A stretch of DNA of 64,000 nucleotides from Flavobacterium sp. SUN046 (GTDB taxonomy: Bacteria > Bacteroidota > Bacteroidia > Flavobacteriales > Flavobacteriaceae), in assembly GCF_028867965.1 (NCBI RefSeq), contig NZ_JAPQNT010000009.1:56683-120682 (forward strand). Direction: 5' to 3'. Numbering within the stretch: position 1 is the stretch's first letter; each line of letters opens with the position of its first letter. Both the position numbers and the translations under genes were made by a program. Below, in pieces: positions 1-64,000 of this stretch. The notes beneath the pieces are model-generated. The model worked only from the letters and a program-made list of their open reading frames with translations, had not been told where the DNA came from and ran no database searches.

Positions 1-900
1 GGTGCAGATAATACTAAAACTTTTACAGGTTGGCGATTAAAAGACAGTGGAAGTGGTAACCAAGCTAATTTTTTAACAGGATTTACTTATAATTTTGGAA
101 ATTTTCAAGTAGCACCTAACTTTTTATGGCAAAAACCACTTGTAGACGCAATGCCAAATGATGTAAATGCTCCAGGCAGATTAAGAAATATTCAAGCTGA
201 TCCATTTATAGTTAGAGTTAATAGAGAAACTATTGGTGGTGAATTGTTGTTAACTTATGACCCAACTCCAGCAACTTGGATGTATGAATGGGATAACGAT
301 ATGACAGAAGATGCTAAATTTGCAATAAGTACAGATTTTGTTTACCGTCATTTACCAACCACTCAAGATGCTGCAATAGGATTTTTAAGCAATCGTACTG
401 CTTTTGCTTTTGCAAATTCTGCGCCAGCACATGACTTATGGGAATCCAATACAAGAATAGTTTCTAAATTATCACCTGATTTTGGATTAATAACCAATTT
501 CTATTTTGGAAATGCACAAGCCAACGGTAGTGATACAAGATTGATAGAAAGAATCGGTGCCGATGTTAGAGTAATTTATAAAAAAATTAAGATTACAAGT
601 ATGGTAAAGGTTAATGATTGGGGTCCGTATGATTATCACCGAGATTTCAATTTGACTTATCCACTTCAATTAATGTTAGATATCTCTACTTGTGTAGGAA
701 AACCAGATTGGTTCATTTTACCAAATACCAAAATAGGAATAATGGGAACTTGGCGTTCTCTTGACCAATATTCACCAAGATATTCTCCTAATCAAACTGC
801 AACTGCTTTTTCAACGGCACCAATAATAAGTCCAGTTGGATTTAATAATGGTACAGAATGGGAAATTAGAACCTACATTCATATAAATATCGGAAAATAA
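1..900 (+). CDS. C-terminal part of an outer-membrane beta-barrel protein (5' end outside window)
   Basis: The frame is open from the first base, so this is the last 299 codons of a longer gene whose start lies upstream. What is seen: alternating aromatic/hydrophobic strands separated by short polar turns, and a final strand ending RTYIHINIGK, the pattern of a closing strand of a bacterial outer-membrane barrel. No catalytic motif was recognised. It lies 12 bp before a glycan-binding lipoprotein and leads a run of beta-glucan enzymes, so a role at the outer membrane in glucan capture or passage is inferred. An ATG at 151 exists but is internal, because coding sequence continues upstream in frame. 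The exact family is not recognised. Confidence 0.75.
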   Translation, partial: GADNTKTFTGWRLKDSGSGNQANFLTGFTYNFGNFQVAPNFLWQKPLVDAMPNDVNAPGRLRNIQADPFIVRVNRETIGGELLLTYDPTPATWMYEWDNDMTEDAKFAISTDFVYRHLPTTQDAAIGFLSNRTAFAFANSAPAHDLWESNTRIVSKLSPDFGLITNFYFGNAQANGSDTRLIERIGADVRVIYKKIKITSMVKVNDWGPYDYHRDFNLTYPLQLMLDISTCVGKPDWFILPNTKIGIMGTWRSLDQYSPRYSPNQTATAFSTAPIISPVGFNNGTEWEIRTYIHINIGK

Positions 901-912
901 TTTTAAAAAAAA

Positions 913-2784
913 ATGAATATGAAAAATAAAAAAATTAATTATTTAAAAATCACTTTCCTTATTGGACTGGCGCTTACAGCATGCATTAGTTGTCAGAGAG
1001 ATTTATCAGATGATGCGGTATTGTCAACTTACTCTAAAAACGGAGATGTTTTTATTGATGCTTTTAGTGCTGGCCTAGGTTATGGAGCTTTTGGTGGCTC
1101 TAAATACACTGCATTTTCAGTTGACAATGAAGTGAAACATTTAGGAACAACTTCTATGCGATTTGACGTGCCTAATGTTGGAGACCCGCAAGGTGCGTAT
1201 GCAGGCGGTGTATTTATTGATGCTTCAGGTAGAAATTTAACAGATTATGATGCCTTGACATTTTGGATTAAAAGTTCTCAAGGTGCCTCATTAAACGAAG
1301 TTGGATTCGGAACTGATTTTGCAGCAAATAAATATAATGTTGTGCTAAAGAATGTTAGTATTGCTACCAATTGGCAAAAAGTAATTATTCCTATTCCAGA
1401 TGCTTCAAAACTACTTCAAGAAAAAGGAATGTTTTGGTATTCTGAAGGACCAGAAAACGGACTCGGATACACGTTTTGGATTGATGATGTAAAATTTGAA
1501 AAATTAGGTACAATTGCTTATCCAACACCTTCTATTCTTGATGGATTGGACAAAGTAGAACAAACATTTATAGGGTCTAATAGTACTTTGTCTGGCCTTT
1601 CTGAAACCTTTAATATGCCAACAGGCGCAAATCAAACAGTTTCATTAGCGCCAAGTTATTTCACATTTATATCATCAAACCCAAGTGTTGCAACAGTTGA
1701 TGAACTCGGTAAAGTTTCAGTAATAGGAAGCGGTACAACAATTATAACGGCTAAATTAGCTGGTAAAGACGCATTAGGATCATTAACATTAACTTCTTTA
1801 GGCGTTTTTACTCCTGCGCCAACACCTACAAAAGATGCAGCTAATGTAATTTCTATTTTTAGTAATGCTTACACCAATGTACCTGTAGAATACTATAATG
1901 GTTTTTATCAACCTTATCAAACTACTTTAGGCGGAAATGATATTCATATTAATAACGATGATATCATTAGATATACAAATCTTAACTTTGTTGGAACACA
2001 GTTTTCTCAACCAACAGTTGATGCTTCACAAATGACATATCTTCATGTTGATATTCAAGTTCAAGAAGCAATGACAGCTGGTGATCACATTAAAGTTCAA
2101 TTGGGTGATTTTGGTGCAAATGCAGTTTTTGGTGGCGGCGATGATACTAATGGTAGTGTAAATTTTACAAATACTAGTTTCACAACTGGAAGTTGGGTTG
2201 GGTTAGATATTCCGTTATCAAGTTTTACAGGATTAACAAGCAAAAGCCATTTAGCACAAATATTATTTATTTCTGATGCTACTATTTCTAATATTTTAGT
2301 TGATAACATTTATTTTTATAAAGTTCCTACAGCTCCAACTACAGCAGCTCCAACTCCTACAGTTCCATCTGCAAATGTTCTATCTGTTTTTAGCGATGCT
2401 TACACCAATGTTGCTTCTAATTTGAATCCTAATTGGGGTCAAACTACAGTTGTAACTCAAGTGGCAATTGCAGGAAATAATACATTAAAATATGCAGGTT
2501 TAAATTATCAAGGACTTCAATTTGCAAGCAGTCAAAATGTTTCAGCAATGACTTTTTTACATATTGATTATTACAGCGCTAATTCAACTTCATTAAAAAC
2601 CTATTTAATTAGCACTGGTCCAGTTGAAAAGGCTAAAATTTTAACCGTGCCAACTTCTACCGGTTGGAATAGTATTGAAATTCCTTTGTCTAATTTTTCA
2701 CCAGTGAATCTTGCTGATATAATCCAAATGAAGTTTGATGGAAATGGAGATATTTATTTAGATAATATTTATTTTCATAACTAA
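913..2784 (+). CDS. Surface glycan-binding lipoprotein (SusE/F-position) with Big_2 and CBM-like modules
   Basis: A 623-residue exported lipoprotein. The N-terminus has a hydrophobic segment and a lipobox LTAC with the lipid cysteine at about residue 24. Residues ~40-200 form a carbohydrate-binding-module-like beta-sandwich ending FWIDDVKFE. Residues ~215-300 are a bacterial Ig-like (Big_2) domain with the usual NPSVATVD..G.VSVIGSGTT pattern. Two related modules of ~150 residues follow, each opening (A)NV(I/L)S(I/V)FS(N/D)AYTNV and closing with a VDNIYF-type strand, joined by a Pro/Thr-rich linker. There are no glycosidase active-site motifs, so it is probably a binding protein that holds laminarin at the cell surface. 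It is 35 bp upstream of a GH16 lipoprotein. The start could also be the ATG at 919. Confidence 0.75.
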   Translation: MNMKNKKINYLKITFLIGLALTACISCQRDLSDDAVLSTYSKNGDVFIDAFSAGLGYGAFGGSKYTAFSVDNEVKHLGTTSMRFDVPNVGDPQGAYAGGVFIDASGRNLTDYDALTFWIKSSQGASLNEVGFGTDFAANKYNVVLKNVSIATNWQKVIIPIPDASKLLQEKGMFWYSEGPENGLGYTFWIDDVKFEKLGTIAYPTPSILDGLDKVEQTFIGSNSTLSGLSETFNMPTGANQTVSLAPSYFTFISSNPSVATVDELGKVSVIGSGTTIITAKLAGKDALGSLTLTSLGVFTPAPTPTKDAANVISIFSNAYTNVPVEYYNGFYQPYQTTLGGNDIHINNDDIIRYTNLNFVGTQFSQPTVDASQMTYLHVDIQVQEAMTAGDHIKVQLGDFGANAVFGGGDDTNGSVNFTNTSFTTGSWVGLDIPLSSFTGLTSKSHLAQILFISDATISNILVDNIYFYKVPTAPTTAAPTPTVPSANVLSVFSDAYTNVASNLNPNWGQTTVVTQVAIAGNNTLKYAGLNYQGLQFASSQNVSAMTFLHIDYYSANSTSLKTYLISTGPVEKAKILTVPTSTGWNSIEIPLSNFSPVNLADIIQMKFDGNGDIYLDNIYFHN

Positions 2785-2819
2785 TAAACTAATTTAATTC
2801 AACTTTTAATAAAAAAATC

Positions 2820-3635
2820 ATGAATATAAAGAATAATAGATTTTGGAATAACACAATCATAATTTGCTGTTTGTATTTGGTATCAGGTTGCTCTGTTGAT
2901 GAAAAACAAAAAGTAACAAATTATACCAATTTGGTAATGCAAGACGAATTTAGTACAGACGGCGCATTAAGTAATTCATTATGGAATTATAATATCGGAA
3001 CAGGTGCTAATGGCTGGGGAAATAACGAATTAGAATATTATACCGACCGACCTGAAAATGTTAAGATTGAAAACGGTATGCTGAAAATTACAGCTATAAA
3101 AGAGTCTTACATGGGTTCGGCTTATACTTCGGCAAGAATAACAACCAAAGGTAAGTTTACCCAAAAATATGGTCGATTTGAAGCTCGTATAAAAATGCCT
3201 TATGGTCAAGGAATGTGGCCAGCTTTCTGGTTATTAGGTGAAAATAGCGATGCCGTAGTTTGGCCTCAATGTGGTGAAATTGACATAATGGAATTTAGAG
3301 GTCAAGAACCATCTACAACTAATGGAACTATTCACGGACCAGGATATTCTGGTGCATCAGCAATTACTAAATCATACACTTTACCTAATGATAGATTAGA
3401 TACTGATTTTCATGTTTTCGGAATTGAATGGGGAGAAAATTATATTAATTTTTATGTTGATGATGTTTTGTACAACCAAATTACTCCAGAAAAAGCTAAT
3501 GGTCAATGGGTATTTGATCAACCTTTTTATATAATAATAAATCTAGCAGTTGGTGGAAATTTTGTAGGTGCACCAAATACGCAAACCGTTTTTCCTCAAT
3601 CAATGTTAATTGATTATGTGAGAGTTTACAACTAA
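2820..3635 (+). CDS. GH16 beta-glucanase (laminarinase) lipoprotein
   Basis: An endo-beta-1,3-glucanase-type enzyme of glycoside hydrolase family 16, 271 residues, essentially signal plus catalytic domain. The lipobox VSGC (Cys24) predicts anchoring to a membrane, likely the cell surface. The active-site signature CGEIDIMEFRG is intact: E153 nucleophile, D155, and E158 acid/base. Flanking family features are visible, including WPAFWLLG before the active site and a final strand MLIDYVRVYN. Role inferred from family and neighbours: cutting long laminarin-type beta-1,3-glucan into oligosaccharides outside or at the cell surface. A second GH16 of different localisation lies at 13324-15015. Exact substrate (beta-1,3 versus mixed-linkage) cannot be told from sequence alone. 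Confidence 0.92.
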   Translation: MNIKNNRFWNNTIIICCLYLVSGCSVDEKQKVTNYTNLVMQDEFSTDGALSNSLWNYNIGTGANGWGNNELEYYTDRPENVKIENGMLKITAIKESYMGSAYTSARITTKGKFTQKYGRFEARIKMPYGQGMWPAFWLLGENSDAVVWPQCGEIDIMEFRGQEPSTTNGTIHGPGYSGASAITKSYTLPNDRLDTDFHVFGIEWGENYINFYVDDVLYNQITPEKANGQWVFDQPFYIIINLAVGGNFVGAPNTQTVFPQSMLIDYVRVYN

Positions 3636-3651
3636 TATTTTAACTAAAATT

Positions 3652-3696
3652 AAATAACATGATTTGGCTTTCTTATAAAGTTAATTCATGTTATTT
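3652..3696. other. 11-bp perfect inverted repeat between GH16 and phosphorylase genes
   Basis: AAATAACATGA (3652-3662) is exactly complementary to TCATGTTATTT (3686-3696) across a 23-nt spacer in the 97-bp gap between the GH16 lipoprotein and the large cytoplasmic enzyme. No T-run follows, so it is not a classic terminator. It could be an mRNA-processing or stability hairpin, or a palindromic regulator site. Confidence 0.45.
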
Positions 3697-3732
3697 ATTA
3701 ATAAAATTACAAAAGAATACTACAATTAAATC

Positions 3733-6700
3733 ATGAGTAATAGTCAAACCTTATTTGCCGAAAATGAAACTAAGTCAATTGCAATGGAAATTGTTTCAAT
3801 TAACGATGAAAAATATTATAAAATAGCCAATAACGATGCTATGCGTCCGTTTTTCATGAGTATTGTGAGCGATTCCAATCATTGGATGTTTTTATCAAGT
3901 AATGGTGGATTAACAGCTGGTAGAAAAAATGCTGAGTTTGCACTTTTTCCTTATTATACAGATGATAAGATTACAGAATCCTATGATATTACCGGAAGCA
4001 AATCGATTTTTCAAATCCAGCATAATAATGAAATTCACATTTGGGAACCTTTCTCAGAACGGTTTTCGCATAATATGTTTAACGTTTCTCGAAATTTATA
4101 TAAAAACCTTTACGGAAATAAAGTAGTTTTTGAAGAAGTAAACCACGATTTAAAAATCACTTTTCGATATCATTGGAACTCAAGTAATAAATTTGGATTT
4201 GTCAGAAAATCAGAATTAATTAATCAATCTGAAACTAATTATCAGATAAATGTACTTGATGGAATCCAAAACATTCTTCCTTTTGGTGTAACAAGTGATT
4301 TGCAAAACGCCGCAAGTAATTTGGTCGATGCCTATAAAAGAAGTGAATTACACCAACAAAGCGGCTTAGGAATATTTGCTTTAAGTGCAATAATAGTTGA
4401 CAAAGCCGAACCAAGTGAAGCATTAAAATCAAATATAGTTTGGTCTATCGGGATGAAAAATCCATCTTATTTAGTTTCATCATTACAACTTTCAAAATTC
4501 AGAAATAAACAAAAAGTAACTTTAGAAGACGATATTAAAGGCGAAAAAGGAGCTTATTTTTTAAATTCTGAAATCATTTTAAATCAAAATTCAAAACAAG
4601 ATTGGACAATTATTGCTAATGTCAACCAAGATCATTCGGATATTGCTCAAATAATAAACACCATTCAAACTGAAAAAAATCTTGAAGAAGTAATTAATCA
4701 GGACATTGAGTTAGGAACAAAAAAACTTATAGAACTCAATGCTTCGTCTGATGCTTTGCAACTTACAAATGATAATTTAAGAGATACACGACATTTTGCC
4801 AATACACTTTTCAATATTATGCGTGGCGGAATTTTCGATTTTAATTATCAAATAGAAAAACAAGATTTCTTAAATTATATCGAGAAAGCAAACCATTTAG
4901 TTTATCAAAAATTAGAAAAAAGCTTAAACCAACTCACAGATTTATTTAGTTTAGAAACCATAAAAGAATTTGCATCTAAGCAAAATGATTCTGATTTTGA
5001 ACGATTAAGTTTAGAATATTTACCGTTAAAATTTAGTAGAAGACACGGCGATCCAAGCCGACCTTGGAACAAATTTTCAATCAATACACAAAGTGAAATT
5101 GACGGTTCTAAAATTTTAGATTATGAAGGTAACTGGCGTGATATTTTCCAAAATTGGGAAGCATTGGCACATTCGTTTCCAGATTTTATCGAAAATATGA
5201 TTCATAAATTCCTAAACGCAACCACTTTTGATGGGTACAATCCGTATCGAGTTACCAAAGATGGTTTTGATTGGGAAACCGTCGAAGAAGACAATCCTTG
5301 GTCGTACATAGGATATTGGGGCGATCATCAAATAATTTATTTGTTGAAATTCTTAGAAATAATCGAAAAACACCAACCCAAAAAATTAGAAGAACTTTTT
5401 AATAAGGATATTTTTGTTTATGCCAACGTACCTTATGTTATAAAATCATACGATGATATTCTTAAAAATCCAAAAGATACAATTGAATTCAATCACGATT
5501 TAGACATAAAAATTCGTGAAGAAAGAACTAAAATTGGAGCCGATGGAACTTTATTAAAAGATGCTAACGGCGACATTTATAAAGTCAATTTAATTGAAAA
5601 ATTGTTGGCTACCGTTTTAGCTAAAATGTCGAATTTTATTCCAGAAGGTGGAATTTGGTTGAACACACAACGTCCAGAATGGAACGATGCCAATAATGCT
5701 TTAGTTGGAAATGGAGTTTCGATGGTTACTTTATATTACTTGAGAAGATTTTTAAATTATTTCCAAAAATTAGTTGAAAATACTGAAGTTGAAAGCATCA
5801 AAATATCTAATGAAATGGTAGAATTTTATCATTCAATAAGAGAAAATTTAATCAAGTTTGAGCCTTCTTTAAAAGGAAAATTCAATGATTTCGAAAGAAA
5901 AACGATTTTAGATGTACTCGGAAATGCCGCTTCAGAATACCGAAATCAAGTATATCAAAATGGCTTTTGGGGTAATAAAAGAACACATTCAATGACTGGT
6001 TTAAAACAATTTATTGAAGTAAGTTTAAAATTTATCGACCATTCTATTGAGGCAAATAAAAGAGAAGACAATTTGTATCACGCTTATAATTTAATGACCG
6101 TTGAAAACGAAAAAGAAGTATCAATTTCTTATTTAAGCGAAATGCTCGAAGGTCAAGTTGCCGTTTTGAGTTCAGGATATTTATCTCCCAAAGAAGCTTT
6201 AAATGTTTTAGACGGTTTGAAAAACAGCAAACTTTTTAGGCAAGATCAATACAGTTATATTTTATATCCAAACAAAAATTTGTCAAAATTCCTTGAGAAA
6301 AATACAATTTCAAGTGAAGTTGTGTCTAAATCAGAATTATTAACCAATTTAATTGCCGCAAATAATACCCAAATAATTAAGAAAGACTGCAACGGAATTT
6401 ACCATTTTAACGGAAATTTTAAAAATGCTGGCGATTTAGAAATTGCCTTAGAGTCACTTTCAAAAACATCTTTTGCTAAGCAAGCAGAAAAAGATAAAAA
6501 ACAAGTATTACATGCATTTGAAACTATTTTTAATCACAAATCATTTACAGGTCGTTCGGGAACATTTTATGGTTATGAAGGTTTGGGTTCGATTTATTGG
6601 CACATGGTTTCCAAATTGCAATTGGCAGTTCAAGAATGTTGCTTAAAAGCCGTTGAAGAACAAGAATCAGATGAAGTAATAGGAAGATTATTAGAACATT

Positions 6701-7197
6701 ATTACGAAATCAATGAAGGAATTGGCGTGCACAAATCACCTCAATTATACGGTGCTTTTCCAACCGATCCTTATTCGCATACACCAGCAGGAAAAGGCGC
6801 ACAACAACCTGGAATGACAGGTCAAGTCAAAGAAGACATTTTATCTCGTTTTGGAGAATTAGGTGTTTTTGTTACAAATGGAAAACTATATTTCAATCCG
6901 TGTTTGTTGCGAAAAGATGAATTTCTTTCAGAAGCTAAATCATTCAATTATGTAGATGTAAATTTCAATTCAAGAACAATTGAAATGCAACCAAATTCTA
7001 TTTGTTTTACTTATTGTCAAATTCCAGTTGTATACACAATTTCCAATCAAAAAAGGATTGAAGTTAGTTATAGCAATAACACAAATGTAAATTTTGACGG
7101 ATTAATTATGGATGCTAAAACTAGTAAACAAGTTTTCGGTAGAACTGCTGAAATCAGTCAAATTAGAGTAGCTATTTTAGAAAGTGAATTGAAATAA
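3733..7197 (+). CDS. Candidate GH149 beta-1,3-glucan phosphorylase
   Basis: A 1154-residue protein with no signal peptide, so cytoplasmic. It resembles the very large GH94-related phosphorylases: an N-terminal beta-sandwich half (YYKI.N..AMRPFFMS, then SNGGLTAGR), and an (alpha/alpha) catalytic half with PEWNDANNAL at 648-657. The WND triplet (650-652, D652 the proposed general acid) matches the catalytic Asp region of cellobiose-phosphorylase-like enzymes. Other conserved-looking blocks are RRHGDPSRPWN and YIGYWGDHQI. GH149 enzymes are of this size and phosphorolyse beta-1,3-gluco-oligosaccharides to Glc-1-P. The position among GH16, GH17, GH30 and an MFS importer fits that role. The assignment is from recalled family features and context, not a search. 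It is followed after 4 bp by a GH17 gene. Confidence 0.7.
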   Translation: MSNSQTLFAENETKSIAMEIVSINDEKYYKIANNDAMRPFFMSIVSDSNHWMFLSSNGGLTAGRKNAEFALFPYYTDDKITESYDITGSKSIFQIQHNNEIHIWEPFSERFSHNMFNVSRNLYKNLYGNKVVFEEVNHDLKITFRYHWNSSNKFGFVRKSELINQSETNYQINVLDGIQNILPFGVTSDLQNAASNLVDAYKRSELHQQSGLGIFALSAIIVDKAEPSEALKSNIVWSIGMKNPSYLVSSLQLSKFRNKQKVTLEDDIKGEKGAYFLNSEIILNQNSKQDWTIIANVNQDHSDIAQIINTIQTEKNLEEVINQDIELGTKKLIELNASSDALQLTNDNLRDTRHFANTLFNIMRGGIFDFNYQIEKQDFLNYIEKANHLVYQKLEKSLNQLTDLFSLETIKEFASKQNDSDFERLSLEYLPLKFSRRHGDPSRPWNKFSINTQSEIDGSKILDYEGNWRDIFQNWEALAHSFPDFIENMIHKFLNATTFDGYNPYRVTKDGFDWETVEEDNPWSYIGYWGDHQIIYLLKFLEIIEKHQPKKLEELFNKDIFVYANVPYVIKSYDDILKNPKDTIEFNHDLDIKIREERTKIGADGTLLKDANGDIYKVNLIEKLLATVLAKMSNFIPEGGIWLNTQRPEWNDANNALVGNGVSMVTLYYLRRFLNYFQKLVENTEVESIKISNEMVEFYHSIRENLIKFEPSLKGKFNDFERKTILDVLGNAASEYRNQVYQNGFWGNKRTHSMTGLKQFIEVSLKFIDHSIEANKREDNLYHAYNLMTVENEKEVSISYLSEMLEGQVAVLSSGYLSPKEALNVLDGLKNSKLFRQDQYSYILYPNKNLSKFLEKNTISSEVVSKSELLTNLIAANNTQIIKKDCNGIYHFNGNFKNAGDLEIALESLSKTSFAKQAEKDKKQVLHAFETIFNHKSFTGRSGTFYGYEGLGSIYWHMVSKLQLAVQECCLKAVEEQESDEVIGRLLEHYYEINEGIGVHKSPQLYGAFPTDPYSHTPAGKGAQQPGMTGQVKEDILSRFGELGVFVTNGKLYFNPCLLRKDEFLSEAKSFNYVDVNFNSRTIEMQPNSICFTYCQIPVVYTISNQKRIEVSYSNNTNVNFDGLIMDAKTSKQVFGRTAEISQIRVAILESELK

Positions 7198-7201
7198 AAA
7201 T

Positions 7202-8491
7202 ATGAAAATTAAAACTTTATTTTATATAAAATCAGCGTTCAAATCATTTGCTCTAGTAGTATTGATTTTAATTGCATTTTCATTTAGAATGGAGGTTAAA
7301 AAGAATAATTACATACCAAAAACAAAAAAAGTGACGGCAAAAGATATTTTAGGAAATCCAAATTATTTAGCAATTTGTTACGGCGGATACCGACAAAAAA
7401 CAAGAGATATTCAACCAACAATTGAAGAAGTAAAAGAAGATTTAAAGATTTTGTCAGTTCTAAAAATAAAAGTAATTCGAACTTATAATGTTCATTTAAA
7501 AGAAGTTGCTACAATTCTAAAAGCTATTGAAATCTTAAAAAAAGAAGACAAGCATTTCGAAATGTATGTAATGTTAGGCGCATGGATTGATTGTAAAAAT
7601 GCTTGGACAAAATTGGAACCAAATCACGATGTTGAAAGCGATAGAAATGCCATTGAAATTGATGAAGCTGTTCGTTTATCGAATAAATATCCAGATATAA
7701 TTAAAATTATTTCGGTTGGAAATGAAGCAATGGTCAAATGGGCAACCAGTTATTATGTGCAATCTAACGTAATTTTAAAATGGGTAAATCATCTGCAAGA
7801 ATTGAAAAAAAGCAACAAATTACCTAAGGATTTATGGATTACTTCTTCTGATGATTTTGCTTCTTGGGGCGGTGGAGACGAAAGTTACAAAACTAAGGAT
7901 TTAGAAGATTTGATTAATGCTGTCGACTATGTGTCAATGCACACTTATCCATACCACAATTCACATTATCATTCTGATTTTTGGAAAGTTCCACAAGAAG
8001 AAGATAATCTTTCTGATGTTGAAAAAGTAAATTCTGCCATGAATCGTTCGTTAGAATTTGCCAAAATGCAATACAATACGGTTAAGAATTATGTTCACAG
8101 TATCAATCCAAATAAACCAGTGCATATTGGTGAAACCGGTTGGGCTTCAAGTTCGGATGGACTTTATGGAAACGATGGTTCAAAGGCATCTGATGAATAC
8201 AAACAGGCACTTATCTACAACGCTATGAGAGCATGGACAAATAAAGAAGGAATTGCTTGTTTTTTCTTTGAAGCTTTTGACGAACCATGGAAAGACAGCG
8301 GAAATCCGTCGGGTTCAGAGAATCATTTTGGACTGTTAACAGTTGATGGAAAAGCAAAATTTGCTCTGTGGAATGATGTAGATAAAAAAGTTTTTAATGG
8401 TTTAAAACGTAATGGAAATGCTATTGACAAAACGTACAATGGTAATTCGAGTGAGTTAATGAAAACTGTATTAATTCCGCCAAGAAAGTAG
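7202..8491 (+). CDS. Exported GH17 glucan hydrolase
   Basis: Glycoside hydrolase family 17 protein, 429 residues. The two catalytic glutamates are present in the expected motifs: SVGNEAM (E175, acid/base) and HIGETGWAS (E311, nucleophile). A strongly hydrophobic N-terminal stretch (about residues 15-30) after several lysines is an uncleaved anchor or signal peptide, placing the enzyme in the periplasm or inner-membrane outer face. Residues up to about 50 precede the TIM barrel. Family GH17 cleaves or transglycosylates beta-1,3-glucans. It lies 4 bp after the phosphorylase gene and 4 bp before the GH30 gene, indicating one operon. It is clearly distinct from the two cytoplasmic GH17 domains encoded further downstream, which share a shorter form. 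Confidence 0.88.
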   Translation: MKIKTLFYIKSAFKSFALVVLILIAFSFRMEVKKNNYIPKTKKVTAKDILGNPNYLAICYGGYRQKTRDIQPTIEEVKEDLKILSVLKIKVIRTYNVHLKEVATILKAIEILKKEDKHFEMYVMLGAWIDCKNAWTKLEPNHDVESDRNAIEIDEAVRLSNKYPDIIKIISVGNEAMVKWATSYYVQSNVILKWVNHLQELKKSNKLPKDLWITSSDDFASWGGGDESYKTKDLEDLINAVDYVSMHTYPYHNSHYHSDFWKVPQEEDNLSDVEKVNSAMNRSLEFAKMQYNTVKNYVHSINPNKPVHIGETGWASSSDGLYGNDGSKASDEYKQALIYNAMRAWTNKEGIACFFFEAFDEPWKDSGNPSGSENHFGLLTVDGKAKFALWNDVDKKVFNGLKRNGNAIDKTYNGNSSELMKTVLIPPRK

Positions 8492-8495
8492 TATT

Positions 8496-9992
8496 ATGAA
8501 ATGTATAAAACACCTATTTTTCACGCTATTAATTTTAACAATGTTTGATCTATCAGCACAAAAAAAAGCATTAGATGTTGAAGTATACGAAACTTCGGCT
8601 TCTGGCAATGCTTTGACTAAAATAAATAAATTTTCGACAGATAAAAACACAGTTAAAATTGCTATTAATCCGAATGAAAAATTTCAAACGATTACTGGTT
8701 TCGGTGGCGCTTTTACAGAATCTTCGGCTTATTTACTCAATCGATTGAGTGAAGGAAATCAAAAAAAAATAATGGAAGCGTATTTCAGTAAAAATGGTGC
8801 TAATTATTCTTTGACAAGAACACACATCAATTCGTGTGATTTTTCATTGAAACATTATGCTTACGCTATGGTTGATGGCGATACCAATTTAGATAATTTT
8901 TCTATAGAAGGAGACAAGAAAAATAATTTGATTCCGATGATTTTACAAGCCAAATCCATTTCAAAAGACGGATTCAATATTATTGCTTCGCCTTGGACTG
9001 CTCCACCATGGATGAAAGACAATAAATCTTGGGTTGGCGGAAAATTATTACCAGAATACAATGATACTTGGGCTTTATATTTTTCAAAATATATTGATGC
9101 TTACAAAAAAGAAGGAATTACAATTTGGGGTGTAACAGTAGAAAACGAACCTCACGGAAACGGAAATAATTGGGAAAGTATGTTGTTTTCTCCAAAAGAA
9201 ATGACCGATTTTGTTCAAAATCATTTAGGACCAAAATTAGAAAAGGACGGAAAAGGAAACGTAAAAATTTTTGGTTACGACCAAAATAGAGCAGGACTTA
9301 AAGATTGGGTTGATGAAATGTATAGAGATGAAAAATCTTCTAAATATTTTGCTGGAACTGCCATTCATTGGTATGAAAGCACTTATGATTATTTCCCAGA
9401 AGCGTTGCAATATGCTCACAATAAAGCTCCAAATAAATATTTAATCGAAACAGAAGGTTGCGTAGATTCAGAAATTCCAAAATGGAAAGATGATGCGTGG
9501 TATTGGAAAAAAGAAGCTACCGATTGGGGTTGGGATTGGGCAAGTGAACAAGACAAACATTTGCATCCAAAATATGCTCCAGTTAATCGTTATGCAACCG
9601 ATATTATTGGTTGCTTAAACAATTGGGTTGACGGTTGGATTGATTGGAACATGGTTTTAGACAAGCAAGGCGGACCAAATTGGTTTAAAAATTGGTGTGT
9701 TGCGCCAATAATTGTTGATCCCGAAACAGATGAGGTTTACTTTACACCTTTATATTATACAATGGTACATTTTAGTAAATTTTTGCGTCCAGGCGCTGTA
9801 AAAATTGGATGTACCATTGATAACAAAGAATTAATGGCAACTGCAGTTAAAAATCCTGATGGAAGTATTGCAATAGTAGTCTTTAATCCAACAGAAAAAA
9901 AAGAAACATTAGAGATCAATTATAATAATCTACAAAAAATTATTTCTATTGATGCAAAAGCATTACAAACTATAATAATCAAATTAAACTAA
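8496..9992 (+). CDS. Exported GH30 beta-glucosidase / beta-1,6-glucanase
   Basis: Family GH30 retaining beta-glucosidase-type enzyme, 498 residues. A signal peptide ends near LSAQ (about residue 22). Typical GH30 landmarks are seen: FGGAFTESSA near the start of the barrel, SPWTAPPWMK, the acid/base glutamate in VENEPHG (E218) and the nucleophile in IETEGCVD (E320), then a C-terminal beta-domain. In laminarin loci of marine flavobacteria GH30 enzymes remove beta-1,6-linked glucose branches. That is the most likely role here, acting in the periplasm before import. The gene is 4 bp after a GH17 gene and 23 bp before the transporter fusion. A glucosylceramidase name often given to this family would be misleading in this context. 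Confidence 0.9.
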   Translation: MKCIKHLFFTLLILTMFDLSAQKKALDVEVYETSASGNALTKINKFSTDKNTVKIAINPNEKFQTITGFGGAFTESSAYLLNRLSEGNQKKIMEAYFSKNGANYSLTRTHINSCDFSLKHYAYAMVDGDTNLDNFSIEGDKKNNLIPMILQAKSISKDGFNIIASPWTAPPWMKDNKSWVGGKLLPEYNDTWALYFSKYIDAYKKEGITIWGVTVENEPHGNGNNWESMLFSPKEMTDFVQNHLGPKLEKDGKGNVKIFGYDQNRAGLKDWVDEMYRDEKSSKYFAGTAIHWYESTYDYFPEALQYAHNKAPNKYLIETEGCVDSEIPKWKDDAWYWKKEATDWGWDWASEQDKHLHPKYAPVNRYATDIIGCLNNWVDGWIDWNMVLDKQGGPNWFKNWCVAPIIVDPETDEVYFTPLYYTMVHFSKFLRPGAVKIGCTIDNKELMATAVKNPDGSIAIVVFNPTEKKETLEINYNNLQKIISIDAKALQTIIIKLN

Positions 9993-10015
9993 CCATATAA
10001 TTTAAAATAAAACCT

Positions 10016-12364
10016 ATGTCAAATACTACTTCAACTTCAATAGGAAAAGTTCCGATGGGTCAAAAGATTGCCTTTGGATTAGGTATGCTTGCCAACCAAA
10101 TGTTTCCTGCAATGATTGGGATATTTACAGTAGTATTAGTAGAAAAACTGGGATTTAGTGGTCTATTACTCGGGTTAACTTATTTTATACCAAAGTTTTA
10201 TGATGCTTTGTTTGACTTGATAATGGGCTATGTTAGCGATAATACCAAATCCAAATGGGGTAGAAGAAAACAATATATTTTAGCAGGTGCAATTATTTTA
10301 GGAATTTCATTTGCATTAATGTGGCAATTGTATGCTGAAAATGGCGTTACATATAATTTTTGGTACTTTTTATTGATTTCATTGATTTTTTACTCTGGAT
10401 TAACCATTTTTAGTATTCCTTATGTTGCGATGGGTTACGAGATGAGTGATGATTTCCATGAGCGAACAAATATTATGGCGACTTCACAACTTATTGGACA
10501 GTTGGCTTGGGTTGTTGCTCCATGGTTTTGGGTAATAATGGCAGATCAAACCTTGTTTCCATCAAGTGAAGTTGCGGTTAGAACTTTGGCGGTATATGTT
10601 GCCATTGGTTGTGCTATTTTAGCGGCAATTCCTTCATTTTTTATTCCAAGTAAATCTACGCTTAACGAAAATTATAGCCCGATTGATTTAAAAGGGATTT
10701 TGGGAAGTTTTGGCGAAATAAAAGAAGGTTTGAAAGCATCTATTGAAATTAAACCATTCAGAAAAATTTGTATTGCTACTTTTTTAATTTTTAACGCTTT
10801 TCAAACCACAGCAGGATTTTCTTACTTTATAATTAAATATTATTTATTTAAAGGAAATGAAAATGGTTTTGGATTGTGGCCAACTTTATTTGGATGTGTA
10901 GGAGCAATTATTACTACGGTTGCGGTTATTCCTATTGTGGCAAAAATGTCTAAAACAATGGGAAAAAAGAAAGCTTTCTTATTATCTCAAGGGATTTCTG
11001 TTATAGGTTACATCTTACTTTATGTGTTGTTCGTCCCGGGAAAACCATATCTATTTTTGTTTGCATTACCATTTTTCTCATTCGGAATAGGTAGTTTATT
11101 TACTTTAATGATGTCGATGACTTCCGATGTTATTGATATTGATGAACTTAATACTGGCAAAAGAAGAGAAGGAAGTTTGGGAGCCATTTATTGGTGGATG
11201 GTAAAATTTGGAACAGCAGTTGCAGGATTATTAAGTGGTTTAATTCTTTCTTTAGTTGCTTTTCAATCAAATGCTGCTACACAAACCGATGAAAGCATGT
11301 TTTGGTTACGAATTTTCTTTGTTGGAATTCCAATTTTAGGAACATTAACTGCAATTTGGGTAATGAAAGATTATGATATAGATGAAGCCAAAGCCAGAGA
11401 AGTAAGAGTTCTTTTAGATAAACGAAAAGGCAAAGAAAAAGTACAATCATCTGCTTATCTTTCAGGAAAACTAGTTTCATTATTAAAAAATGGTTCTATA
11501 ATTACTACTATTGATAACGAATTGAGTACTAAAAATGAGACTGAATTAAAAACCCTTTATTCTGAAATTCTTAATAATGGACTACACGGTCTTTGCTTTA
11601 GCCCATATGTAGAAAATCAAAAAGCTGGTGATGTGCTAACTTCTGATCAAATTAAGAGAAGATTAGATATCATTACCAAACATACAAATTGGATTCGTTC
11701 CTTTTCATGTACTGAAGGAAATGAGTTAATTCCTGAAATTGCTCACCAAAACGGATTAAAAACTGTTGTTGGTGCATGGATTAGTAATGATAAAACCAGA
11801 AACGAAAAAGAAATTGAAACGCTTATTAATTTAGCAAAATCTGGTTTAGTTGATATTGCGGTCGTTGGAAACGAAGTTTTACATCGAAATGAAATATCTG
11901 AACAAGAACTTATTGCTTACATAAAAAGAGTTAAAGAAGCACTACCAAATACTCAAGTTGGATATGTTGATGCGTATTATCAATTTTTAGACAGGCCAAA
12001 TTTAATTGCTAGTTGCGATTTAATTCTTGTAAACTTCTATCCATTTTGGGAAGGCGCTAACATAGATTATACTAATTCATATTTGCAAAATATGCTAGAA
12101 GTTACTAAAAATATTGCACAAGGAAAGAAAATTATTATTTCAGAAACAGGTTGGCCGAGTAAAGGAGAAACGGTTGAAGAAGCAATTCCATCAGAAATCA
12201 ATGCAATGAAATATTTTATTGCATCTCAAAAATGGGCAAAAAATAACAATATTGAGTTATTCCATTTCTCTTCTTTTGATGAATCTTGGAAAATTACTCA
12301 AGAAGGAACCGTTGGAACAGCTTGGGGAATATGGGATAAAAATGAAAAATTAAAATTTAATTAA
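10016..12364 (+). CDS. MFS (GPH-type) sugar importer fused to a C-terminal GH17 domain
   Basis: A 782-residue two-domain protein. Residues ~10-455 are a 12-helix glycoside-pentoside-hexuronide-type cation symporter, with the signature D....GYVSDNTKSKWGRR after helix 2 and KKKAFLLSQ mid-molecule. Residues ~456-495 are a charged linker (LLDKRKGKEK). Residues ~500-782 are a complete GH17 barrel with VGNEV (E620) and SETGWPS (E710). No signal peptide is present, and an even helix count puts the GH17 domain in the cytoplasm. Inferred role: import of beta-1,3-gluco-oligosaccharides with immediate hydrolysis or transglycosylation at the exit. The frame is continuous with no stop or shift, so this is a genuine fusion in this sequence. 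The next gene is a free copy of the same GH17 domain. Confidence 0.9.
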   Translation: MSNTTSTSIGKVPMGQKIAFGLGMLANQMFPAMIGIFTVVLVEKLGFSGLLLGLTYFIPKFYDALFDLIMGYVSDNTKSKWGRRKQYILAGAIILGISFALMWQLYAENGVTYNFWYFLLISLIFYSGLTIFSIPYVAMGYEMSDDFHERTNIMATSQLIGQLAWVVAPWFWVIMADQTLFPSSEVAVRTLAVYVAIGCAILAAIPSFFIPSKSTLNENYSPIDLKGILGSFGEIKEGLKASIEIKPFRKICIATFLIFNAFQTTAGFSYFIIKYYLFKGNENGFGLWPTLFGCVGAIITTVAVIPIVAKMSKTMGKKKAFLLSQGISVIGYILLYVLFVPGKPYLFLFALPFFSFGIGSLFTLMMSMTSDVIDIDELNTGKRREGSLGAIYWWMVKFGTAVAGLLSGLILSLVAFQSNAATQTDESMFWLRIFFVGIPILGTLTAIWVMKDYDIDEAKAREVRVLLDKRKGKEKVQSSAYLSGKLVSLLKNGSIITTIDNELSTKNETELKTLYSEILNNGLHGLCFSPYVENQKAGDVLTSDQIKRRLDIITKHTNWIRSFSCTEGNELIPEIAHQNGLKTVVGAWISNDKTRNEKEIETLINLAKSGLVDIAVVGNEVLHRNEISEQELIAYIKRVKEALPNTQVGYVDAYYQFLDRPNLIASCDLILVNFYPFWEGANIDYTNSYLQNMLEVTKNIAQGKKIIISETGWPSKGETVEEAIPSEINAMKYFIASQKWAKNNNIELFHFSSFDESWKITQEGTVGTAWGIWDKNEKLKFN

Positions 12365-12367
12365 ACT

Positions 12368-13303
12368 ATGTCATACAGAGAAGGTCATTATTATTCATCA
12401 AATGAAAATTCAAATGGAAATTCAAATGAAAACACATCTGAATATGTAAATCATAACATAGTTTTTTCTAAAATTTCATCTAAAAATTTAACCGCTTTAT
12501 GGAATGAAACTTTAGAAAACGGAATGCACGGAATTTGTTTCAGTTTATATGAAGACGGCCAAAAACCCGGAGATATTATTACTGCCGAACAAGTCAATCG
12601 TCGTATTCAAATATTAAAACCACATAGCAAATGGGTTCGTTCTTTTTCGTGTATTGAAGGAAACGAGCACATACCAAGAATTGCGCATCAAAATGGCATG
12701 AAGACTCTAGTAGGAGCATGGCTCGGAAATGATTTAGAGCTCAATGAAAGAGAAATAACATCTTTAATCGAATTAGCCAAAGAAGGTTGCGTAGATATTG
12801 CAGCCGTTGGAAATGAAGTAATGTATAGAGGCGATTTAACCGAAGAACAATTGTTGGAATATATCAACCGTGTGAAATTAGCTTTTCCAAATATTCCAGT
12901 TGGATATGTAGATGCTTATTACGAATTTTCTCATCGACCAAATATTACAAATGCATGCGATGTTATTTTGACAAATTGTTATCCTTATTGGGAAGGTTGT
13001 CCGATTGAACATTCTTTAAATCATATGATCAGTATGTTTAATTCGGCTAAAGATTCTGGTCAAGGCAAACGAGTTATTATTACCGAAACAGGTTGGCCAA
13101 GTGAAGGCGGTTTTCTTAAAGGTGCAGTTGCGTCAAATGAAAATGCAATGAAATATTTTATAGAAACTTCCTCTTGGTGTAAAAAAAATAATATTGAAAT
13201 TTTTTATTTTTCTTCTTTTGATGAATCATGGAAAGTCGGACCAGAAGGAGAAGTTGGAGCCTACTGGGGTTTGTGGGATAAGAATGAAAAATTAAAATTT
13301 TAA
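12368..13303 (+). CDS. Cytoplasmic GH17 enzyme, paralogue of the transporter-fused domain
   Basis: A 311-residue GH17 protein without signal peptide. It begins with a low-complexity Ser/Asn-rich tail (residues ~8-30) and then runs colinear with the GH17 half of the preceding fusion protein. More than half of positions look identical by eye, including the very end WDKNEKLKF. Catalytic residues are present: VGNEV (E150) and TETGWPS (E240). The gap to the fusion gene is 3 bp. The pair most likely arose by tandem duplication, with one copy fused to or lost from the transporter. Being cytoplasmic, it would act on imported oligosaccharides beside the phosphorylase. Bacterial GH17 proteins can also be transglycosylases, so strict hydrolysis is not assured. 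Confidence 0.88.
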   Translation: MSYREGHYYSSNENSNGNSNENTSEYVNHNIVFSKISSKNLTALWNETLENGMHGICFSLYEDGQKPGDIITAEQVNRRIQILKPHSKWVRSFSCIEGNEHIPRIAHQNGMKTLVGAWLGNDLELNEREITSLIELAKEGCVDIAAVGNEVMYRGDLTEEQLLEYINRVKLAFPNIPVGYVDAYYEFSHRPNITNACDVILTNCYPYWEGCPIEHSLNHMISMFNSAKDSGQGKRVIITETGWPSEGGFLKGAVASNENAMKYFIETSSWCKKNNIEIFYFSSFDESWKVGPEGEVGAYWGLWDKNEKLKF

Positions 13304-13323
13304 AAAATATAAAAATTGGTATC

Positions 13324-15015
13324 ATGAAAAAAAATATCTCTTTTATTTTATTCCTTTTTCTTATTACACAATACAGCTTTTCACAAGTTGATGTTGTTTA
13401 TAACAATTTAGTTTGGTCAGATGAATTCGATGTTAATGGTCCAATTAATACCAATAATTGGTTTCATCAAACGCAATTACCGTCAGGCGGAAGCTGGTTT
13501 AGTGGTGAATTACAACATTATACAAATCGTATAGATAACTCGATTGTAAATGCAGGTATGTTAAATATAATTGCAAAAAGCGAGGTTTTTACAGATCAAG
13601 GAATTACAAAAAATTATACATCGGCTAGATTAAATTCTAAATTTCCGTTCAAATACGGACGAATAGATGTGCGTGCAAAACTGCCAATTGGAGCCGGAAC
13701 TTGGCCAGCTATTTGGATGTTAGGCAAAAATATAAACGAAGATGGAGCCTATTATGACGCAACTTACGGAACCACCAATTGGCCTGCTTGTGGAGAAATA
13801 GACATTATGGAACACGGCATTTTCCCATCGCAACCTGTTGATTATATTCAAGGAACGTTGCACACACCATCATCTTTTGGAAATTCTATGAATAATGGTG
13901 GAACATTAGCTTCCGATTTGCAAAACAATTTCCATGTTTATTCTATGAATTGGTCGCCTTTTCAAATATCATTTCTATTGGATAATGTCGTTTATTATAC
14001 TTACAATCCTGCTGTAAAAAATGCAGCTACTTGGCCATTTGATAATGAGCAATATTTATTATTAAATGTAGCAATGGGCGGAACAGCAGGAACAATTCCG
14101 TCTAATTTTACTCAAGCGTCAATGTTAATAGATTACGTTAGAGTCTATCAAAACACTTTAGTTGACACCCAAAGTCCAACTAATTTTACAGCTAGCGTTG
14201 GAGCCGTGACTAGTTCTAGCGTTGAATTACTATTAAATGCAAATGATAATTCGGGAACTGTAGTTTACACTATATCTTATGGAAGTACAACTATGACATT
14301 TGCAAATCCATCTGGGGTTCAAAAATCGGTTGTTATTCCTAATTTGAATCCAAATACTAATTACAATTTTACCATAACAGCAACTGATATTGCTGGAAAT
14401 TCTTATGTAAATAATCCGATAGTTTTAAATGCAACAACAGTAGGCGCAACAGGTTGTTCAGGAACCGATTCAGTTGCAACTCAAGGGTCATTTACAACTG
14501 GTTATAGCTACACATTTGAAACTATAGGAACCGATGTGAAAATAACATTTCAATTATTAGATACAGATAAAGTTGGAGTAGTAGCTTATTTGTGGAAGCA
14601 AAGTCCTTTTACAGAAACTCCTATGACTAATGTTTCTGGAACTACTTTTACTAAAACTATAACTGGGCAAACAGTTGGTTCAACAATCAACTATGCAGTA
14701 AAATTTGCTTATGCTGGAGGATTATCAGTAACTAAATATGTATCCTATATTGTAGGAAATAATTGTGCATTGAATGTATCAACTCAATCGCAACTCGACA
14801 AATTTTCTTTTAATAATCCTTCTAATGATTTTGTTTTAATTAATTCAGAACTAGATATTGATAAAGTTGAAATATATACATTATTAGGAAATCTAGTATC
14901 GTCTACAACTTACAATACCAAAAAAGTAGATGTTAAAAACCTACCTAAAGGAATCTATTTATTAGAAATGTATTCAGGTGAAATAAAATCGGTGAAGAAA
15001 CTAATTGTTGAATAA
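13324..15015 (+). CDS. Secreted GH16 laminarinase with FnIII and type IX sorting domain
   Basis: A 563-residue secreted enzyme. Signal peptide ends near YSFSQ (about residue 21). The GH16 catalytic domain spans ~25-275 with CGEIDIMEHG (E158 nucleophile, D160, E163 acid/base) and closes with MLIDYVRVYQN. A fibronectin type III-like domain follows (~282-372), then a second beta-domain (~375-480). The last ~75 residues (FNNPSNDFVLI ... PKGIYLLEMYSGE) are a type A type IX secretion sorting domain, so the enzyme is exported through the outer membrane. It is the last gene of the glucan locus. It differs from the short GH16 lipoprotein at 2820-3635 in size, modules and export route, so the two probably attack different forms of the polymer. 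Confidence 0.92.
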   Translation: MKKNISFILFLFLITQYSFSQVDVVYNNLVWSDEFDVNGPINTNNWFHQTQLPSGGSWFSGELQHYTNRIDNSIVNAGMLNIIAKSEVFTDQGITKNYTSARLNSKFPFKYGRIDVRAKLPIGAGTWPAIWMLGKNINEDGAYYDATYGTTNWPACGEIDIMEHGIFPSQPVDYIQGTLHTPSSFGNSMNNGGTLASDLQNNFHVYSMNWSPFQISFLLDNVVYYTYNPAVKNAATWPFDNEQYLLLNVAMGGTAGTIPSNFTQASMLIDYVRVYQNTLVDTQSPTNFTASVGAVTSSSVELLLNANDNSGTVVYTISYGSTTMTFANPSGVQKSVVIPNLNPNTNYNFTITATDIAGNSYVNNPIVLNATTVGATGCSGTDSVATQGSFTTGYSYTFETIGTDVKITFQLLDTDKVGVVAYLWKQSPFTETPMTNVSGTTFTKTITGQTVGSTINYAVKFAYAGGLSVTKYVSYIVGNNCALNVSTQSQLDKFSFNNPSNDFVLINSELDIDKVEIYTLLGNLVSSTTYNTKKVDVKNLPKGIYLLEMYSGEIKSVKKLIVE

Positions 15016-15175
15016 GTTTTTGAAAGATATTATTTGTAAAAAAAATAAACTACTTCAAATAGAATAGATTAATTAAAAAATCCTCTGAATTACTGGTTAT
15101 TTTAGTGTGTTTCTGAAGAATTTATTCTACAATTTCAATTTTATTGTATTGAAAGTGTTAAATTTTCATATTTTA

Positions 15176-15208
15176 TTTGTTTCTTAAGAAAACTTTGTGT
15201 TACATTTG
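15176..15208 (+). promoter_or_regulatory. Bacteroidetes-type promoter of the ECF sigma gene
   Basis: TTTG at 15176-15179 and TACATTTG at 15201-15208 are separated by 21 bp, matching the Bacteroidetes -33/-7 consensus (TTTG-N19..21-TAnnTTTG). It lies in the 290-bp gap between the glucan locus and the sigma factor gene. Transcription would start near 15215, giving a ~90-nt 5' leader. Nothing else was recognised in the gap. Confidence 0.65.
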
Positions 15209-15305
15209 GCTATAATTTAATAAAAACTTAACAGTCGCCTATCGAAAAAAATTACTTTTAGAAAAAACATTACGATTTTTTAACCCAAAACTAAAAGGTA
15301 ATTTT

Positions 15306-15890
15306 ATGGCTGCTATTCAAACCCCTGACGCATTATTGGTAAAGAATTATATAGCCGGCGACGAAAACGCTTTGGCTGTATTAATCAACAGACATCAGTC
15401 TAAAATTTATGGATTTATATATTCCAAAATGGCAGATAGAGATGTAGCTGATGATGTTTTTCAAGATACCTTTATTAAAGTAATTAAGACTTTAAAATCT
15501 AATTCTTACAACGAAGAAGGTAAATTTTTGCCTTGGGTTATGCGTATTTCGCACAACCTAATTGTTGATCATTATCGCAAAAATAAAAAAATGCCAATGC
15601 TTCGTGAAACCGAAGAATTTTCTATATTTTCAATTTTAACCGATTCTTCTTTGAATATTGAAGGACGAATTATAACTGAAGCTATTGAAAAAGATTTGCA
15701 AAAAATTATTCAGGAACTTCCTAATGATCAAAAAGAAGTTTTAATGATGCGCATCTATCAAGACTTAAGTTTTAACGAAATTGCTGAAATGACTGGAGTT
15801 AGTATTAATACGGCTTTAGGAAGAATGCGATATGCACTTATGAACTTGAGAAAATTAATTGAAAAAAATCAAATTATTTTGACCAATTAA
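15306..15890 (+). CDS. ECF-type sigma-70 family RNA polymerase sigma factor
   Basis: A 194-residue sigma factor with region 2 (~25-95, containing FIYSKMADRDVADDVFQDTFIKV and FLPWVMRISHN) and region 4 (~130-185, helix-turn-helix DLSFNEIAEMTGVSINTALGRM). Region 3 is absent, as in extracytoplasmic-function sigma factors. It directs RNA polymerase to its own regulon. No anti-sigma gene with a transmembrane domain lies next to it; the only co-transcribed partner is a 47-residue ORF 50 bp downstream. Family members this close to consensus are well conserved in flavobacteria, which suggests a core rather than locus-specific role. There is no evidence that it regulates the upstream glucan locus, whose genes end 290 bp before it. 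Confidence 0.9.
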   Translation: MAAIQTPDALLVKNYIAGDENALAVLINRHQSKIYGFIYSKMADRDVADDVFQDTFIKVIKTLKSNSYNEEGKFLPWVMRISHNLIVDHYRKNKKMPMLRETEEFSIFSILTDSSLNIEGRIITEAIEKDLQKIIQELPNDQKEVLMMRIYQDLSFNEIAEMTGVSINTALGRMRYALMNLRKLIEKNQIILTN

Positions 15891-15940
15891 ACAATATTTG
15901 TAAAGTTACAACGTTATAGATATATAATTTAAAACATTCT

Positions 15941-16084
15941 ATGGCAAAACTTTACTCTAAAAAAGCATTAGCAAACACTAAAATGTTACCAAAAAAAGAA
16001 ACAATAAGTTTTATTCTAAATTATTCAAAAGCATTGAATATTATTAAGATTGGTACAATGAACTTCGAAATCATTGCTAATTAA
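15941..16084 (+). CDS. Conserved small basic protein (47 aa) downstream of the ECF sigma gene
   Basis: A 47-residue ORF starting ATG at 15941 and stopping TAA at 16082-16084, between the sigma factor and a terminator hairpin. It begins MAKLYSKKALANTKMLPKKE and contains a hydrophobic middle (ISFILNYSKAL) and an acidic-hydrophobic end (NFEIIAN). It is lysine rich at the N-terminus with no signal peptide. It has normal coding character and sits alone with the sigma gene in one transcription unit, so it may be a sigma-factor partner or regulator. I recall similar short ORFs after this sigma factor in other flavobacteria, but no function is known to me. Confidence 0.65.
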   Translation: MAKLYSKKALANTKMLPKKETISFILNYSKALNIIKIGTMNFEIIAN

Positions 16085-16086
16085 GA

Positions 16087-16121
16087 AATATCCCGGTAAA
16101 TTTATCGGGATATTTTTTTTT
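16087..16121. terminator. Bidirectional rho-independent terminator (sigma unit / nth)
   Basis: AATATCCCG (16087-16095) pairs with CGGGATATT (16106-16114) over a 10-nt loop, followed on the + strand by a run of T (16113-16121). On the - strand it overlaps the last codons of nth and an A/T-rich tail, so it may serve both convergent units. Confidence 0.7.
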
Positions 16122-16761
16122 CATATTCGTTCAAAATAGTTTTTCTGCCAATCGTTTTGGTGATAATATCTTTTTCTAAATTCCAACCTCTTGCTGGTGA
16201 GTACTCGCGGCCGTACCAAATTATTTGTAAATGCAAATCATTCCACAATTCTTCAGGAAAAATAGCTTTGGCATCTTTCTCAGTTTGAACCACATTTTTA
16301 CCAGAAGTTAAATTCCAACGATACATCAATCGGTGAATGTGCGTATCAACAGGAAATGCCGGAACGCCAAATGCCTGACTCATGACCACACTCGCCGTTT
16401 TGTGTCCAACTGCTGGAAGTGATTCTAATGCTTCAAAACTTTGCGGAACTTTCCCATCGTATTTATCAATTAAAATGTGTGACAATCCATGAATTCCTTT
16501 AGATTTCATAGGAGATAATCCACACGGACGGATAATTTCTTTGATTTCTTCGACACTCATTTTGATCATTTCATACGGATTGTCTGCTTTTGCAAATAAC
16601 AATGGCGTAATTTGATTCACACGAACATCAGTACATTGCGCAGAAAGCAAAACTGCAATCAATAGGGTATAAGGGTCTTTATGGTCTAAAGGAATCGGAA
16701 TAGTTGGATAAAGTTCTTTTAACGTATTTATAACAAACGTTGCACGCTCTTTTTTGGTCAT
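16102..16761 (-). CDS. nth: Endonuclease III-family DNA glycosylase/AP lyase lacking the Fe-S cluster cysteines
   Basis: A base-excision-repair glycosylase of the HhH-GPD superfamily, 219 residues. The helix-hairpin-helix and catalytic lysine are in LPAVGHKTASVV (K121), and the catalytic aspartate is in VDTHIHR (D139), both as in E. coli Nth. The usual C-terminal Cys-X6-Cys-X2-Cys-X5-Cys loop that binds the 4Fe-4S cluster is missing. The corresponding region reads REYSPARGWNLEKDII, and the only cysteines in the protein are C43 and C80. Length is otherwise normal, so this is replacement rather than truncation. It is convergent with the sigma unit and divergent from bcp. Function in removing oxidised pyrimidines is inferred from the intact active site. 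Confidence 0.9.
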   Translation of the reverse strand: MTKKERATFVINTLKELYPTIPIPLDHKDPYTLLIAVLLSAQCTDVRVNQITPLLFAKADNPYEMIKMSVEEIKEIIRPCGLSPMKSKGIHGLSHILIDKYDGKVPQSFEALESLPAVGHKTASVVMSQAFGVPAFPVDTHIHRLMYRWNLTSGKNVVQTEKDAKAIFPEELWNDLHLQIIWYGREYSPARGWNLEKDIITKTIGRKTILNEYEKKISR

Positions 16762-16848
16762 TTTTAACTAAATTTGAAATGTAAAATAAGTAAATTTAAA
16801 GGACAATTCAAACATCTTATATTTAATATCTAAAATCTAATAGTAAAA

Positions 16849-17304
16849 ATGACAACACTTAAAAAAGGCGATAAGGCTCCGAGTTTTTCAGGAAAAGACC
16901 AAGACGGAACAACACATACATTAGCAGATTATACAGGTAAAAAATTAGTAGTTTTCTTTTATCCAAAGGCAAATACGCCGGGTTGTACTGCCGAAGCGTG
17001 TGATTTGAGAGATAATTTCGAACGTTTTCAAGCCAATAACTATGCTTTGCTTGGTGTAAGCGCCGATAATGCCAAAGCACAAGGAAAATTTAAAGACAAA
17101 TTTGAGTTTCCTTTTCCGCTTTTAGCTGACGAAGACAAATCGGTAATTGAAGCATTTGGCGTTTGGGGTCCGAAAAAATTCATGGGAAAAGAATACGACG
17201 GAATTCACAGAACTACTTTTGTAATAGATGAAAACGGAATCATTGACGACGTAATATCTGAAGTTAAAACTAAAGCGCATGCCGCTCAAATATTGGGAGT
17301 TTAA
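16849..17304 (+). CDS. bcp: Thioredoxin-dependent thiol peroxidase (Bcp/PrxQ family)
   Basis: A 151-residue atypical two-cysteine peroxiredoxin that reduces hydrogen peroxide and organic hydroperoxides using thioredoxin. The motif PKANTPGCTAEACDLRD holds the peroxidatic Cys46 and the resolving Cys51 (C-X4-C), the defining arrangement of the BCP/PrxQ group. The remainder follows the thioredoxin fold, including the FGVWGPKKFMGKEY..IHRTTFVID stretch typical of Bcp. It is transcribed away from nth across an 87-bp gap. No signal peptide is present, so it is cytoplasmic. It is a single gene with no obvious operon partner. Confidence 0.95.
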   Translation: MTTLKKGDKAPSFSGKDQDGTTHTLADYTGKKLVVFFYPKANTPGCTAEACDLRDNFERFQANNYALLGVSADNAKAQGKFKDKFEFPFPLLADEDKSVIEAFGVWGPKKFMGKEYDGIHRTTFVIDENGIIDDVISEVKTKAHAAQILGV

Positions 17305-17379
17305 GGTTTTTTATAAGGACAATTAATTTACTGGATTTTTATGTCATTTAGTGCACCGTTGTTCTAATCTGTACATGTT

Positions 17380-18156
17380 TTATTGACAACAAGCCGCTAA
17401 ATTGTAAAGTTGTATTACTTCACTTTGTGATATAACTCTGTTGTATATAATGACATCATCTAATAAACCATTGTATTCTTTTCCTAAAAATAAATCGCCA
17501 ATATTTAAAGTAGGTTGGCTTGGCGGAGAACAATTACCACCTCCGCCATAGGAAGGATTGTTTGGTGTTAGTATTCCATTTCTATAAAGTTTCAAGTCAT
17601 TTCCATAACAAGTTACTACTAAATGTTGCCAAACATCATTGTAGTCAGCAGGATTATACAAAATAGCAGGATTATACCAAAGCGAATACTCATTAATTCC
17701 AAATACTGGTTTTCTTCCGTCATATAATGAAACTGACCATTGGCCATAGGTGTCTGGACAATGTACTCCCATGTCTCTTCCAATTAAGCATTCAAAAGAC
17801 CATGTTCCTATTGGTTTATACCATACTGAAATTGAAAATGGTAGTGTTTGAAAATTATCTATGAAACTGGGATTTATATATTTTAAAAATTCATTGTTTG
17901 CTTTAATAAAATTAAATGCACAATTTGGGTTTCCTTCTCTATCTGCACCAGAACTTGCCGTAGTTGGATTTGTAAGGTTGTAATTATTACCAGAATAATC
18001 ATTTAAACTTCCTGAACTAAAAGGATAAAAAGCTATGATTCCATTTTGTAAATTACCTGAAAGACAACTTTGATTAGTTTGAATAACTTTATCGGTTTCG
18101 GTATTATTACAACTAGAAATTAAAATTAGAGCAAGTAAGCTTAAGATTTTTTTCAT
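17380..18156 (-). CDS. LamG-domain (concanavalin-like) lipoprotein, distal gene of the cassette-like island
   Basis: A 258-residue lipoprotein starting MKKILSLLALILISSC, with lipobox ISSC at about residue 16. An in-frame ATG 30 bp upstream (18186) is less likely because it would put ten polar residues ahead of the signal. Residues ~45-250 form a LamG/concanavalin A-like jelly roll: FYPFSSGSLNDYSGN, SISVWYKP, WQHLVVTC, LDDVIIYNRVIS. Such domains bind glycans or other ligands; no catalytic residues are recognised. It is the last - strand gene after an array of palindromic repeats and has no repeat copy of its own downstream. Confidence 0.8.
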   Translation of the reverse strand: MKKILSLLALILISSCNNTETDKVIQTNQSCLSGNLQNGIIAFYPFSSGSLNDYSGNNYNLTNPTTASSGADREGNPNCAFNFIKANNEFLKYINPSFIDNFQTLPFSISVWYKPIGTWSFECLIGRDMGVHCPDTYGQWSVSLYDGRKPVFGINEYSLWYNPAILYNPADYNDVWQHLVVTCYGNDLKLYRNGILTPNNPSYGGGGNCSPPSQPTLNIGDLFLGKEYNGLLDDVIIYNRVISQSEVIQLYNLAACCQ

Positions 18157-18182
18157 TTGATTTTTACTTTTTGTAATGTGCA

Positions 18183-18304
18183 TCATATTTTTTTATAATT
18201 GACAAATTTCGTAACTTAATATTTACTAATAAGATACTGTTTCTTGCGAAAGAAAAATGTGATTTTGCCACATTTTTAGTCTGTTCGTGTAATGGCTGTT
18301 AGTG
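18183..18304 (-). repeat. attC-like repeat, copy A (degenerate at its distal end)
   Basis: Read on the - strand it opens CACTAACAGCC, where TAA is the stop codon of the 141-residue gene at 18299-18724. It shares a core TTTCGCAAGAAA.AGTATCTTA with copies B and C. The distal half is A/T-rich and less palindromic than in the other copies. It fits the recombination-site position of an integron cassette. Confidence 0.55.
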
Positions 18305-18724
18305 GCAGGGTTTTTTGTTATTAAAAATTTTTCTTTCATATGCTTCCTTGTACAACTTCGGTAATAATTTATTTCTACGTCTAATTCTTTTTCTTTCAGC
18401 AGCTTTTATACTGACAAAATCATAAGTTCCAGTTTCTAGCAACACAACTTCTAGAACATTACAGTTTTCAGTGATTTTAATCGTTTCTGTATCACATCCA
18501 ATAAATCTAATTGTTATATATTTTATTTCTGAGGTGCATTTGAATTTGAAGTTTCCATTGTAATCAGTTGTATCTATTATTTTTGAACCAGACATGATTA
18601 ACACCATTGCAAGTTCTTTTAATTGGCTATCGACAACTTTTCCGGTTATAATATTTTCTTGTCCAAATGATTTTTGGACAATCAATAGTAGTAAAACGAT
18701 AATTGTTATTTTAAGTTTTTTCAT
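18299..18724 (-). CDS. Secreted protein with carboxypeptidase-regulatory-like (CarboxypepD_reg) domain
   Basis: A 141-residue protein starting MKKLKITII; a signal peptide ends near KSFGQ (about residue 22). The longer reading back to 18778 runs into the repeat upstream and is not favoured. Residues ~25-95 form a small beta-sandwich of the kind found at the N-terminus of TonB-dependent receptors and in CarboxypepD_reg proteins (ITGKVVDSQLKELAMVLIM, then YNGNFKFK). The basic tail (ERKRIRRRNKLLPKLYKEAYERK) is unusual. Its stop codon lies inside repeat copy A, and repeat copy B ends 7 bp before its start. It thus occupies a complete cassette-like unit. Function unknown. Confidence 0.7.
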   Translation of the reverse strand: MKKLKITIIVLLLLIVQKSFGQENIITGKVVDSQLKELAMVLIMSGSKIIDTTDYNGNFKFKCTSEIKYITIRFIGCDTETIKITENCNVLEVVLLETGTYDFVSIKAAERKRIRRRNKLLPKLYKEAYERKIFNNKKPCH

Positions 18725-18730
18725 AACCTT

Positions 18731-18862
18731 GCTTGTATCGTTGGCGGCCTCGCGGAGCGGCGAACTTCGTAACTGCATATTTCCACTAAGATACTATTTC
18801 TTGCGAAAGAAAAACGTGAATTTACCACATTTCTCGCAATTGCTAGATACGGCTGTTAGCGG
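18731..18862 (-). repeat. attC-like repeat, copy B
   Basis: On the - strand it runs from GCTAACAGCCGTATC to GATACAAGC, with complementary ends (GTATC/GATAC) and a GC-rich inner arm near 18744-18765. The core TTTCGCAAGAAATAGTATCTTAG is shared with copies A and C. It begins 9 bp after the stop of the alpha/beta-hydrolase gene. Confidence 0.65.
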
Positions 18863-18868
18863 CTGTTT

Positions 18869-19819
18869 TTATTTTTCAGTTGTTTTAATAAATTTAGATA
18901 TACTTTCTATCCATTCAACTTTATTCTTAATTAGGTAATTTTCGTGTCCGGTATTTTTGAAAACATTAAGTTCTTTTATTCCTTTCAAGTTTGTGAAAAT
19001 TTCGTTGGTTTCATTTCTGCTTACACTTTTATCTTTTTCACCATAAAGTAGCAAAGTTGGACAATTTATTTTTTTCGCATACTCTGATGGATTGTGACTA
19101 AATCCCCAAAAGCCATTTTGAATTCCGCCCCAAAATAATAGAATACCCGCCATTGGAAAAGTTGGAGCGTTCATTTTATTAAATCTTGCACAAACTGTTT
19201 GATACATTGTCCCAAATGGACATTCAATAATTATTCCTTTCGGTTTTATTTGATTATCATTTATACATTTCATTATTGCGACAGAACCCATTGATGTTCC
19301 AAATAAATAAATATTTTTTTCTTTGCATTTTATTAAATAATCAAATGCTGTTTTAACTTGTTCTGCTTCTTTAAATCCAATTGTTGTTTGATTTCCTTCG
19401 GAATTTCCACTACCCATAAAATCTACAAGTAAAGTATTAAAACCCAATTTTATAAATTCATCAGATTTGTCAATCATTGATGATTTTTCACCACCATAAC
19501 CGTGAAATAAAATAATTGTTCCTTTCGATTTTTCTTTTTTTATTGACCAACATTCAATTTCTTTATTGCTTTTTAATGTTACAACTTGATATTTGTAACT
19601 TGGTGTTTTTAAATTTTTTGGTTTAGGGTTATTTACTCCGAATAATATAGTTTTAATCTTTTGAGTTGTAGTTAATCTTTCGGGACTTTTTGTTTTTTCG
19701 GTATTATTTTCTGTGAAATGCGTAAATTTATAAGCATGAAGAAAAGCAATAACATTCAACAATAAAAATAATATTATTAGAACTTTAAAAAGTTTTTTTA
19801 TGTTCTTAATTTTCTTCAT
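18869..19819 (-). CDS. Membrane-anchored alpha/beta hydrolase
   Basis: A 316-residue serine hydrolase with an N-terminal hydrophobic anchor (residues ~10-30). The alpha/beta-hydrolase triad is complete: nucleophile S176 in GTSMGS, D263 in LYGEKDKS and H292 in NTGHENYL. The oxyanion region is LFHGYGGEKS (105-114). The mid-region resembles dienelactone-hydrolase/YqkD-like esterases. The substrate is unknown. It lies between repeat copies B and C, one gene per interval, all on the same strand, so it looks like a mobile cassette rather than part of an operon with related function. Confidence 0.82.
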   Translation of the reverse strand: MKKIKNIKKLFKVLIILFLLLNVIAFLHAYKFTHFTENNTEKTKSPERLTTTQKIKTILFGVNNPKPKNLKTPSYKYQVVTLKSNKEIECWSIKKEKSKGTIILFHGYGGEKSSMIDKSDEFIKLGFNTLLVDFMGSGNSEGNQTTIGFKEAEQVKTAFDYLIKCKEKNIYLFGTSMGSVAIMKCINDNQIKPKGIIIECPFGTMYQTVCARFNKMNAPTFPMAGILLFWGGIQNGFWGFSHNPSEYAKKINCPTLLLYGEKDKSVSRNETNEIFTNLKGIKELNVFKNTGHENYLIKNKVEWIESISKFIKTTEK

Positions 19820-19841
19820 TTATCATTTTTTCTTCATTTTT

Positions 19842-19973
19842 GTATATCTCCAGACGGCTTCAAGAAGTGGCGAACTTCTTAATCGAATATTTTTCCCTAA
19901 GATACTATTTCTTGTGAAAGAAAAGCATGAATTTTCCAAATTTTAGCCATTTCTTAAAACGGCTATTATGCGT
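19842..19973 (-). repeat. attC-like repeat, copy C
   Basis: Read on the - strand from CGCATAATAGCCGTTTTAAG to the stretch ending at 19842. The outer arms are nearly complementary: CGTTTTAAGAAATGGC pairs with the reverse complement of the distal arm CGGCTTCAAGAAGTGGC. It shares the core TTTCACAAGAAATAGTATCTTAG with B. It starts ~18 bp after the stop of the 173-residue gene. Confidence 0.65.
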
Positions 19974-19990
19974 TCGGGCTTTGAGTTTCT

Positions 19991-20512
19991 TTATCGCTCA
20001 ATTTTTATCAACTTTATACTGTCTACTGAGTTTCTGAACCCAAATAAATATTCATTTCTAATTTTATATTGTGTTGAGTCTGTTTTTAAAAAATATTCGT
20101 TTCCACTTTTACTAAATTTTCCTTCTAAAAACTCAGTTGTTGAACCCTGATTTGTACTTTCTGTCATGCTAAAAGTGTTGTCAAGTTTCGAGTGTACAAT
20201 TGCAAAAATTGTATCTTTTCTGTTGAATTTCCAACTTTCAAATTTTAGGTTTTTATGCCTTTCTATTCCGTTCAAAAATAAGAAGTACACTAGGATTGCT
20301 GAAACTAAAGAATTGATAACGAAAATTTTTGTGTATTCTCTTCTGAGGAAATATAAAACGAGAGCAATAGCTAGATTTATTATGATAGCAATTGGAACTA
20401 AAATTACTAAAGCAATTGAAACACTTGGGTCAGGGTCACTTTCTTTAACCCAAAACCAGATTATAATGAAGTCAATTATTGTGAGTAGAAATAGTTTTAT
20501 AAATAATTTCAC
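19991..20512 (-). CDS. Small membrane protein of unknown function (cassette-like gene)
   Basis: A 173-residue protein with three hydrophobic segments in its first ~80 residues (about 3-20, 30-55, 63-80), separated by a charged loop (RREYTK). A soluble C-terminal domain of ~90 residues follows, rich in beta-prone and polar stretches. No family was recognised. It lies between repeat copies C and D and begins 31 bp after copy D. Single-gene units of unknown function with membrane segments are common in integron cassettes, which is consistent with but does not prove that origin. Confidence 0.7.
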   Translation of the reverse strand: MKLFIKLFLLTIIDFIIIWFWVKESDPDPSVSIALVILVPIAIIINLAIALVLYFLRREYTKIFVINSLVSAILVYFLFLNGIERHKNLKFESWKFNRKDTIFAIVHSKLDNTFSMTESTNQGSTTEFLEGKFSKSGNEYFLKTDSTQYKIRNEYLFGFRNSVDSIKLIKIER

Positions 20513-20543
20513 TTGTCTTTTTTAGTAATTTTTCAAGTCTGAT

Positions 20544-20675
20544 GTACAACGTTTCCGAGCTTTGCGTCTGTTGCGAGCTTCGGAACCTGGTACTTTTCAC
20601 AATGATAAAATTTCTTGCTGAAGAGAAACGTCCGGCTTCCACAAATTTCGCAATAGCGCAAAACGTGTGTTATGC
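20544..20675 (-). repeat. attC-like repeat, copy D
   Basis: On the - strand it opens GCATAACACACGTTTTGCGC and closes GCAAAGCTCGGAAACGTTGT. TTGCG-N3-TTGCGA in one arm faces TTGCG-N4-TTGCGA in the complement of the other, a long imperfect palindrome. The TAA in GCATAAC is the stop codon of the 179-residue gene, as is usual for integron cassettes. Confidence 0.7.
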
Positions 20676-21209
20676 GGTCGTTATTTTATTCTCCTTGTGA
20701 ATGTCATAATATTTGCATACTTGATACGTCTCAAGTTCACCATTTTTATTATTTTCTTCAAATAGGAAGGTAACTCCTCCTTCTGTGTCGATAAAAGTAT
20801 GCTCACAATCTTCTAGTCCAAATAGATGTGCTCCAGCTGTCTCAAAATTTTTCAGGGGTCCTTTTATTGTATATTTTTTATAGGTTATATTTCTTTGGGC
20901 GATTTCACTTTCTATCTTTATTAAACTTCTCTTTTTTGAAATCCACGGAATGTTTACCCCTTTAAAGTCTTTTTTTGAGAAAAGAATTTCAGGTCTGTAA
21001 CTTATCCCGTTAATTTTTTCATTATAAATATGAAACTCAATAAATCCAATTTTAACTATGCCATAAATGAGTCCATTAACTTCTGTCTCTTTTACAGACC
21101 AAAAGTCGACACCAAATATATTAATTAACTTTTCCATTGAAGTGCCAGGCGCCAGTCCTTCAATAAAACCTTTTTTAAGAAAATGGTCAAAATCGTTTGT
21201 CGAAGTCAT
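20670..21209 (-). CDS. Protein of unknown function (first gene of the cassette-like island)
   Basis: A 179-residue soluble protein, no signal peptide or membrane segment. It starts MTSTNDFDHFLKKGFIEGLAPGTS and has alternating beta strands (IYGIVKIGFIEFHIYN, GGVTFLFEE). No motif or family was recognised; the LAPGTS..KLINIFG opening recalls small immunity- or SMI1-like proteins only vaguely. Its stop codon is embedded in repeat copy D. Upstream (21210-21364) is plain A/T-rich DNA with no fifth repeat copy seen. Confidence 0.65.
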   Translation of the reverse strand: MTSTNDFDHFLKKGFIEGLAPGTSMEKLINIFGVDFWSVKETEVNGLIYGIVKIGFIEFHIYNEKINGISYRPEILFSKKDFKGVNIPWISKKRSLIKIESEIAQRNITYKKYTIKGPLKNFETAGAHLFGLEDCEHTFIDTEGGVTFLFEENNKNGELETYQVCKYYDIHKENKITTA

Positions 21210-21364
21210 TGTTATTCTCTTTTTTTATAATGTCACACAACTCTTTAATAAACGAATATATAAAATTTAAGCAATTAAATTATAAAAACAATAAATCATA
21301 TTTAAAATTCAACAATGGAGTTTATAAATTTCCTTAATTATGATTTAGTATAGTTGCAACAAAA

Positions 21365-21703
21365 TCAACTACAAACTTCCATTTTAAAATGCGTGATTCT
21401 TTTTATCAATTCCAATGGCATCGGTTTATCTATAGGAAATTGTACTGAACCTTTTCCTTGTTTGTAGTTAACTAATTCGGTACTAAATTTTTCGTGTCCT
21501 TGTGGCGTAGCATAAAATCCGATGTGGTTTTTAAATGCTGCAAAATATACTAAAGGTGTTCCGTTATATTTGTATGCTGGCATTCCGTAACTTATACTTT
21601 CAACAGCTTTTGGTGCAGTTTCTTTAATGATTTTGCGAATTTCGTGTAAAATTTCTCGCGTTCTTACATCGAAAGAATTGATGTATTCGTCAACAGTATT
21701 CAT
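21365..21703 (-). CDS. DUF1801 (YdhG-like) protein
   Basis: A 112-residue cytoplasmic protein of the DUF1801/YdhG group. Recognisable blocks are YINSFDVRTREILHEIR at the start, AVESISYGMPAYKYNG in the middle, and FKNHIGFYATPQGHEKF. The ATG at 21703 is preferred: an upstream in-frame start at 21763 would run through the terminator hairpin of the next gene (21739-21768). Members have been linked to iron handling or called putative iron chaperones, but the biochemistry is not settled. It stands alone between the cassette-like island and the next gene. Confidence 0.85.
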   Translation of the reverse strand: MNTVDEYINSFDVRTREILHEIRKIIKETAPKAVESISYGMPAYKYNGTPLVYFAAFKNHIGFYATPQGHEKFSTELVNYKQGKGSVQFPIDKPMPLELIKRITHFKMEVCS

Positions 21704-21738
21704 TTTGATTAAATTGTAACATATCAAATATAAAAAAA

Positions 21739-21768
21739 AATCCTCAATTGTTTTCACAATCAAGGATT
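21739..21768 (-). terminator. Rho-independent terminator of the 488-residue gene
   Basis: On the - strand AATCCTTGATTGT (21756-21768) pairs with ACAATTGAGGATT (21739-21751, two central mismatches), followed by a run of nine T (complement of 21732-21740). It lies directly downstream of the gene at 21792-23258. Confidence 0.8.
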
Positions 21769-21791
21769 ATATATAATTTTTAAAAAGTAAA

Positions 21792-23258
21792 TTATTGAGC
21801 TTTCTCTAAGACTTTAGTTGGGTCGTAACCAAACAATTTGTGTTGCTTTATCAATTCTGCAGTGCCTTGTGGCAACATTCTTTCCCAACCAGGAATTCCA
21901 GTTCCAATCATTCTCAAAACTTCTCTTGAAAAGATTTTTAGATTTTCAGGATCATAAACTGGTACATCAACCACTTTTCCGTTATAAGCGAAGAATTTGT
22001 ATAATTCTTTCATTCTTGGATGTACTTTTAGGTTTTGTGAAGTAACAATTTCGCCATTATCTTCCATAGGATATAAATATACCTTTAAATCACGATAGAA
22101 TAATTTTCCGAATGCTTCAAGAATTCCACCACTTAAATGGCGGTAGTATTTCTCATCAAAAATATCTACTAAATTGTTTACGCCCATAACCAATCCCATA
22201 CGCGCTTTGGTATAACTTGAGAAGTATTCGACTACTTTATAATATTCTTGAAAATTTGAAATCATAACAGTTTGCCCAAGCGAACAAAGCAATTCAGCTC
22301 TATCCATAAAGTCACGTTCGTCAATTTCGCCTTCTGAGCGCAAGTTAGAAAGTGTAATTTCGAAAATTACAAACGTATTTTCTTTTTCAACTTTATTTTC
22401 TTCGATAAACATTTCGAGTGATTTTTCATACATATCCATGTTTACCTTGGTAACTGGGCGAAAACTTCCTCTTAAAGCTAAAATGTTTCTTTTATAAAGT
22501 ACTGCTGCTGGCAAAATATTATGCCCATCGGGACCAAACATTACGGCATCGGTCATTCCGTTTTTAACCAATTGCAAACTCATTAATCTGTTGTCAACAT
22601 TGGCAAAACTTGGACCAGAAAAATTAATAGTATCAATTTCTAATTGGTCTTTATCTAAATGATCATACAAATATCGAAGTAATTTTTTAGGATCACCATA
22701 TTTATAATAAGCGCCATAAATTAAATTTACGCCTAGAATTCCTAGCGTTTCTTGTTGCAAACGTGCATCAGTTTCTTTAAAACGAATGTGAAGTGTAATT
22801 TCGTTATAATCTTCATCAGGCTCAACTTGGTATTTTATTCCAACCCAACCGTGACCTTTAAATTGTTTTGCAAAATCAATAGTTGCTACAGTATTGGCAT
22901 AACTAAAGAATATTTTATTTGGATGTTTGTCTCTGTCTAAACGTTTTTCAATCAAGTCTACTTCATGCGAAAGCATCTTTTTTAATCTACTTTCGGTTAC
23001 ATATCTTCCATCTTCTTCAATGCCATAAATAGCATCACTAAAATCTTTATCATAGGCAGACATTGCTTTTGCAATAGTTCCTGATGAACCACCAGATCTA
23101 AAAAAATGCCTCACCGTTTCTTGACCAGCACCAATTTCTGCAAAAGTTCCATATATGTTTTCGTTCAAGTTGATGCGTAATGCTTTATCCTTTAATGACG
23201 GAACGTGCTCAATTACTCGATCACCTTTTAACTTAATATCCAATCCAATATTTCCCAT
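21792..23258 (-). CDS. Conserved protein of unknown function (488 aa)
   Basis: A 488-residue cytoplasmic protein, no signal peptide or membrane segment. It is the kind of strongly conserved protein seen in flavobacteria and, as I recall, in cyanobacteria, with opening blocks NLNENIYGTFAEIGAGQ and RSGGSSGTIAKAMSAYDK. It is sometimes given doubtful names such as a TonB-dependent receptor or a nicotinate-nucleotide adenylyltransferase; I see no motif for either. The start at 23258 is chosen because TAACTTTG, a Bacteroidetes -7 box, sits at 23277-23284 on the same strand. An upstream ATG at 23279 would overlap that box. It is monocistronic with its own terminator. Confidence 0.75.
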   Translation of the reverse strand: MGNIGLDIKLKGDRVIEHVPSLKDKALRINLNENIYGTFAEIGAGQETVRHFFRSGGSSGTIAKAMSAYDKDFSDAIYGIEEDGRYVTESRLKKMLSHEVDLIEKRLDRDKHPNKIFFSYANTVATIDFAKQFKGHGWVGIKYQVEPDEDYNEITLHIRFKETDARLQQETLGILGVNLIYGAYYKYGDPKKLLRYLYDHLDKDQLEIDTINFSGPSFANVDNRLMSLQLVKNGMTDAVMFGPDGHNILPAAVLYKRNILALRGSFRPVTKVNMDMYEKSLEMFIEENKVEKENTFVIFEITLSNLRSEGEIDERDFMDRAELLCSLGQTVMISNFQEYYKVVEYFSSYTKARMGLVMGVNNLVDIFDEKYYRHLSGGILEAFGKLFYRDLKVYLYPMEDNGEIVTSQNLKVHPRMKELYKFFAYNGKVVDVPVYDPENLKIFSREVLRMIGTGIPGWERMLPQGTAELIKQHKLFGYDPTKVLEKAQ

Positions 23259-23448
23259 AATCGTTTCTATACATTGCAAAGTTAATAAAATACGTGCTTT
23301 ATTAAAAGATAAATAATCCTATTTTTGTATTAAATTTACTTCTGGTTGATTTGCTATTTATTTGTAATCAAATATCATGCTAAAAGAATGCTAATTACGA
23401 TGTAGAATGAATTTGTTTTCGAGCTAATTTTTCAAATATAAATTTAAA

Positions 23449-24213
23449 ATGAAAATCTATTTTCTTGGCACTGGAACTTCTCAAGGTATTCCTGTTATTG
23501 GAAGCCAACATTCGGTGTGTTTAAGTGACGATTTTAAAGATAAACGTTTGCGCGTTTCCGTTTGGATTCATGACGAAAATAGTTCAATTGTGATTGATTG
23601 CGGACCCGATTTTAGACAACAAATGCTTGCTTCTAAATGTTCTAGAGTTGATGCAATTTTGTTTACGCACGAGCATTCCGATCATACTGCTGGTTTAGAT
23701 GATATTCGTCCGTTTAATTTCAAGCAAGGTGAAATTCCAATTTTTGGTCACCAACGAGTTCTTGATAATTTAAAAAAACGATTTGATTACATATTTGAAA
23801 CCGAAAATAAATATCCAGGAGCACCATCAGTTAAACCTATTGAAGTTATCAATGATAATCCATTTTCTGTTGGAAATTTAAAGATAAATCCGATTAATGT
23901 TTGGCATGGAACACTACAAGTTTTTGGATATAAAATAGATAAATTTGCTTACTTAACCGACGTGAAAACGGTAGATTTGCAAGAAATTGAAAAATTAAAA
24001 GAGCTAAAAGTATTGGTAATTAATTGCTTAAGAGAAGAACCACACCATTCACATTTTAGTTTGCAGGAAGCATTAGATTTTGTAACTTTGGTTCAACCGG
24101 AACGAACTTATTTAACTCACATAAGTCATTTGCTAGGATTTCATGAAGAAGTTCAAAAAAAACTACCAAAAAATGTGTTTTTAGCGTATGATAATTTAGA
24201 AATCTCGATTTAA
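23449..24213 (+). CDS. PhnP-like MBL-fold metallo-hydrolase
   Basis: A 254-residue metallo-beta-lactamase-fold enzyme. The metal motif is THEHSDHTAGLDD (H74, H76, D78, H79), preceded by FLGTGTSQGIPVIG (about 5-18) as in PhnP and RNase Z relatives. Further ligands are likely in VWHG, YLTDV and the C-terminal LTHISH. PhnP-type proteins hydrolyse cyclic phosphodiesters, for example 5-phosphoribosyl 1,2-cyclic phosphate. No phn genes are nearby, so the substrate is open. Insertion of an HSVCLSDDFKDKRLR segment after the first strand is usual in this family. It leads a likely three-gene unit with two hypothetical genes 31 and 11 bp downstream. Confidence 0.88.
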   Translation: MKIYFLGTGTSQGIPVIGSQHSVCLSDDFKDKRLRVSVWIHDENSSIVIDCGPDFRQQMLASKCSRVDAILFTHEHSDHTAGLDDIRPFNFKQGEIPIFGHQRVLDNLKKRFDYIFETENKYPGAPSVKPIEVINDNPFSVGNLKINPINVWHGTLQVFGYKIDKFAYLTDVKTVDLQEIEKLKELKVLVINCLREEPHHSHFSLQEALDFVTLVQPERTYLTHISHLLGFHEEVQKKLPKNVFLAYDNLEISI

Positions 24214-24244
24214 AATAAATTTAATAAAAATAAAGGTTACTTTT

Positions 24245-24736
24245 ATGAAACGACAATTGTATTTATATCTATTTATTCTTTCAACTTTAGTTTTGGCATT
24301 TACGTATATGTATTTGAGCAAGCAAGTAGCATTTGAAAAAAAGAAAAGCCAAACCGAAACTAAAAGTTTTAATGATAGCATCACTTTAATGAAAGAGAAA
24401 CTGCAAGATGCTGATTATTTTTCGTTGGAACAAAATCAAATGGCTCAAGAATATTTTTTTGAAACTGGTTACATGAAGTTGTTGCCTTTAATTAAAGAAT
24501 CATTACTTGCATTTAATGATGATCCTAAAGGAAATATCTACACCGGTCAAGAAAAAATGGGTGAACAAAAATTCATCATTAATAAAATAAAAATTTTAAA
24601 CCACCGTTGGATAATTGCCGATTATAGCAATGGTCAAATGTGGGGTCATGTTCTAATAAAATATTTTGTAGAAGAAAATAATAAAGTTTCTTTTCAAGTA
24701 ATGGATACCTTTTTATTTCCTAAAGAGAACTATTAA
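24245..24736 (+). CDS. Single-pass membrane protein of unknown function
   Basis: A 163-residue protein with one N-terminal membrane helix (about residues 5-24), a lysine-rich juxtamembrane stretch and a soluble domain of ~120 residues. It is probably exposed to the periplasm. The domain contains WIIADYSNGQMWGHVLIKYFVE, which looks like a conserved core, and ends in a beta-rich strand pair. No catalytic motif is recognised. It is 31 bp after the metallo-hydrolase and 11 bp before a lipoprotein gene, so all three are probably co-transcribed. Confidence 0.75.
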   Translation: MKRQLYLYLFILSTLVLAFTYMYLSKQVAFEKKKSQTETKSFNDSITLMKEKLQDADYFSLEQNQMAQEYFFETGYMKLLPLIKESLLAFNDDPKGNIYTGQEKMGEQKFIINKIKILNHRWIIADYSNGQMWGHVLIKYFVEENNKVSFQVMDTFLFPKENY

Positions 24737-24747
24737 TTCAATTTAAT

Positions 24748-25242
24748 ATGTATAAAAAAATAACACTTATAGTCTTAATTTTCACGGTTTTTATTTCTTG
24801 TAAATTAAAAGATGATGCTTCAGATGAAGTTGCAAATAAGAAAATACAACCTAAAGATTCAACAATTGTTGGAGCCGATCAAGACGAAAACGGATGCCTA
24901 GCTTCGGCTGGATATACTTGGTCTAAACTGAATAAAGAATGTGTAAGAGCTTTTACAGGTATTCAGTTAAATCCGGCTGCAAATGTCGCTACAGAAGATG
25001 TTACACTTTGCGCTTATGTACTTTTTAATTCAAATGCAGACAAAGCAGAAGTATTTTTACCAGATGAAAAATCGTTTATTTTGACACGTTCTGCCGAAGG
25101 TAAACCTTGGGTTTTTAATGAATATCAATTGATTCCTAAAAACGGTTATATTCTTACTAAAGATGGAACCACAATTTATTCAGGCGATGGCGAAATAGGA
25201 AATAAAGTTACTGGCTCAGATAATCCCGAAGGTCAGGAATAA
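24748..25242 (+). CDS. Lipoprotein of unknown function
   Basis: A 164-residue lipoprotein. The signal ends in lipobox FISC (Cys18), followed by an acidic KLKDDASDE stretch. Residues ~40-75 (GADQDENGCLASAGYTWSKLNKECVR) are a short Cys-pair motif seen in many Bacteroidetes lipoproteins, and the rest is a small beta-rich domain. A clear terminator follows at 25256. Cell-surface or periplasmic location is inferred from the lipobox. Function unknown. Confidence 0.8.
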   Translation: MYKKITLIVLIFTVFISCKLKDDASDEVANKKIQPKDSTIVGADQDENGCLASAGYTWSKLNKECVRAFTGIQLNPAANVATEDVTLCAYVLFNSNADKAEVFLPDEKSFILTRSAEGKPWVFNEYQLIPKNGYILTKDGTTIYSGDGEIGNKVTGSDNPEGQE

Positions 25243-25255
25243 AGATATTTAAACC

Positions 25256-25284
25256 AAAAGAGACGTAATTAACGTCTCTTTTTT
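25256..25284 (+). terminator. Rho-independent terminator
   Basis: AAAAGAGACGT (25256-25266) pairs with ACGTCTCTTTT (25272-25282) over a 5-nt loop, followed by T-run. It ends the metallo-hydrolase/hypothetical unit. Confidence 0.9.
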
Positions 25285-25447
25285 TATTTATGAAAGTGAA
25301 AAACAAATCATTAAATTTGGCCAACTTAATTGTTTACAGCAAAAATTATTATTTTTACATCATCTTAATGAAAATTAAGTTTAATTCAAATAATTATATG
25401 TCAACTAAATAGATGGAAAAACAAAAAACAATAGTAAAACTAAAGTT

Positions 25448-27274
25448 ATGAAAACTAAAAATTACCAAGGTTTAAGTAGTATCAAAATAATTAGTTTCGT
25501 ACTTATTTTATTTTTAGCTAGTTTTCAAAGTTTTTCTCAAGGTGGTTGTAGTTATCCTTATGTAGATAATGGTGGTGTATCTGGAGATTATTTACCCAAC
25601 ACTAGCACAACTACAACTTTTTGTCCGAGTTATCCCAGTGAGGTTGTTACAATAACTTTTAGTTCATTTAATGTTCAATCAGAATATGATGGATGGTATG
25701 TTTATGATGGAAGTTCTATTGCTGACCCTTTAATTTCTAGCACAAATCCAGCAGGATATGTTCCTGGTGGTTTAGCTGGTGCTTTTTGGGGTTCAACAAT
25801 TCCTGGTCCATTTACAGCTTCAAATCCTTCAGGATGTTTAACCTTTGTATTTAAAAGTGATGCAGCTATTCAAAATTCAGGTTATGTTGCGAATGTTAGT
25901 TGTGGTCCGCCACCATCAGGATTTAATCTTATTCCATTTTTAGATGCGAATAATAATGGTACTAAAGAAGTAAATGAAGTTACTTTTCCTCTAGGAGATT
26001 TTCAATACCAAAAAAATGGTGGAGCAACATTATACACTTCCGGCTCTTTTGGAAATAATTATTTAAGTGAAAATAATCCAACTAATACTTATGATTTTAC
26101 CTATCAATTGTATCCAAATTATAGTTCGATGTATAGTTTCACAGGTACTAATTACACAAATGTCTCTACTGGAACATTTCCTAATTTAGTGACTTTATAT
26201 TTTCCAGTTATTTCGTTAATAAATACTAATGATTTGAGTGTTAATGTTACAAATTTAAGCAAACCAAAAGCAGGTGCAACTTATATTAGTAGAATAAGTT
26301 ACACCAACAATGGCGATGTTGCTAATGGAACAATAACTTTTACAAATGATTCAGCTAATACTATTACAAATATAACAGCACCAAATAGTATAACGACAAC
26401 TACAACAGGATTTTCATTAAATTTTTACAATTTAGCTCCTTTTGAAACGCGATATGTAGATGTAAGAATGAGTGTGCCAAGTATTCCAACGGTTTCAATT
26501 GGACAGTTAATGACTAATTCAGCAAGTATTTCAACTCCAGCTACCGAAAGTAATTATTCTAATAATAATAGTAGTTTCACAGAAGCAGTTGTGGCATCAT
26601 ACGATCCAAACGATATTACGGAATCTCATGGTGAAAAAATTGTATACTCAACTTTTGCTCCAGATGATTATTTATTTTACACGGTTAGATTTGAGAATAC
26701 AGGAACAGCACCGGCATCAGATGTTGAAATTGTTGATGTTTTAAATTCTAATATTGATGAAACATCAATACAATTAGTTAGCTCCAGTTATCCAAATGTT
26801 TTAAACCGAAATGGAAATACTATTAGTTGGAAATTTAACAATATTGAACTTCCTGTTTCAATACCAAATACAAATACTGGTAAAGGATTTGTAACTTTTA
26901 AAGCAAAATTAAAATCAGGGTTTTCTGTTGGAACAGTAATTCCAAATACAGCATCAATTTACTTTGACACTAATCCAGCAATTGTAACAAATACATTTAC
27001 TACTGAATTTGTATCTACGCTTTCTAATTCGCAATTTGTTTTAAATTCTGATTTAAAGCTGACACCAAATCCTACAAAAGAATTTTTGAATATAAAATTA
27101 AATCAAAATTCATCTATTTCATCTATCTGCATTTTTAATACAATTGGTCAATTAGTATTAAAAGTTAATCCAACCAATGATAAATTAGATGTTAAAAACT
27201 TAGAATCAGGACTTTATTTTATAAAAATTGAATCAGATAAAGGTCTTTATCAAAGTAAATTCATAAAAGAATAG
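25448..27274 (+). CDS. Type IX secreted protein with CUB domain and DUF7619-type repeat domain
   Basis: A 608-residue secreted adhesin-like protein. Signal peptide ends near FQSFSQ (about 30). Residues ~32-150 resemble a CUB domain (ITFSSFNVQSEYDGWYVYDG, later CLTFVFKSD). A calcium-type loop (FLDANNNGTKEVNE) follows, then a DUF11-like domain (DLSVNVTNLSKPKAG). The next module opens SYDPNDITESHGEKI and ends NTASIYFDTNPAIVTN, the hallmark of a C-terminal domain frequent in flavobacterial surface proteins. The last ~75 residues (LTPNPTKEFLNIKL ... LESGLYFIKIES) are a type A type IX sorting domain. No enzyme motif is seen. A strong terminator follows. Confidence 0.85.
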   Translation: MKTKNYQGLSSIKIISFVLILFLASFQSFSQGGCSYPYVDNGGVSGDYLPNTSTTTTFCPSYPSEVVTITFSSFNVQSEYDGWYVYDGSSIADPLISSTNPAGYVPGGLAGAFWGSTIPGPFTASNPSGCLTFVFKSDAAIQNSGYVANVSCGPPPSGFNLIPFLDANNNGTKEVNEVTFPLGDFQYQKNGGATLYTSGSFGNNYLSENNPTNTYDFTYQLYPNYSSMYSFTGTNYTNVSTGTFPNLVTLYFPVISLINTNDLSVNVTNLSKPKAGATYISRISYTNNGDVANGTITFTNDSANTITNITAPNSITTTTTGFSLNFYNLAPFETRYVDVRMSVPSIPTVSIGQLMTNSASISTPATESNYSNNNSSFTEAVVASYDPNDITESHGEKIVYSTFAPDDYLFYTVRFENTGTAPASDVEIVDVLNSNIDETSIQLVSSSYPNVLNRNGNTISWKFNNIELPVSIPNTNTGKGFVTFKAKLKSGFSVGTVIPNTASIYFDTNPAIVTNTFTTEFVSTLSNSQFVLNSDLKLTPNPTKEFLNIKLNQNSSISSICIFNTIGQLVLKVNPTNDKLDVKNLESGLYFIKIESDKGLYQSKFIKE

Positions 27275-27292
27275 ATAAATAACAAAATCATT

Positions 27293-27318
27293 AAAAAGTC
27301 AGCGAAAGTTGACTTTTT
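27293..27318. terminator. Bidirectional terminator with GAAA tetraloop
   Basis: AAAAAGTCAGC (27293-27303) pairs with GTTGACTTTTT (27308-27318, one G-T pair) closing on GAAA. T-runs lie on both strands, serving the convergent genes at 25448-27274 and 27319-27960. Confidence 0.9.
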
Positions 27319-27960
27319 TTATTTCTGTTCCAACCAGTTTTTAAAGTCAAAGAAATTTTGTGGTGCAACGCCATGTCCAACAGTATATTCTTTATAAACA
27401 ATATCAATTCCTAATTCTTTCAATAATGGTGCTGCTTTTCGAGCCCAATCAACTGGTACAACTTGGTCAACTGTTCCGTGAGAAGCAAATATTTTTAAAT
27501 TTGAAAAATCATTTTTCTCAAAATTTGGTTTAGCAATTTCAGCATTAAAATAACCACTCATAGCAACAACACGTTGTACTTTTTCAGGATAAGAAACTGC
27601 AATTGCATAACTCAAAATACAGCCTTGACTAAAACCAATCAAAGTTACGTCTGAAGCATCAATTGCTTGATTTGCAACCAATTCATCAATAAAATTAGCT
27701 ATTATATCTCTTGATTCTTGCGCTTGATTAATATCAGAAAATTTGTTTTCATCAGCATCAAAATTTATAGCATACCATGCGTAACTTCCGTATTGCATGT
27801 CAAAAGGCGCTCGAGCAGAAATAACATAATATTCATCAGGAAGTTCTGAGGCAAATGAAAATAAATCTTCTTCGTTGCTACCATATCCGTGAAGTAAAAG
27901 TAATAACGGATTTTTGTCTAATTTTATTTTTGGCTCTCGAACTAAGTGATGAAGTGTCAT
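27319..27960 (-). CDS. Phospholipase/carboxylesterase-family serine esterase
   Basis: A 213-residue cytoplasmic alpha/beta hydrolase of the carboxylesterase/thioesterase (Abhydrolase_2) type. The triad is complete: S111 in LIGFSQGC, D165 in HGTVDQVVP and H196 in VGHGVAP. The oxyanion loop is LLHGYGSNEED (23-32). The size matches bacterial YpfH-like esterases that act on short acyl esters. The gene stands alone, convergent with the CUB-domain gene and divergent from the next pair. Confidence 0.9.
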   Translation of the reverse strand: MTLHHLVREPKIKLDKNPLLLLLHGYGSNEEDLFSFASELPDEYYVISARAPFDMQYGSYAWYAINFDADENKFSDINQAQESRDIIANFIDELVANQAIDASDVTLIGFSQGCILSYAIAVSYPEKVQRVVAMSGYFNAEIAKPNFEKNDFSNLKIFASHGTVDQVVPVDWARKAAPLLKELGIDIVYKEYTVGHGVAPQNFFDFKNWLEQK

Positions 27961-28085
27961 TTTTAAAGTATTTTATAAATTTGAAATTAAAGCGTACATT
28001 TGTTAGAATGAATTATTTAAAACCTAAATAAGAATTCTAATTTTAGTGCAAAAATACATTCTATTATTTCAAATTGTTGTGCCGA

Positions 28086-28718
28086 ATGAAAAAAAATATC
28101 TTAGTATTAATTATAATATTGATTCATTTGTTCAGTTTTGGACAAAGTAAATTTGATATTTCATACAACGAAACAATTACACTTAAAAAATTAGAAAAGA
28201 CTACAATTTTTACTATTTCTAGTGATTACGGAATTGTAAATTTAACCGGCGATGCAATTAATCAGTATAAATTTAAAAAACCCGGAATCTATTTGATACA
28301 AGTGATTCAGAAAATTGAAAACTCTGGAGAAGAATGCAATCATCCAATTTTACCATCACAAATTACTGTAAATGTTAGTCGAATTAAAATGAAATTTGAT
28401 TCAAGCAAACTAAAATTTTCTGAATTAATAAAAAAAAATACGGAAACCTCAGGAAGTACATTAAGTATTCCGGTTGTAATTGAAACATTTGATAATAAGT
28501 CAGTTATGATGAATGTAATGCCAATAAATTCATCTGGAATTGGTACGTCAATAACGGCAACTTTAAAAAATGAATTTCAAAATCTATCAACAGGAAAACA
28601 TATACTAGTTTATGATTTGAAAGGAATTACCAATCAAAATTCGTTCTTAATGTTTGATTTTATTGATGCTAATGGCAAAATTCAATCAGTTTCTTTAAAA
28701 TCACCAATCGAAAATTAG
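28086..28718 (+). CDS. Secreted protein of unknown function
   Basis: A 210-residue exported protein; signal peptide ends near LFSFGQ (about 20). The ATG at 28086 is chosen over a TTG 12 bp upstream because it begins directly with the MKKN signal. The mature part is beta-rich with stretches like YKFKKPGIYLIQVIQKIE and TGKHILVYDL, resembling an Ig-like fold. No motif is recognised. It is 3 bp before a giant type IX secreted protein and is very likely co-transcribed with it. Confidence 0.8.
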   Translation: MKKNILVLIIILIHLFSFGQSKFDISYNETITLKKLEKTTIFTISSDYGIVNLTGDAINQYKFKKPGIYLIQVIQKIENSGEECNHPILPSQITVNVSRIKMKFDSSKLKFSELIKKNTETSGSTLSIPVVIETFDNKSVMMNVMPINSSGIGTSITATLKNEFQNLSTGKHILVYDLKGITNQNSFLMFDFIDANGKIQSVSLKSPIEN

Positions 28719-28721
28719 ATT

Positions 28722-31643
28722 ATGAAAGCACTGTATTCATTTCTGATATTCCTTTTAAGTATCAATTTTGCTGCAGCTCAATGTGGTAATTCTATTTTTT
28801 GTAACGCCAATACCGGAGTGTACTCTAATGATACTGCAGCCGATATTGCTTATGACAATATGAGTTCTGGATTTCATACTACCTGCATAAAAGAGCCGTC
28901 TGGTAATTGGAAAGTTTGGGGCGAATATGTTGCCAATGATGGTTTTTCAAATGTTCTTTCGCCAATAGATTTTGATGTGACCAATTATCCAGCACTTACT
29001 GGAACTATCTATAAAATGGTTATTGGTTCTAATTTTGGTCAAACCATACAATTGATAGTTTTAACCTCAGACGGATTATTTGTTTTAGGAACCGAAGGTG
29101 CTGTTATAAGTGATGATATCACCACTTCAACTACTTTTCAAAAGATTACGATTAATGGAAAAACCGACGGATTGCCAACAAATATTTCTCCGGTTGATGT
29201 TAAAATGATGTTTGCCACATCTTATTCATTAATGCTCACAACTTGTAGTGGTGAAGTTTATGTACTTTCTCAAGATGAATTTATGCGTGGTGATGGCGGA
29301 GTTGGTTCGGCATTAGAATGGAGTAAAGTTATGCAAAACGCTTCGACACCATTAAATAATGTAGTTGTAGCTCGAGGAAATTCTAAAGTTGGTTTTGCTT
29401 TAAAAGCAAATGGCTCTTTATGGACTTGGGGTTATCAAACTTTTCTTGGCGATGGTTCTTTCTCTTTAAGTAGAAGTTTTGCTGAGCAAATGGTACTTCC
29501 GTCAGGATTAACAGGAATTAAAATGATTCAATGTACCAATGATTTTTTTACAACTTCGGTAGATAATACTATTTCGTATTATATTCTTGGAACCGATAAA
29601 AAAATATATTCTTTAGGAACCAATAATAAAGGTCAACTTGGCGATAGAACTTCAATTGATAGATTTGTTTGGGTAAATGCCAAAAATCCAGATAATTCAA
29701 TTATTTCTGATGCGGCATGGATTTCATGTAACGAACATGATGAAAATTTATCATCGCTTGCAGTAATTAAAACTAATGGCGTTTTGTACACTTGCGGTAA
29801 CAACAGTTATTATATGATAGGTCGAACTAATGGTGGCGCAAACATAGATGGCGATATAAATTATCTTGATTTACCTACCGGAATTTCGGCTACCGATTTT
29901 ATAACTTATGCCGAAGCTGGCGGACACACTTGCGCATTAATAAAACGTTGCACCGCTAAATATGGTTATGTTGGTCATCGAATAAGAGGTTCAATTGGTG
30001 ACGGCTCCGATGTGATTGAAACTATTCCATCGTATGATTTTATATCGCCACCAGCAATAGCAGTTTGTGGAGCCCAATATACTGTCCCAACAATTGTAAC
30101 TTCTAACGCTTCAATTTGTTCCGGACAAACGGCAATTTTTACAATTACTGGTGCAATTGGTGATGTAGTTTCTTATACTATTAACGGAAGTTCAAATCAA
30201 TCTGTTACAATTGGACCATCAGGTTCTGCACAGGTTACCGTTGTTGGAGCAACAAGCAATCAAACGATTACTTTAATAAAAATAACCGATACCAATGCTA
30301 CTTGTTCTTATGATTTATTAATTTCTGCAACTGTCATAATAATACAACCAATACCAGTTTTTGCGCAAGTTCCTCCCATTTGTGAAAGACAAATAATTAA
30401 TCCGTTATTATCAACTTCAATTAATGGGATTGAAGGAGTTTGGTCACCAGCATTTAATAATCTTCAAACTACAACCTACACTTTTACGCCTTTAAGTTCT
30501 TGTGCAAGTGCAGTGCAGATGACTGTTGTGGTTACTCCAACAAATGTTCCTACATTCAATCAAGTTGCGCCAATATGTGAAAATACGCCGCTATCAGATT
30601 TACCTTTAATCTCAATTAATGGTTATAATGGTAGTTGGTCACCAGCTTTAAATAATCTTCAAACTACCACTTATACTTTTACTCCAACGCCAATATCTGG
30701 TGTTTGCATTGATTATTCTTACATGACAATTGTGGTTAATCCAAAAATCACACCAACTTTTACTCAAATTTCACCTATTTGCGAAGGCAGTATTTTAACT
30801 AATTTGCCAACGACATCGAATAACGGAGTTCAAGGAAGTTGGTCGCCAGCAATGAATAATCTTCAAACTACAGTTTATACTTTTACACCAACATCTAGTT
30901 TTTGTACTAATTCTGCACAAATGACAATTGTAGTAAACCCAAAAGTAACTCCGGTTTTTCCAGTTTTTCCAACGTTATGTTATGGCGATACACTATTTAA
31001 TTTACCTTTAATTTCTAGTAATGGAATTTCTGGAAGTTGGTCTCCGGCATTAAATAATACAGCTACTACAACGTACACATTTACACCAAATAGTTCAGAA
31101 TGTGCTTACAATGCATCGGTTTTAATTCCGGTTTATAGCGATTTTGATTTTGATTTAACAACAATTTGTAGCAACCATGATTTTATAATTGAAACCAATA
31201 CAAGTTCAAACAATTTAGAATATACTTGGCAAATTAATACTGTAAACGTTTATTCGGGCATAAATTTTAATTTATCGGCTTACTTGAATAGTACTCCAAC
31301 TGTTGAATCGTTTCCGATAACAATTACAGTTACTGCTAAAAGCACTAGTAATTGTTTTAAAACAAAAAGTATCACAATAAATTCTGTTTTTTGTGATATT
31401 CCAAATGTGATTACACCTAATAATGATAATTTCAATGATTCCTTTGATTTGACTTTACTAAATCCGAAGAATTTAATAATTTACAATCGTTGGGGTGTAA
31501 AAGTGTATGAAAAACAAAATTATTTGAACGAATGGCACGGACAAAATAGTAAGGAAAAAAGTCTGCCTGATGGCGTTTATTTTTATGTTATTGATTTACA
31601 AACTGGTGATAGTAAAGCAGGTTGGGTTCTTGTAAAGTTTTAA
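28722..31643 (+). CDS. Type IX (type B) secreted protein with RCC1-like and repeated beta domains
   Basis: A 973-residue secreted protein. A signal peptide ends near AAAQ (about 19). Residues ~50-430 carry RCC1/beta-propeller-like repeats (SLWTWGYQTFLGDGS, IYSLGTNNKGQLGDR, VLYTCGNNSYYMIG). Residues ~540-790 hold four ~70-residue repeats with the pattern (P)ICE....L...SINGxxGSWSPAxNNLQTTTYTFTP, each ending in a conserved hydrophobic strand. The last ~85 residues (VITPNNDNFNDSF, then NRWGVKVYE, then LPDGVYFYVID) are the gliding-motility-associated C-terminal domain, a type B type IX sorting signal. Probably a cell-surface adhesin. It is 3 bp downstream of a small secreted protein. Confidence 0.88.
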   Translation: MKALYSFLIFLLSINFAAAQCGNSIFCNANTGVYSNDTAADIAYDNMSSGFHTTCIKEPSGNWKVWGEYVANDGFSNVLSPIDFDVTNYPALTGTIYKMVIGSNFGQTIQLIVLTSDGLFVLGTEGAVISDDITTSTTFQKITINGKTDGLPTNISPVDVKMMFATSYSLMLTTCSGEVYVLSQDEFMRGDGGVGSALEWSKVMQNASTPLNNVVVARGNSKVGFALKANGSLWTWGYQTFLGDGSFSLSRSFAEQMVLPSGLTGIKMIQCTNDFFTTSVDNTISYYILGTDKKIYSLGTNNKGQLGDRTSIDRFVWVNAKNPDNSIISDAAWISCNEHDENLSSLAVIKTNGVLYTCGNNSYYMIGRTNGGANIDGDINYLDLPTGISATDFITYAEAGGHTCALIKRCTAKYGYVGHRIRGSIGDGSDVIETIPSYDFISPPAIAVCGAQYTVPTIVTSNASICSGQTAIFTITGAIGDVVSYTINGSSNQSVTIGPSGSAQVTVVGATSNQTITLIKITDTNATCSYDLLISATVIIIQPIPVFAQVPPICERQIINPLLSTSINGIEGVWSPAFNNLQTTTYTFTPLSSCASAVQMTVVVTPTNVPTFNQVAPICENTPLSDLPLISINGYNGSWSPALNNLQTTTYTFTPTPISGVCIDYSYMTIVVNPKITPTFTQISPICEGSILTNLPTTSNNGVQGSWSPAMNNLQTTVYTFTPTSSFCTNSAQMTIVVNPKVTPVFPVFPTLCYGDTLFNLPLISSNGISGSWSPALNNTATTTYTFTPNSSECAYNASVLIPVYSDFDFDLTTICSNHDFIIETNTSSNNLEYTWQINTVNVYSGINFNLSAYLNSTPTVESFPITITVTAKSTSNCFKTKSITINSVFCDIPNVITPNNDNFNDSFDLTLLNPKNLIIYNRWGVKVYEKQNYLNEWHGQNSKEKSLPDGVYFYVIDLQTGDSKAGWVLVKF

Positions 31644-31647
31644 TTAT

Positions 31648-32322
31648 TTAGTAACAAATCTTTATTTTTATTGGTTGCATAAGAGTAGGTTTTTCATTTG
31701 AATCATTTTTAATGTATTCGAAATAATCTTTATAAAACCATTTTCCATTTCTATTTTCTAAAAAATCTCTTATTTTAGTTGGATCTAAAACTTCATTTTT
31801 TCCATAAGAAAAAGCATTTTCATTAACTTCGAACGATTGTAATTCTTTCCATTCATTGGAACAATAACTGTAAATTTTGCAACTGTTTAGTAAACTCCAA
31901 TCGCAATAATCAATAACTAGCGCAACTTCATCTTTTTGATCATTGTTATTATCTCCAATATTTATCAAGCAATAAGTACCAAAACTCCAACCTAAATCAA
32001 GTTGATTTATATTTTTATTTGATGATTTTAATGAAGTTTGAATATCATGTTTAGAATAATACCAAACAGTACTGTCAAAATCATTGATAAATGGAATTTC
32101 GGTAATAATATGTTTTTGATTTTCTGAAGTATGGATTTCAGTTAAAGTGTCTAGCTTTTTGTCTCCATTAAAATCGCCTACAATAAAACTACTTGTCAAT
32201 TTTTGTTTTCTAATAATTGGAATTGACTTTAATGTTTTTATAGGTAATTTTTTATTTGAATTTTTGCAAGAATATAATGTTATAAAAAAAGCAAGAACAA
32301 CAAACCATAAAGAAAATCGCAT
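31648..32322 (-). CDS. Lipoprotein of unknown function
   Basis: A 224-residue lipoprotein with lipobox LYSC (Cys19). Residues ~45-70 (SSFIVGDFNGDKKLDTLTEI) form an FG-GAP/VCBS-like calcium loop, D-x-N-G-D-x-x-x-D, and a second appears as INIGDNNNDQKDEVALVID. These suggest a partial beta-propeller repeat. The rest is not recognised. Its start overlaps the stop of the upstream membrane-protein gene by one base (TAATG), so it is the last gene of the operon that begins at 36283. Confidence 0.78.
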   Translation of the reverse strand: MRFSLWFVVLAFFITLYSCKNSNKKLPIKTLKSIPIIRKQKLTSSFIVGDFNGDKKLDTLTEIHTSENQKHIITEIPFINDFDSTVWYYSKHDIQTSLKSSNKNINQLDLGWSFGTYCLINIGDNNNDQKDEVALVIDYCDWSLLNSCKIYSYCSNEWKELQSFEVNENAFSYGKNEVLDPTKIRDFLENRNGKWFYKDYFEYIKNDSNEKPTLMQPIKIKICY

Positions 32323-32648
32323 TAAAAATTACTAAACCATTTTTGAAACCATTTTCCCAGTAGTGGAAGTGGTGTAACTTCACCTTTTGCTGCAGTGAAA
32401 ATTCCATAAATAGTTAAGACTGATATGAAAATCCACATTGGTGCAGCAACCATTATATTTTCAAAATAACTTATTGAAATTCCTAAAGTAATGAAAGTCA
32501 ATGTTAATCCCAATCCTTGTCGAATGTGAAATGACGCAAATTTATTCTTGTTTTCAGAATTCATAGATAATGCAATTAACACTCCTATTATTAAGATGTA
32601 ACTTGTTATTGCTGCTGATTTTCCTTCTTCAATTATTTTTTGATCCAT
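32322..32648 (-). CDS. Small Tic20/DUF4870-like membrane protein
   Basis: A 108-residue membrane protein with three predicted helices (about 12-30, 45-65, 72-90). KSAAITSYILIIGVLIAL, then FASFHIRQGLGL, is the pattern of the DUF4870/Tic20-like family, in which a conserved H-x-R-Q-G/A sits in the loop after helix 1. The start MDQKII at 32648 is favoured over one three codons earlier. It lies between two lipoprotein genes with 1-bp spacing on each side. Its function is unknown. Confidence 0.82.
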   Translation of the reverse strand: MDQKIIEEGKSAAITSYILIIGVLIALSMNSENKNKFASFHIRQGLGLTLTFITLGISISYFENIMVAAPMWIFISVLTIYGIFTAAKGEVTPLPLLGKWFQKWFSNF

Positions 32649-32649
32649 T

Positions 32650-33099
32650 TTAATCAATTTTTATGCTACTTTTGGTTTCAATATTGGTTCTTTTATCAAA
32701 AATTATATCATAATATTTTGCTTCACCAACCTTTCCAGTGATTAATAATTTTGTTCTTCCAGCTTCTAAATCTTTTTTGTCAAAAGTTTTAATTGAAATT
32801 TCTTCATTAAAATTTTTATCAAAAATAAAATAAATTACAACTTTATTGTTTTTTCCTCCTAAAGAATCATTTTCAATACTAAATTTACCGGTTTTTAATC
32901 CTTTAGAAGTTAATTTATCTGAAATTTTAATAGTACAATCCAACGATCTATCGACTCCTTCGGTAACACCTTCAACGAATTCAGTAGCCGTTTTTCCGAC
33001 AGCTTCTCCACTTTTATTAATTGTTTCCTTAGCTGTTTCCTTAACTTTATTACAAGAAAAAAAAAATATAATTATGACAAAAAGTGACGTTTTTTTCAT
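32650..33099 (-). CDS. Small lipoprotein of unknown function
   Basis: A 149-residue lipoprotein with lipobox FFSC (Cys16). An amphipathic K/E-rich helix follows (KVKETAKETINKSGEAVGKTATEFVEG, given here as a description of residues ~18-45), then a beta-rich domain. No catalytic motif. It is 5 bp after the dihydroorotase-like gene, so co-transcribed with it. Role unknown. Confidence 0.78.
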   Translation of the reverse strand: MKKTSLFVIIIFFFSCNKVKETAKETINKSGEAVGKTATEFVEGVTEGVDRSLDCTIKISDKLTSKGLKTGKFSIENDSLGGKNNKVVIYFIFDKNFNEEISIKTFDKKDLEAGRTKLLITGKVGEAKYYDIIFDKRTNIETKSSIKID

Positions 33100-33104
33100 T
33101 CTAT

Positions 33105-34358
33105 TTAATTTAAAACTAATTGTGTATTATTGCAAATTCCGATAACTTTTCCTTTCATTTTGCTTCCAAGAAAAGCCGAATTTTTAGATTTTGATAAAAT
33201 ATTTTCTTTAGTAAAAATCCATTCAGAATCTGTTGTGAATAAAGTTAAATTAGCTTTATTGCCTTCTGAAATTTCATGTTGAGGTATTTTAAAAATTGAT
33301 TTTCCAGAAGTTAGTTTTTCTACAATTTTATCTAAAGGTAAAACTGTTAACAAAGCTCCAAAGGCACTTTCTAATCCGATTGTTCCGTTTTTAGCCAAAT
33401 CAAATTCCATTTTTTTATGCTCAATATCAATAGGATTATGATCGGAAGTTATGGCATCAATTGTATTATCTAAAACTCCAGATAATAAAGCGATTCTATC
33501 GTTTTCAGTTCGCAATGGTGGCGCAACTTTATATCTTGTATCGAATTCGTTTAATTTTTCATCAGTCAATACTAAATTATGAACGGCAACACTGCATGTA
33601 ACTTGTAAACCTTTTGCTTTAGCATTGCGAATCAATTCTACCGATTTTGCTGTAGAAATAGTTGGAATATGCAATTTTCCGCCAGTATATTCTAATAAAA
33701 ACAAGTTTCTTGCCACAATCAATTCTTCTGCTAGATTCGGAATTCCTTTTAAACCCAATCCTGTAGAAACGATACCTTCATTGGCAACGCCATTTCCTTT
33801 TATTTTTTCGTCTTGACAAAAAGCGATTACCAATCCGTCAAAATCTTGAACATATTGCAATCCGATTTTCAATAAATTAGCATTGGATAAACTCTTATTA
33901 TAATCACCAAAAGCAATTGCTCCAGCATTTTTCATGTCAAATAATTCCGCTAAATCAGTTCCGTCACTATTTTTGGTTAAAGCTCCAATTGGAAATAATT
34001 CGGTTGCCGTAGCAGTTGCTTTTTGTTTCACAAATTGTACTTGCGATTGATTGTCAATAATAGGGAAGGAGTTAGGTTGTAATGCAATTGCTGTAAATCC
34101 ACTTTTTGCTGCAACATGTAATCCATTTGCGATTGTTTCTCGGTCTTCAAATCCTGGTTCGCCAAGTGAAACACTACTATCAAACCAACCTTGCGAAAGA
34201 TGTAAATTGGAATATTTTATTTCTTGATAATCAGCATCTGAAGTTAAATTTGCACCAATTTTTTCAATGATTCCATTGTTGATTTTTACGTCAACTATTT
34301 GGTTGTGAAAAGCACTTTTTGGATCGATAATTTTGGCTTCTTTGATTATGATTTTCAT
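33105..34358 (-). CDS. Dihydroorotase-like amidohydrolase lacking the HxH metal motif
   Basis: A 417-residue amidohydrolase-fold protein of the class I dihydroorotase group, normally the third step of pyrimidine synthesis. The first metal motif DxHxHLREPG is here D60-S-S-V-S-L-G-E-P-G: both histidines are Ser (62, 64) and the Arg is Gly. Other family histidines remain in LHIPTIST, AVHNLVLTD and TSDHNPI. This suggests a non-catalytic or altered PyrC paralogue, as known for PyrC-like partners of ATCase in some bacteria. The ATG at 34358 is favoured, since it overlaps the stop of the upstream gene as ATGA. An enzyme with activity is not excluded. Confidence 0.82.
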   Translation of the reverse strand: MKIIIKEAKIIDPKSAFHNQIVDVKINNGIIEKIGANLTSDADYQEIKYSNLHLSQGWFDSSVSLGEPGFEDRETIANGLHVAAKSGFTAIALQPNSFPIIDNQSQVQFVKQKATATATELFPIGALTKNSDGTDLAELFDMKNAGAIAFGDYNKSLSNANLLKIGLQYVQDFDGLVIAFCQDEKIKGNGVANEGIVSTGLGLKGIPNLAEELIVARNLFLLEYTGGKLHIPTISTAKSVELIRNAKAKGLQVTCSVAVHNLVLTDEKLNEFDTRYKVAPPLRTENDRIALLSGVLDNTIDAITSDHNPIDIEHKKMEFDLAKNGTIGLESAFGALLTVLPLDKIVEKLTSGKSIFKIPQHEISEGNKANLTLFTTDSEWIFTKENILSKSKNSAFLGSKMKGKVIGICNNTQLVLN

Positions 34359-36283
34359 TTGACAAATTTTTGAATTAAAACCTCCAATGCAATAAATAAT
34401 AATGTAAAAATAATAAACCATTTCCAAAGTTGATTGTCAGCTCGATTGGCTTGCAAAGTATCAAAAATAGAATCTACAGAATTAATTTCTTTAAAATCAC
34501 TTGCAACATCAGAATTGACATTTGATAAATTACTCTCGGTTCGATTATAATTGAAACTAATATTTTCTATAGGTTGATTGTTGTTGAATACATTAAAATT
34601 TCCAGCTTCTTTTGGGTTATCATTGAACGTTAATTTCACTTTACTGTTCAAAATTTGTTGCACCGGAATAAAACTTTCTTTGTAGTTTTTTACGTTTACA
34701 ATTTCGTCTTTTCCTAATAAAGTTTCAATTATGAAGGGTTTGTTTTCGCCAATAATTAACGCTGTAATTCCAGCTTTTTGTGCATTTTGTCCCATATTAT
34801 AAAACGTCGGAACAATGATTGGTGAATTTTGAAAATTACTATTCACTTTATTAATTGGAGCAGCAAAAACATAAATCGAACCAACACTATTTTGAATTGC
34901 ACTCAAAAACGAAGTTTGATCGCTATAACCCAAAACCATTGGAGCCGAATTACTAATTTCAAACGAAGTTTTAGTATTAGGATATTGAAAATTGTCTACT
35001 TTTTTCTCAAAAACACTACTAAATAATGGATGACTAAAGTTGATTTTAGTAACCATTTTTTCAGAATTTTCAAGCGATTTGAATTGAATTCCACCAAAAT
35101 TAGACAAGAACGTATTCAAATTACTAATCGAACTTTCACCACTCGGAATCACTACAACATTGCCACCTTTTTCTGCAAAAGCTTTTAAAGTGGTCTGCAA
35201 CGCTTGCGGAATATCTTTCAACTCATTTAAGATAATTGCATCTTGCTTGTCTAACAAATTATAATCTAACGATTGCAAGGAATAATTGGCATAATTGAAT
35301 TCATTTGAAGTATAAATTCGAGAAAGAAAACCACTTTTTTCAGGTTCACCAATACTGATTACATTACTTTTTTGTGGTTTTGAAATACTAAAATAATACG
35401 TATTGTCATAATCCAAACTATTGTCTGAAATGGAAACATAACCATGAAAATCTTCTTTCGGAATAGTGAAATTTATCGTTTTATTTTTAGTTTCAAAATT
35501 CACTAAAGTTTTAGCAATCAACTTGTTTTTGTTGTACAAAGCAATCGGAATATCTTTAAAATCTTCGCCGAAAGCATCCATTTTTACTGCAATTTCATAG
35601 AAGTTTTCCATCGTTTGATTGATGTAAACGCTATCAATAGCAATATTGTCTTTTTTCTCAGCTTCGGGTAAAATGAAATATAAATTTTCGTCGTCATTTA
35701 TTCCTTTCACTTGATTCGGTTGTAATCCAACGCCATCAGTAATTACCACAATATCTTTGTTAAATGCCGATTTGTGTGCTTTAATTTTGGATAAAAGATT
35801 GTCCAATTGAAAAGGCGATGCACTGTATTTTAAGTTTTGTAATTCCTTTTGAATAGATTTTATATCGGTATTCCAATAATTATCTGAACACGTAATCAAT
35901 GAGAAATTTGCATTTTCTGGAGTGTGTTCCAATAAATCTTGAACGGCGCGTTTTAGCAATTCGCCTTTCTGACCTTTGGCTTGCATACTAAAAGAATTAT
36001 CGAGAACGATATACAATTCGTTAGTAGCATTTTTACTGTCTTTAGCTTTGAAAAAAGGTTGTGCAAATGCAATAATCAAGAACGCTAACAACAATAATCG
36101 AGTAATAAGAAGTAAATATTTTTTAAGTTTAGAACTCTTACGAGTCTGAATAGCAAGTTCTTTAAGAAACTTTACATTCGTAAAATATTCGGTTTTGAAT
36201 TTTCGTAATTGAAAAAGATGCACCAGAATCGGAATAACCAATAAGAATAAGAAATAGAGAATTTCTGGATGTTTGAATTGCAT
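34355..36283 (-). CDS. vWA-type membrane protein with BatA-like N-terminal double-helix domain
   Basis: A 642-residue membrane protein. Residues 1-75 contain two membrane helices separated by a basic loop, the N-terminal BatA domain pattern (PEILYFLFLLVIPILVHLFQLR). A von Willebrand A-like domain starts with DNSFSM, its MIDAS-type D95-x-S97-x-S99. A long beta/alpha region follows, with a glutamine-amidotransferase-like segment (~330-430). A final membrane helix (FIIFTLLFIALEVLIQ) ends in KFVK. Aerotolerance-related BatA-like proteins share this fold. It overlaps the dihydroorotase-like gene by ATGA and leads a five-gene operon. Confidence 0.82.
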   Translation of the reverse strand: MQFKHPEILYFLFLLVIPILVHLFQLRKFKTEYFTNVKFLKELAIQTRKSSKLKKYLLLITRLLLLAFLIIAFAQPFFKAKDSKNATNELYIVLDNSFSMQAKGQKGELLKRAVQDLLEHTPENANFSLITCSDNYWNTDIKSIQKELQNLKYSASPFQLDNLLSKIKAHKSAFNKDIVVITDGVGLQPNQVKGINDDENLYFILPEAEKKDNIAIDSVYINQTMENFYEIAVKMDAFGEDFKDIPIALYNKNKLIAKTLVNFETKNKTINFTIPKEDFHGYVSISDNSLDYDNTYYFSISKPQKSNVISIGEPEKSGFLSRIYTSNEFNYANYSLQSLDYNLLDKQDAIILNELKDIPQALQTTLKAFAEKGGNVVVIPSGESSISNLNTFLSNFGGIQFKSLENSEKMVTKINFSHPLFSSVFEKKVDNFQYPNTKTSFEISNSAPMVLGYSDQTSFLSAIQNSVGSIYVFAAPINKVNSNFQNSPIIVPTFYNMGQNAQKAGITALIIGENKPFIIETLLGKDEIVNVKNYKESFIPVQQILNSKVKLTFNDNPKEAGNFNVFNNNQPIENISFNYNRTESNLSNVNSDVASDFKEINSVDSIFDTLQANRADNQLWKWFIIFTLLFIALEVLIQKFVK

Positions 36284-36312
36284 TTTTTAAAAAGGATTTG
36301 TCAAAAGTAACA

Positions 36313-36352
36313 AAAAGTTTAAAGGTTTAAAAGTTTAAAGGTTTAAAAGTTT
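36313..36352. repeat. Short tandem repeat (16-bp unit, ~2.5 copies)
   Basis: The unit AAAAGTTTAAAGGTTT is repeated at 36313-36328 and 36329-36344, with a partial third copy at 36345-36352. It lies in the 98-bp gap between the vWA operon and the helicase gene. No function is visible. Confidence 0.8.
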
Positions 36353-36381
36353 ATAAACTGCAATCTAAAATCTGCAATCTG

Positions 36382-37725
36382 TTATTTTTTTCTCTTAGCA
36401 TCACGTTTACGTTCCACACCACGATTACGAGAAGCTGTTTTTCTTGGTTTGGTTTTGGCTGGTCCACCAAGATTTACTTGTTTGTTTTTAGCAGATTTTT
36501 CATGAAATGCTTCGCCACCTTCTTTTTTGACACGTTTTAGTAATTGTTTTACTTTCTTTTTGTCTTTTTCGAATTCCAATAAACGAGTAGCAACTTCAAC
36601 ACCTTCTGGAAAATCTAGAAATTTGATTTCTTTTTCCATCAAAATTTCCGCTTGAATTTGAATTTCTTCTTCACTCGGACTTATAAAACTTATGGCAATT
36701 CCCGATTTATCGGCACGACCAGTTCTACCAATTCTATGAATGTATTGCTCCGGAATTTCGGTGAACTCAAAGTTAATAACGTGTGTAACATCGGAAATAT
36801 CCAATCCACGTGCCATAACATCAGTCGTTATAATTCCACGCAATTCGCCAGCTTGAAACGATGCCATGGTATTCAAACGATAATTCTGAGATTTATTCGA
36901 GTGAATTACACCAAATTGCTCTGGATAAATTTCTTCAATGCTATTCGCAATTAAATCAACGGTTTTTTTATTATTAGCAAAAATTAAAATACGAGAAGTA
37001 CTTTCATCTGAAGCTAGAATGTGATTTAATAAATTTATTTTGGTCAAAAAATTAGGTGTATAATACGCTAATTGTTCGATTTTTTCTAATGGTGTTCCCG
37101 ATGCGGCTAGTGAAACTTCTTCGGGTAATTCAAAATATTCGTCCAACATAGCATCAACATCATCAGTCATTGTTGCAGAAAATAGAATATTCTGACGTTT
37201 GTTACTCATCATCGTCAACAGCGAAGTAACCTGCGAACGGAAACCTAAATTCAAGATTTCATCAAATTCATCGATGACTAATTTTTGTAAAGAATCGAAT
37301 CTAATTACATTATCCAAAGCTAAATCCATAGTTCTTCCCGGAGTTCCAACAAGAATATCGATTCCTAAATACACTGCTTTTTTTTGAGTGTTGATGTTCA
37401 CGCCACCATATATACCAAGCGTTCGCACCGACATATATTGTGTAAGACTTTCGATTACATCAACAATTTGCACGACCAATTCACGAGTTGGAACTAAAAT
37501 CACGACACGCGGCGAATCGGTATTGACGAATTTCCACTGTTTAAGAAGCGGTAATAAGTACGCCAATGTTTTTCCGGTTCCAGTTTGTGCAATTCCCATT
37601 ACATCGCGACCCGACATGATTACAGAAAAAGATTTTTCCTGAATTGGAGTAGGTGTAGTCAACCCCAAGTCGTCTATGGCTTTCTGTAAAGATTTAGGAA
37701 GATTAAATTGCTCAAAAGTATTCAT
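36382..37725 (-). CDS. DEAD-box-family ATP-dependent RNA helicase (DEFD variant)
   Basis: A 447-residue RNA helicase with both RecA domains. Motif I is AQTGTGKT (46-53). Motif II reads DEFD (152-155) instead of DEAD. Motif III is SAT (183-185) and motif VI is HRIGRTGR. The C-terminal ~50 residues are very basic (KKKVKQLLKRVKK, then RKTASRNRGVERKRDAKRKK), typical of RNA-binding tails in RhlE-like proteins. The start at 37725 is supported by a TACCTTTG -7 box on the same strand at 37742-37749, giving a leader of about ten bases. It is monocistronic. Roles in ribosome assembly or RNA decay are likely but not assigned. Confidence 0.92.
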   Translation of the reverse strand: MNTFEQFNLPKSLQKAIDDLGLTTPTPIQEKSFSVIMSGRDVMGIAQTGTGKTLAYLLPLLKQWKFVNTDSPRVVILVPTRELVVQIVDVIESLTQYMSVRTLGIYGGVNINTQKKAVYLGIDILVGTPGRTMDLALDNVIRFDSLQKLVIDEFDEILNLGFRSQVTSLLTMMSNKRQNILFSATMTDDVDAMLDEYFELPEEVSLAASGTPLEKIEQLAYYTPNFLTKINLLNHILASDESTSRILIFANNKKTVDLIANSIEEIYPEQFGVIHSNKSQNYRLNTMASFQAGELRGIITTDVMARGLDISDVTHVINFEFTEIPEQYIHRIGRTGRADKSGIAISFISPSEEEIQIQAEILMEKEIKFLDFPEGVEVATRLLEFEKDKKKVKQLLKRVKKEGGEAFHEKSAKNKQVNLGGPAKTKPRKTASRNRGVERKRDAKRKK

Positions 37726-37861
37726 TGCTTTGTATTTTGCGCAAAGGTAAGGAATTCTTTTTTGGGAAGGGAAGTAAAAAAAAGCCACAGATTATGAACA
37801 TGCCCCAAAAAGTTAAACACTATTTGGGTGCAGTTTATTATCGATGGCTTTAATTAATTAT

Positions 37862-38440
37862 TTAAATTTTATTTAATATGTATTCTCCAGCAGGAACTCT
37901 CATTTCATCTATTGCGTTGGGGCCTGTTGTAGTAGACACTCCTTCTGTATAAAGTTTTATCTTTATTTGAGTGGCACTTATGGAACGAAAAACAATAGCA
38001 AGGTTTTGATACTTTCTTTCTGGATCATAGAAGAAAGATTTTATTCGATATTCTCCAACATTACATTCAGGGCATTTTGGATATTCTAATCTTATTAATG
38101 ATTTAGCTCCTGAAATATTATGATGAATAGAAGGAATATTTATATCTGAGAGTGTGTTTACAATTGTTGTACCATTACTATCAATATATTTATATTCTCC
38201 TATGATAATGTCATTATAATAACTTCCATAATCTTTGTGTAATACTTTTAATAATGTAATGGAAAACTGTTCATTACCTTTTTGATAGTGCCATGTGCCA
38301 ACAAAGTTGTTTAGAAAATTTTCAGTATCTTTTATGTAAGCATTATTGGGTATTTCTACATAAGCATTGTTTTGTGGTATAATCTGCGATTTACAAGAAA
38401 AAGCAATAAATATGGTCAAGGTAATAAGTGTTTTTTTCAT
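37862..38440 (-). CDS. DUF6705-like lipoprotein (paralogue 1)
   Basis: A 192-residue lipoprotein with lipobox FSCK (Cys16). The body holds FLNNFVGTWHYQKGNEQFSITL and IIIGEYKYIDSNG..IVNTLSDI, the pattern of the flavobacterial DUF6705 family as I recall it. It carries a Cys pair, CPEC. It is a diverged paralogue of the gene 45 bp upstream, and both follow a split lipoprotein gene. The start at 38440 (MKKTLIT) is favoured over an earlier ATG at 38461. Function unknown. Confidence 0.78.
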   Translation of the reverse strand: MKKTLITLTIFIAFSCKSQIIPQNNAYVEIPNNAYIKDTENFLNNFVGTWHYQKGNEQFSITLLKVLHKDYGSYYNDIIIGEYKYIDSNGTTIVNTLSDINIPSIHHNISGAKSLIRLEYPKCPECNVGEYRIKSFFYDPERKYQNLAIVFRSISATQIKIKLYTEGVSTTTGPNAIDEMRVPAGEYILNKI

Positions 38441-38485
38441 AATTAAAAAACTAAAAGCCATTCATTATTTAAGACTAATTTTAAT

Positions 38486-39112
38486 TTACGGTTGTTTTAT
38501 TAAAACATAAGTACTATTAGGAATAGTTGCTCCAACAAATTCAGTTTGGTAGTTATCAATAGCATCTCCAGTATATTTTATACCATCACTTCTCATGTAA
38601 GCAGATAGTGCATTTTGACCACCTACAATTATTTTTCTCAAAACTAAATTATAACCAACATCTTTTAAAGGATCACCTAAACTCAATTGTAATCTCAATT
38701 CATTTATTCCGCAATCATTACATAATGGATAAATAAAACTGTAAATAAATGAGTTTCCCGATATATTTTGATTTATTTTATATGGAATATCTACATTCAA
38801 ATTTTGCAATGTATTAATTTTAGTATTACCATTTTCAATATATTCATATTCTCCAACAAGAATATCCTTTGTATTATAACCGTTGTTAAATCCAATAATT
38901 TTTCTAAATACAAATTTTAATGAAGTTGTTCCATTCGTGTAAAGCCATGTACCAACATAAGGATTTAACAAATTATGAACATCTTTATAATATGTTCCTT
39001 CGGTACTTAAACCTTTTAAATCCTCTATTGGAACTATTTGTTGTTCAAGTATTTGTGCTTTACAGCAAGTGAAATTAAAAACTAAAAGGCACAATAATAT
39101 TATTTTTTTCAT
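38486..39112 (-). CDS. DUF6705-like lipoprotein (paralogue 2)
   Basis: A 208-residue protein with N-terminal signal MKKIILLCLLVFNFTCC and possible lipid Cys16-17. The core is colinear with the next gene: NPYVGTWLYTNGTTSLKF, then ILVGEYEYIENGNTKINTLQNL, then a CNDC pair. The two are tandem duplicates that have diverged. It lies 11 bp downstream of the 146-residue fragment (39124-39564). In related genomes I recall such proteins next to peptidase-like lipoproteins, suggesting a surface gene set. Function unknown. Confidence 0.78.
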   Translation of the reverse strand: MKKIILLCLLVFNFTCCKAQILEQQIVPIEDLKGLSTEGTYYKDVHNLLNPYVGTWLYTNGTTSLKFVFRKIIGFNNGYNTKDILVGEYEYIENGNTKINTLQNLNVDIPYKINQNISGNSFIYSFIYPLCNDCGINELRLQLSLGDPLKDVGYNLVLRKIIVGGQNALSAYMRSDGIKYTGDAIDNYQTEFVGATIPNSTYVLIKQP

Positions 39113-39123
39113 AATTTTAAAAT

Positions 39124-39564
39124 TTAATTATTACAAGGTGATGATGTGTAAACTGTACTATTCGAATTTAGTGGTGGATTTAATTTTTCCCATCCATTAA
39201 CATTATCTGTTGCTCTATACAAACTTATACCATTATTTTTTAAAGTGTTTAAAAATCCTGAGATAAATTTATCATAAATGTTAACACCATTTGAAAAATT
39301 TGATGGATTACATGAACTGCAACACATTTTGTTGAAAATATTATTTCTATTTATTTCAGTTTGCACTTGACTTGATGTTTGGATAGCATCTGGATTTGTT
39401 AATATACTACTTAGGAAACTTTTAAATGCATTCAAGTTGTCAATCTTAATTGCAAAAGTAGATGAATTAGGTAATGTTAAAATAAAAGTTACGTTAGGTA
39501 TGTTTTCAGGATTTGTATTAGTATAAATAGCATAAAGATTCATTAAATCTGCAAAAGAGAACAT
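39124..39564 (-). CDS. C-terminal fragment of split lipoprotein (metalloprotease-like)
   Basis: A 146-residue reading frame with no signal peptide that lies in exactly the same frame as the gene immediately upstream, separated only by one TAA and six codons. Read through, the join gives HTH-(stop)-DDESQTPMFSFAD, which recalls the HxH...SxxD metal motif of JAB/MPN-type peptidases. The ATG at 39564 is therefore probably an internal Met, MFSFADLMNLYAIY. The tail has a CCSSC cysteine cluster. It is either the end of a pseudogene or translated by reinitiation. See the companion entry at 39586-40602. Confidence 0.6.
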   Translation of the reverse strand: MFSFADLMNLYAIYTNTNPENIPNVTFILTLPNSSTFAIKIDNLNAFKSFLSSILTNPDAIQTSSQVQTEINRNNIFNKMCCSSCNPSNFSNGVNIYDKFISGFLNTLKNNGISLYRATDNVNGWEKLNPPLNSNSTVYTSSPCNN

Positions 39565-39585
39565 TGGAGTTTGTGATTCATCATC

Positions 39586-40602
39586 TTAATGAGTATGCAC
39601 AGCAGCATATATTGTTGGACCAGTAGGAATATTAACAGCGTATGAGACACCGTTCGTAATTGTGCTAGAAATTATTTGTGAAGAACTATATGCTGTGCCT
39701 ATTTTATTAAAGGTAGCAGCTTTTTCACCTAAAAATCCAACACCATCAGATTGAACTGCTATAATTTTATCTCTAGCATTACCAAAAGTAGGATTTAATA
39801 AATTGGATAATGTTGTGCAAGGATCAAGAAATTCTGCTTCGTTAGGACAAATTACGCAAGGTAAAGGTATAGTTATTATTGAGATTGTATTCGTACCACC
39901 ATTATAGCTGTTAGGACCAGTATTACCTCCATTTGAAACAGGTGTTCCAGGTTCTGCTGGTCCACCGCCACAGTCACTAGGAACCCAAACAGTTGATAAA
40001 TGTGAGCCATTTCCTGTATGATGGCAACCAGAACCTGCAACATGACTAGAATCTGCATAACCTCCATTACCATCGTTATCACACATAATTACAAAACTTC
40101 CACAACCTGGTCCTTGATATTTTGTTAGTAATTCAGTGATATGAATTTCTGTATGTTTTATTTCCTCTTCGGATAAGGATAATAAATCTTTTTTAGTAAG
40201 ATTATATTTAAATAATGCAATATTATATTCATTATCTTCATTGATATAAAACACAACATTTTCAACTTTATTTATAATACTATCTCTGTAAACTGGAAAT
40301 GTGTATGATATTTTTCCATTTATATTAATATATTTTCCATTTTCATCGTCAAAATAAAAATCATAAATACTATCATAAACTATTTTAGATGATAGTTCTT
40401 TTCGTTTATCTTTTAATTTATTTAAAGCACTCTTGAGTTTAAAATCATTTCTTGCAATTTTATCATTTAATGAAACATCATTAAAAACAATATTTTTGTT
40501 TGTTTTAAGCCCATCATCATAAGGCTCCTTCTCGCAGCTTGCAAGAACCATTAGAGCGCATATTGCTATAAATTTTGTAATCTGTTTTAATTGTTGTTTC
40601 AT
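39586..40602 (-). CDS. Lipoprotein, N-terminal part of a gene broken by an in-frame stop
   Basis: A 338-residue lipoprotein with lipobox LASC (Cys23) and an acidic +2 region (EKEPYDD). A charged helical region (~45-70) is followed by a beta region and a long Gly/Asn/Ser-rich linker (~175-235). The terminal part ends TIYAAVHTH just before TAA. The HTH stretch would be the first half of a metal-binding motif completed by the following fragment (39124-39564), in the same frame. The intact form would be 492 codons. A mutation, sequencing error or true two-part gene cannot be separated here. First gene of a lipoprotein group with two DUF6705-like proteins. Confidence 0.65.
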   Translation of the reverse strand: MKQQLKQITKFIAICALMVLASCEKEPYDDGLKTNKNIVFNDVSLNDKIARNDFKLKSALNKLKDKRKELSSKIVYDSIYDFYFDDENGKYININGKISYTFPVYRDSIINKVENVVFYINEDNEYNIALFKYNLTKKDLLSLSEEEIKHTEIHITELLTKYQGPGCGSFVIMCDNDGNGGYADSSHVAGSGCHHTGNGSHLSTVWVPSDCGGGPAEPGTPVSNGGNTGPNSYNGGTNTISIITIPLPCVICPNEAEFLDPCTTLSNLLNPTFGNARDKIIAVQSDGVGFLGEKAATFNKIGTAYSSSQIISSTITNGVSYAVNIPTGPTIYAAVHTH

Positions 40603-40724
40603 AATTGTAAAAGTTTTGAATTAATAACTGTAAAAAAGCTTTTTTAATTTTGATTCAAAATTAGTTTATTTTGAATTTAAATTTATGCGTAGTTTTACGT
40701 GTTTTAAAATAATTTACATTTATT

Positions 40725-42488
40725 TTACTCAATCTTTTTTCCATCAACATCAATAATGATTTCTTTTCCTTTGAATACTACTTTGGCTGTAAGTTTATCT
40801 TCGGAATTGTATTCAAAATCGCTTAGTTTATCATAGTAGAAATGTGTGATTTCTTTCCCAGATTGATTTATGTATCCAAATCCAAAGTCAATTTTAGCGA
40901 TGCAAAAACCATTTTTGAAATCGTAAATATCATCATATTTAATTGGAGTTATAAGTATATTATCGCTTTTGATTATTCCAAATTTAGAATCAATTTTAAT
41001 TTTAAATAAGCCATAATTTAGAGATTCAAGGCTGTCATATTGTAACGGAATTATAATTTTCCCTTCATTATTTAATAAACCACATTTGTATTTTTTATCT
41101 TGATTATATCCTTGATATTCTGGGGTTAATATTCTAGCTGCAATTTTATTATTTGTAAAATATAAATAATCATATTCACATGGAATTATAATTTTTCCAT
41201 CAGAATTTAAAACTCCGTATTTCCCATTTTTTAGTATTGTTCCTAATTCATTATTGTTTGATGTTTCCAAAATAGAATCATATTCACAAGGTAAAACTAA
41301 TTGATTATTCAAGTTTATCAAACCATACTTAGTGCCTTTTTTTACCAAAAACAAACTGTTTTTCCAATGATAAACTAAATCGTAATTGCTACCAATTTCT
41401 TTAAAATTCATATCTAAAATATACTGTTTGTTGCTGTCGTCATAAGAAGAAGTTCGGTAATATTTTTGATACGGATTTTGTTGCTCGAAACTGTATTTGA
41501 ATTCTGAAATTTCTTTTCCGTTTTTGTCAATTGCACCAAAACCATTAGTTTTAAATGCCCAATATTTCCCAGAAGGTTTGTATTCTTCAATAATATCTTT
41601 AATGTTTTTATAAATAGGTTTTGTTATAATTTTAAAGTTTGAATTTATAATTCCGTACAAAGTATTTTCTTCAGAATTATCTTTAGTGATTTGATTTGCA
41701 TATAAATAAAAGTCGGTTTTGTACTGTAAATCAGTATAAATAGGTTTGATTAAAATTTTCTCTTTAAAGTTAATTAATCCGAATTTTTCTGATTTTTTTA
41801 TTCTTAAAACATTGTTTTTTATCGGAATTAATTCTTCATATTTTGGCTCAATCATAACTTGATTAGTTTTAAATCCCCATTTACCATTTTTTAGCATGGT
41901 GTACATAAAATTGGAGTCTTGTTCGTCATTAAAGTATCCAAAACTGTTAGCAATACTGACTTTATAATCATTGTTATAAGAATTTATTCCGTCATAAATT
42001 ACGTCTAATATTGGTTTTCCTAATGTATCAATTATTCCAGCTTTATTATTTTCGGTTACATAAAAATTGTATTTTCCGTAGAAAGGATAATTCGATTTTG
42101 CTCGATGTTTATCTTCAATTACATTCAAATGCGATACAATTAGAATTGATTTGTTTATTGATGCAAAATCTGTTGCAACATAAGGTTTTCCTCTAAGATT
42201 ATATTGATGTACTAATTCTCCTTTTTCATTTCTTAAAATAATAGAATTGTGACCATAAAATCGTTTTCTAATGCTATTAATAGGATTTCTTGCATCTTCA
42301 AAATCTACTCTAGCTTTTTCAAAATTGTTGTAATCAATTTCAATCATTTGAATGCCATTATAAAATGGGTAATAAATAATATTTGGGACACTTTTGGCTG
42401 CATCAAATTCCATATTTGGTAGCATAATTTGACCTTTCGATTTATTGAAAATCAAAAATAAAGTGAATAGAAGAAGTTTGTATTTCAT
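40725..42488 (-). CDS. Secreted WG-repeat protein
   Basis: A 587-residue exported protein; signal peptide ends near KSKGQ (about 20). From ~120 to the end it consists of about ten WG (KWG) repeats, each roughly 45-50 residues with the pattern K.GKYG(V/L)INxxGKxIIPxxYD. Clear units begin KNGKWGFKTNQVMIEPKYEE, KSEKFGLINFKEKILIKPIY, KKGTKYGLINLNNQLVLPCE and KNGKYGVLNSDGKIIIPCEY. The repeats form beta-propeller-like binding surfaces; the ligand is unknown. It is a single gene in this unit, separated by 122 bp from the upstream lipoprotein operon and 70 bp from the barrel gene. Confidence 0.88.
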   Translation of the reverse strand: MKYKLLLFTLFLIFNKSKGQIMLPNMEFDAAKSVPNIIYYPFYNGIQMIEIDYNNFEKARVDFEDARNPINSIRKRFYGHNSIILRNEKGELVHQYNLRGKPYVATDFASINKSILIVSHLNVIEDKHRAKSNYPFYGKYNFYVTENNKAGIIDTLGKPILDVIYDGINSYNNDYKVSIANSFGYFNDEQDSNFMYTMLKNGKWGFKTNQVMIEPKYEELIPIKNNVLRIKKSEKFGLINFKEKILIKPIYTDLQYKTDFYLYANQITKDNSEENTLYGIINSNFKIITKPIYKNIKDIIEEYKPSGKYWAFKTNGFGAIDKNGKEISEFKYSFEQQNPYQKYYRTSSYDDSNKQYILDMNFKEIGSNYDLVYHWKNSLFLVKKGTKYGLINLNNQLVLPCEYDSILETSNNNELGTILKNGKYGVLNSDGKIIIPCEYDYLYFTNNKIAARILTPEYQGYNQDKKYKCGLLNNEGKIIIPLQYDSLESLNYGLFKIKIDSKFGIIKSDNILITPIKYDDIYDFKNGFCIAKIDFGFGYINQSGKEITHFYYDKLSDFEYNSEDKLTAKVVFKGKEIIIDVDGKKIE

Positions 42489-42558
42489 AAAAAAAGTAAA
42501 TTCTAATTATATAGAGTACAAAATCGGATAAAAGGTTGGAATTGATTTTGCTTTTTAT

Positions 42559-44388
42559 TTATTGATACGGAACTACGTAAGGTTGACCAATTTGAAAATC
42601 ATGAAATTCAATATTTGAATTCTGAAAAGTATTCGTTTTGATAATGTTACTTCCGTCAATTGGCAATGATGGATAATAAGAAAACGAAATTTGGAAACTA
42701 CTAAAAACCAAATAATTATTGTTTACTAATACACCAATTCCTATTTGAGAATACATTTTATTTTTAAAAAACACGTTATTTCCTTCATCAAGAAATCCTA
42801 AAGTGTAATTTAAAAACGGACTAAAATTAAAGCCATACCAAGTTTTTTGATTATAAGATTGTGTTTGAAATGTGGTCAAGAATTTTTTAGTTCCAACTAA
42901 TGGCGAACTATTAAATCCGGGAATTCCGTTGATATCAATTAGGTTCAATCGATCTCTTGTTGTGTCCAATCGGTTGTTTCCTAAAACTAAGACTGGTTTT
43001 ACAAATTGTCGAAATTTCCAGCTTCCAATAGGAAATAAATCGGTGAAATAATTGGCTTCAATTTTTATGGTTGTTTGTTCCGTTTTTCCGTTATTAAAGA
43101 AACTTCCAAATTCAATATTTCCTTGCAAATAACCAAAATCAGTATAATCGCCATATGAAAATCGACTTCCAAAATAAGCTCGATTTTTATTATTTTTATT
43201 TTCAACACCACCAGTTATTGAGAATACTTTTCCGTAAGGCACATCTTCAACAATACCAAATCTAAACAAATATTTATCTTGGTGAAAGCGTTGACTAGAA
43301 ATTCCAATAGTTGCTAAACCCATTTTGGAAGAACTAAAATACGACAATGGATCGAAAGTAGTATCGGGTTTTTCTAGATAGGTTGTATTGCTAAATCCGA
43401 CCGAAACAATTAAATTAGTTCCTCTAGGAAATTCATTAGCATTTCCAAAAATATCAAATGCTCGTGCACCCCAAAATGAATAGCTTTTCACCTTGTAATT
43501 TAGTTGTGTAGTCACTAAACTAGTATCGGTTAAGAGTTCGCTGTAGGATTTGTAATCGTAATAAGTTCCGCCTGCCCAACGCGCGTAAGTAGAAAAAAAT
43601 GGTCTATCAACTCGTATGCTTTTAAATGTGTTATTATTCAAATCGGTTCGTGATTCAAGAGTGGTTTTAACAAAAGTATTTTTGAAATTCGGAATAATGT
43701 ATTTTGATTCGTATGCAAAAATGTTATTTGTAAAACTTCGAATATAATTCAAATCTAATTCGTGACCTAAGCCAAAAATATTGCGATCAGTTACCTCTAA
43801 GTTGGCTTTAGAATTAGAAAATGCGCCAGTCGGAATTAAACTCCAAGTATCAAGAACACGAATAGAAATATCAATAGAATCTTTGCAATTTGCAATTGGA
43901 ACTGGTTTGATAACAACACTTCTAATGTATCTTTGATTTCGTATTAAACGTTCAGATTCTTTTATTTTAAGTGAATCTAAATTGTCATTTTGTTTAAATA
44001 GTAATAAGTTTTTTATGGTCCATTTTTTACTTTTAACATGCAAACTATTTCCAAAACGTTCTATTTTTTTCTCGGGTTTATCGGTTGTATTTTCGGATGA
44101 ATATCCAAACGGATCTAGAGTTTCAATTTCGATGTTTCGAATAATTTTACACTCATACAAATCATACGATTTCTTTATTGGGTTGGTATAACTTCTTTTT
44201 TTCCGGGTAACTGTTGTAGTATTTTTTTTTCGAAACATCAATTTGTGAAAAAATTTAAAAAACTTTTTATCTTGAGAATATTCATCAATTTTTTTATAAA
44301 CAGAATCCGATTTAGTAGGCGCAGGCGTTTGAGCCATCATGATTTGACAGCTAAGAAGTACTATTAAAATATAAAAGTATAATTTCAA
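42559..44388 (-). CDS. BamA/Omp85-like outer-membrane protein
   Basis: A 609-residue exported protein; signal ends near MMAQ (about 20). Residues ~80-185 look like POTRA-type repeats (LYECKIIRNIEIETLDPFGYS, then RLIRNQRYIRSVVIKPVP). The rest is a 16-strand-type barrel, alternating aromatic/hydrophobic strands with loops, ending FHDFQIGQPYVVPYQ. This is the layout of surface-antigen/Omp85 proteins, but the final strand does not end in the usual aromatic F. The inserted or secreted substrate is unknown. Gene is monocistronic, in the - direction, downstream of the nucleoid-associated protein gene. Confidence 0.8.
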   Translation of the reverse strand: MKLYFYILIVLLSCQIMMAQTPAPTKSDSVYKKIDEYSQDKKFFKFFHKLMFRKKNTTTVTRKKRSYTNPIKKSYDLYECKIIRNIEIETLDPFGYSSENTTDKPEKKIERFGNSLHVKSKKWTIKNLLLFKQNDNLDSLKIKESERLIRNQRYIRSVVIKPVPIANCKDSIDISIRVLDTWSLIPTGAFSNSKANLEVTDRNIFGLGHELDLNYIRSFTNNIFAYESKYIIPNFKNTFVKTTLESRTDLNNNTFKSIRVDRPFFSTYARWAGGTYYDYKSYSELLTDTSLVTTQLNYKVKSYSFWGARAFDIFGNANEFPRGTNLIVSVGFSNTTYLEKPDTTFDPLSYFSSSKMGLATIGISSQRFHQDKYLFRFGIVEDVPYGKVFSITGGVENKNNKNRAYFGSRFSYGDYTDFGYLQGNIEFGSFFNNGKTEQTTIKIEANYFTDLFPIGSWKFRQFVKPVLVLGNNRLDTTRDRLNLIDINGIPGFNSSPLVGTKKFLTTFQTQSYNQKTWYGFNFSPFLNYTLGFLDEGNNVFFKNKMYSQIGIGVLVNNNYLVFSSFQISFSYYPSLPIDGSNIIKTNTFQNSNIEFHDFQIGQPYVVPYQ

Positions 44389-44462
44389 TTCTACAGATTT
44401 AAAGAAAGTAAAGATATTACATTGCAGTAAGAAACCTAAATCTTTAACAAATAAGAAAAAGA

Positions 44463-44491
44463 AATCCCCAATTGAATAACAATTGAGGATT
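44463..44491 (-). terminator. Rho-independent terminator of the nucleoid-associated gene
   Basis: On the - strand AATCCTCAATTG (44480-44491) pairs with CAATTGGGGATT (44463-44474, two mismatches) over a 5-nt loop, followed by T-rich sequence (complement of 44450-44462). It lies 46 bp downstream of the gene at 44538. Confidence 0.65.
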
Positions 44492-44537
44492 AATTATTTA
44501 TTTTTTTCACTGCAACCTGCAATCTGAAACCTGAAAC

Positions 44538-45596
44538 CTAACTCTTCTGTTCTTTATTAAAATAAACCAAGTAATAATACATTTGTTTTTCCTCGTCCCA
44601 ACCTTTTTCTACAAATTTCTCAGCGCTTTCTGGGTTTATAAAATCCAATTTAATTTGGATATTAGTATCTAGGTTAATCACATTTTTGATCGATTTACGA
44701 GCATCAGAAACAGCAGCATTAGCAATTGGAAATGACGTAACATCTTCAATACTGTATTTTTCGCCACGATCGGCTTTGTAGCTTTTGAATTCTGGAATCA
44801 AATCAGGATTATCCATAACTTCATTCAAGAAAGTAGTTTCTTCAAAGTTGTCGTTTTTAGCAAAATGGTTTACCGCACGATTCATAAACATTACTTCTTG
44901 CTTTTTATCTTCGGCAGGAAATACTACTTCTTTAGCAAACTCTTGACAGAATTTCAAATACTTTTTGGTCATGAAGTTTTCATCTTGAAAAGCATCAACC
45001 GATAGAAAATGTTCCAACCAATATTTGGCATCATAACGGTTGCTATCAATGGTTAAAATTTTGTAACCTTCTTCTTTTTTGTGATTGAAAATCAAACAAC
45101 CTTTATCTAATTTATTCAAGTTGATTCCTTCTTGAAGAATCATTTCTAAATTGCTGTTTTTTTCTTCAAATTGCAAGAAATCGGTGCGTACTTCACTTTT
45201 GAAAACGCCAATAGCATCAACAACATTATTGTCAATTGAAACGTTGGTTAAATAAGTGACATAAACTTCACCGTTCTTAATATGCGGATGATTGGATTGC
45301 TCAAAAAGATGTTGTGTAATCTTTTTAGAAACCTCATGTACCGAACTTGGATTAGTGAAAATTTCAGTTGCCAAGTTGAACATATCGTTGTATTCTAAAT
45401 CAACTTCATGCGCAAATTGAAAGTAATTTTCTTCTTTTTCACGAAATGATTTAAAGAAGTATTCCTTCAATAACGGAACAATTTCATCGTTCAATCCGTA
45501 TTGATTTTCAGATAAAAATATAGATTCGTTACGGCTTTTATTTCCTACGCGGTGTATTGATAAACTCTCAATATGAGTGTTGAATAAATTAATCAT
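44538..45596 (-). CDS. Nucleoid-associated protein (NdpA/YejK family)
   Basis: A 352-residue cytoplasmic protein of the 37-kDa nucleoid-associated (NdpA) family. It begins MINLFNTHIESLSIHRVGNK and continues with LSENQYGLNDEIVPLLKEYF and NYFQFAHEVDLEYNDMF, as in flavobacterial members. The C-terminal part includes DKGCLIFNHKKEEGYKILTID. The family binds DNA and is spread across the nucleoid in E. coli, with no fixed enzymatic role. It is a single gene, 120 bp from the pRiA4b-like gene upstream and has its own terminator. Sizes in this family are around 340-350 residues, so it is full length. Confidence 0.88.
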   Translation of the reverse strand: MINLFNTHIESLSIHRVGNKSRNESIFLSENQYGLNDEIVPLLKEYFFKSFREKEENYFQFAHEVDLEYNDMFNLATEIFTNPSSVHEVSKKITQHLFEQSNHPHIKNGEVYVTYLTNVSIDNNVVDAIGVFKSEVRTDFLQFEEKNSNLEMILQEGINLNKLDKGCLIFNHKKEEGYKILTIDSNRYDAKYWLEHFLSVDAFQDENFMTKKYLKFCQEFAKEVVFPAEDKKQEVMFMNRAVNHFAKNDNFEETTFLNEVMDNPDLIPEFKSYKADRGEKYSIEDVTSFPIANAAVSDARKSIKNVINLDTNIQIKLDFINPESAEKFVEKGWDEEKQMYYYLVYFNKEQKS

Positions 45597-45716
45597 GTTT
45601 TTGTTTTAGAATAAAGATGATAGAATATAGAACATAGATAGTTCATCATATTACAACACATCTTTACATATTTTATGTAGTCTTTTTTCTATTCTCTTTT
45701 GTCTGTTTTCTTGGTT

Positions 45717-46262
45717 TTAATTCCAATTCTCCTCAAATCCAAAATCCTCAAAGCTATCATCACTTCCAAAAGCATCAAGATCATCTTCGTCTAAATCGTC
45801 TTCAAATTCATTGTAACTTTCTTCTTCTTCAAAATCGGCTTGAAAATGTTTTTCCATTGCTTCGGCTGGCATTTCTCCGTGAGAAAATAATAGATTTGGA
45901 TAAACCATTCCGATTTCAACAGCTTCTTCAACGGCAGCTAATTCTACTAAAAATGTCCACATATTGATAAAATCATAAACGTAGATTATTTTAGTATTTT
46001 CAGTATCTAATATATCAGCCAATTGATAATCGCTCATGATTTTGTTTTCGCCAGGAATATCTCCAGCATCAAACATCGGAATTTCGTCTTCTTGATTCCA
46101 AGTGTCGTCACAAGTGTAAAATGATGCTACTTCTAATCCGTCAAAGCCAAAAGCATTTACGATTGCATTGTGTAAATCTTCTAAAGTATCGTCTTGAAGA
46201 ATAGCAATATCTCTAAAAATATCTTCTTCGGCATCGAGAATAACTCTAAATTTATAAACCAT
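45717..46262 (-). CDS. pRiA4b ORF-3-like protein
   Basis: A 181-residue cytoplasmic protein of the plasmid pRiA4b ORF-3 (IS1096 TnpR-like) family. It begins YKFRVILDAEEDIFRDI, with the family signature ILQDDTLEDLHNAIVNAFGF and an SFYTCDD stretch. The last ~40 residues are very acidic (EEEESYNEFEDDLDEDD), suggesting a nucleic-acid mimic or solubility tail. In this genus the gene is normally chromosomal and is not linked to mobile elements; no IS is seen here. Cellular role unknown. It stands alone between the NdpA-like and LpxR-like genes. Confidence 0.85.
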   Translation of the reverse strand: MVYKFRVILDAEEDIFRDIAILQDDTLEDLHNAIVNAFGFDGLEVASFYTCDDTWNQEDEIPMFDAGDIPGENKIMSDYQLADILDTENTKIIYVYDFINMWTFLVELAAVEEAVEIGMVYPNLLFSHGEMPAEAMEKHFQADFEEEESYNEFEDDLDEDDLDAFGSDDSFEDFGFEENWN

Positions 46263-46363
46263 GATTCTAATTTTATTTGAAGCGTCAAAGGTAAAATATA
46301 AATTAGAAAAACGAATTACGATTTGCGAATTGTTGATAAGATTTTAAATTATTGAAGTTGAGT

Positions 46364-47317
46364 TTATAATCGAAAACCAATTTTTATTCCGCCCCATTTG
46401 TAAGCTCGACCAATTTCGTATTCTCGAGTTTGAAGTGTTTGAAAATATTCAAAATACATTCTTTTTGTTTGCATTATTAAGCCATAATTACTTTGAGCTG
46501 TAAAACGTTCAATCGAATTAATTGTGTACGGACTTTTATCATTAAATAATCCGCCTTGAAGTGTTGCATCATAACCAATTGCACTAACTAAAGCTTGTGA
46601 GAAAAAGTAAATTTCAAATTTATTTTGGTGTTTAGAACTTGAAAACGGACTGTTTATTATTCCGATTGTTGCGTTCAAACCCAAAGAAGCATTGGTATAT
46701 AAAGTCCCAATTTTAGCATTAGAACTGGCATTTAATGAAAATAAATTGGCGTAACGAATCAATTGCTTTTCGTAATTCAATTCATAATTCAGCACGATAT
46801 CATTTTTAATTTGATTTTGCCAACCGCCCGGAATTGTGTTTCCGGTAGCTTTATGAATTGCAACTTGCATTTCTTTTCCGAATGCTCCTGGACCAATAAT
46901 TCCAACATTTAATGAGGAAACAAATCTTGATTTTTGAATTGTATCTGTAGCAATAGCAAAACTTTTTAGCATTATTGCTGCTGCAAATGGTCGGTCGTCG
47001 TATTGAATTTCTTCACTTTTAATATTATCTGGAGTAAATCCGATATGTTCTATCGATAATCCATATTTGAATTCACTATTTGTAGGTTTTAAAAACAAAT
47101 AATTAATTGGATTTTTTTTAAAAATTGGCGCGACTAATTCAAAATTATAACCTTGAGTATAATTCTGATCGGTTCCAGTAAAATAATCATTATCATAATT
47201 AAAACGAAAATAATTCGGCGCTTTAATATCTCTAAATGAAGCGGTATTTTCTATCTTTTGAGCTAAAAGTAGCGCTGGAACAAAGAAAAGTAAGAGTATA
47301 AGTTTTGTAGTTTTCAT
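46364..47317 (-). CDS. LpxR-family outer-membrane lipid A deacylase-like protein (DUF2219)
   Basis: A 317-residue outer-membrane barrel of the LpxR/DUF2219 family. Signal peptide ends at LLLAQ (about 20). The first strand, NYFRFNYDNDYFTGTDQNYTQGY, contains the Asn-Asp pair (N43, D44) and Thr residues used in the LpxR active site, followed by EHIGFTPDN. The last strand ends GGIKIGFRL. LpxR proteins remove the 3'-acyloxyacyl group of lipid A in enteric bacteria; in Bacteroidetes the substrate is unproven. It is a monocistronic gene, 33 bp from the VOC gene downstream of it on the - strand. Confidence 0.82.
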   Translation of the reverse strand: MKTTKLILLLFFVPALLLAQKIENTASFRDIKAPNYFRFNYDNDYFTGTDQNYTQGYNFELVAPIFKKNPINYLFLKPTNSEFKYGLSIEHIGFTPDNIKSEEIQYDDRPFAAAIMLKSFAIATDTIQKSRFVSSLNVGIIGPGAFGKEMQVAIHKATGNTIPGGWQNQIKNDIVLNYELNYEKQLIRYANLFSLNASSNAKIGTLYTNASLGLNATIGIINSPFSSSKHQNKFEIYFFSQALVSAIGYDATLQGGLFNDKSPYTINSIERFTAQSNYGLIMQTKRMYFEYFQTLQTREYEIGRAYKWGGIKIGFRL

Positions 47318-47350
47318 ATTTTAAAGTACGAAATCTTCTAAACTTAAGTT

Positions 47351-47740
47351 TTATCGTTCATAAAATTCTATTGGCAAATCATTAGGATCATTCATGAAGA
47401 AAAATTGCTTTTTAGTATGTTCATCAATTCGAATTTCTTCGGCAAATAAATTTTTAGAAATAATATAATCTCTAGTTTTTTGAATATCATTGACTTCAAA
47501 TGCTAAATGTCTTAATCCATTGGCTTCTGGACTTGAAATTCTTTTTGGCGGATTGGGAAACGAGAATAATTCGATACAATAAGTTCCGTTTAATGCCAAA
47601 TCTAGTTTATACGATTCGCGTTCGGCACGATAAATTTCTTGAACAATTTCTAAACCCAAAATGTTGGTATAAAAATCTTTAGAAACTTCATAATTAGAAC
47701 AAATTATAGCGATGTGATGGATTTTATTAAGTTGTAGCAT
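47351..47740 (-). CDS. VOC-family protein (YaeR/glyoxalase-like)
   Basis: A 129-residue metal-binding VOC fold protein, two betaalphabetabetabeta modules. Metal ligand candidates: H9 in HHIAII, E in CIELF, H in LRHLAFE and E near the end (DLPIEFYE). The size and the IHHIAIICSNY start match the YaeR/SMU-type glyoxalase-like proteins. A substrate, possibly a methylglyoxal-like adduct, is not proven. The gene is 33 bp upstream of the LpxR-like gene on the same strand, so the two may be co-transcribed. Confidence 0.87.
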   Translation of the reverse strand: MLQLNKIHHIAIICSNYEVSKDFYTNILGLEIVQEIYRAERESYKLDLALNGTYCIELFSFPNPPKRISSPEANGLRHLAFEVNDIQKTRDYIISKNLFAEEIRIDEHTKKQFFFMNDPNDLPIEFYER

Positions 47741-47859
47741 TAAAGTATCATTTGAAGTAAAAATAATAAATTCTGTTGATAGTTAAATCGAAACTAATCA
47801 TTTTAACGTATTTTATTTCAATTAGGAATTTGTATTTTTGAACACATTAAAAATAAGTT

Positions 47860-48621
47860 ATGAAGATTGTTATATCGCCAGCCAAATCATTGGATTTTGA
47901 AAGTCCGTTACCAACTCAATTACACACTGAATACGGTTTTGTAAAGCAATCGTTAGCAATTGATAAGGTTTTGAAAAAGAAAAAACCTAAACAATTAATG
48001 GATTTGATGTCAATTTCAGACAAACTTGCCGATTTGAATTGGAATAGAAATCAAGTACGAAATGTTGCTGAAATTTCTACAGAAAATGCTCGCCAAGCTA
48101 TTTATGCTTTTAATGGAGAAGTTTATATTGGATTGGATTCGTATTCTTTATCGGAAGAAAAAATAACTGTTTTGCAAGACAAACTCCGAATACTTTCTGG
48201 ATTATATGGTTTGCTGAAACCACTTGATTTAATGCAGCCTTACCGATTGGAAATGGGAACCAAATTACCAATTGGAACTAAAAAAAACTTATACGAATTT
48301 TGGAAACCAATAATTACCAAAGAATTAAATTCTGAATTAGAAAAAGGCGAATTATTTATCAATCTAGCAAGTAATGAATATTTTGATGCAGTTGATGTAA
48401 AGAAATTAAAAGTTCTAGTAATTACTCCAGAATTTAAAGATTACAAAGACGGAAAATTAAAAATGATTAGTTTTTTTGCCAAGAAGGCGAGAGGTTTAAT
48501 GGTTCGTTATATTATTGATACAAATGCCGAAACCATTGATGATTTAAAAGGATTCAATTATGAAGGTTATGCTTTTGATGCTAATTTAAGTAAAGCAAAT
48601 ACGTTGGTTTTTACGAGATAA
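47860..48621 (+). CDS. yaaA: Peroxide stress protein YaaA (DUF328)
   Basis: A 253-residue cytoplasmic protein of the YaaA family. It begins MKIVISPAKSLDFESP and carries PYRLEMGTKLPI, INLASNEYF, IS(F)FAKKARGLMVRYII and YEGYAFD near the C-terminus, the standard block order. YaaA lowers iron-driven oxidative damage to DNA in E. coli, and the fold contains a DNA-binding helix-hairpin-helix. TATTTTTG at 47833-47840 fits a -7 box and gives a leader of about twelve bases. It is the only + strand gene in this stretch. The stop is 2 bp from the stop of the next convergent gene. Confidence 0.92.
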   Translation: MKIVISPAKSLDFESPLPTQLHTEYGFVKQSLAIDKVLKKKKPKQLMDLMSISDKLADLNWNRNQVRNVAEISTENARQAIYAFNGEVYIGLDSYSLSEEKITVLQDKLRILSGLYGLLKPLDLMQPYRLEMGTKLPIGTKKNLYEFWKPIITKELNSELEKGELFINLASNEYFDAVDVKKLKVLVITPEFKDYKDGKLKMISFFAKKARGLMVRYIIDTNAETIDDLKGFNYEGYAFDANLSKANTLVFTR

Positions 48622-48623
48622 TT

Positions 48624-48971
48624 TTAAACGTATAAATATTCTTGGTATTCTCTAATTGTTTCCCGAGTTGCTTTGCGTTGGTCGCGTGCAATTTCTCTAA
48701 CAGCATCTACACCTTTTTTGGCACAGCGTTTTACTTTGGATAATTTGGATGAAAATTCTAATAACTTCTTGGCATCATCAGGAGTTAATTTCGATTTTAG
48801 TTCGTTTACTAATTCACTAAACTCGCTAACAACGGCACTATTTTCTTCATAATCTGATTTTAATTCCACTAACAATTCATCAATTTCGTTAGTAATATCA
48901 TTACTAATGTCTTCACTTTTCTTGCAAAGTTCTGCGATGATTTTCTTGTCATTGTTACCAAAAAGTCCCAT
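48624..48971 (-). CDS. Small alpha-helical protein of unknown function
   Basis: A 115-residue cytoplasmic protein, almost entirely helical by appearance. It starts MGLFGNNDKK, which is a frequent opening of small flavobacterial proteins. A coiled-coil-like stretch, about residues 15-60, is rich in E, S and L (ELLVELKSDYEENSAVVSEF). The C-terminus is basic. No known family was recognised. It is convergent with yaaA and separated by ~160 bp from the efflux operon. Confidence 0.7.
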   Translation of the reverse strand: MGLFGNNDKKIIAELCKKSEDISNDITNEIDELLVELKSDYEENSAVVSEFSELVNELKSKLTPDDAKKLLEFSSKLSKVKRCAKKGVDAVREIARDQRKATRETIREYQEYLYV

Positions 48972-49077
48972 GATTGAATAGTTTTTTAAATTAATATAAA
49001 GTTAACAATCAATCAAATATAAATAAAAAATTAGTTGGTTAACAAAATTGTTAATAAGTTCTATTTTTAGTTAAAAC

Positions 49078-49110
49078 AAAAAACTCCGAAATAAAATTCC
49101 AGAGTTTTTT
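49078..49110 (-). terminator. Terminator of the efflux operon
   Basis: AAAAAACTC (49078-49086 complement GAGTTTTTT) pairs with the complement of GAGTTTTTT (49102-49110); both strands carry T or A runs. It lies just after the DHA2 transporter stop (49135). Confidence 0.7.
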
Positions 49111-49134
49111 AACCAACATTTAATTAACCAAATT

Positions 49135-50712
49135 TTAATGTGCTGCGTCTGCTAAATTTATTTTGTTTTTTCCTCTTTTTATAAGAAGAATAATCGGAAT
49201 ACAGCACAAGAATAAAATACCCAAGTACAAAAATATATCCATGTAAGACAATACGGTACTCTGTTTTGTAACAGAAAAATCCAATACTTGATATGCTTTT
49301 TTGAGTGCTTCATTAGCAGCAAATCCTTTCGACATAAATGCGCGTTGTAATATTTCAATACGTTGTTGAACTTCAACTCGAGTAGTATCAAGATGCGGAA
49401 TTAAATCAACTCTATGTTTTTGAGAAAATCGGGTAATAAAAGTTGTTACAATTGCTACACCAAATGATCCACCAAGTTGTCTAAACATTCCAGTAAAAGC
49501 GGCGCCTTCACCAATACTTTTACCTTGCAAAGTTGATAACGAAAGTGCTGTAATTGGCACAAAAAGTAATCCTAAACCAATTCCTCTAAATATTAAAGGC
49601 CAAAAGAAATGTTCAACACCAGTGTCAATTGTCATAATGTTTCGCATCCAAAAAGTGAAAATGAAAAACACTAAAAATCCAACGCCAACCATGTAACCTT
49701 GTGGAATTCCTTTTTGAATCATTTTACCAACAAATGGCATTAAAATGGCGGTTGTAATGGAACCCGGAATTAATAATAATCCTGCATCAGTTGCCGTCCA
49801 ACCTAAAACCGATTGCGTGTAAATTGGTATTACTAAAGTCGAACTATACAATCCGAAACCTAGAATAAAACACATTACAATTCCGATGCGAAGATTTCCA
49901 TCTTTTAGAACTCCTAAATTAACAATCGGATGTTTGTAAGTGAGTTCTCTCCAAATAAAAGCGAGTAATCCGAATAGTGAAGTTACGCTCAACGCGACTA
50001 TTAACGGTTCGTTAAACCAATCGTCTTGTTGCCCATGTTCTAATACAAATTGAAGTGATCCTACAAATAATGCTAAGAACAAAATTCCCCACCAATCGAC
50101 TTGATTTGCTTTGAGTTTTTCGCCATATTTTGGACTTCTAACAAATGTTAATGTCAAAATTGTAGCAATAATTCCGAGTGGAATATTGATATAAAAAATA
50201 AAAGGCCAAGACGCATGATCAACAATATATCCACCTAATGGCGGACCAAGCGTTGGACCAACAATAACTCCCATTCCGTAAATTGCTTGCGCCATTCCAC
50301 GTTTTGCTACCGGATAACTTTCGGTAATAATGGTTTGAGCGGTTACCAATAATGCACCGCCACCAAGTCCTTGAATGAACCTAAAAGCGACTAATTCCCA
50401 TATATTAGTTGCGTTTCCGCATAAAAACGAAGCGGTTGTAAATATGATTATTGATACGGCGAAATAATTTCGTCTTCCAAATTGTTGCGATAACCAGCTC
50501 GTCATCGGAATCACAATAACGTTGGCAATAGCATAAGCAGTAATCACCCAAGCCACGTCAGTAAGTGTCGCGCCTAGACTTCCTCTCATGTTGGTTAACG
50601 CCACATTTACGATGGTTGTATCAACAATTTCCAACAAAGCACACATTACCGCAGTTATTGTAATAATAACGCGTCTAAAGCCATATTCTACTAAATCGTC
50701 TGCTTGAACCAT
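49135..50712 (-). CDS. DHA2-type (EmrB/QacA-like) MFS drug efflux permease
   Basis: A 525-residue inner-membrane multidrug exporter with 14 helices. Motifs: helix 1 region LEIVDTTIVNVAL, loop LSQQFGRRNYF (motif A), and motif C-like ALLVTAQTIITES plus GPTLGPPLGGYIVD in helix 5. Its tail KRGKNKIN is basic. Works with an HlyD-type periplasmic adaptor and TolC-like outer-membrane channel, encoded upstream in the same operon. Substrates are hydrophobic toxic compounds by family; the actual ones are unknown. A 110-bp gap with an inverted repeat separates it from the adaptor gene. Confidence 0.92.
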   Translation of the reverse strand: MVQADDLVEYGFRRVIITITAVMCALLEIVDTTIVNVALTNMRGSLGATLTDVAWVITAYAIANVIVIPMTSWLSQQFGRRNYFAVSIIIFTTASFLCGNATNIWELVAFRFIQGLGGGALLVTAQTIITESYPVAKRGMAQAIYGMGVIVGPTLGPPLGGYIVDHASWPFIFYINIPLGIIATILTLTFVRSPKYGEKLKANQVDWWGILFLALFVGSLQFVLEHGQQDDWFNEPLIVALSVTSLFGLLAFIWRELTYKHPIVNLGVLKDGNLRIGIVMCFILGFGLYSSTLVIPIYTQSVLGWTATDAGLLLIPGSITTAILMPFVGKMIQKGIPQGYMVGVGFLVFFIFTFWMRNIMTIDTGVEHFFWPLIFRGIGLGLLFVPITALSLSTLQGKSIGEGAAFTGMFRQLGGSFGVAIVTTFITRFSQKHRVDLIPHLDTTRVEVQQRIEILQRAFMSKGFAANEALKKAYQVLDFSVTKQSTVLSYMDIFLYLGILFLCCIPIILLIKRGKNKINLADAAH

Positions 50713-50737
50713 TTTAATTTTAGATTTTAGATATTAA

Positions 50738-50816
50738 ATATTAGATTTTAGATATAATGGCTTAGTTAAAACTAAATTTACTTTGATAAGTATATTTGAT
50801 ATCTAAAATCTAATAT
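50738..50816. repeat. Inverted repeat between MFS and HlyD genes
   Basis: ATATTAGATTTTAGATAT (50738-50755) is a perfect inverted copy of ATATCTAAAATCTAATAT (50799-50816), 43 bp apart. A related segment lies upstream of bcp at about 16826-16842. It may be a dispersed element or a hairpin that tunes expression of the downstream permease. Confidence 0.75.
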
Positions 50817-50822
50817 CTAAAA

Positions 50823-51902
50823 TTATTTTAAATGAACATCCACATCAGCATTCATTCCCGGACGAAGTAATTTCAATTTTTCAAGATCATTATCAGCATC
50901 AATTGAAATTTTTACTGGCAAACGTTGAATGGTTTTTACGAAATTTCCTGTAGCATTATCTGGAGGCAAAATTGAAAATCGTGCACCTGTAGCAGGAGAA
51001 AAACTAGCAACTGTTCCTTTTAATTCGGTATCTGGATAAGCATCTACTTTGATAGTTACTTTTTGACCAACAATCATTTTGTCTAATTGGGTTTCTTTAA
51101 AATTGGCTGTTACCCAAGCTTCTGAATTGTTGATAATATAAAATAATGATTGTCCAGGTTGTAAAAATTGTCCAGCTTGAATAGATACTTTAGAAACTTG
51201 TCCGTCAATAGCTGCAGTTACAACTGTGTAATCTAAATTTAATTTGGCTGCTTCTAAATTTGCTTGAGCACGTTTGATATTTGCTGCTGCAACATCGGCT
51301 TGCTTATTGGAAACATTTGTTCTAGCTGCTGCCACATTTTTTTGAAACGAACTTGCTTTTTGTTGTTCTTGCAAAATTCTCAATTGACTTTGAGCTTCCA
51401 GTTTTGCTGCTTCTGCTTGTTCGAATTGTTGTTTGGTAATCGAATGATTTTTATACAAATTTGAATATCTGTCAAAATCATTAGAAGCTCTGTTCAATCT
51501 AATTTTTGCAGTTTCAATATTTCCACCAGCCGATTGCACATTGGCATCAGAAACCGAAACATTAGCTTGTGCCGTTCCAATATCTGCTTTTGAAGCTTCA
51601 AAACTTCCTTCTGCCGAAACTAAAGCAGCTTTTGCATCTTCCAATTTCACCAAATAATCTCGGTTGTCAATTGTGAATAATGTGTCGCCTTTTTTTACAA
51701 AATCATTGTCTTTTACAAAAACTTTGATAACATAGCCAGCAACTCTAGGAATTATCGGATTCATGTTTTTTTCTATTTGCGCATCATCAGTCGATTCGTG
51801 TGCTAATGAGTGCAAGTATTTAATCACGCCGTAAGTTCCGCCAAGAATAATTAATGTGGCAAAAATGAATATAAATTTTTTATTGGTTTGTTTCTTTTCC
51901 AT
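50823..51902 (-). CDS. HlyD/EmrA-family periplasmic adaptor protein
   Basis: A 359-residue membrane-fusion protein. One N-terminal membrane helix (about residues 8-25) anchors it, then a lipoyl half-motif (IPRVAGYVIKVFVKDNDFVKKG). A long coiled-coil hairpin (~95-200, rich in Ala, Gln, Asn, Lys) is followed by the second lipoyl half (DGQVSKVSIQAGQFLQPGQ) and a beta-barrel domain ending RPGMNADVDVHLK. It links the DHA2 permease (49135) to the TolC-like channel (51910). The gene is 7 bp downstream of the channel gene. Confidence 0.93.
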   Translation of the reverse strand: MEKKQTNKKFIFIFATLIILGGTYGVIKYLHSLAHESTDDAQIEKNMNPIIPRVAGYVIKVFVKDNDFVKKGDTLFTIDNRDYLVKLEDAKAALVSAEGSFEASKADIGTAQANVSVSDANVQSAGGNIETAKIRLNRASNDFDRYSNLYKNHSITKQQFEQAEAAKLEAQSQLRILQEQQKASSFQKNVAAARTNVSNKQADVAAANIKRAQANLEAAKLNLDYTVVTAAIDGQVSKVSIQAGQFLQPGQSLFYIINNSEAWVTANFKETQLDKMIVGQKVTIKVDAYPDTELKGTVASFSPATGARFSILPPDNATGNFVKTIQRLPVKISIDADNDLEKLKLLRPGMNADVDVHLK

Positions 51903-51909
51903 GATGCTA

Positions 51910-53217
51910 TTATTTAGTAGATAAGTTGAATGAGTTGATTAATTTTCCTGATGCGAATTGTAATTGATAATATTTTAATGCAATATCGGCTTGCGATAAG
52001 GCTAAGTTTATTTTACTTTGTAGTTGTTGAACGTCGGCTTCCAATAAATCATTTGTTGTTGATAAACTATTATCGTATTTGTCTTTTACGATTCTGTAAT
52101 TTTCGTCAGATTGTTCTACAGCCAAAGCATAAACTTTATTTTGTTTTAATGATAAATTGTAATTTTCTTGTGCTAAATAAGCATCCTCTTTTATTCTATC
52201 ATTTAATATTGCAATTGCGTTTTTAGTTTGTTCCGATTTGCTTTTCGCCAATTTAACTTCTTTTCCGTTTTTGAAAATCGAAGCGATATCATAACTTAAT
52301 CCAACTCCAAAATTCATTGCATTAGTTACTGTTAAAGTATTTTTCAAATCGAAAGCAATATAACCGCCAGAAACTGAAAGCGAAGGAAAGTAACCTGCTT
52401 TTGCGATTTTAATTCCAGATTCAGATGCTTTTTCTTGAAGTGACAATGCTTCCAAATCATTTCGTTGACCAGTTGTAGATGTCAATTGACTTTTAGCCAT
52501 ATCACTTTTTACGGTGTCAATGTCGATATCAATGATTGTGTTTTCGGATAAATGCAATAAAGTTGCTAGTTGATAATTTACAACATTTACATTTTTAATT
52601 GCGTTATCCAACGAAAGTTGAATGTTAGATTCTTGCAATTGTACTTTCAATAAATCATTTCTCGCCAATAAACCATTGTCAACCATTGCCGAAAAATCTT
52701 TAGTTCGTTGTTGTGAACTTTTTAAATTTTCTTGAAATATTTTTACCGTTTCTTGAGATTTGTACAAGCTGGCAAACAATTCAACTACTTCTTGAGCCAA
52801 TTCTTCTTTGGTATGTGATGCCGAAAAGGTTTGGGCTTTGTACAAACTTTCCGATGCTGCAATGCTATTTTTAAGTTTGAATCCACTAAAAATTGGCATG
52901 TTAACCGTTGCTTGAGCTAGCATCAATTGACTTACGTCTAATCCGCCACCAGAACCACCCAAATGCGAAGTTACATTAGCGCCAGTCAATCGCATGTATT
53001 GACCAGAAATTTTCGCACTAGGATATTGGTTGTTTTTCAAAGTTTCCAATTCCAATTTAGAGGTTTCTACTTTAGTATTGGCTAAAATCGCTTCGTTACT
53101 GTTTGCAATTACTAGTGCGACAGCATCTTTTAGCGATAATTTTTTTCTTTCTTGCGAATAACTTGTGATTATTCCAAAAAGTAAAAAAGTAAGCAGTGCT
53201 ATTTTGTTAATTTTCAT
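51910..53217 (-). CDS. TolC-family outer-membrane efflux channel
   Basis: A 435-residue exported TolC-like protein; signal peptide ends near ITSYSQ (about 22). Two repeated alpha-hairpin halves are visible. LKDAVALVIANSNEAILA opens the first, and the GLLARNDLLKVQLQESNIQLSLDNA stretch belongs to its second helix (cited here by content, ~190-215). The coiled-coil barrels are L/A/N/Q rich. It is the outer-membrane duct of the efflux machine. Its start overlaps the end of the TetR gene by 11 bp, so translation is coupled to the regulator gene. Confidence 0.93.
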   Translation of the reverse strand: MKINKIALLTFLLFGIITSYSQERKKLSLKDAVALVIANSNEAILANTKVETSKLELETLKNNQYPSAKISGQYMRLTGANVTSHLGGSGGGLDVSQLMLAQATVNMPIFSGFKLKNSIAASESLYKAQTFSASHTKEELAQEVVELFASLYKSQETVKIFQENLKSSQQRTKDFSAMVDNGLLARNDLLKVQLQESNIQLSLDNAIKNVNVVNYQLATLLHLSENTIIDIDIDTVKSDMAKSQLTSTTGQRNDLEALSLQEKASESGIKIAKAGYFPSLSVSGGYIAFDLKNTLTVTNAMNFGVGLSYDIASIFKNGKEVKLAKSKSEQTKNAIAILNDRIKEDAYLAQENYNLSLKQNKVYALAVEQSDENYRIVKDKYDNSLSTTNDLLEADVQQLQSKINLALSQADIALKYYQLQFASGKLINSFNLSTK

Positions 53218-53827
53218 AGGTAAGTAGTGCTTTTATGGTTTTTTGAATGTGTTGTGTAAATTCGTTTTTGATGTAATTATCAAATTCTTCATCAGTTTTT
53301 AAATTGAATAAATCTCCATACAAAACTTTGTTCATGTGAAAATAAATCAATGATCCAATTATAAGCGGAGAAAATAAGGCAACATTTACATCGGTTTTAA
53401 ACAAACCTTTTTCTTGTCCTTCTTTGACAATACTTTGAACAAGTTTAAGATTGTTCTTTTTTAATTCGGTGAACGATTGAAAATTAATTTCTCGTTTTTT
53501 ATTTGAAATTTCGTTGTTTACAATCTGATGAATGTGTCTGTTTTTATTTACTTGAATAATATAAAATTCAATTATTTTTTCAATTTTTACAACAGGCGAG
53601 ATGTTTTCATTTAGGAGGTTTTCCAATCGCAAACCCATACTGCCAATTCGGTACAAAACTATTGATTCTAAAAGCTTCTCTTTGGAACCAAAATAGTACG
53701 AAATCATTGCTACATTAATGTTGGCAAGTTTAGCAATTTCCCTTACCGAAGTTCCGTCAAAACCTTCTTCTGCAAAAAGCTTTTCAGACACTTGAAGGAT
53801 TTCAATTTGTTTATCGTTAAATTCCAT
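53207..53827 (-). CDS. TetR/AcrR-family repressor of the efflux operon
   Basis: A 206-residue repressor. The N-terminal helix-turn-helix spans ~10-55 (EKLFAEEGFDGTSVREIAKLANIN, then ISYYFGSKEKLLESI), followed by a ligand-binding helical domain of ~150 residues. It heads the operon tetR-tolC-hlyD-MFS and probably represses it, since two palindromes overlap its own promoter region (53860-53892). Inducer unknown. The tail ends at the tolC start. Confidence 0.92.
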   Translation of the reverse strand: MEFNDKQIEILQVSEKLFAEEGFDGTSVREIAKLANINVAMISYYFGSKEKLLESIVLYRIGSMGLRLENLLNENISPVVKIEKIIEFYIIQVNKNRHIHQIVNNEISNKKREINFQSFTELKKNNLKLVQSIVKEGQEKGLFKTDVNVALFSPLIIGSLIYFHMNKVLYGDLFNLKTDEEFDNYIKNEFTQHIQKTIKALLTYEN

Positions 53828-53859
53828 TTTAAACGTAGAGTTTTAAATCGAGTACAAAA

Positions 53860-53892
53860 TTAAACAATTGTTTAAATTAAACGTTTGTTTAA
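53860..53892. promoter_or_regulatory. Twin TetR-operator candidates
   Basis: TTAAACAATTGTTTAA (53860-53875) is a perfect 16-bp palindrome. TTAAACGTTTGTTTAA (53877-53892) is a near-palindrome of the same form 17 bp away. They overlap a -7-like TAATTTTG (53855-53862, - strand), so the TetR protein encoded just downstream is the likely binder. Confidence 0.7.
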
Positions 53893-53988
53893 ATTAAATT
53901 TAACGTAATATTAACATAAAATTCACAATAGAAATAATCTATATTGAACATATATTAAATTAATAATCAATAGTATGAGTGTTATTAA

Positions 53989-54750
53989 TTAAAGTATTTG
54001 TTTTATAAAATTCTGAATACTATTAATTGAATTAGTTGTAATGAATTTGATAAAAGCACTTCCGATAATAGCTCCTTTTTGATGTTTTGTTGCTTGTTCA
54101 AATGTTTCTTTCGAGTTAATTCCGAAACCAATAATCTGTGGATTTTTAAGATTTAAGTCGGCAATTCTTTCAAAATAAGCAGCTTCATTTCCGCCAAAAC
54201 CTTCACTACTTCCAGTTACACTTGCGCTACTAACCATGTAAATAAAACTATCTGAAATTGTATCAATTTGGAGTATTCTTTTGTGTGATGTTTGTGGTGT
54301 AATTAGGAAAATATTTTTCAAATTATTGGCTTCAAATATTGATTTATATTGCTCTTCAAATTCCTTTAAAGGCAAGTCAGGAATTATTAATCCGTCAATT
54401 CCAATTTCGTAACATTTCTTGCAAAATGCTTCAATTCCGTATTGATACATCGGATTAAAATATCCCATAATCAATAATGGAATGGATACGGTTTTTCGAA
54501 TGTTTTTAAGTTGTTCAAATAACAAATCGGTTGTCATTCCGTTGTGAATTGCTTGAGTTGAACTTGCTTGAATAGTTGGTCCATCGGCTAACGGATCGCT
54601 AAAAGGCAAACCAATTTCAATCATATCAACACCATTTTTTTCTAATTCTTGAATAATAGAAACTGTATCGTTTATATTTGGATAACCGGCTGTAAAATAG
54701 ATGGATAATAGTTTTTTATCTTCTTGTAATTTGGAATTTATTCTATTCAT
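53989..54750 (-). CDS. trpA: Tryptophan synthase alpha subunit
   Basis: A 253-residue TIM-barrel enzyme that splits indole-3-glycerol phosphate to indole and glyceraldehyde 3-phosphate. Catalytic E45 and D56 are seen in IEIGLPFSDPLADG; phosphate-binding FGGNEAAYF and GSAFIK lie near the C-terminus. The ATG at 54750 (MNRINSK) is preferred: a longer start at 54774 would overlap trpB by 20 bp. Last gene of the trp operon, 4 bp after trpB. Indole passes to TrpB in the complex. Confidence 0.95.
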   Translation of the reverse strand: MNRINSKLQEDKKLLSIYFTAGYPNINDTVSIIQELEKNGVDMIEIGLPFSDPLADGPTIQASSTQAIHNGMTTDLLFEQLKNIRKTVSIPLLIMGYFNPMYQYGIEAFCKKCYEIGIDGLIIPDLPLKEFEEQYKSIFEANNLKNIFLITPQTSHKRILQIDTISDSFIYMVSSASVTGSSEGFGGNEAAYFERIADLNLKNPQIIGFGINSKETFEQATKHQKGAIIGSAFIKFITTNSINSIQNFIKQIL

Positions 54751-54754
54751 TTTA

Positions 54755-55942
54755 TTAAAGTTTAAAATAATCAATGTAAGTATTCAAGTCTTTATCGCCA
54801 CGCCCAGAAAGATTAATTACGACAATATCAGTTGATTTGAATTGTTTTTTGTCTAATACTGAAAAAGCGTGTGCCGTTTCAATTGCTGGAATTATTCCTT
54901 CCATTTGAGATAACTCGATACCACTTTGCATCGCATCTTCATCAGTGATTGCTATAAATTCAGCACGTTTTGTTTCAAATAAATGGGAGTGAAGCGGACC
55001 AACTCCGGGATAATCCAATCCTGCCGAAATGGAATAAGGTTCTGTAATTTGTCCGTCATTGGTTTGCATTAACAAGGTTTTACTTCCGTGAATAATCCCG
55101 ATTTTTCCAAGAATTGAAGTAGCGGCACTTTCACCAGATTCGACACCTTTTCCTGCAGCTTCAACAGCAATTAAATTAACGTTTTCATCATCCAAAAAAT
55201 GGTAAAAAGTTCCAGCAGCATTACTTCCTCCACCAACACAAGCAATTACATAATCTGGAAATTCTGTTCCTTCTTTTTCTAATAATTGTGCTTTTATTTC
55301 TTTCGAAATTATGGCTTGAAAACGAGCCACCATATCAGGATAAGGATGTGGACCAACTACCGAACCAATAATGTAATGAGTGTCTTCAGGATTGTTTATC
55401 CAATCTCTAATGGCTTCATTGGTAGCGTCTTTTAGTGTTTTCGAACCTGATAATGCTGGACGAACTTCGGCACCAAGCATTTTCATTCGTGCTACATTTG
55501 GAGCCTGACGTTTTATATCAACTTCACCCATGTAAACAATGCATTGTAAACCCATTAGCGCACAAACGGTTGCCGTTGCTACTCCGTGTTGACCTGCACC
55601 AGTTTCTGCTATAATTCGGGTTTTACCCAGCTTTTTTGCTACTAAAATTTGCCCAATTGTATTGTTAATTTTGTGCGCACCAGTATGACATAAATCTTCA
55701 CGCTTTAAATAAATTTTGGTATTGTATTTTGCTGACAGTCGTTTTGCGAAATACAATGGTGTCGGTCGTCCTACATAATCAACTAATAATTCCATAAATT
55801 CCTTTTGGAATGAAGGTTCAGCAGTTATTTTTAAATAATTTTCACGCAATTCTTCCACATTTGGATACAACATTTCTGGAATAAATGCGCCTCCAAAGTT
55901 GCCATAATAACCGTTGTCAGTTACATTAAAATTCGTTTTCAT
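54755..55942 (-). CDS. trpB: Tryptophan synthase beta subunit
   Basis: A 395-residue PLP enzyme that joins indole and serine to tryptophan. The PLP lysine is K91 in HTGAHKINN, the glycine-rich phosphate loop is [10 protein letters not shown], and E113-type helix ETGAGQHG is present. Full length for the TrpB1 class. It starts within the end of trpF (overlap 17 bp), implying translational coupling. Partner of TrpA, encoded 4 bp downstream. Confidence 0.97.
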
Positions 55943-56555
55943 AAAGCAAGTTTTTAAATTCTGATAATTCTTTTATTTTTTTAATTCCGGGTTGGCTTTC
56001 AAATTTGCTGTTGATATCAATTGCAATACAATTTTGAGCCATTTTAGTTTTTTGAAAGCTTTTTATTTGTGTAATTTCTTCTAATCCAATTCCTCCGCTT
56101 AGAAAAAATGGTTTATCAATGTTAAATTTTTCTAATAATTTCCAATCGAATGTTGTTCCGTTTCCGCCAGGAAGTTTTCCTTTTGTATCGAATAAAAAGG
56201 AATCACAAACTAATTCGAATTCTTTTAAAATCTCAAAATCAAAATCTTCATTTATCGAAAAGGCTTTGATGATTTTAATATTTGAATCGTACAATTTTTT
56301 GCAAAATTCGGGACTTTCGTTTCCATGTAATTGAATTAAATCTAATTTGTATTTTTCAATTTTAGAACTAATTTCATCAAAATTGGAATCTACAAAAACG
56401 CCAACTTTTAAAATCGATTTTGGGATTTTTGGTATAGTTTCATCAAAAAAACGCGCTGATTTTTCCCAGAAAATAAACCCTAAATAATCGGGTAGGAGTT
56501 GCGCTATTTCTAAAATGTTATCGAAATTTTTCATTCCGCAAATTTTGAGTTTCAT
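55926..56555 (-). CDS. trpF: Phosphoribosylanthranilate isomerase
   Basis: A 209-residue TIM barrel that isomerises phosphoribosylanthranilate to CdRP. The catalytic cysteine is Cys6 in KICGMKN; the catalytic Asp is in the [17 protein letters not shown] region (~130), and the phosphate-binding loop is LSGGIG. Separate from trpC (not fused, unlike in E. coli). The start overlaps trpC's stop by 4 bp and its end overlaps trpB by 17 bp. Confidence 0.94.
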
Positions 56556-57337
56556 AACTTTAATTTGTTTATAAATTCTTTTGTAGAAGCTCCAGCATCA
56601 TTTGATTTCATAAATGTTTCTCCAATTAAAAATCCCTGATAACCATAGTTTTGTAATTTTTTAACAGAAGTATAACTTGATATTCCGCTTTCAGATATTT
56701 TTACAAATTCATTCGGAATTTTCGAAGCTAATTTTATACTGTTTTCAATACTAACTTCAAAAGTTTTTAGGCTTCTATTGTTCACTCCAATCAAATCTAA
56801 ACTTGGCATAATTGATTTTTCAAGTTCCAATTCGTCATGCACTTCTAACAAAACTTCTAATGCTAACGATTGAGCAAATTCAGAGAATTTTTTAATTTCT
56901 TCTCTCGTTAAAACGGATGCGATTAATAAAATAACATCAGCTCCAAATGCTTTGGCTTCCAAAATTTGATATTCGTCAACAATGAATTCTTTTCGCAATA
57001 ATGGTACATTTACGGATGCTCTTGCTAACAATAAATCGTCTAATGAACCACCGAAATATTTGCCATCGGTTAAAACTGAAATCCCACAAACACCAGCGTT
57101 TTCATAACCTTTTACTACTTCTTCGACAGTGAAATTGTAATTTATTTCAGCTTTAGATGGCGAACGGCGTTTGTGTTCGGCAATAATTCCACTCGAACTA
57201 GCACGCAAATTTTTACTTAAGGAAACTGTTTTACTATTAAAAAGCACCGAATTTTCCAATTGTGATATCGGAATTAGCGACTTTTTCAGCAATACTTCTT
57301 GTCTTTTATCGATGATGATTCTGTCTAAAATATTCAT
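56552..57337 (-). CDS. trpC: Indole-3-glycerol phosphate synthase
   Basis: A 261-residue TIM barrel that closes CdRP to indole-3-glycerol phosphate. Family marks: IIAEHKRRSPSKAEIN at the first strand with the catalytic lysine, LRKEFIVDEYQI in strand 4, GVNNRSLKTFEV, and SESGI with the phosphate site GFLIGETFMKS. Overlaps trpF by 4 bp and follows trpD by 2 bp. Confidence 0.96.
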   Translation of the reverse strand: MNILDRIIIDKRQEVLLKKSLIPISQLENSVLFNSKTVSLSKNLRASSSGIIAEHKRRSPSKAEINYNFTVEEVVKGYENAGVCGISVLTDGKYFGGSLDDLLLARASVNVPLLRKEFIVDEYQILEAKAFGADVILLIASVLTREEIKKFSEFAQSLALEVLLEVHDELELEKSIMPSLDLIGVNNRSLKTFEVSIENSIKLASKIPNEFVKISESGISSYTSVKKLQNYGYQGFLIGETFMKSNDAGASTKEFINKLKL

Positions 57338-57339
57338 AG

Positions 57340-58332
57340 TTATTTGCTTAAATCTTGTAAAATTTTCAATTTTTCTAATGCTTTTCCGCTTAATAAACTT
57401 TCTTTGGCTTTTTCAAAACCTTCTAAAATTGAAAGGTTTTCAACAGTTGCAATTGCCATACCAGCATTGGCACAAACCACATTATTTTGCTCGTTTGTTC
57501 CTTTTCCAGAAATCACATTATAGAAAATCGTTGCCGATTCTTCTATAGTTTCGCCACCTTTTATTTGATGTAATTCCTGCTTTTTCAGATTGAAATTTTC
57601 GGGTTTCAAAATGAATTCATTGTTTTTGGATATGATTTTTGTTTCATCTGTTAACGAAATCTCGTCAAAACCATCCAAACCGTGTAGAATGCAGAAATTT
57701 GTATTGGTATTTTGATATAAATAACTGTACATTCTAGCCAATTCTAAACTAAAAACGCCAACCAATTGATTCTTTGGAAACGACGGATTTACCATTGGAC
57801 CGAGCATATTGAAGAAGGTTTTCACTCCAAGTTCTTTACGAATCGGACCCACATTTTTCATCGCCGGATGAAATAACGGTGCGTGAAGAATAGCAATATT
57901 GGCTTTATCCATGCTTTTTTGAACAAAATCGTTATCAGAACTTAATTTAATTCCCAAACTTTCCATCACATTACTTGATCCTGAAATAGATGAAACTCCG
58001 TAATTTCCGTGTTTGGCGACTTTAATTCCAGCGCCAGCGGTTACAAATGAAGCTAAAGTTGAAATATTGAATGTGTTTTTTCCATCGCCACCAGTTCCGC
58101 ATAAGTCAATAGTGTTGTATTGAGAAAAATCTACTGGAATACACAATTCTAAAAGTGCTTCGCGAAATCCTGCAAGTTCTTCAATAGTTATACTTCGCAT
58201 CATGTAAACTGTCAAAAAGGATGCAATTTGACTCGAATTATATTGCGCTGTTGAAATATTAACTAATATTGATTTTGCTTCTTCTTTAGTTAGAATTTCG
58301 TGATTTATTAATCGGTTTAGTGTTGTTTTCAT
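57340..58332 (-). CDS. trpD: Anthranilate phosphoribosyltransferase
   Basis: A 330-residue enzyme that transfers phosphoribose to anthranilate. The PRPP-binding glycine loop is CGTGGDGKNTFNIST, and the second motif HGNYGVSS(I)SGSSNVME follows; the helical N-domain precedes. Active-site blocks are complete. It is 58 bp after trpG with a repeated DNA element in that gap, and 2 bp before trpC. Confidence 0.96.
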   Translation of the reverse strand: MKTTLNRLINHEILTKEEAKSILVNISTAQYNSSQIASFLTVYMMRSITIEELAGFREALLELCIPVDFSQYNTIDLCGTGGDGKNTFNISTLASFVTAGAGIKVAKHGNYGVSSISGSSNVMESLGIKLSSDNDFVQKSMDKANIAILHAPLFHPAMKNVGPIRKELGVKTFFNMLGPMVNPSFPKNQLVGVFSLELARMYSYLYQNTNTNFCILHGLDGFDEISLTDETKIISKNNEFILKPENFNLKKQELHQIKGGETIEESATIFYNVISGKGTNEQNNVVCANAGMAIATVENLSILEGFEKAKESLLSGKALEKLKILQDLSK

Positions 58333-58359
58333 GTCATTGCGAGGAACGAAGCAATCTCA
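58333..58359. repeat. Dispersed intergenic element (GTCATTGCGAGG family) inside the trp operon
   Basis: The 27-bp segment starting GTCATTGCGAGGAACGAAG occupies most of the 58-bp trpG-trpD gap, reading on the + strand. I recall this sequence as a common intergenic repeat in Bacteroidetes. It lies directly before the trpD start codon. Confidence 0.55.
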
Positions 58360-58390
58360 TTCCGTTTTTATTTATTGATTTTTGATTTTC

Positions 58391-58960
58391 TTACTGATTT
58401 ATCCAATTGTCTAAAATCTGTTTTCCGTTGAGTGTTAAAATACTTTCTGGGTGAAATTGAACGCCTTTTACATCATATTTTCTATGTCGGATTGACATTA
58501 TTTCGCCGTTTGCATCAACAGAAGTTATTTCTAAATCGGTTGGAAAATCATCTTTAGAGATTACCCACGAATGGTAGCGACCGACTTCAATCTCGTTTTC
58601 CAATCCTTTGAATAGTGATTCATCGGTAACTAAAATTTCAACTTTAGTGGCAACTCCGTGGTAGACTTTTTCAAGATTGGTAAGGCTTCCGCCAAATACT
58701 TCACCGATAGCTTGTTGACCAAGACAAACACCCAAAATACTTTTAGTTGGAGCATATTTTTGAATTACAGCTTTCAATAATCCGGCTTCTTCTGGAATTC
58801 CTGGTCCAGGCGAAAGTAGGATTTTGTCGTATTTTTCGAGTTCATTCAATTCAAATTCATCGTTTCTGAGAACGGTTACTTTGCAGTTCAAATCTTCTAG
58901 ATAATGTACTAGATTGTATGTGAAACTGTCGTAATTGTCTATGATTAGTATGTTTTTCAT
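58391..58960 (-). CDS. trpG: Anthranilate synthase component II (glutamine amidotransferase)
   Basis: A 189-residue class I glutamine amidotransferase providing ammonia for anthranilate synthase. The triad is complete: Cys79 in GVCLGQQAIGE, His170 and Glu172 in GVQFHPES. The ATG at 58960 (MKNILIIDNYDSFT) is preferred over one at 58987 that would add nine unlike residues. It is 98 bp after trpE, with a repeated sequence in the gap, and pairs with TrpE. Confidence 0.95.
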   Translation of the reverse strand: MKNILIIDNYDSFTYNLVHYLEDLNCKVTVLRNDEFELNELEKYDKILLSPGPGIPEEAGLLKAVIQKYAPTKSILGVCLGQQAIGEVFGGSLTNLEKVYHGVATKVEILVTDESLFKGLENEIEVGRYHSWVISKDDFPTDLEITSVDANGEIMSIRHRKYDVKGVQFHPESILTLNGKQILDNWINQ

Positions 58961-58972
58961 TTTATTTTTTTT

Positions 58973-59014
58973 ACCGCAAAGTCGCAAAGTTTTTTCGCAA
59001 GGTTCGCAAAGGTT
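58973..59014. repeat. Dispersed intergenic element (CGCAAAG-rich) between trpE and trpG
   Basis: Repeats of CGCAAAG occur three times (ACCGCAAAGTCGCAAAG, then TTCGCAAAGG) in the trpE-trpG gap. The stretch resembles a family of short repeats I recall from Flavobacterium genomes. No function is visible. Confidence 0.5.
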
Positions 59015-59058
59015 TATTTTTTAAGTCGCTAATTATTTATTCTAAATTTTTAATTTAC

Positions 59059-60459
59059 TTATATGTTTTCTGCGAGTTCTAATGCTTTGTCTAAAGCTCC
59101 GAGTTTGTTATATACCTCATTTAGTTCGTTTTCTTCATTAGAACTTTCTACAATTCCTGCGCCAGCTTGATAGTGTAAAGTATGATTTTTACATAGAAAA
59201 GTCCGAATCATTATGGCGTGATTGAAGTTGCCTTTGAAATCCATGAAACCAATTGCTCCACCATAAAATCCGCGATTTGTGGTTTCAATTTCGTTGATTA
59301 ATTCCAATGCTTTGTGTTTGGGTGCGCCAGATAATGTGCCAGCTGGAAATGTATCAGCTACTACTTGCATTGAATTAGCCGTTGGAAATAATTTACTAGT
59401 TACTTTGGAAACCAAATGAATTACATGCGAAAAAAATTGCACTTCGCGGTATTTTTCGATTTTGACTTGGTTTCCGTTTCGGCTTAAATCATTTCGTGCT
59501 AAATCTACAAGCATTACGTGTTCGCTATTTTCTTTGCTGTCTTCGGATAATTGTTTCGCTAAAATGGCGTCTTGTTCGTCGTTTCCTGTACGTTTAAAAG
59601 TTCCTGCAATGGGATGAATTTCGGCGATTCGGTCTTTGATTATCAATTGCGCTTCGGGTGATGAACCGAATATTTTGAAATTTCCGTAATCAAAAAAGAA
59701 CAAATAAGGTGACGGATTTATACTTCGTAACGCACGATAAACATTGAATTCATCGCCTTTAAATTTTTGAGAAAATCGTTTGGAAAGTACTAATTGAAAC
59801 ACATTTCCGCGTTTGCAATGTTGTTTTGCAAAAGTTACATTGGATTTGAAATTTTCATCAGAAATATTGACTGTTTTTTCACCTTCTTTTTTGAATGAAT
59901 AGGAAGCAAAGTTTTTGGATTGTAATAATTGAGCAATTTCTTCAATATTATTTGTTGAATCAATAGCATTACAAAAAATAAAAGCTTCATTTTTGAAATG
60001 ATTAATGGCGATTATGTTTTGATAAATGGCATAAAAAATATCGGGTGTTTCGTTAGAATTTGGTTTTTTTGTTATGCTAGTTTTCTCAAAATAACGAACA
60101 GCATCGTAGTTGATATAACCAAAAAGTCCGTTGGTTATGAATTTGAAATTCTCATTGTCAGATTCAAATTGTGAGGCGAATTGCTGAATTTCATTTGCAA
60201 CATTTATTTCTTTTGATATTGAAATTGTTTCTGATGAATTGTCTGGGAAAAGTTTTGTAATGATTTCATTTTCTACTTTTATAGAGGCAATTGGATTGCA
60301 GCAGATGTACGAAAAACTATTATCGTTTGCATGATAATCAGAACTTTCTAGCAATAAACTATTTGGAAATTTATCACGCAGTTTTAGATAAACACTTACT
60401 GGTGTAATTGTATCGGCTAGGATTTGCTTGTGTTGCGTATTTAGTTTGAATATTTTCAT
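59059..60459 (-). CDS. trpE: Anthranilate synthase component I
   Basis: A 466-residue chorismate-utilising enzyme that makes anthranilate with TrpG. The Trp feedback-binding motif is LLESS (N-terminal, about residue 35-40). The chorismate-binding domain shows VLSKRFSQKF, FPAGTLSGAPK and the terminal RGFYGGAIGF, QAGAGIV blocks. The first structural gene of the operon, controlled by the leader and promoter at 60714-60888. Length is normal. Confidence 0.96.
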   Translation of the reverse strand: MKIFKLNTQHKQILADTITPVSVYLKLRDKFPNSLLLESSDYHANDNSFSYICCNPIASIKVENEIITKLFPDNSSETISISKEINVANEIQQFASQFESDNENFKFITNGLFGYINYDAVRYFEKTSITKKPNSNETPDIFYAIYQNIIAINHFKNEAFIFCNAIDSTNNIEEIAQLLQSKNFASYSFKKEGEKTVNISDENFKSNVTFAKQHCKRGNVFQLVLSKRFSQKFKGDEFNVYRALRSINPSPYLFFFDYGNFKIFGSSPEAQLIIKDRIAEIHPIAGTFKRTGNDEQDAILAKQLSEDSKENSEHVMLVDLARNDLSRNGNQVKIEKYREVQFFSHVIHLVSKVTSKLFPTANSMQVVADTFPAGTLSGAPKHKALELINEIETTNRGFYGGAIGFMDFKGNFNHAIMIRTFLCKNHTLHYQAGAGIVESSNEENELNEVYNKLGALDKALELAENI

Positions 60460-60504
60460 TTTAATTAATTTTTAATTTCTCAAAGCTTTGCTTTGGTTTT
60501 TTTG

Positions 60505-60556
60505 CCACTGATTCACTGATTAAAAAAAGATTTTAAAAAAATCTGTGAATCAGTGG
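60505..60556. repeat. 12-bp perfect inverted repeat in the trpE 5' leader
   Basis: CCACTGATTCAC (60505-60516) is complementary to GTGAATCAGTGG (60545-60556), with further pairing inside. It lies within the trp leader mRNA between the attenuator and trpE and resembles a dispersed flavobacterial hairpin element. Confidence 0.7.
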
Positions 60557-60616
60557 TAATTATTTTTATCATTTTTAAAATAATTTATTTTATTATGTTG
60601 TGTTTCTTCGACTGTA

Positions 60617-60649
60617 TTTCGACTAGGCTCAGTATAAACTAGGATGACA
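60617..60649. repeat. Dispersed intergenic element (TTTCGACTAGGCTCAG family)
   Basis: TTTCGACTAGGCTCAG followed by a GATGACA end is a typical short repeated sequence of Bacteroidetes genomes as I recall. It lies in the trp leader between the attenuator and trpE. Confidence 0.45.
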
Positions 60650-60713
60650 AATCAGTTTAATGAAATTCTGAAAGAAACCGAAATAAATTCAGTTCAAGAG
60701 TTCAGAATAAAAA

Positions 60714-60744
60714 AAAAGGACTTGCCGTGATGACAAGTCCTTTT
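60714..60744 (-). terminator. trp attenuator hairpin
   Basis: On the - strand AAAAGGACTTG (60734-60744) pairs with CAAGTCCTTTT (60714-60724) over a 9-nt loop, followed by a T-run (complement of 60707-60713). It lies 39 bp after the leader peptide stop and about 250 bp before trpE, so it is an attenuator rather than an end-of-gene terminator. Confidence 0.85.
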
Positions 60745-60783
60745 ATATATTTGGTTTTTAAATTATACCAATGGAAGACTACT

Positions 60784-60840
60784 TCACGACGTTTGACGTA
60801 AATTGTTCCACCACCAAGTATTGTTTAAAATGTTATTCAT
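60784..60840 (-). CDS. trpL: trp operon leader peptide (18 aa, three consecutive Trp)
   Basis: A short ORF on the - strand, ATG at 60840 to TGA at 60784, encoding MNNILNNTWWWNNLRQTS. Three tandem tryptophan codons at positions 9-11 and a terminator hairpin 39 bp downstream are the classic plan of ribosome-mediated attenuation. Low Trp-tRNA would stall the ribosome at the WWW codons and prevent the terminator from forming, letting trpEGDCFBA be read. The start is about 10 bases from the predicted transcription start. This is too short to be found by normal gene callers. Confidence 0.9.
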   Translation of the reverse strand: MNNILNNTWWWNNLRQTS

Positions 60841-60857
60841 TTTCTTTATTTGAATTA

Positions 60858-60888
60858 CAAATGTAGTGATTGTTTTGATATGACCAAA
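60858..60888 (-). promoter_or_regulatory. trp operon promoter (Bacteroidetes type)
   Basis: On the - strand TTTG (60885-60888) and TACATTTG (60858-60865) are exactly 19 bp apart, matching the Bacteroidetes -33/-7 consensus. The start point is expected near 60850, 10 bp before the leader peptide ATG. No TrpR-like palindrome is obvious in it. Confidence 0.8.
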
Positions 60889-61104
60889 TTGTAATTGGGT
60901 TTTTTTACAAGAATTTTGCGAATTTGAATAGTTTATGAATTAGGTATGAATTTTTATTGGAATTAATTTGAAAAGTACCATTTCATTTTAAGACAGATTG
61001 CGAGAAAGATAGCAGTGAAAATCCTTTTTATCCCGATTTTTTATCGGGATAAAAAGATTGTAACGAATAGCTTGGTGCGCTTTTTTGCGCACTCGCCCAA
61101 ATAA
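60889..61104. other. Non-coding spacer with two hairpins between the trp promoter and yceI
   Basis: No gene is seen. A perfect 13-bp inverted repeat (TTTTTATCCCGAT at 61025-61037, ATCGGGATAAAAA at 61043-61055) is followed by a second hairpin GTGCGC (61075-61080) and GCGCAC (61087-61092). The whole stretch, with AGATTGCGAGAAAGATAGC near 60995, looks like an intergenic repeat module common in flavobacteria as I recall it. Confidence 0.6.
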
Positions 61105-61136
61105 AAAAGCCTCAAAGATTTCTCTCTGAGGCTTTT
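61105..61136 (-). terminator. Terminator of the marR-nitroreductase-yceI operon
   Basis: On the - strand AAAAGCCTCA (61127-61136) pairs with TGAGGCTTTT (61105-61114), followed by T residues. It lies 28 bp after the yceI stop. Confidence 0.88.
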
Positions 61137-61163
61137 CCTTTTCATAGCAATTTTTCCCTTTTA

Positions 61164-61727
61164 TTAGAACTGTAGAGAAACAGTTAATTCGAAATCGTCG
61201 TTGATAGTTTTGTCTCCTAAGTTGTCGAAGAAACTACCTGAACCGTATTTAATTCCGTATTTAGTTCTGTCAATTTTTAAAGTTGTAGTTGCAGTTGTTC
61301 CTTTAACAGTGATGTCGAAAGTTACTGGAGCTGTTACATCTTTGATTGTTAAATCGGCAGTTACTGTGTAAGTTCCGTTTTTCTTGTCAGCGATTTTTTT
61401 GAAAACTAATTTTGCTGTTGGGTATTTTTCAGTTCCGAAAAAATCTTCTGATTTTAAGTGACCGTTTAGTTTACCTAAGTAATCTCCAGTTAAATCAGTT
61501 GAAGTTAACGATGTCATATCAACATTAAAAGTTCCACCAGTTAATTTTTTACCTTTAAATACTAAGAAACCATCTTTTAGGTTCACTGTTCCTTCGTGTT
61601 GACCAGTTACTTTTTTTCCAACCCAATGAATTGAGCTTTTAGATACATCAACTTTTTTAGTTTGAGCTGTAGCAATAGTTGAAACTGCAACAAATAATGC
61701 AATTGCGATTGTTTTTAAATTTTTCAT
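61164..61727 (-). CDS. YceI-family periplasmic lipocalin-like protein
   Basis: A 187-residue exported protein; signal peptide ends near IATAQ (about 21). It shows the YceI barrel: SSIHWVGKKVTGQHEGTVNL, then FNVDMTSLTSTDLTGDYLGKLNGHLKSEDFF (cited by content, ~65-95), then FDITVKG and DRTKYGIKYGSG. YceI proteins bind polyprenyl or amphiphilic lipids. Last gene of the MarR-controlled operon, 29 bp after the nitroreductase. Known to be under MarR control with nitroreductase in several bacteria, but the ligand here is unknown. Confidence 0.93.
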   Translation of the reverse strand: MKNLKTIAIALFVAVSTIATAQTKKVDVSKSSIHWVGKKVTGQHEGTVNLKDGFLVFKGKKLTGGTFNVDMTSLTSTDLTGDYLGKLNGHLKSEDFFGTEKYPTAKLVFKKIADKKNGTYTVTADLTIKDVTAPVTFDITVKGTTATTTLKIDRTKYGIKYGSGSFFDNLGDKTINDDFELTVSLQF

Positions 61728-61756
61728 TTTTTTAAGTTTTAAATTTTGTTTATTGA

Positions 61757-62389
61757 TTATAATGTGATGAATAAATCATCGTTTGATTTTCTTACTTTAG
61801 CATAATGTTGTGTGTCATCTTCTGCATCACGGTATCCAACTGCAGCTACTAAAGCAGCGTTAAGGTTAAGTTTGTCTAAACCTAAAATTTCGTTGTATTG
61901 TGCTGGAATAAATCCTTCCATTGGAGTTACATCAATTTTTAATTCGGCAGCTGCGTTAAGAAGATTTCCTAAAGCGATATACGTTTGTTTTGAAGTCCAA
62001 ATTGGTTTTACATCTTCAGGTAAATTTCCTAAAAAACCTTTCATGTAATCTCCATAACCTGAAAGTGCTTCAATTGGTAAATTTCTTGTTGTTGCAACAT
62101 TGTTTAAATAATTGTCAACATCTTGATTATCAACTGTTGTTTGATTGGCGAAAACTAATAAATGAGAAGCGTCAACAACTTGAGATTGGCCCCAAGACGC
62201 TGCTTGTAATTGTGTTCTAGTTTCAGGATTTTCAACAATAATAACTTTGTACAATTGTAATCCGAAAGAAGAAGCAGATAATTGAATTGCTTCTTTTAGT
62301 ATTGCTAAATCTTCGTTAGATACTTTTTTAGTAGTATCAAATTTTTTAGTTGCGTAACGCCATTTTGCGTTTTCGTTAAATTGACTCAT
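61757..62389 (-). CDS. NfsB/NfnB-type nitroreductase (FMN oxidoreductase)
   Basis: A 210-residue FMN-dependent NAD(P)H oxidoreductase. Typical blocks: KWRYATKKFDTTKKV at the FMN phosphate site, AIQLSASSFGLQLYKVIIV, AASWGQSQVVDASHLLVFA, and MEGFIPAQYNEILGL (~155-170), VAAVGYRDAEDDTQHYAKVR at the C-terminus. It reduces quinones, flavins or nitro compounds by family. It is 18 bp downstream of marR and probably regulated by it. Confidence 0.93.
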   Translation of the reverse strand: MSQFNENAKWRYATKKFDTTKKVSNEDLAILKEAIQLSASSFGLQLYKVIIVENPETRTQLQAASWGQSQVVDASHLLVFANQTTVDNQDVDNYLNNVATTRNLPIEALSGYGDYMKGFLGNLPEDVKPIWTSKQTYIALGNLLNAAAELKIDVTPMEGFIPAQYNEILGLDKLNLNAALVAAVGYRDAEDDTQHYAKVRKSNDDLFITL

Positions 62390-62407
62390 AGTAATTTGTA
62401 TTAATTT

Positions 62408-62866
62408 TTATTTTAAGTTTCGGTATTTTTCTAATAATGTATTTAGTTGATGTAATTCGGATTCAGATAAATTGCTTGCAAATAACTTTTCATATTGTAT
62501 TACTTTAGGATCTAATTCATTCAATAAATTTAATCCTTTTGGAGTAATTAAAACTTCTATTTTTCTTCGGTTTTCTGGGCAAACTTCTCTTGTAACAAAA
62601 TCTTTTAGTAATAATTTATCAATCAGTCGAGTAGTGTTGCTACTTTTGGCAATCATTCGCTCTTGAATAATGCACATATTCGCTGGACAACCTTTTTGAC
62701 CTCTTAAAATTCGTAACACATTATATTGTTCGCCTGATAAATCATGAGGTTTTAAAACTTCATTAAATTTATCTGCAATTATATTTTGAGTGTACATAAC
62801 ATTTAGAACAACTTTTTTAGCATCGTCCATTGTAACTGTTGATTTTATTATTTCTTCAATCGTCAT
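62408..62866 (-). CDS. MarR-family regulator with cysteines
   Basis: A 152-residue winged-helix MarR regulator. The DNA-binding domain spans ~45-110 (GEQYNVLRILRGQKGCPANM, wing CPENRRKIEVLITPKG). It contains three cysteines: C60, C65 and C96, so redox sensing is possible as in OhrR-type proteins. It is the first gene of the operon with nitroreductase and YceI. It probably represses itself, as two palindromes overlap its promoter (62882-62927). Confidence 0.92.
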   Translation of the reverse strand: MTIEEIIKSTVTMDDAKKVVLNVMYTQNIIADKFNEVLKPHDLSGEQYNVLRILRGQKGCPANMCIIQERMIAKSSNTTRLIDKLLLKDFVTREVCPENRRKIEVLITPKGLNLLNELDPKVIQYEKLFASNLSESELHQLNTLLEKYRNLK

Positions 62867-62881
62867 AATTGTTATTACAAT

Positions 62882-62927
62882 ATTTGTAGGTACAAATTTA
62901 AAGCATTTTTTATTTGTATATACAAAT
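62882..62927 (-). promoter_or_regulatory. marR operon promoter with twin operators
   Basis: ATTTGTAGGTACAAAT (62882-62897) and the perfect palindrome ATTTGTATATACAAAT (62912-62927) lie 30 bp apart centre to centre. The -7 box TAAATTTG (62893-62900) and -33 TTTG (62923-62926, spacing 22) on the - strand overlap them, a classic arrangement for repression by MarR. Confidence 0.82.
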
Positions 62928-63020
62928 GTTATGTTATTTTTTTGTTAAGAATATTTTTGTTTTTTGTAAACTTTAGATTTGAAGTCGTTAGAATTTATTA
63001 TTTTTGAAAAAAATATAATT

Positions 63021-63341
63021 ATGAATTTATCACAAGAGGATTGGACATCACAACTGAAATTAGATGAAAATGCTGTAATTATTGACGTAAGAACAGAAGA
63101 TGAATGGAATGACGGAATTATTTCAGGAGCTTTATTAAATGATATACACACTGGTCAAGCTTTTATATACAAACTAGAAGATTTAGATAAGACTAAAAAT
63201 TACTACGTTTATTGTAAAGCTGGTGGACGAAGTGCGCAAGCATGTAGTATAATGGGTCAAATGGGATTTGGAAATACATTTAATTTAGAAGGTGGATTCA
63301 TGAATTGGAAAGGTGAAATAATTTTTCCAGATACTGAATAA
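63021..63341 (+). CDS. Rhodanese-like domain protein
   Basis: A 106-residue single rhodanese domain. The catalytic cysteine is Cys65 in YCKAGGRSAQA, a six-residue active-site loop typical of sulfurtransferases. The start at 63021 (MNLSQEDW) is preferred: an upstream in-frame start at 62979 would sit in the promoter region. TTTG (62978-62981) and TATTTTTG (62999-63006) with 17-bp spacing give a possible promoter. Sulfur donor and acceptor are unknown. It is convergent with a membrane-protein gene, stop to stop. Confidence 0.9.
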   Translation: MNLSQEDWTSQLKLDENAVIIDVRTEDEWNDGIISGALLNDIHTGQAFIYKLEDLDKTKNYYVYCKAGGRSAQACSIMGQMGFGNTFNLEGGFMNWKGEIIFPDTE

Positions 63342-63776
63342 TTATTTAACTTGATTTTTAGGAACTTTTTTTAGAATTGTCATATAAAATTCTTTAATAC
63401 TTTTGCGGTTCAATTGAGTTGTTTGAAATTCAACTATAGAATTATCTTTTTCTTTTATTACTATTTTATATAAATAAAATTTGTGTAACAATGAATATAC
63501 TAGCAAAACAATACCAAAAATTACTAGGCTTGCATACATTTGAATTTTTTCTGACTCGAAAAAAAAATAAGCGAAAGAAAATACGCACATACTCAATATG
63601 AAGATAAATAAGTTTGAATAAAAGACACGTCGTTTTATTAAATTAATTTTATCAATAGAGTCAATTCTGATTTTATTATTACCATGTAATTTTGTTAGAA
63701 TCACTTGATTATCAGTGATTAATCCAAATTTATCACTAAAATGGATTACTTGATTATCCGTATTAAATGTTGTCAT
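63342..63776 (-). CDS. Small membrane protein of unknown function
   Basis: A 144-residue protein with two membrane helices (about 56-73 and 79-97) in the middle and charged ends. The N-terminal part is beta-rich (QVIHFSDKFGLITDNQVILTKLHG) and the C-terminal part (EFQTTQLNRKSIKEFYMTIL) looks soluble. No known family was recognised. It is the last complete gene of the window. Confidence 0.7.
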   Translation of the reverse strand: MTTFNTDNQVIHFSDKFGLITDNQVILTKLHGNNKIRIDSIDKINLIKRRVFYSNLFIFILSMCVFSFAYFFFESEKIQMYASLVIFGIVLLVYSLLHKFYLYKIVIKEKDNSIVEFQTTQLNRKSIKEFYMTILKKVPKNQVK

Positions 63777-63848
63777 ATTTTTTCTTTTTCTTATATACGA
63801 ATAACGTTATAATATTGGATTTATTGGAGTAGAAAGTTTTCTACAAAA

Positions 63849-63878
63849 AAAAGGATAATTTGAGTAAATTATCCTTTT
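63849..63878 (-). terminator. Terminator behind the tRNA fragment
   Basis: On the - strand AAAAGGATAATTT (63866-63878) pairs perfectly with AAATTATCCTTTT (63849-63861) over a 4-nt loop, followed by T residues. It belongs to the transcript that contains the tRNA 3' end. Confidence 0.82.
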
Positions 63879-63881
63879 AAG

Positions 63882-63903
63882 TGGAGTCGCCGAGAATCGA
63901 ACT
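63882..63903 (-). other. 22-nt tRNA 3'-end fragment (likely attachment site)
   Basis: On the - strand the sequence AGTTCGATTCTCGGCGACTC, followed by CA, is the T-loop, T-stem 3' arm and acceptor 3' arm of a tRNA gene. The 5' side of the T-stem would need CCGAG but reads GGAAG, so the rest of the tRNA is absent. Such 3'-end copies are left when an integrative element inserts into a tRNA gene. Beyond it (63904-64000) no gene is seen. Confidence 0.7.
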
Positions 63904-64000
63904 TCCTTTATTATTGCTAGTCTTTATTGGGTTTTGGGGTGGTCTAAATTAAAATGTCCCCGATATTGTTCCCTATCAAAATAACTTAAATTATTCTAAA

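What the first reader, a model, noticed from the sequence alone, without database searches (positions are those of the whole stretch)
18183..20675. Array of integron-type attC-like repeats separating unrelated single genes, with no integrase in view
Four repeats of about 120-135 bp (18183-18304, 18731-18862, 19842-19973, 20544-20675) share an internal core (TTTC.CAAGAAAtAGTATCTTA) and imperfect palindromic ends. Each follows directly after a stop codon; in two copies the stop codon TAA is part of the opening (CACTAAC, GCATAAC) box, as usual in integron cassettes. Genes between them are unrelated, all on one strand, one per interval: LamG lipoprotein, CarboxypepD_reg protein, alpha/beta hydrolase, membrane protein, unknown protein. 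The R' box GTTRRRY is only partly matched, so this is a candidate cluster of attC sites lacking integrase (CALIN) of a divergent Bacteroidetes type.
Basis: partly seen in the sequence, partly recalled or inferred. Interest (0 to 1): 0.75.

Follow-up and report, generated by a model that had tools for sequence, protein, structure and literature searches.

The report
Overlooked integron gene-collectors in Bacteroidia
The repeats are worn-out docking sites of a gene-capturing system (an integron); the whole genome holds dozens more plus a likely capture enzyme, and related bacteria carry long gene arrays behind similar enzymes that lack a part thought essential in known integrons.

Summary
The four repeats are real integron-type attC sites. 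The genome (probably Flavobacterium) carries 42 such sites in scattered clusters. The window cluster is a decayed, integrase-less one, inserted beside bcp where 14 of 29 same-genus loci have the next conserved gene within 280 bp. The likely integrase is on contig C14: a 357-aa tyrosine recombinase with an attI-like site and a cassette behind it. It misses the IntI cut-off: the additional domain is absent (58 residues between two catalytic motifs, against 100 in canonical IntI). Relatives occur in 191 of 395 genomes of the class. In 8 of 21 loci read with 20 kb, same-strand cassette arrays follow (up to 88 sites in 80 kb). Cassettes begin with GTT plus variable bases complementary to their own 3' end (202 of 288; 8% for mismatched pairs), an integron hallmark. 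Unlike in canonical integrons, pairing breaks at a nearly fixed A-C mismatch at position 11. Dispersed clusters start at attI-like chromosomal sites; an IS, IS110-family by its relative, sits inside attC arms. Best reading: a widespread chromosomal integron type, not found described in my searches, run by a domain-less integrase. Recombination is untested.

The parts
21239..21256 (-). Putative attI-like insertion point at the upstream edge of the cluster: TTCG at 21256-21253, then ...A|GTT with GTT at 21241-21239
   Evidence: Same spacing (CG at -13/-12, A at -1) as most starts of other clusters in this genome. TTCG-N10-AGTT occurs 3 times in the window, and no window site matches this start, so this is suggestive only.
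20670..21209 (-). Cassette gene c5 (179 aa, no family match)
   Evidence: ORF; no Pfam or NCBIfam match at E 0.01 nor PADLOC match at 0.001
20543..20678 (-). attC-like site R4
   Evidence: Model R1, 98.3 bits, E 6.2e-18 (in the training set)
19991..20512 (-). Cassette gene c4 (173 aa, membrane protein by eye, no family match)
19841..19974 (-). attC-like site R3
   Evidence: 117.7 bits (in the training set)
18869..19819 (-). Cassette gene: alpha/beta hydrolase
   Evidence: Pfam Hydrolase_4 E 3.2e-18
18732..18864 (-). attC-like site R2
   Evidence: 121 bits (in the training set)
18299..18721 (-). Cassette gene: CarboxypepD_reg-like protein; its TAA lies inside the next site
   Evidence: Pfam PF13715 E 2.9e-7, 30.9 bits, just below the cut-off of 32.2
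18172..18307 (-). attC-like site R1, 3' arm degraded
   Evidence: 89 bits (in the training set)
17380..18156 (-). LamG-domain protein, last gene of the cluster, with no attC found after it
   Evidence: Pfam Laminin_G_3 E 6.4e-16; start codon chosen by eye within the ORF

Best explanation
The window holds a worn fragment (CALIN) of an integron-type cassette system. The genome's C14 recombinase, a tyrosine integrase without the IntI additional domain, most likely recombines folded attC sites at G^TT: circular cassettes (GTT + gene + R'') insert at attI just behind the integrase or at attI-like chromosomal sites, and array members are excised and shuffled. Shown by sequence: unit boundaries, attI-like position, linkage of arrays to this integrase family in relatives, the missing domain, a cluster lying at a junction closed in many relatives. 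Inferred: that this enzyme performs the reaction, on single-stranded hairpins, with the position-11 mismatch helping to mark the strand.
For: 42 sites in the own genome, 26 of them used to build the model. Integrase, attI-like start and first cassette lie together on C14. In 8 of 21 integrase loci read with 20 kb, 6 to 21 repeat clusters are present; extended, they give 346 sites on the integrase strand and 6 on the other. Cassette start matches its own 3' R'' at 6 of 9 or better in 202 of 288 testable cassettes, against 8.1% of 16,486 mismatched pairs. In 80 loci of a public genome scan, self-matched ends number 55 in cassette order and 12 in reverse order downstream of the integrase, 0 and 6 upstream. 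Circular sites rebuilt from cassettes with matching ends fold as hairpins, 53 of 54 at z < -2. Segments shared between genera begin at R' or inside attC in 13 of 13 rows at 75% identity or more, nine of the rows being one transposon-like element. Window junction: bcp followed within 280 bp by the 495-aa gene in 14 of 29 same-genus loci. One IS inside attC arms at 9 of 9 own-genome junctions read.
Against: No recombination was observed. The window's four sites are decayed (0 of 4 starts, weak folds). By sequence the C14 enzyme is nearest to XerA-type recombinases: best NCBIfam match recomb_XerA_Arch, 214.1 bits against a cut-off of 220, and two Xer-type chains rank above IntI 2a3v in the PDB. 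A sister clade (about 50% identity) shows no attC-like array in nine loci (two of them have one or two clusters of 340-bp repeats of unknown nature). In 13 of 21 integrase loci no array of 5 or more clusters was seen. The C14 array is cut after half an attC by an IS and the contig end. Other tyrosine recombinases exist in the genome. 86 of 288 cassettes lack the self-match. Below 75% identity some shared segments do not begin at R'.
Confidence: 0.85

Rival explanations
1. Canonical integron debris: the cassettes were laid down by an ordinary IntI since lost, and the C14 recombinase is an unrelated Xer-like enzyme.
For: Canonical integrons show the same self-matched cassette ends, canonical IntI is common elsewhere in the phylum (105 of 395 genomes), and the C14 enzyme scores highest with XerA-type models.
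Against: No IntI over cut-off in this genome; of the 107 matching genomes of the phylum sample only one is of the same class (how many of the 395 are of that class was not shown). Arrays follow the domain-less gene on the same strand in eight genomes and in named loci. The Bacteroidia sites carry the position-11 mismatch that canonical ones lack (22 of 273 matched there against 40 of 72).
Confidence: 0.07
2. Dispersed intergenic repeats (MITE or REP type) that happen to lie after genes; cassettes are not units of movement.
For: Sites in the window genome are scattered, and some are single.
Against: Cassette-specific matching of 5' and 3' ends and segments shared between genera that begin at R' or in attC make the gene plus one repeat the moving unit.
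Confidence: 0.03
3. The integrase acts on double-stranded attC sites like a Xer or phage recombinase, without ssDNA folding.
For: The additional domain that is essential in IntI is absent, and Xer-type models score best. Xer-type enzymes use dsDNA (established knowledge).
Against: R'' and R' complement each other within a cassette with variable sequence, and the rebuilt sites form long hairpins (the folded sites were chosen for matching ends). A dsDNA enzyme has no obvious need for such complementarity.
Confidence: 0.2

Closest known systems
Sedentary chromosomal integrons (e.g. the Vibrio superintegron; canonical IntI integrons)
   Same: Tyrosine integrase, adjacent attI-like site, same-strand array of cassettes each ending in a palindromic attC; R'' and R' self-complementary (canonical control); junction at GTT; dispersed insertions at genomic sites, comparable to attG (passages of PMC12901181 seen).
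   Different: Integrase lacks the IntI additional domain; the array lies downstream of and co-oriented with the integrase, while in 13 canonical loci it is mostly on the divergent side (33 of 43 ten-base pairs); a nearly fixed mismatch at position 11 of the R arm. IntegronFinder 2.0 reported for Bacteroidetes only In0 earlier and then one complete integron, in Salinibacter ruber (passages of PMC9024848 seen).
CALIN (cluster of attC sites lacking integrase)
   Same: Window cluster: four sites, gaps under 4 kb, no integrase within the window.
   Different: An integrase exists elsewhere in the same genome; the sites only partly follow the canonical RYYYAAC/GTTRRRY boxes (box consensus recalled).
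IS1111-attC insertion sequences (Tetu and Holmes 2008; Post and Hall 2009; cited in PMC11187229, passages seen)
   Same: DEDD transposase family (IS110/IS1111; by a relative of the element), inserted at one fixed point in attC sites.
   Different: Here it sits in the L'' arm of these sites; whether it belongs to the IS1111 or the IS110 branch was not determined, and no full copy was seen in the own genome.
XerA-type tyrosine recombinases
   Same: Best-scoring NCBIfam model (214.1 bits, cut-off 220) and best PDB sequence matches; no additional domain.
   Different: N-terminal extension of about 80 residues and, in many genomes, a cassette array directly downstream.

Membership tests
Integron (canonical, IntI) | IntI integrase with the IntI-specific additional domain | tested here: not met
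   58-59 residues between KGxKDR and HxLRH in 46 of 52 rows (some rows the same protein twice), two more, L127 and L131 without insertion in the alignment, L109 and L132 unmeasured; of 30 canonical IntI 27 have 100, one 99, one 108 by another anchor, one unmeasured. C14: TIGR02249 196 bits against cut-off 265; the extra stretch of 2a3v has no counterpart.
Integron (canonical, IntI) | attI site beside the integrase gene | tested here: met
   First-cassette start matched to its own R'' at +70 to +177 after the integrase, not preceded by CGTT, in L125, L126, L130 and L050 (4 of 23 loci examined); also L219 at +123. Not found this way in the other loci.
Integron (canonical, IntI) | Array of cassettes on one strand, each with an attC | tested here: met
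   346 sites on the integrase strand and 6 on the other in eight genomes; 13 of 21 loci showed no such array.
Integron (canonical, IntI) | R' at the cassette start complementary to R'' at its own end | tested here: met
   202 of 288; canonical controls behave alike. In the window itself 0 of 4.
Integron (canonical, IntI) | attC folds as single strand with R and L boxes and extrahelical bases | tested here: inconclusive
   Hairpin 53 of 54 among sites with matching ends and arm covariation; extrahelical bases in the L'' arm were not established; instead a nearly fixed mismatch in the R arm.
Integron (canonical, IntI) | Integrase-catalysed recombination | not testable with these tools
   No experiment.
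[quoted passage not shown]
   Four sites within 2.5 kb; the only integron-type integrase candidate found is on another contig.

The most novel reading that the evidence does not exclude
Bacteroidia possess an integron lineage whose integrase never had the IntI additional domain: cassette recombination on folded attC sites either predates that domain or arose a second time from a Xer-like enzyme, and strand choice is read from a fixed A-C mismatch at position 11 of the R arm instead of from extrahelical bases in the L arm.
Probability: 0.4. Interest if true: 0.93.

Novelty: new variant of a known kind. Interest (0 to 1): 0.85.

Why it matters
Integrons are among the best-known natural gene collectors, and surveys select them by the IntI additional domain, which is held to be essential. 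Relatives of this domain-less integrase occur in about half of the sampled genomes of the class, and long cassette arrays follow it in 8 of 21 loci read. If it works as proposed, surveys miss a large gene-exchange system. It would give a natural test of what the domain and the extrahelical bases do, and open a pool of unannotated cassettes, the first of which in this genome looks like an anti-phage system.

Tried and rejected
Consensus RNA folding of the 26 MAFFT-aligned sites found no structure. I set the arms by hand from one clean copy, so the pair counts lean towards that structure; there the number of further pair types is not above shuffles (164 of 500), and only 6 of 26 sites have their own arm as best partner, although the mean is reached by 2 of 20,000 permutations only. 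The short pattern AAGAAATAGTATCTTA at up to 3 mismatches is not clearly enriched over its reversed control (109/124 against 99/111); the 8 exact and 9 one-mismatch hits led on.

The first cassette-end test (242 of 305) picked a wrong inner CGTT in G118; one search replaces it. Model R1 reaches only close relatives (15 of 199 family genomes, own included), so distant arrays were found through the integrase. No shuffled control was run for the upstream starts.

I considered MITEs, canonical IntI debris and a dsDNA Xer-type system (see rivals). The script stopped with an error at its last genome (G078, no site of fitting length). My pattern for IS junctions in G688 and G722 printed nothing, so whether the IS sits in attC there is unknown. 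The window insert's exact empty site was not resolved.

Literature: eight searches on integrons and one on IS1111 and attC; of most papers I saw the listing only, of seven some passages. The library lacks most subscription papers and all preprints.
Full report
Four related sites lie on the - strand between 18.17 and 20.68 kb; they are the four best places for one of them in the whole window, with a gap to the next (62.5% against 54% identity). The genes between are on the same strand, one per interval, with LamG, CarboxypepD_reg or alpha/beta hydrolase domains or no match. The window lies on contig C36 of a 3.37 Mb draft genome of 36 contigs. The genus is probably Flavobacterium: the nearest integrases in a scan of named genomes are those of F. 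enshiense (64% identity) and F. luminosum (62%). This is an inference; no other marker was checked, and the class name Bacteroidia follows from it.

The genome holds many more sites. A model of 26 copies finds 42 at E <= 0.1, 26 of them by construction, in small clusters or alone on contigs C1, C2, C6, C7, C12, C20, C22, C33 and C36. The two arms of a site covary: own-arm pairing is reached by only 2 of 20,000 permutations, though only 6 of 26 sites have their own arm as best partner; 35 cells change on both sides against 18.5 in shuffles, while the number of pair types is not raised (structure set by hand).

An integrase exists. The best integron-integrase match in the genome is a 357-aa tyrosine recombinase on C14, below the curated cut-off (196 bits against 265). 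Its best NCBIfam model is the XerA-type NF040815, also just below cut-off (214.1 against 220). 146 bp after its end stands GTTAGGTGCT, and 2.3 kb further on AGCACCTAAC opens an attC that is cut by an insertion sequence at the contig end. That first cassette carries a HAD protein and relatives of ShosT and ShosA.

The missing domain. Between KGxKDR and HxLRH the Bacteroidia integrases have 58-59 residues (46 of 52 rows, some rows the same protein twice; two more; L127 and L131 show no insertion in the alignment; L109 and L132 were not measured). Of 30 canonical IntI from the phylum, 27 have 100, one 99, one 108 by another anchor, and one was not measured. Against the IntI structure sequence 2a3v the match breaks into two pieces around the same extra stretch. 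In a 58-row tree 14 canonical IntI form one clade (SH-aLRT 100) and the Bacteroidia integrases stand outside it; the deep order is not resolved, and several outgroups are long branches.

Arrays elsewhere. The integrase occurs in 123 of 199 genomes of the family (E <= 1e-40) and, with an array-bearing member as query, in 191 of 395 of the class (E <= 1e-45); not all of these need have arrays. I read 20 kb around 21 of them: 8 show 6 to 21 repeat clusters, 3 show one or two of doubtful nature, 10 none. Two of these ten have one self-matched cassette pair (L126, L134). Nine without clear arrays (L116-L124) belong to or resemble one sister clade of the C14 enzyme (HGLRH motif). Extended to 60-80 kb, the eight hold 346 sites on the integrase strand and 6 on the other: 88 in G068, 75 in G113, 48 in G014, 44 in G078, 42 in G157, 17 in G118, 16 in G040 and 16 in the same-genus G127, whose integrase has stops. 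In 80 named or MAG loci, self-matched pairs number 55 in cassette order and 12 reversed downstream of the integrase, 0 and 6 upstream; 13 of 80 loci have two or more downstream, none upstream. Examples are F. enshiense, Winogradskyella ursingii, Seonamhaeicola aphaedonensis, Algibacter onchidii, Arundinibacter roseus and Rufibacter sp..

The mobile unit. Many cassettes start with GTT and 6-7 further bases that vary from cassette to cassette and are complementary to the bases before AAC at their own 3' end: 202 of 288 testable cassettes match at 6 of 9 or better, against 8.1% of 16,486 mismatched pairs; by genome the matches run from 34 of 41 (G014) to 0 of 3 (G127). Perfect matches, GTT included, are 9 or 10 nt in 191 of 288 and never longer. 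Canonical integrons from the same phylum, 13 loci taken as control, also show self-matched ends, mostly on the divergent side (33 pairs in order and 3 reversed; co-directional 10 and 1). They differ at position 11: with a 9-nt seed 40 of 72 pairs match there, against 22 of 273 in the Bacteroidia arrays, where agreement resumes at positions 12 and 13 (220 and 236 of 273) and only 3 of 273 perfect matches pass 10; named loci repeat this (4 of 61). R' has A there in 261 of 273. Agreement at 12 and 13 may partly be a conserved motif and not pairing. Joined to their own start, sites with matching ends fold as single strands into long hairpins: 53 of 54 at z < -2, at most the first 12 from each of five genomes, 40 shuffles each; choosing matched ends favours pairing. 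Segments over 300 bp and at least 75% identical shared by different genera begin at R' or inside attC in 13 of 13 rows; 3 of 13 also end there. Nine of the 13 rows are one 1.36 kb element that looks like an IS3-type transposon by eye, so the independent cases are few; rows under 75% identity include some that do not begin at R'.

Insertion outside the array. In the window genome 19 of 34 testable sites (of 42) have a matching start upstream within 4.5 kb at up to one mismatch in ten; no shuffled control was run. Ten that I picked as not preceded by an attC, together with the C14 attI, share CG at -13/-12 (8 of 11) and A at -1 (10 of 11). The window cluster has such a start at 21241, though none of its sites matches it. 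Around it, of the 29 same-genus loci returned (60 other genomes had a match), 14 have bcp followed within 280 bp by the 495-aa gene, 4 have 0.9-1.1 kb between, and 11 do not show that gene in the 1.5 kb seen. One of these 11 (G605, L316) has its own attC-like site directly at the bcp stop. The cluster is therefore best read as an insertion at a place used more than once. None of the window's four sites keeps a matching start (0 of 4): it is an old fragment.

An IS marks the same sites. All nine junctions that I read in the own genome show one element inside the L'' arm, between GTTC and ATGCTT (5 of 5 right ends, 4 of 4 left ends). No full copy was seen there; a relative with an 88% identical end in another same-genus genome encodes an IS110-family transposase. 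IS1111 elements that target attC are known (PMC11187229, passages seen).

What is known. Reviews list Bacteroidota among phyla with integrons (PMC8618304 and PMC9668308, passages), and an early survey found intI in the Bacteroidetes/Chlorobi group (PMC2426708 passage). IntegronFinder 2.0 reports for Bacteroidetes only In0 earlier and then one complete integron in Salinibacter ruber (PMC9024848, passages). In the present sample canonical IntI is over cut-off in 105 of 395 genomes of the phylum, but only one of the 107 matching genomes is of the window's class. Integron surveys select IntI by the additional domain (PMC2426708 methods passage; PMC9668308 passage). Smyshlyaev et al. note an insertion not fully conserved in their integron-like subgroup but essential for integron function (PMC8138268 passage). 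Eight searches of the held library for integrons in such bacteria found no report of the arrays described here; subscription papers and preprints are mostly not in it.

Verdict. The window feature is a decayed CALIN, in itself modest. It leads to a widespread integron type whose integrase fails the defining IntI test while the cassette features that could be tested are met in the intact arrays. I file it as a new variant that works like an integron, not as a member of the IntI integrons.

Noticed in passing
L050 (G000 C14) 13247-15528: First cassette behind the integrase encodes HAD + ShosT-like + ShosA-like (DprA) proteins (PADLOC E 2.2e-10 and 2.5e-44), a candidate anti-phage system carried as one cassette.
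   Followed up: partly
Ends of G000 contigs C6, C12, C14, C20, C22, C33, C35: One element, IS110-family by its relative, inserted at a fixed point inside attC L'' arms at all nine junctions read; such elements use guide RNAs (PMC11187229), so the attC arm may be the coded target.
   Followed up: partly
Phylum-wide search: Canonical IntI over cut-off in 105 of 395 Bacteroidota genomes, with only one of 107 matching genomes in the window's class (G233); far more than the single complete integron in the published survey.
   Followed up: partly
L116-L124 (G184, G085, G011, G006, G132, G044, G075, G036, G050): Close homologues of the C14 integrase (HGLRH motif, about 50% identity) without an attC-like array in the roughly 17 kb read; L121 and L123 have a few 340-bp repeats. 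Perhaps a lost or different function.
   Followed up: partly
L267, L272, L276, L285 (Patescibacteria MAGs): Recombinases that group with canonical IntI in the tree but show no cassette chain in order; whether they carry the additional domain was not measured.
   Followed up: no
L136 (G127 C27) 4240-5205: The same-genus integrase gene has in-frame stops; 16 sites remain on its strand but 0 of 3 testable cassettes keep matching ends, as in a decaying system.
   Followed up: no
L050 1-347: Short tandem repeats (CCAAAGTCATTCATTCGATACTTGTTCC type) at the other end of contig C14.
   Followed up: no
Own genome sites such as L031:5878-6013 and L039:6344-6479: Hybrid attC with one arm type at the left and another at the right, as expected from homologous recombination between neighbouring sites.
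   Followed up: no
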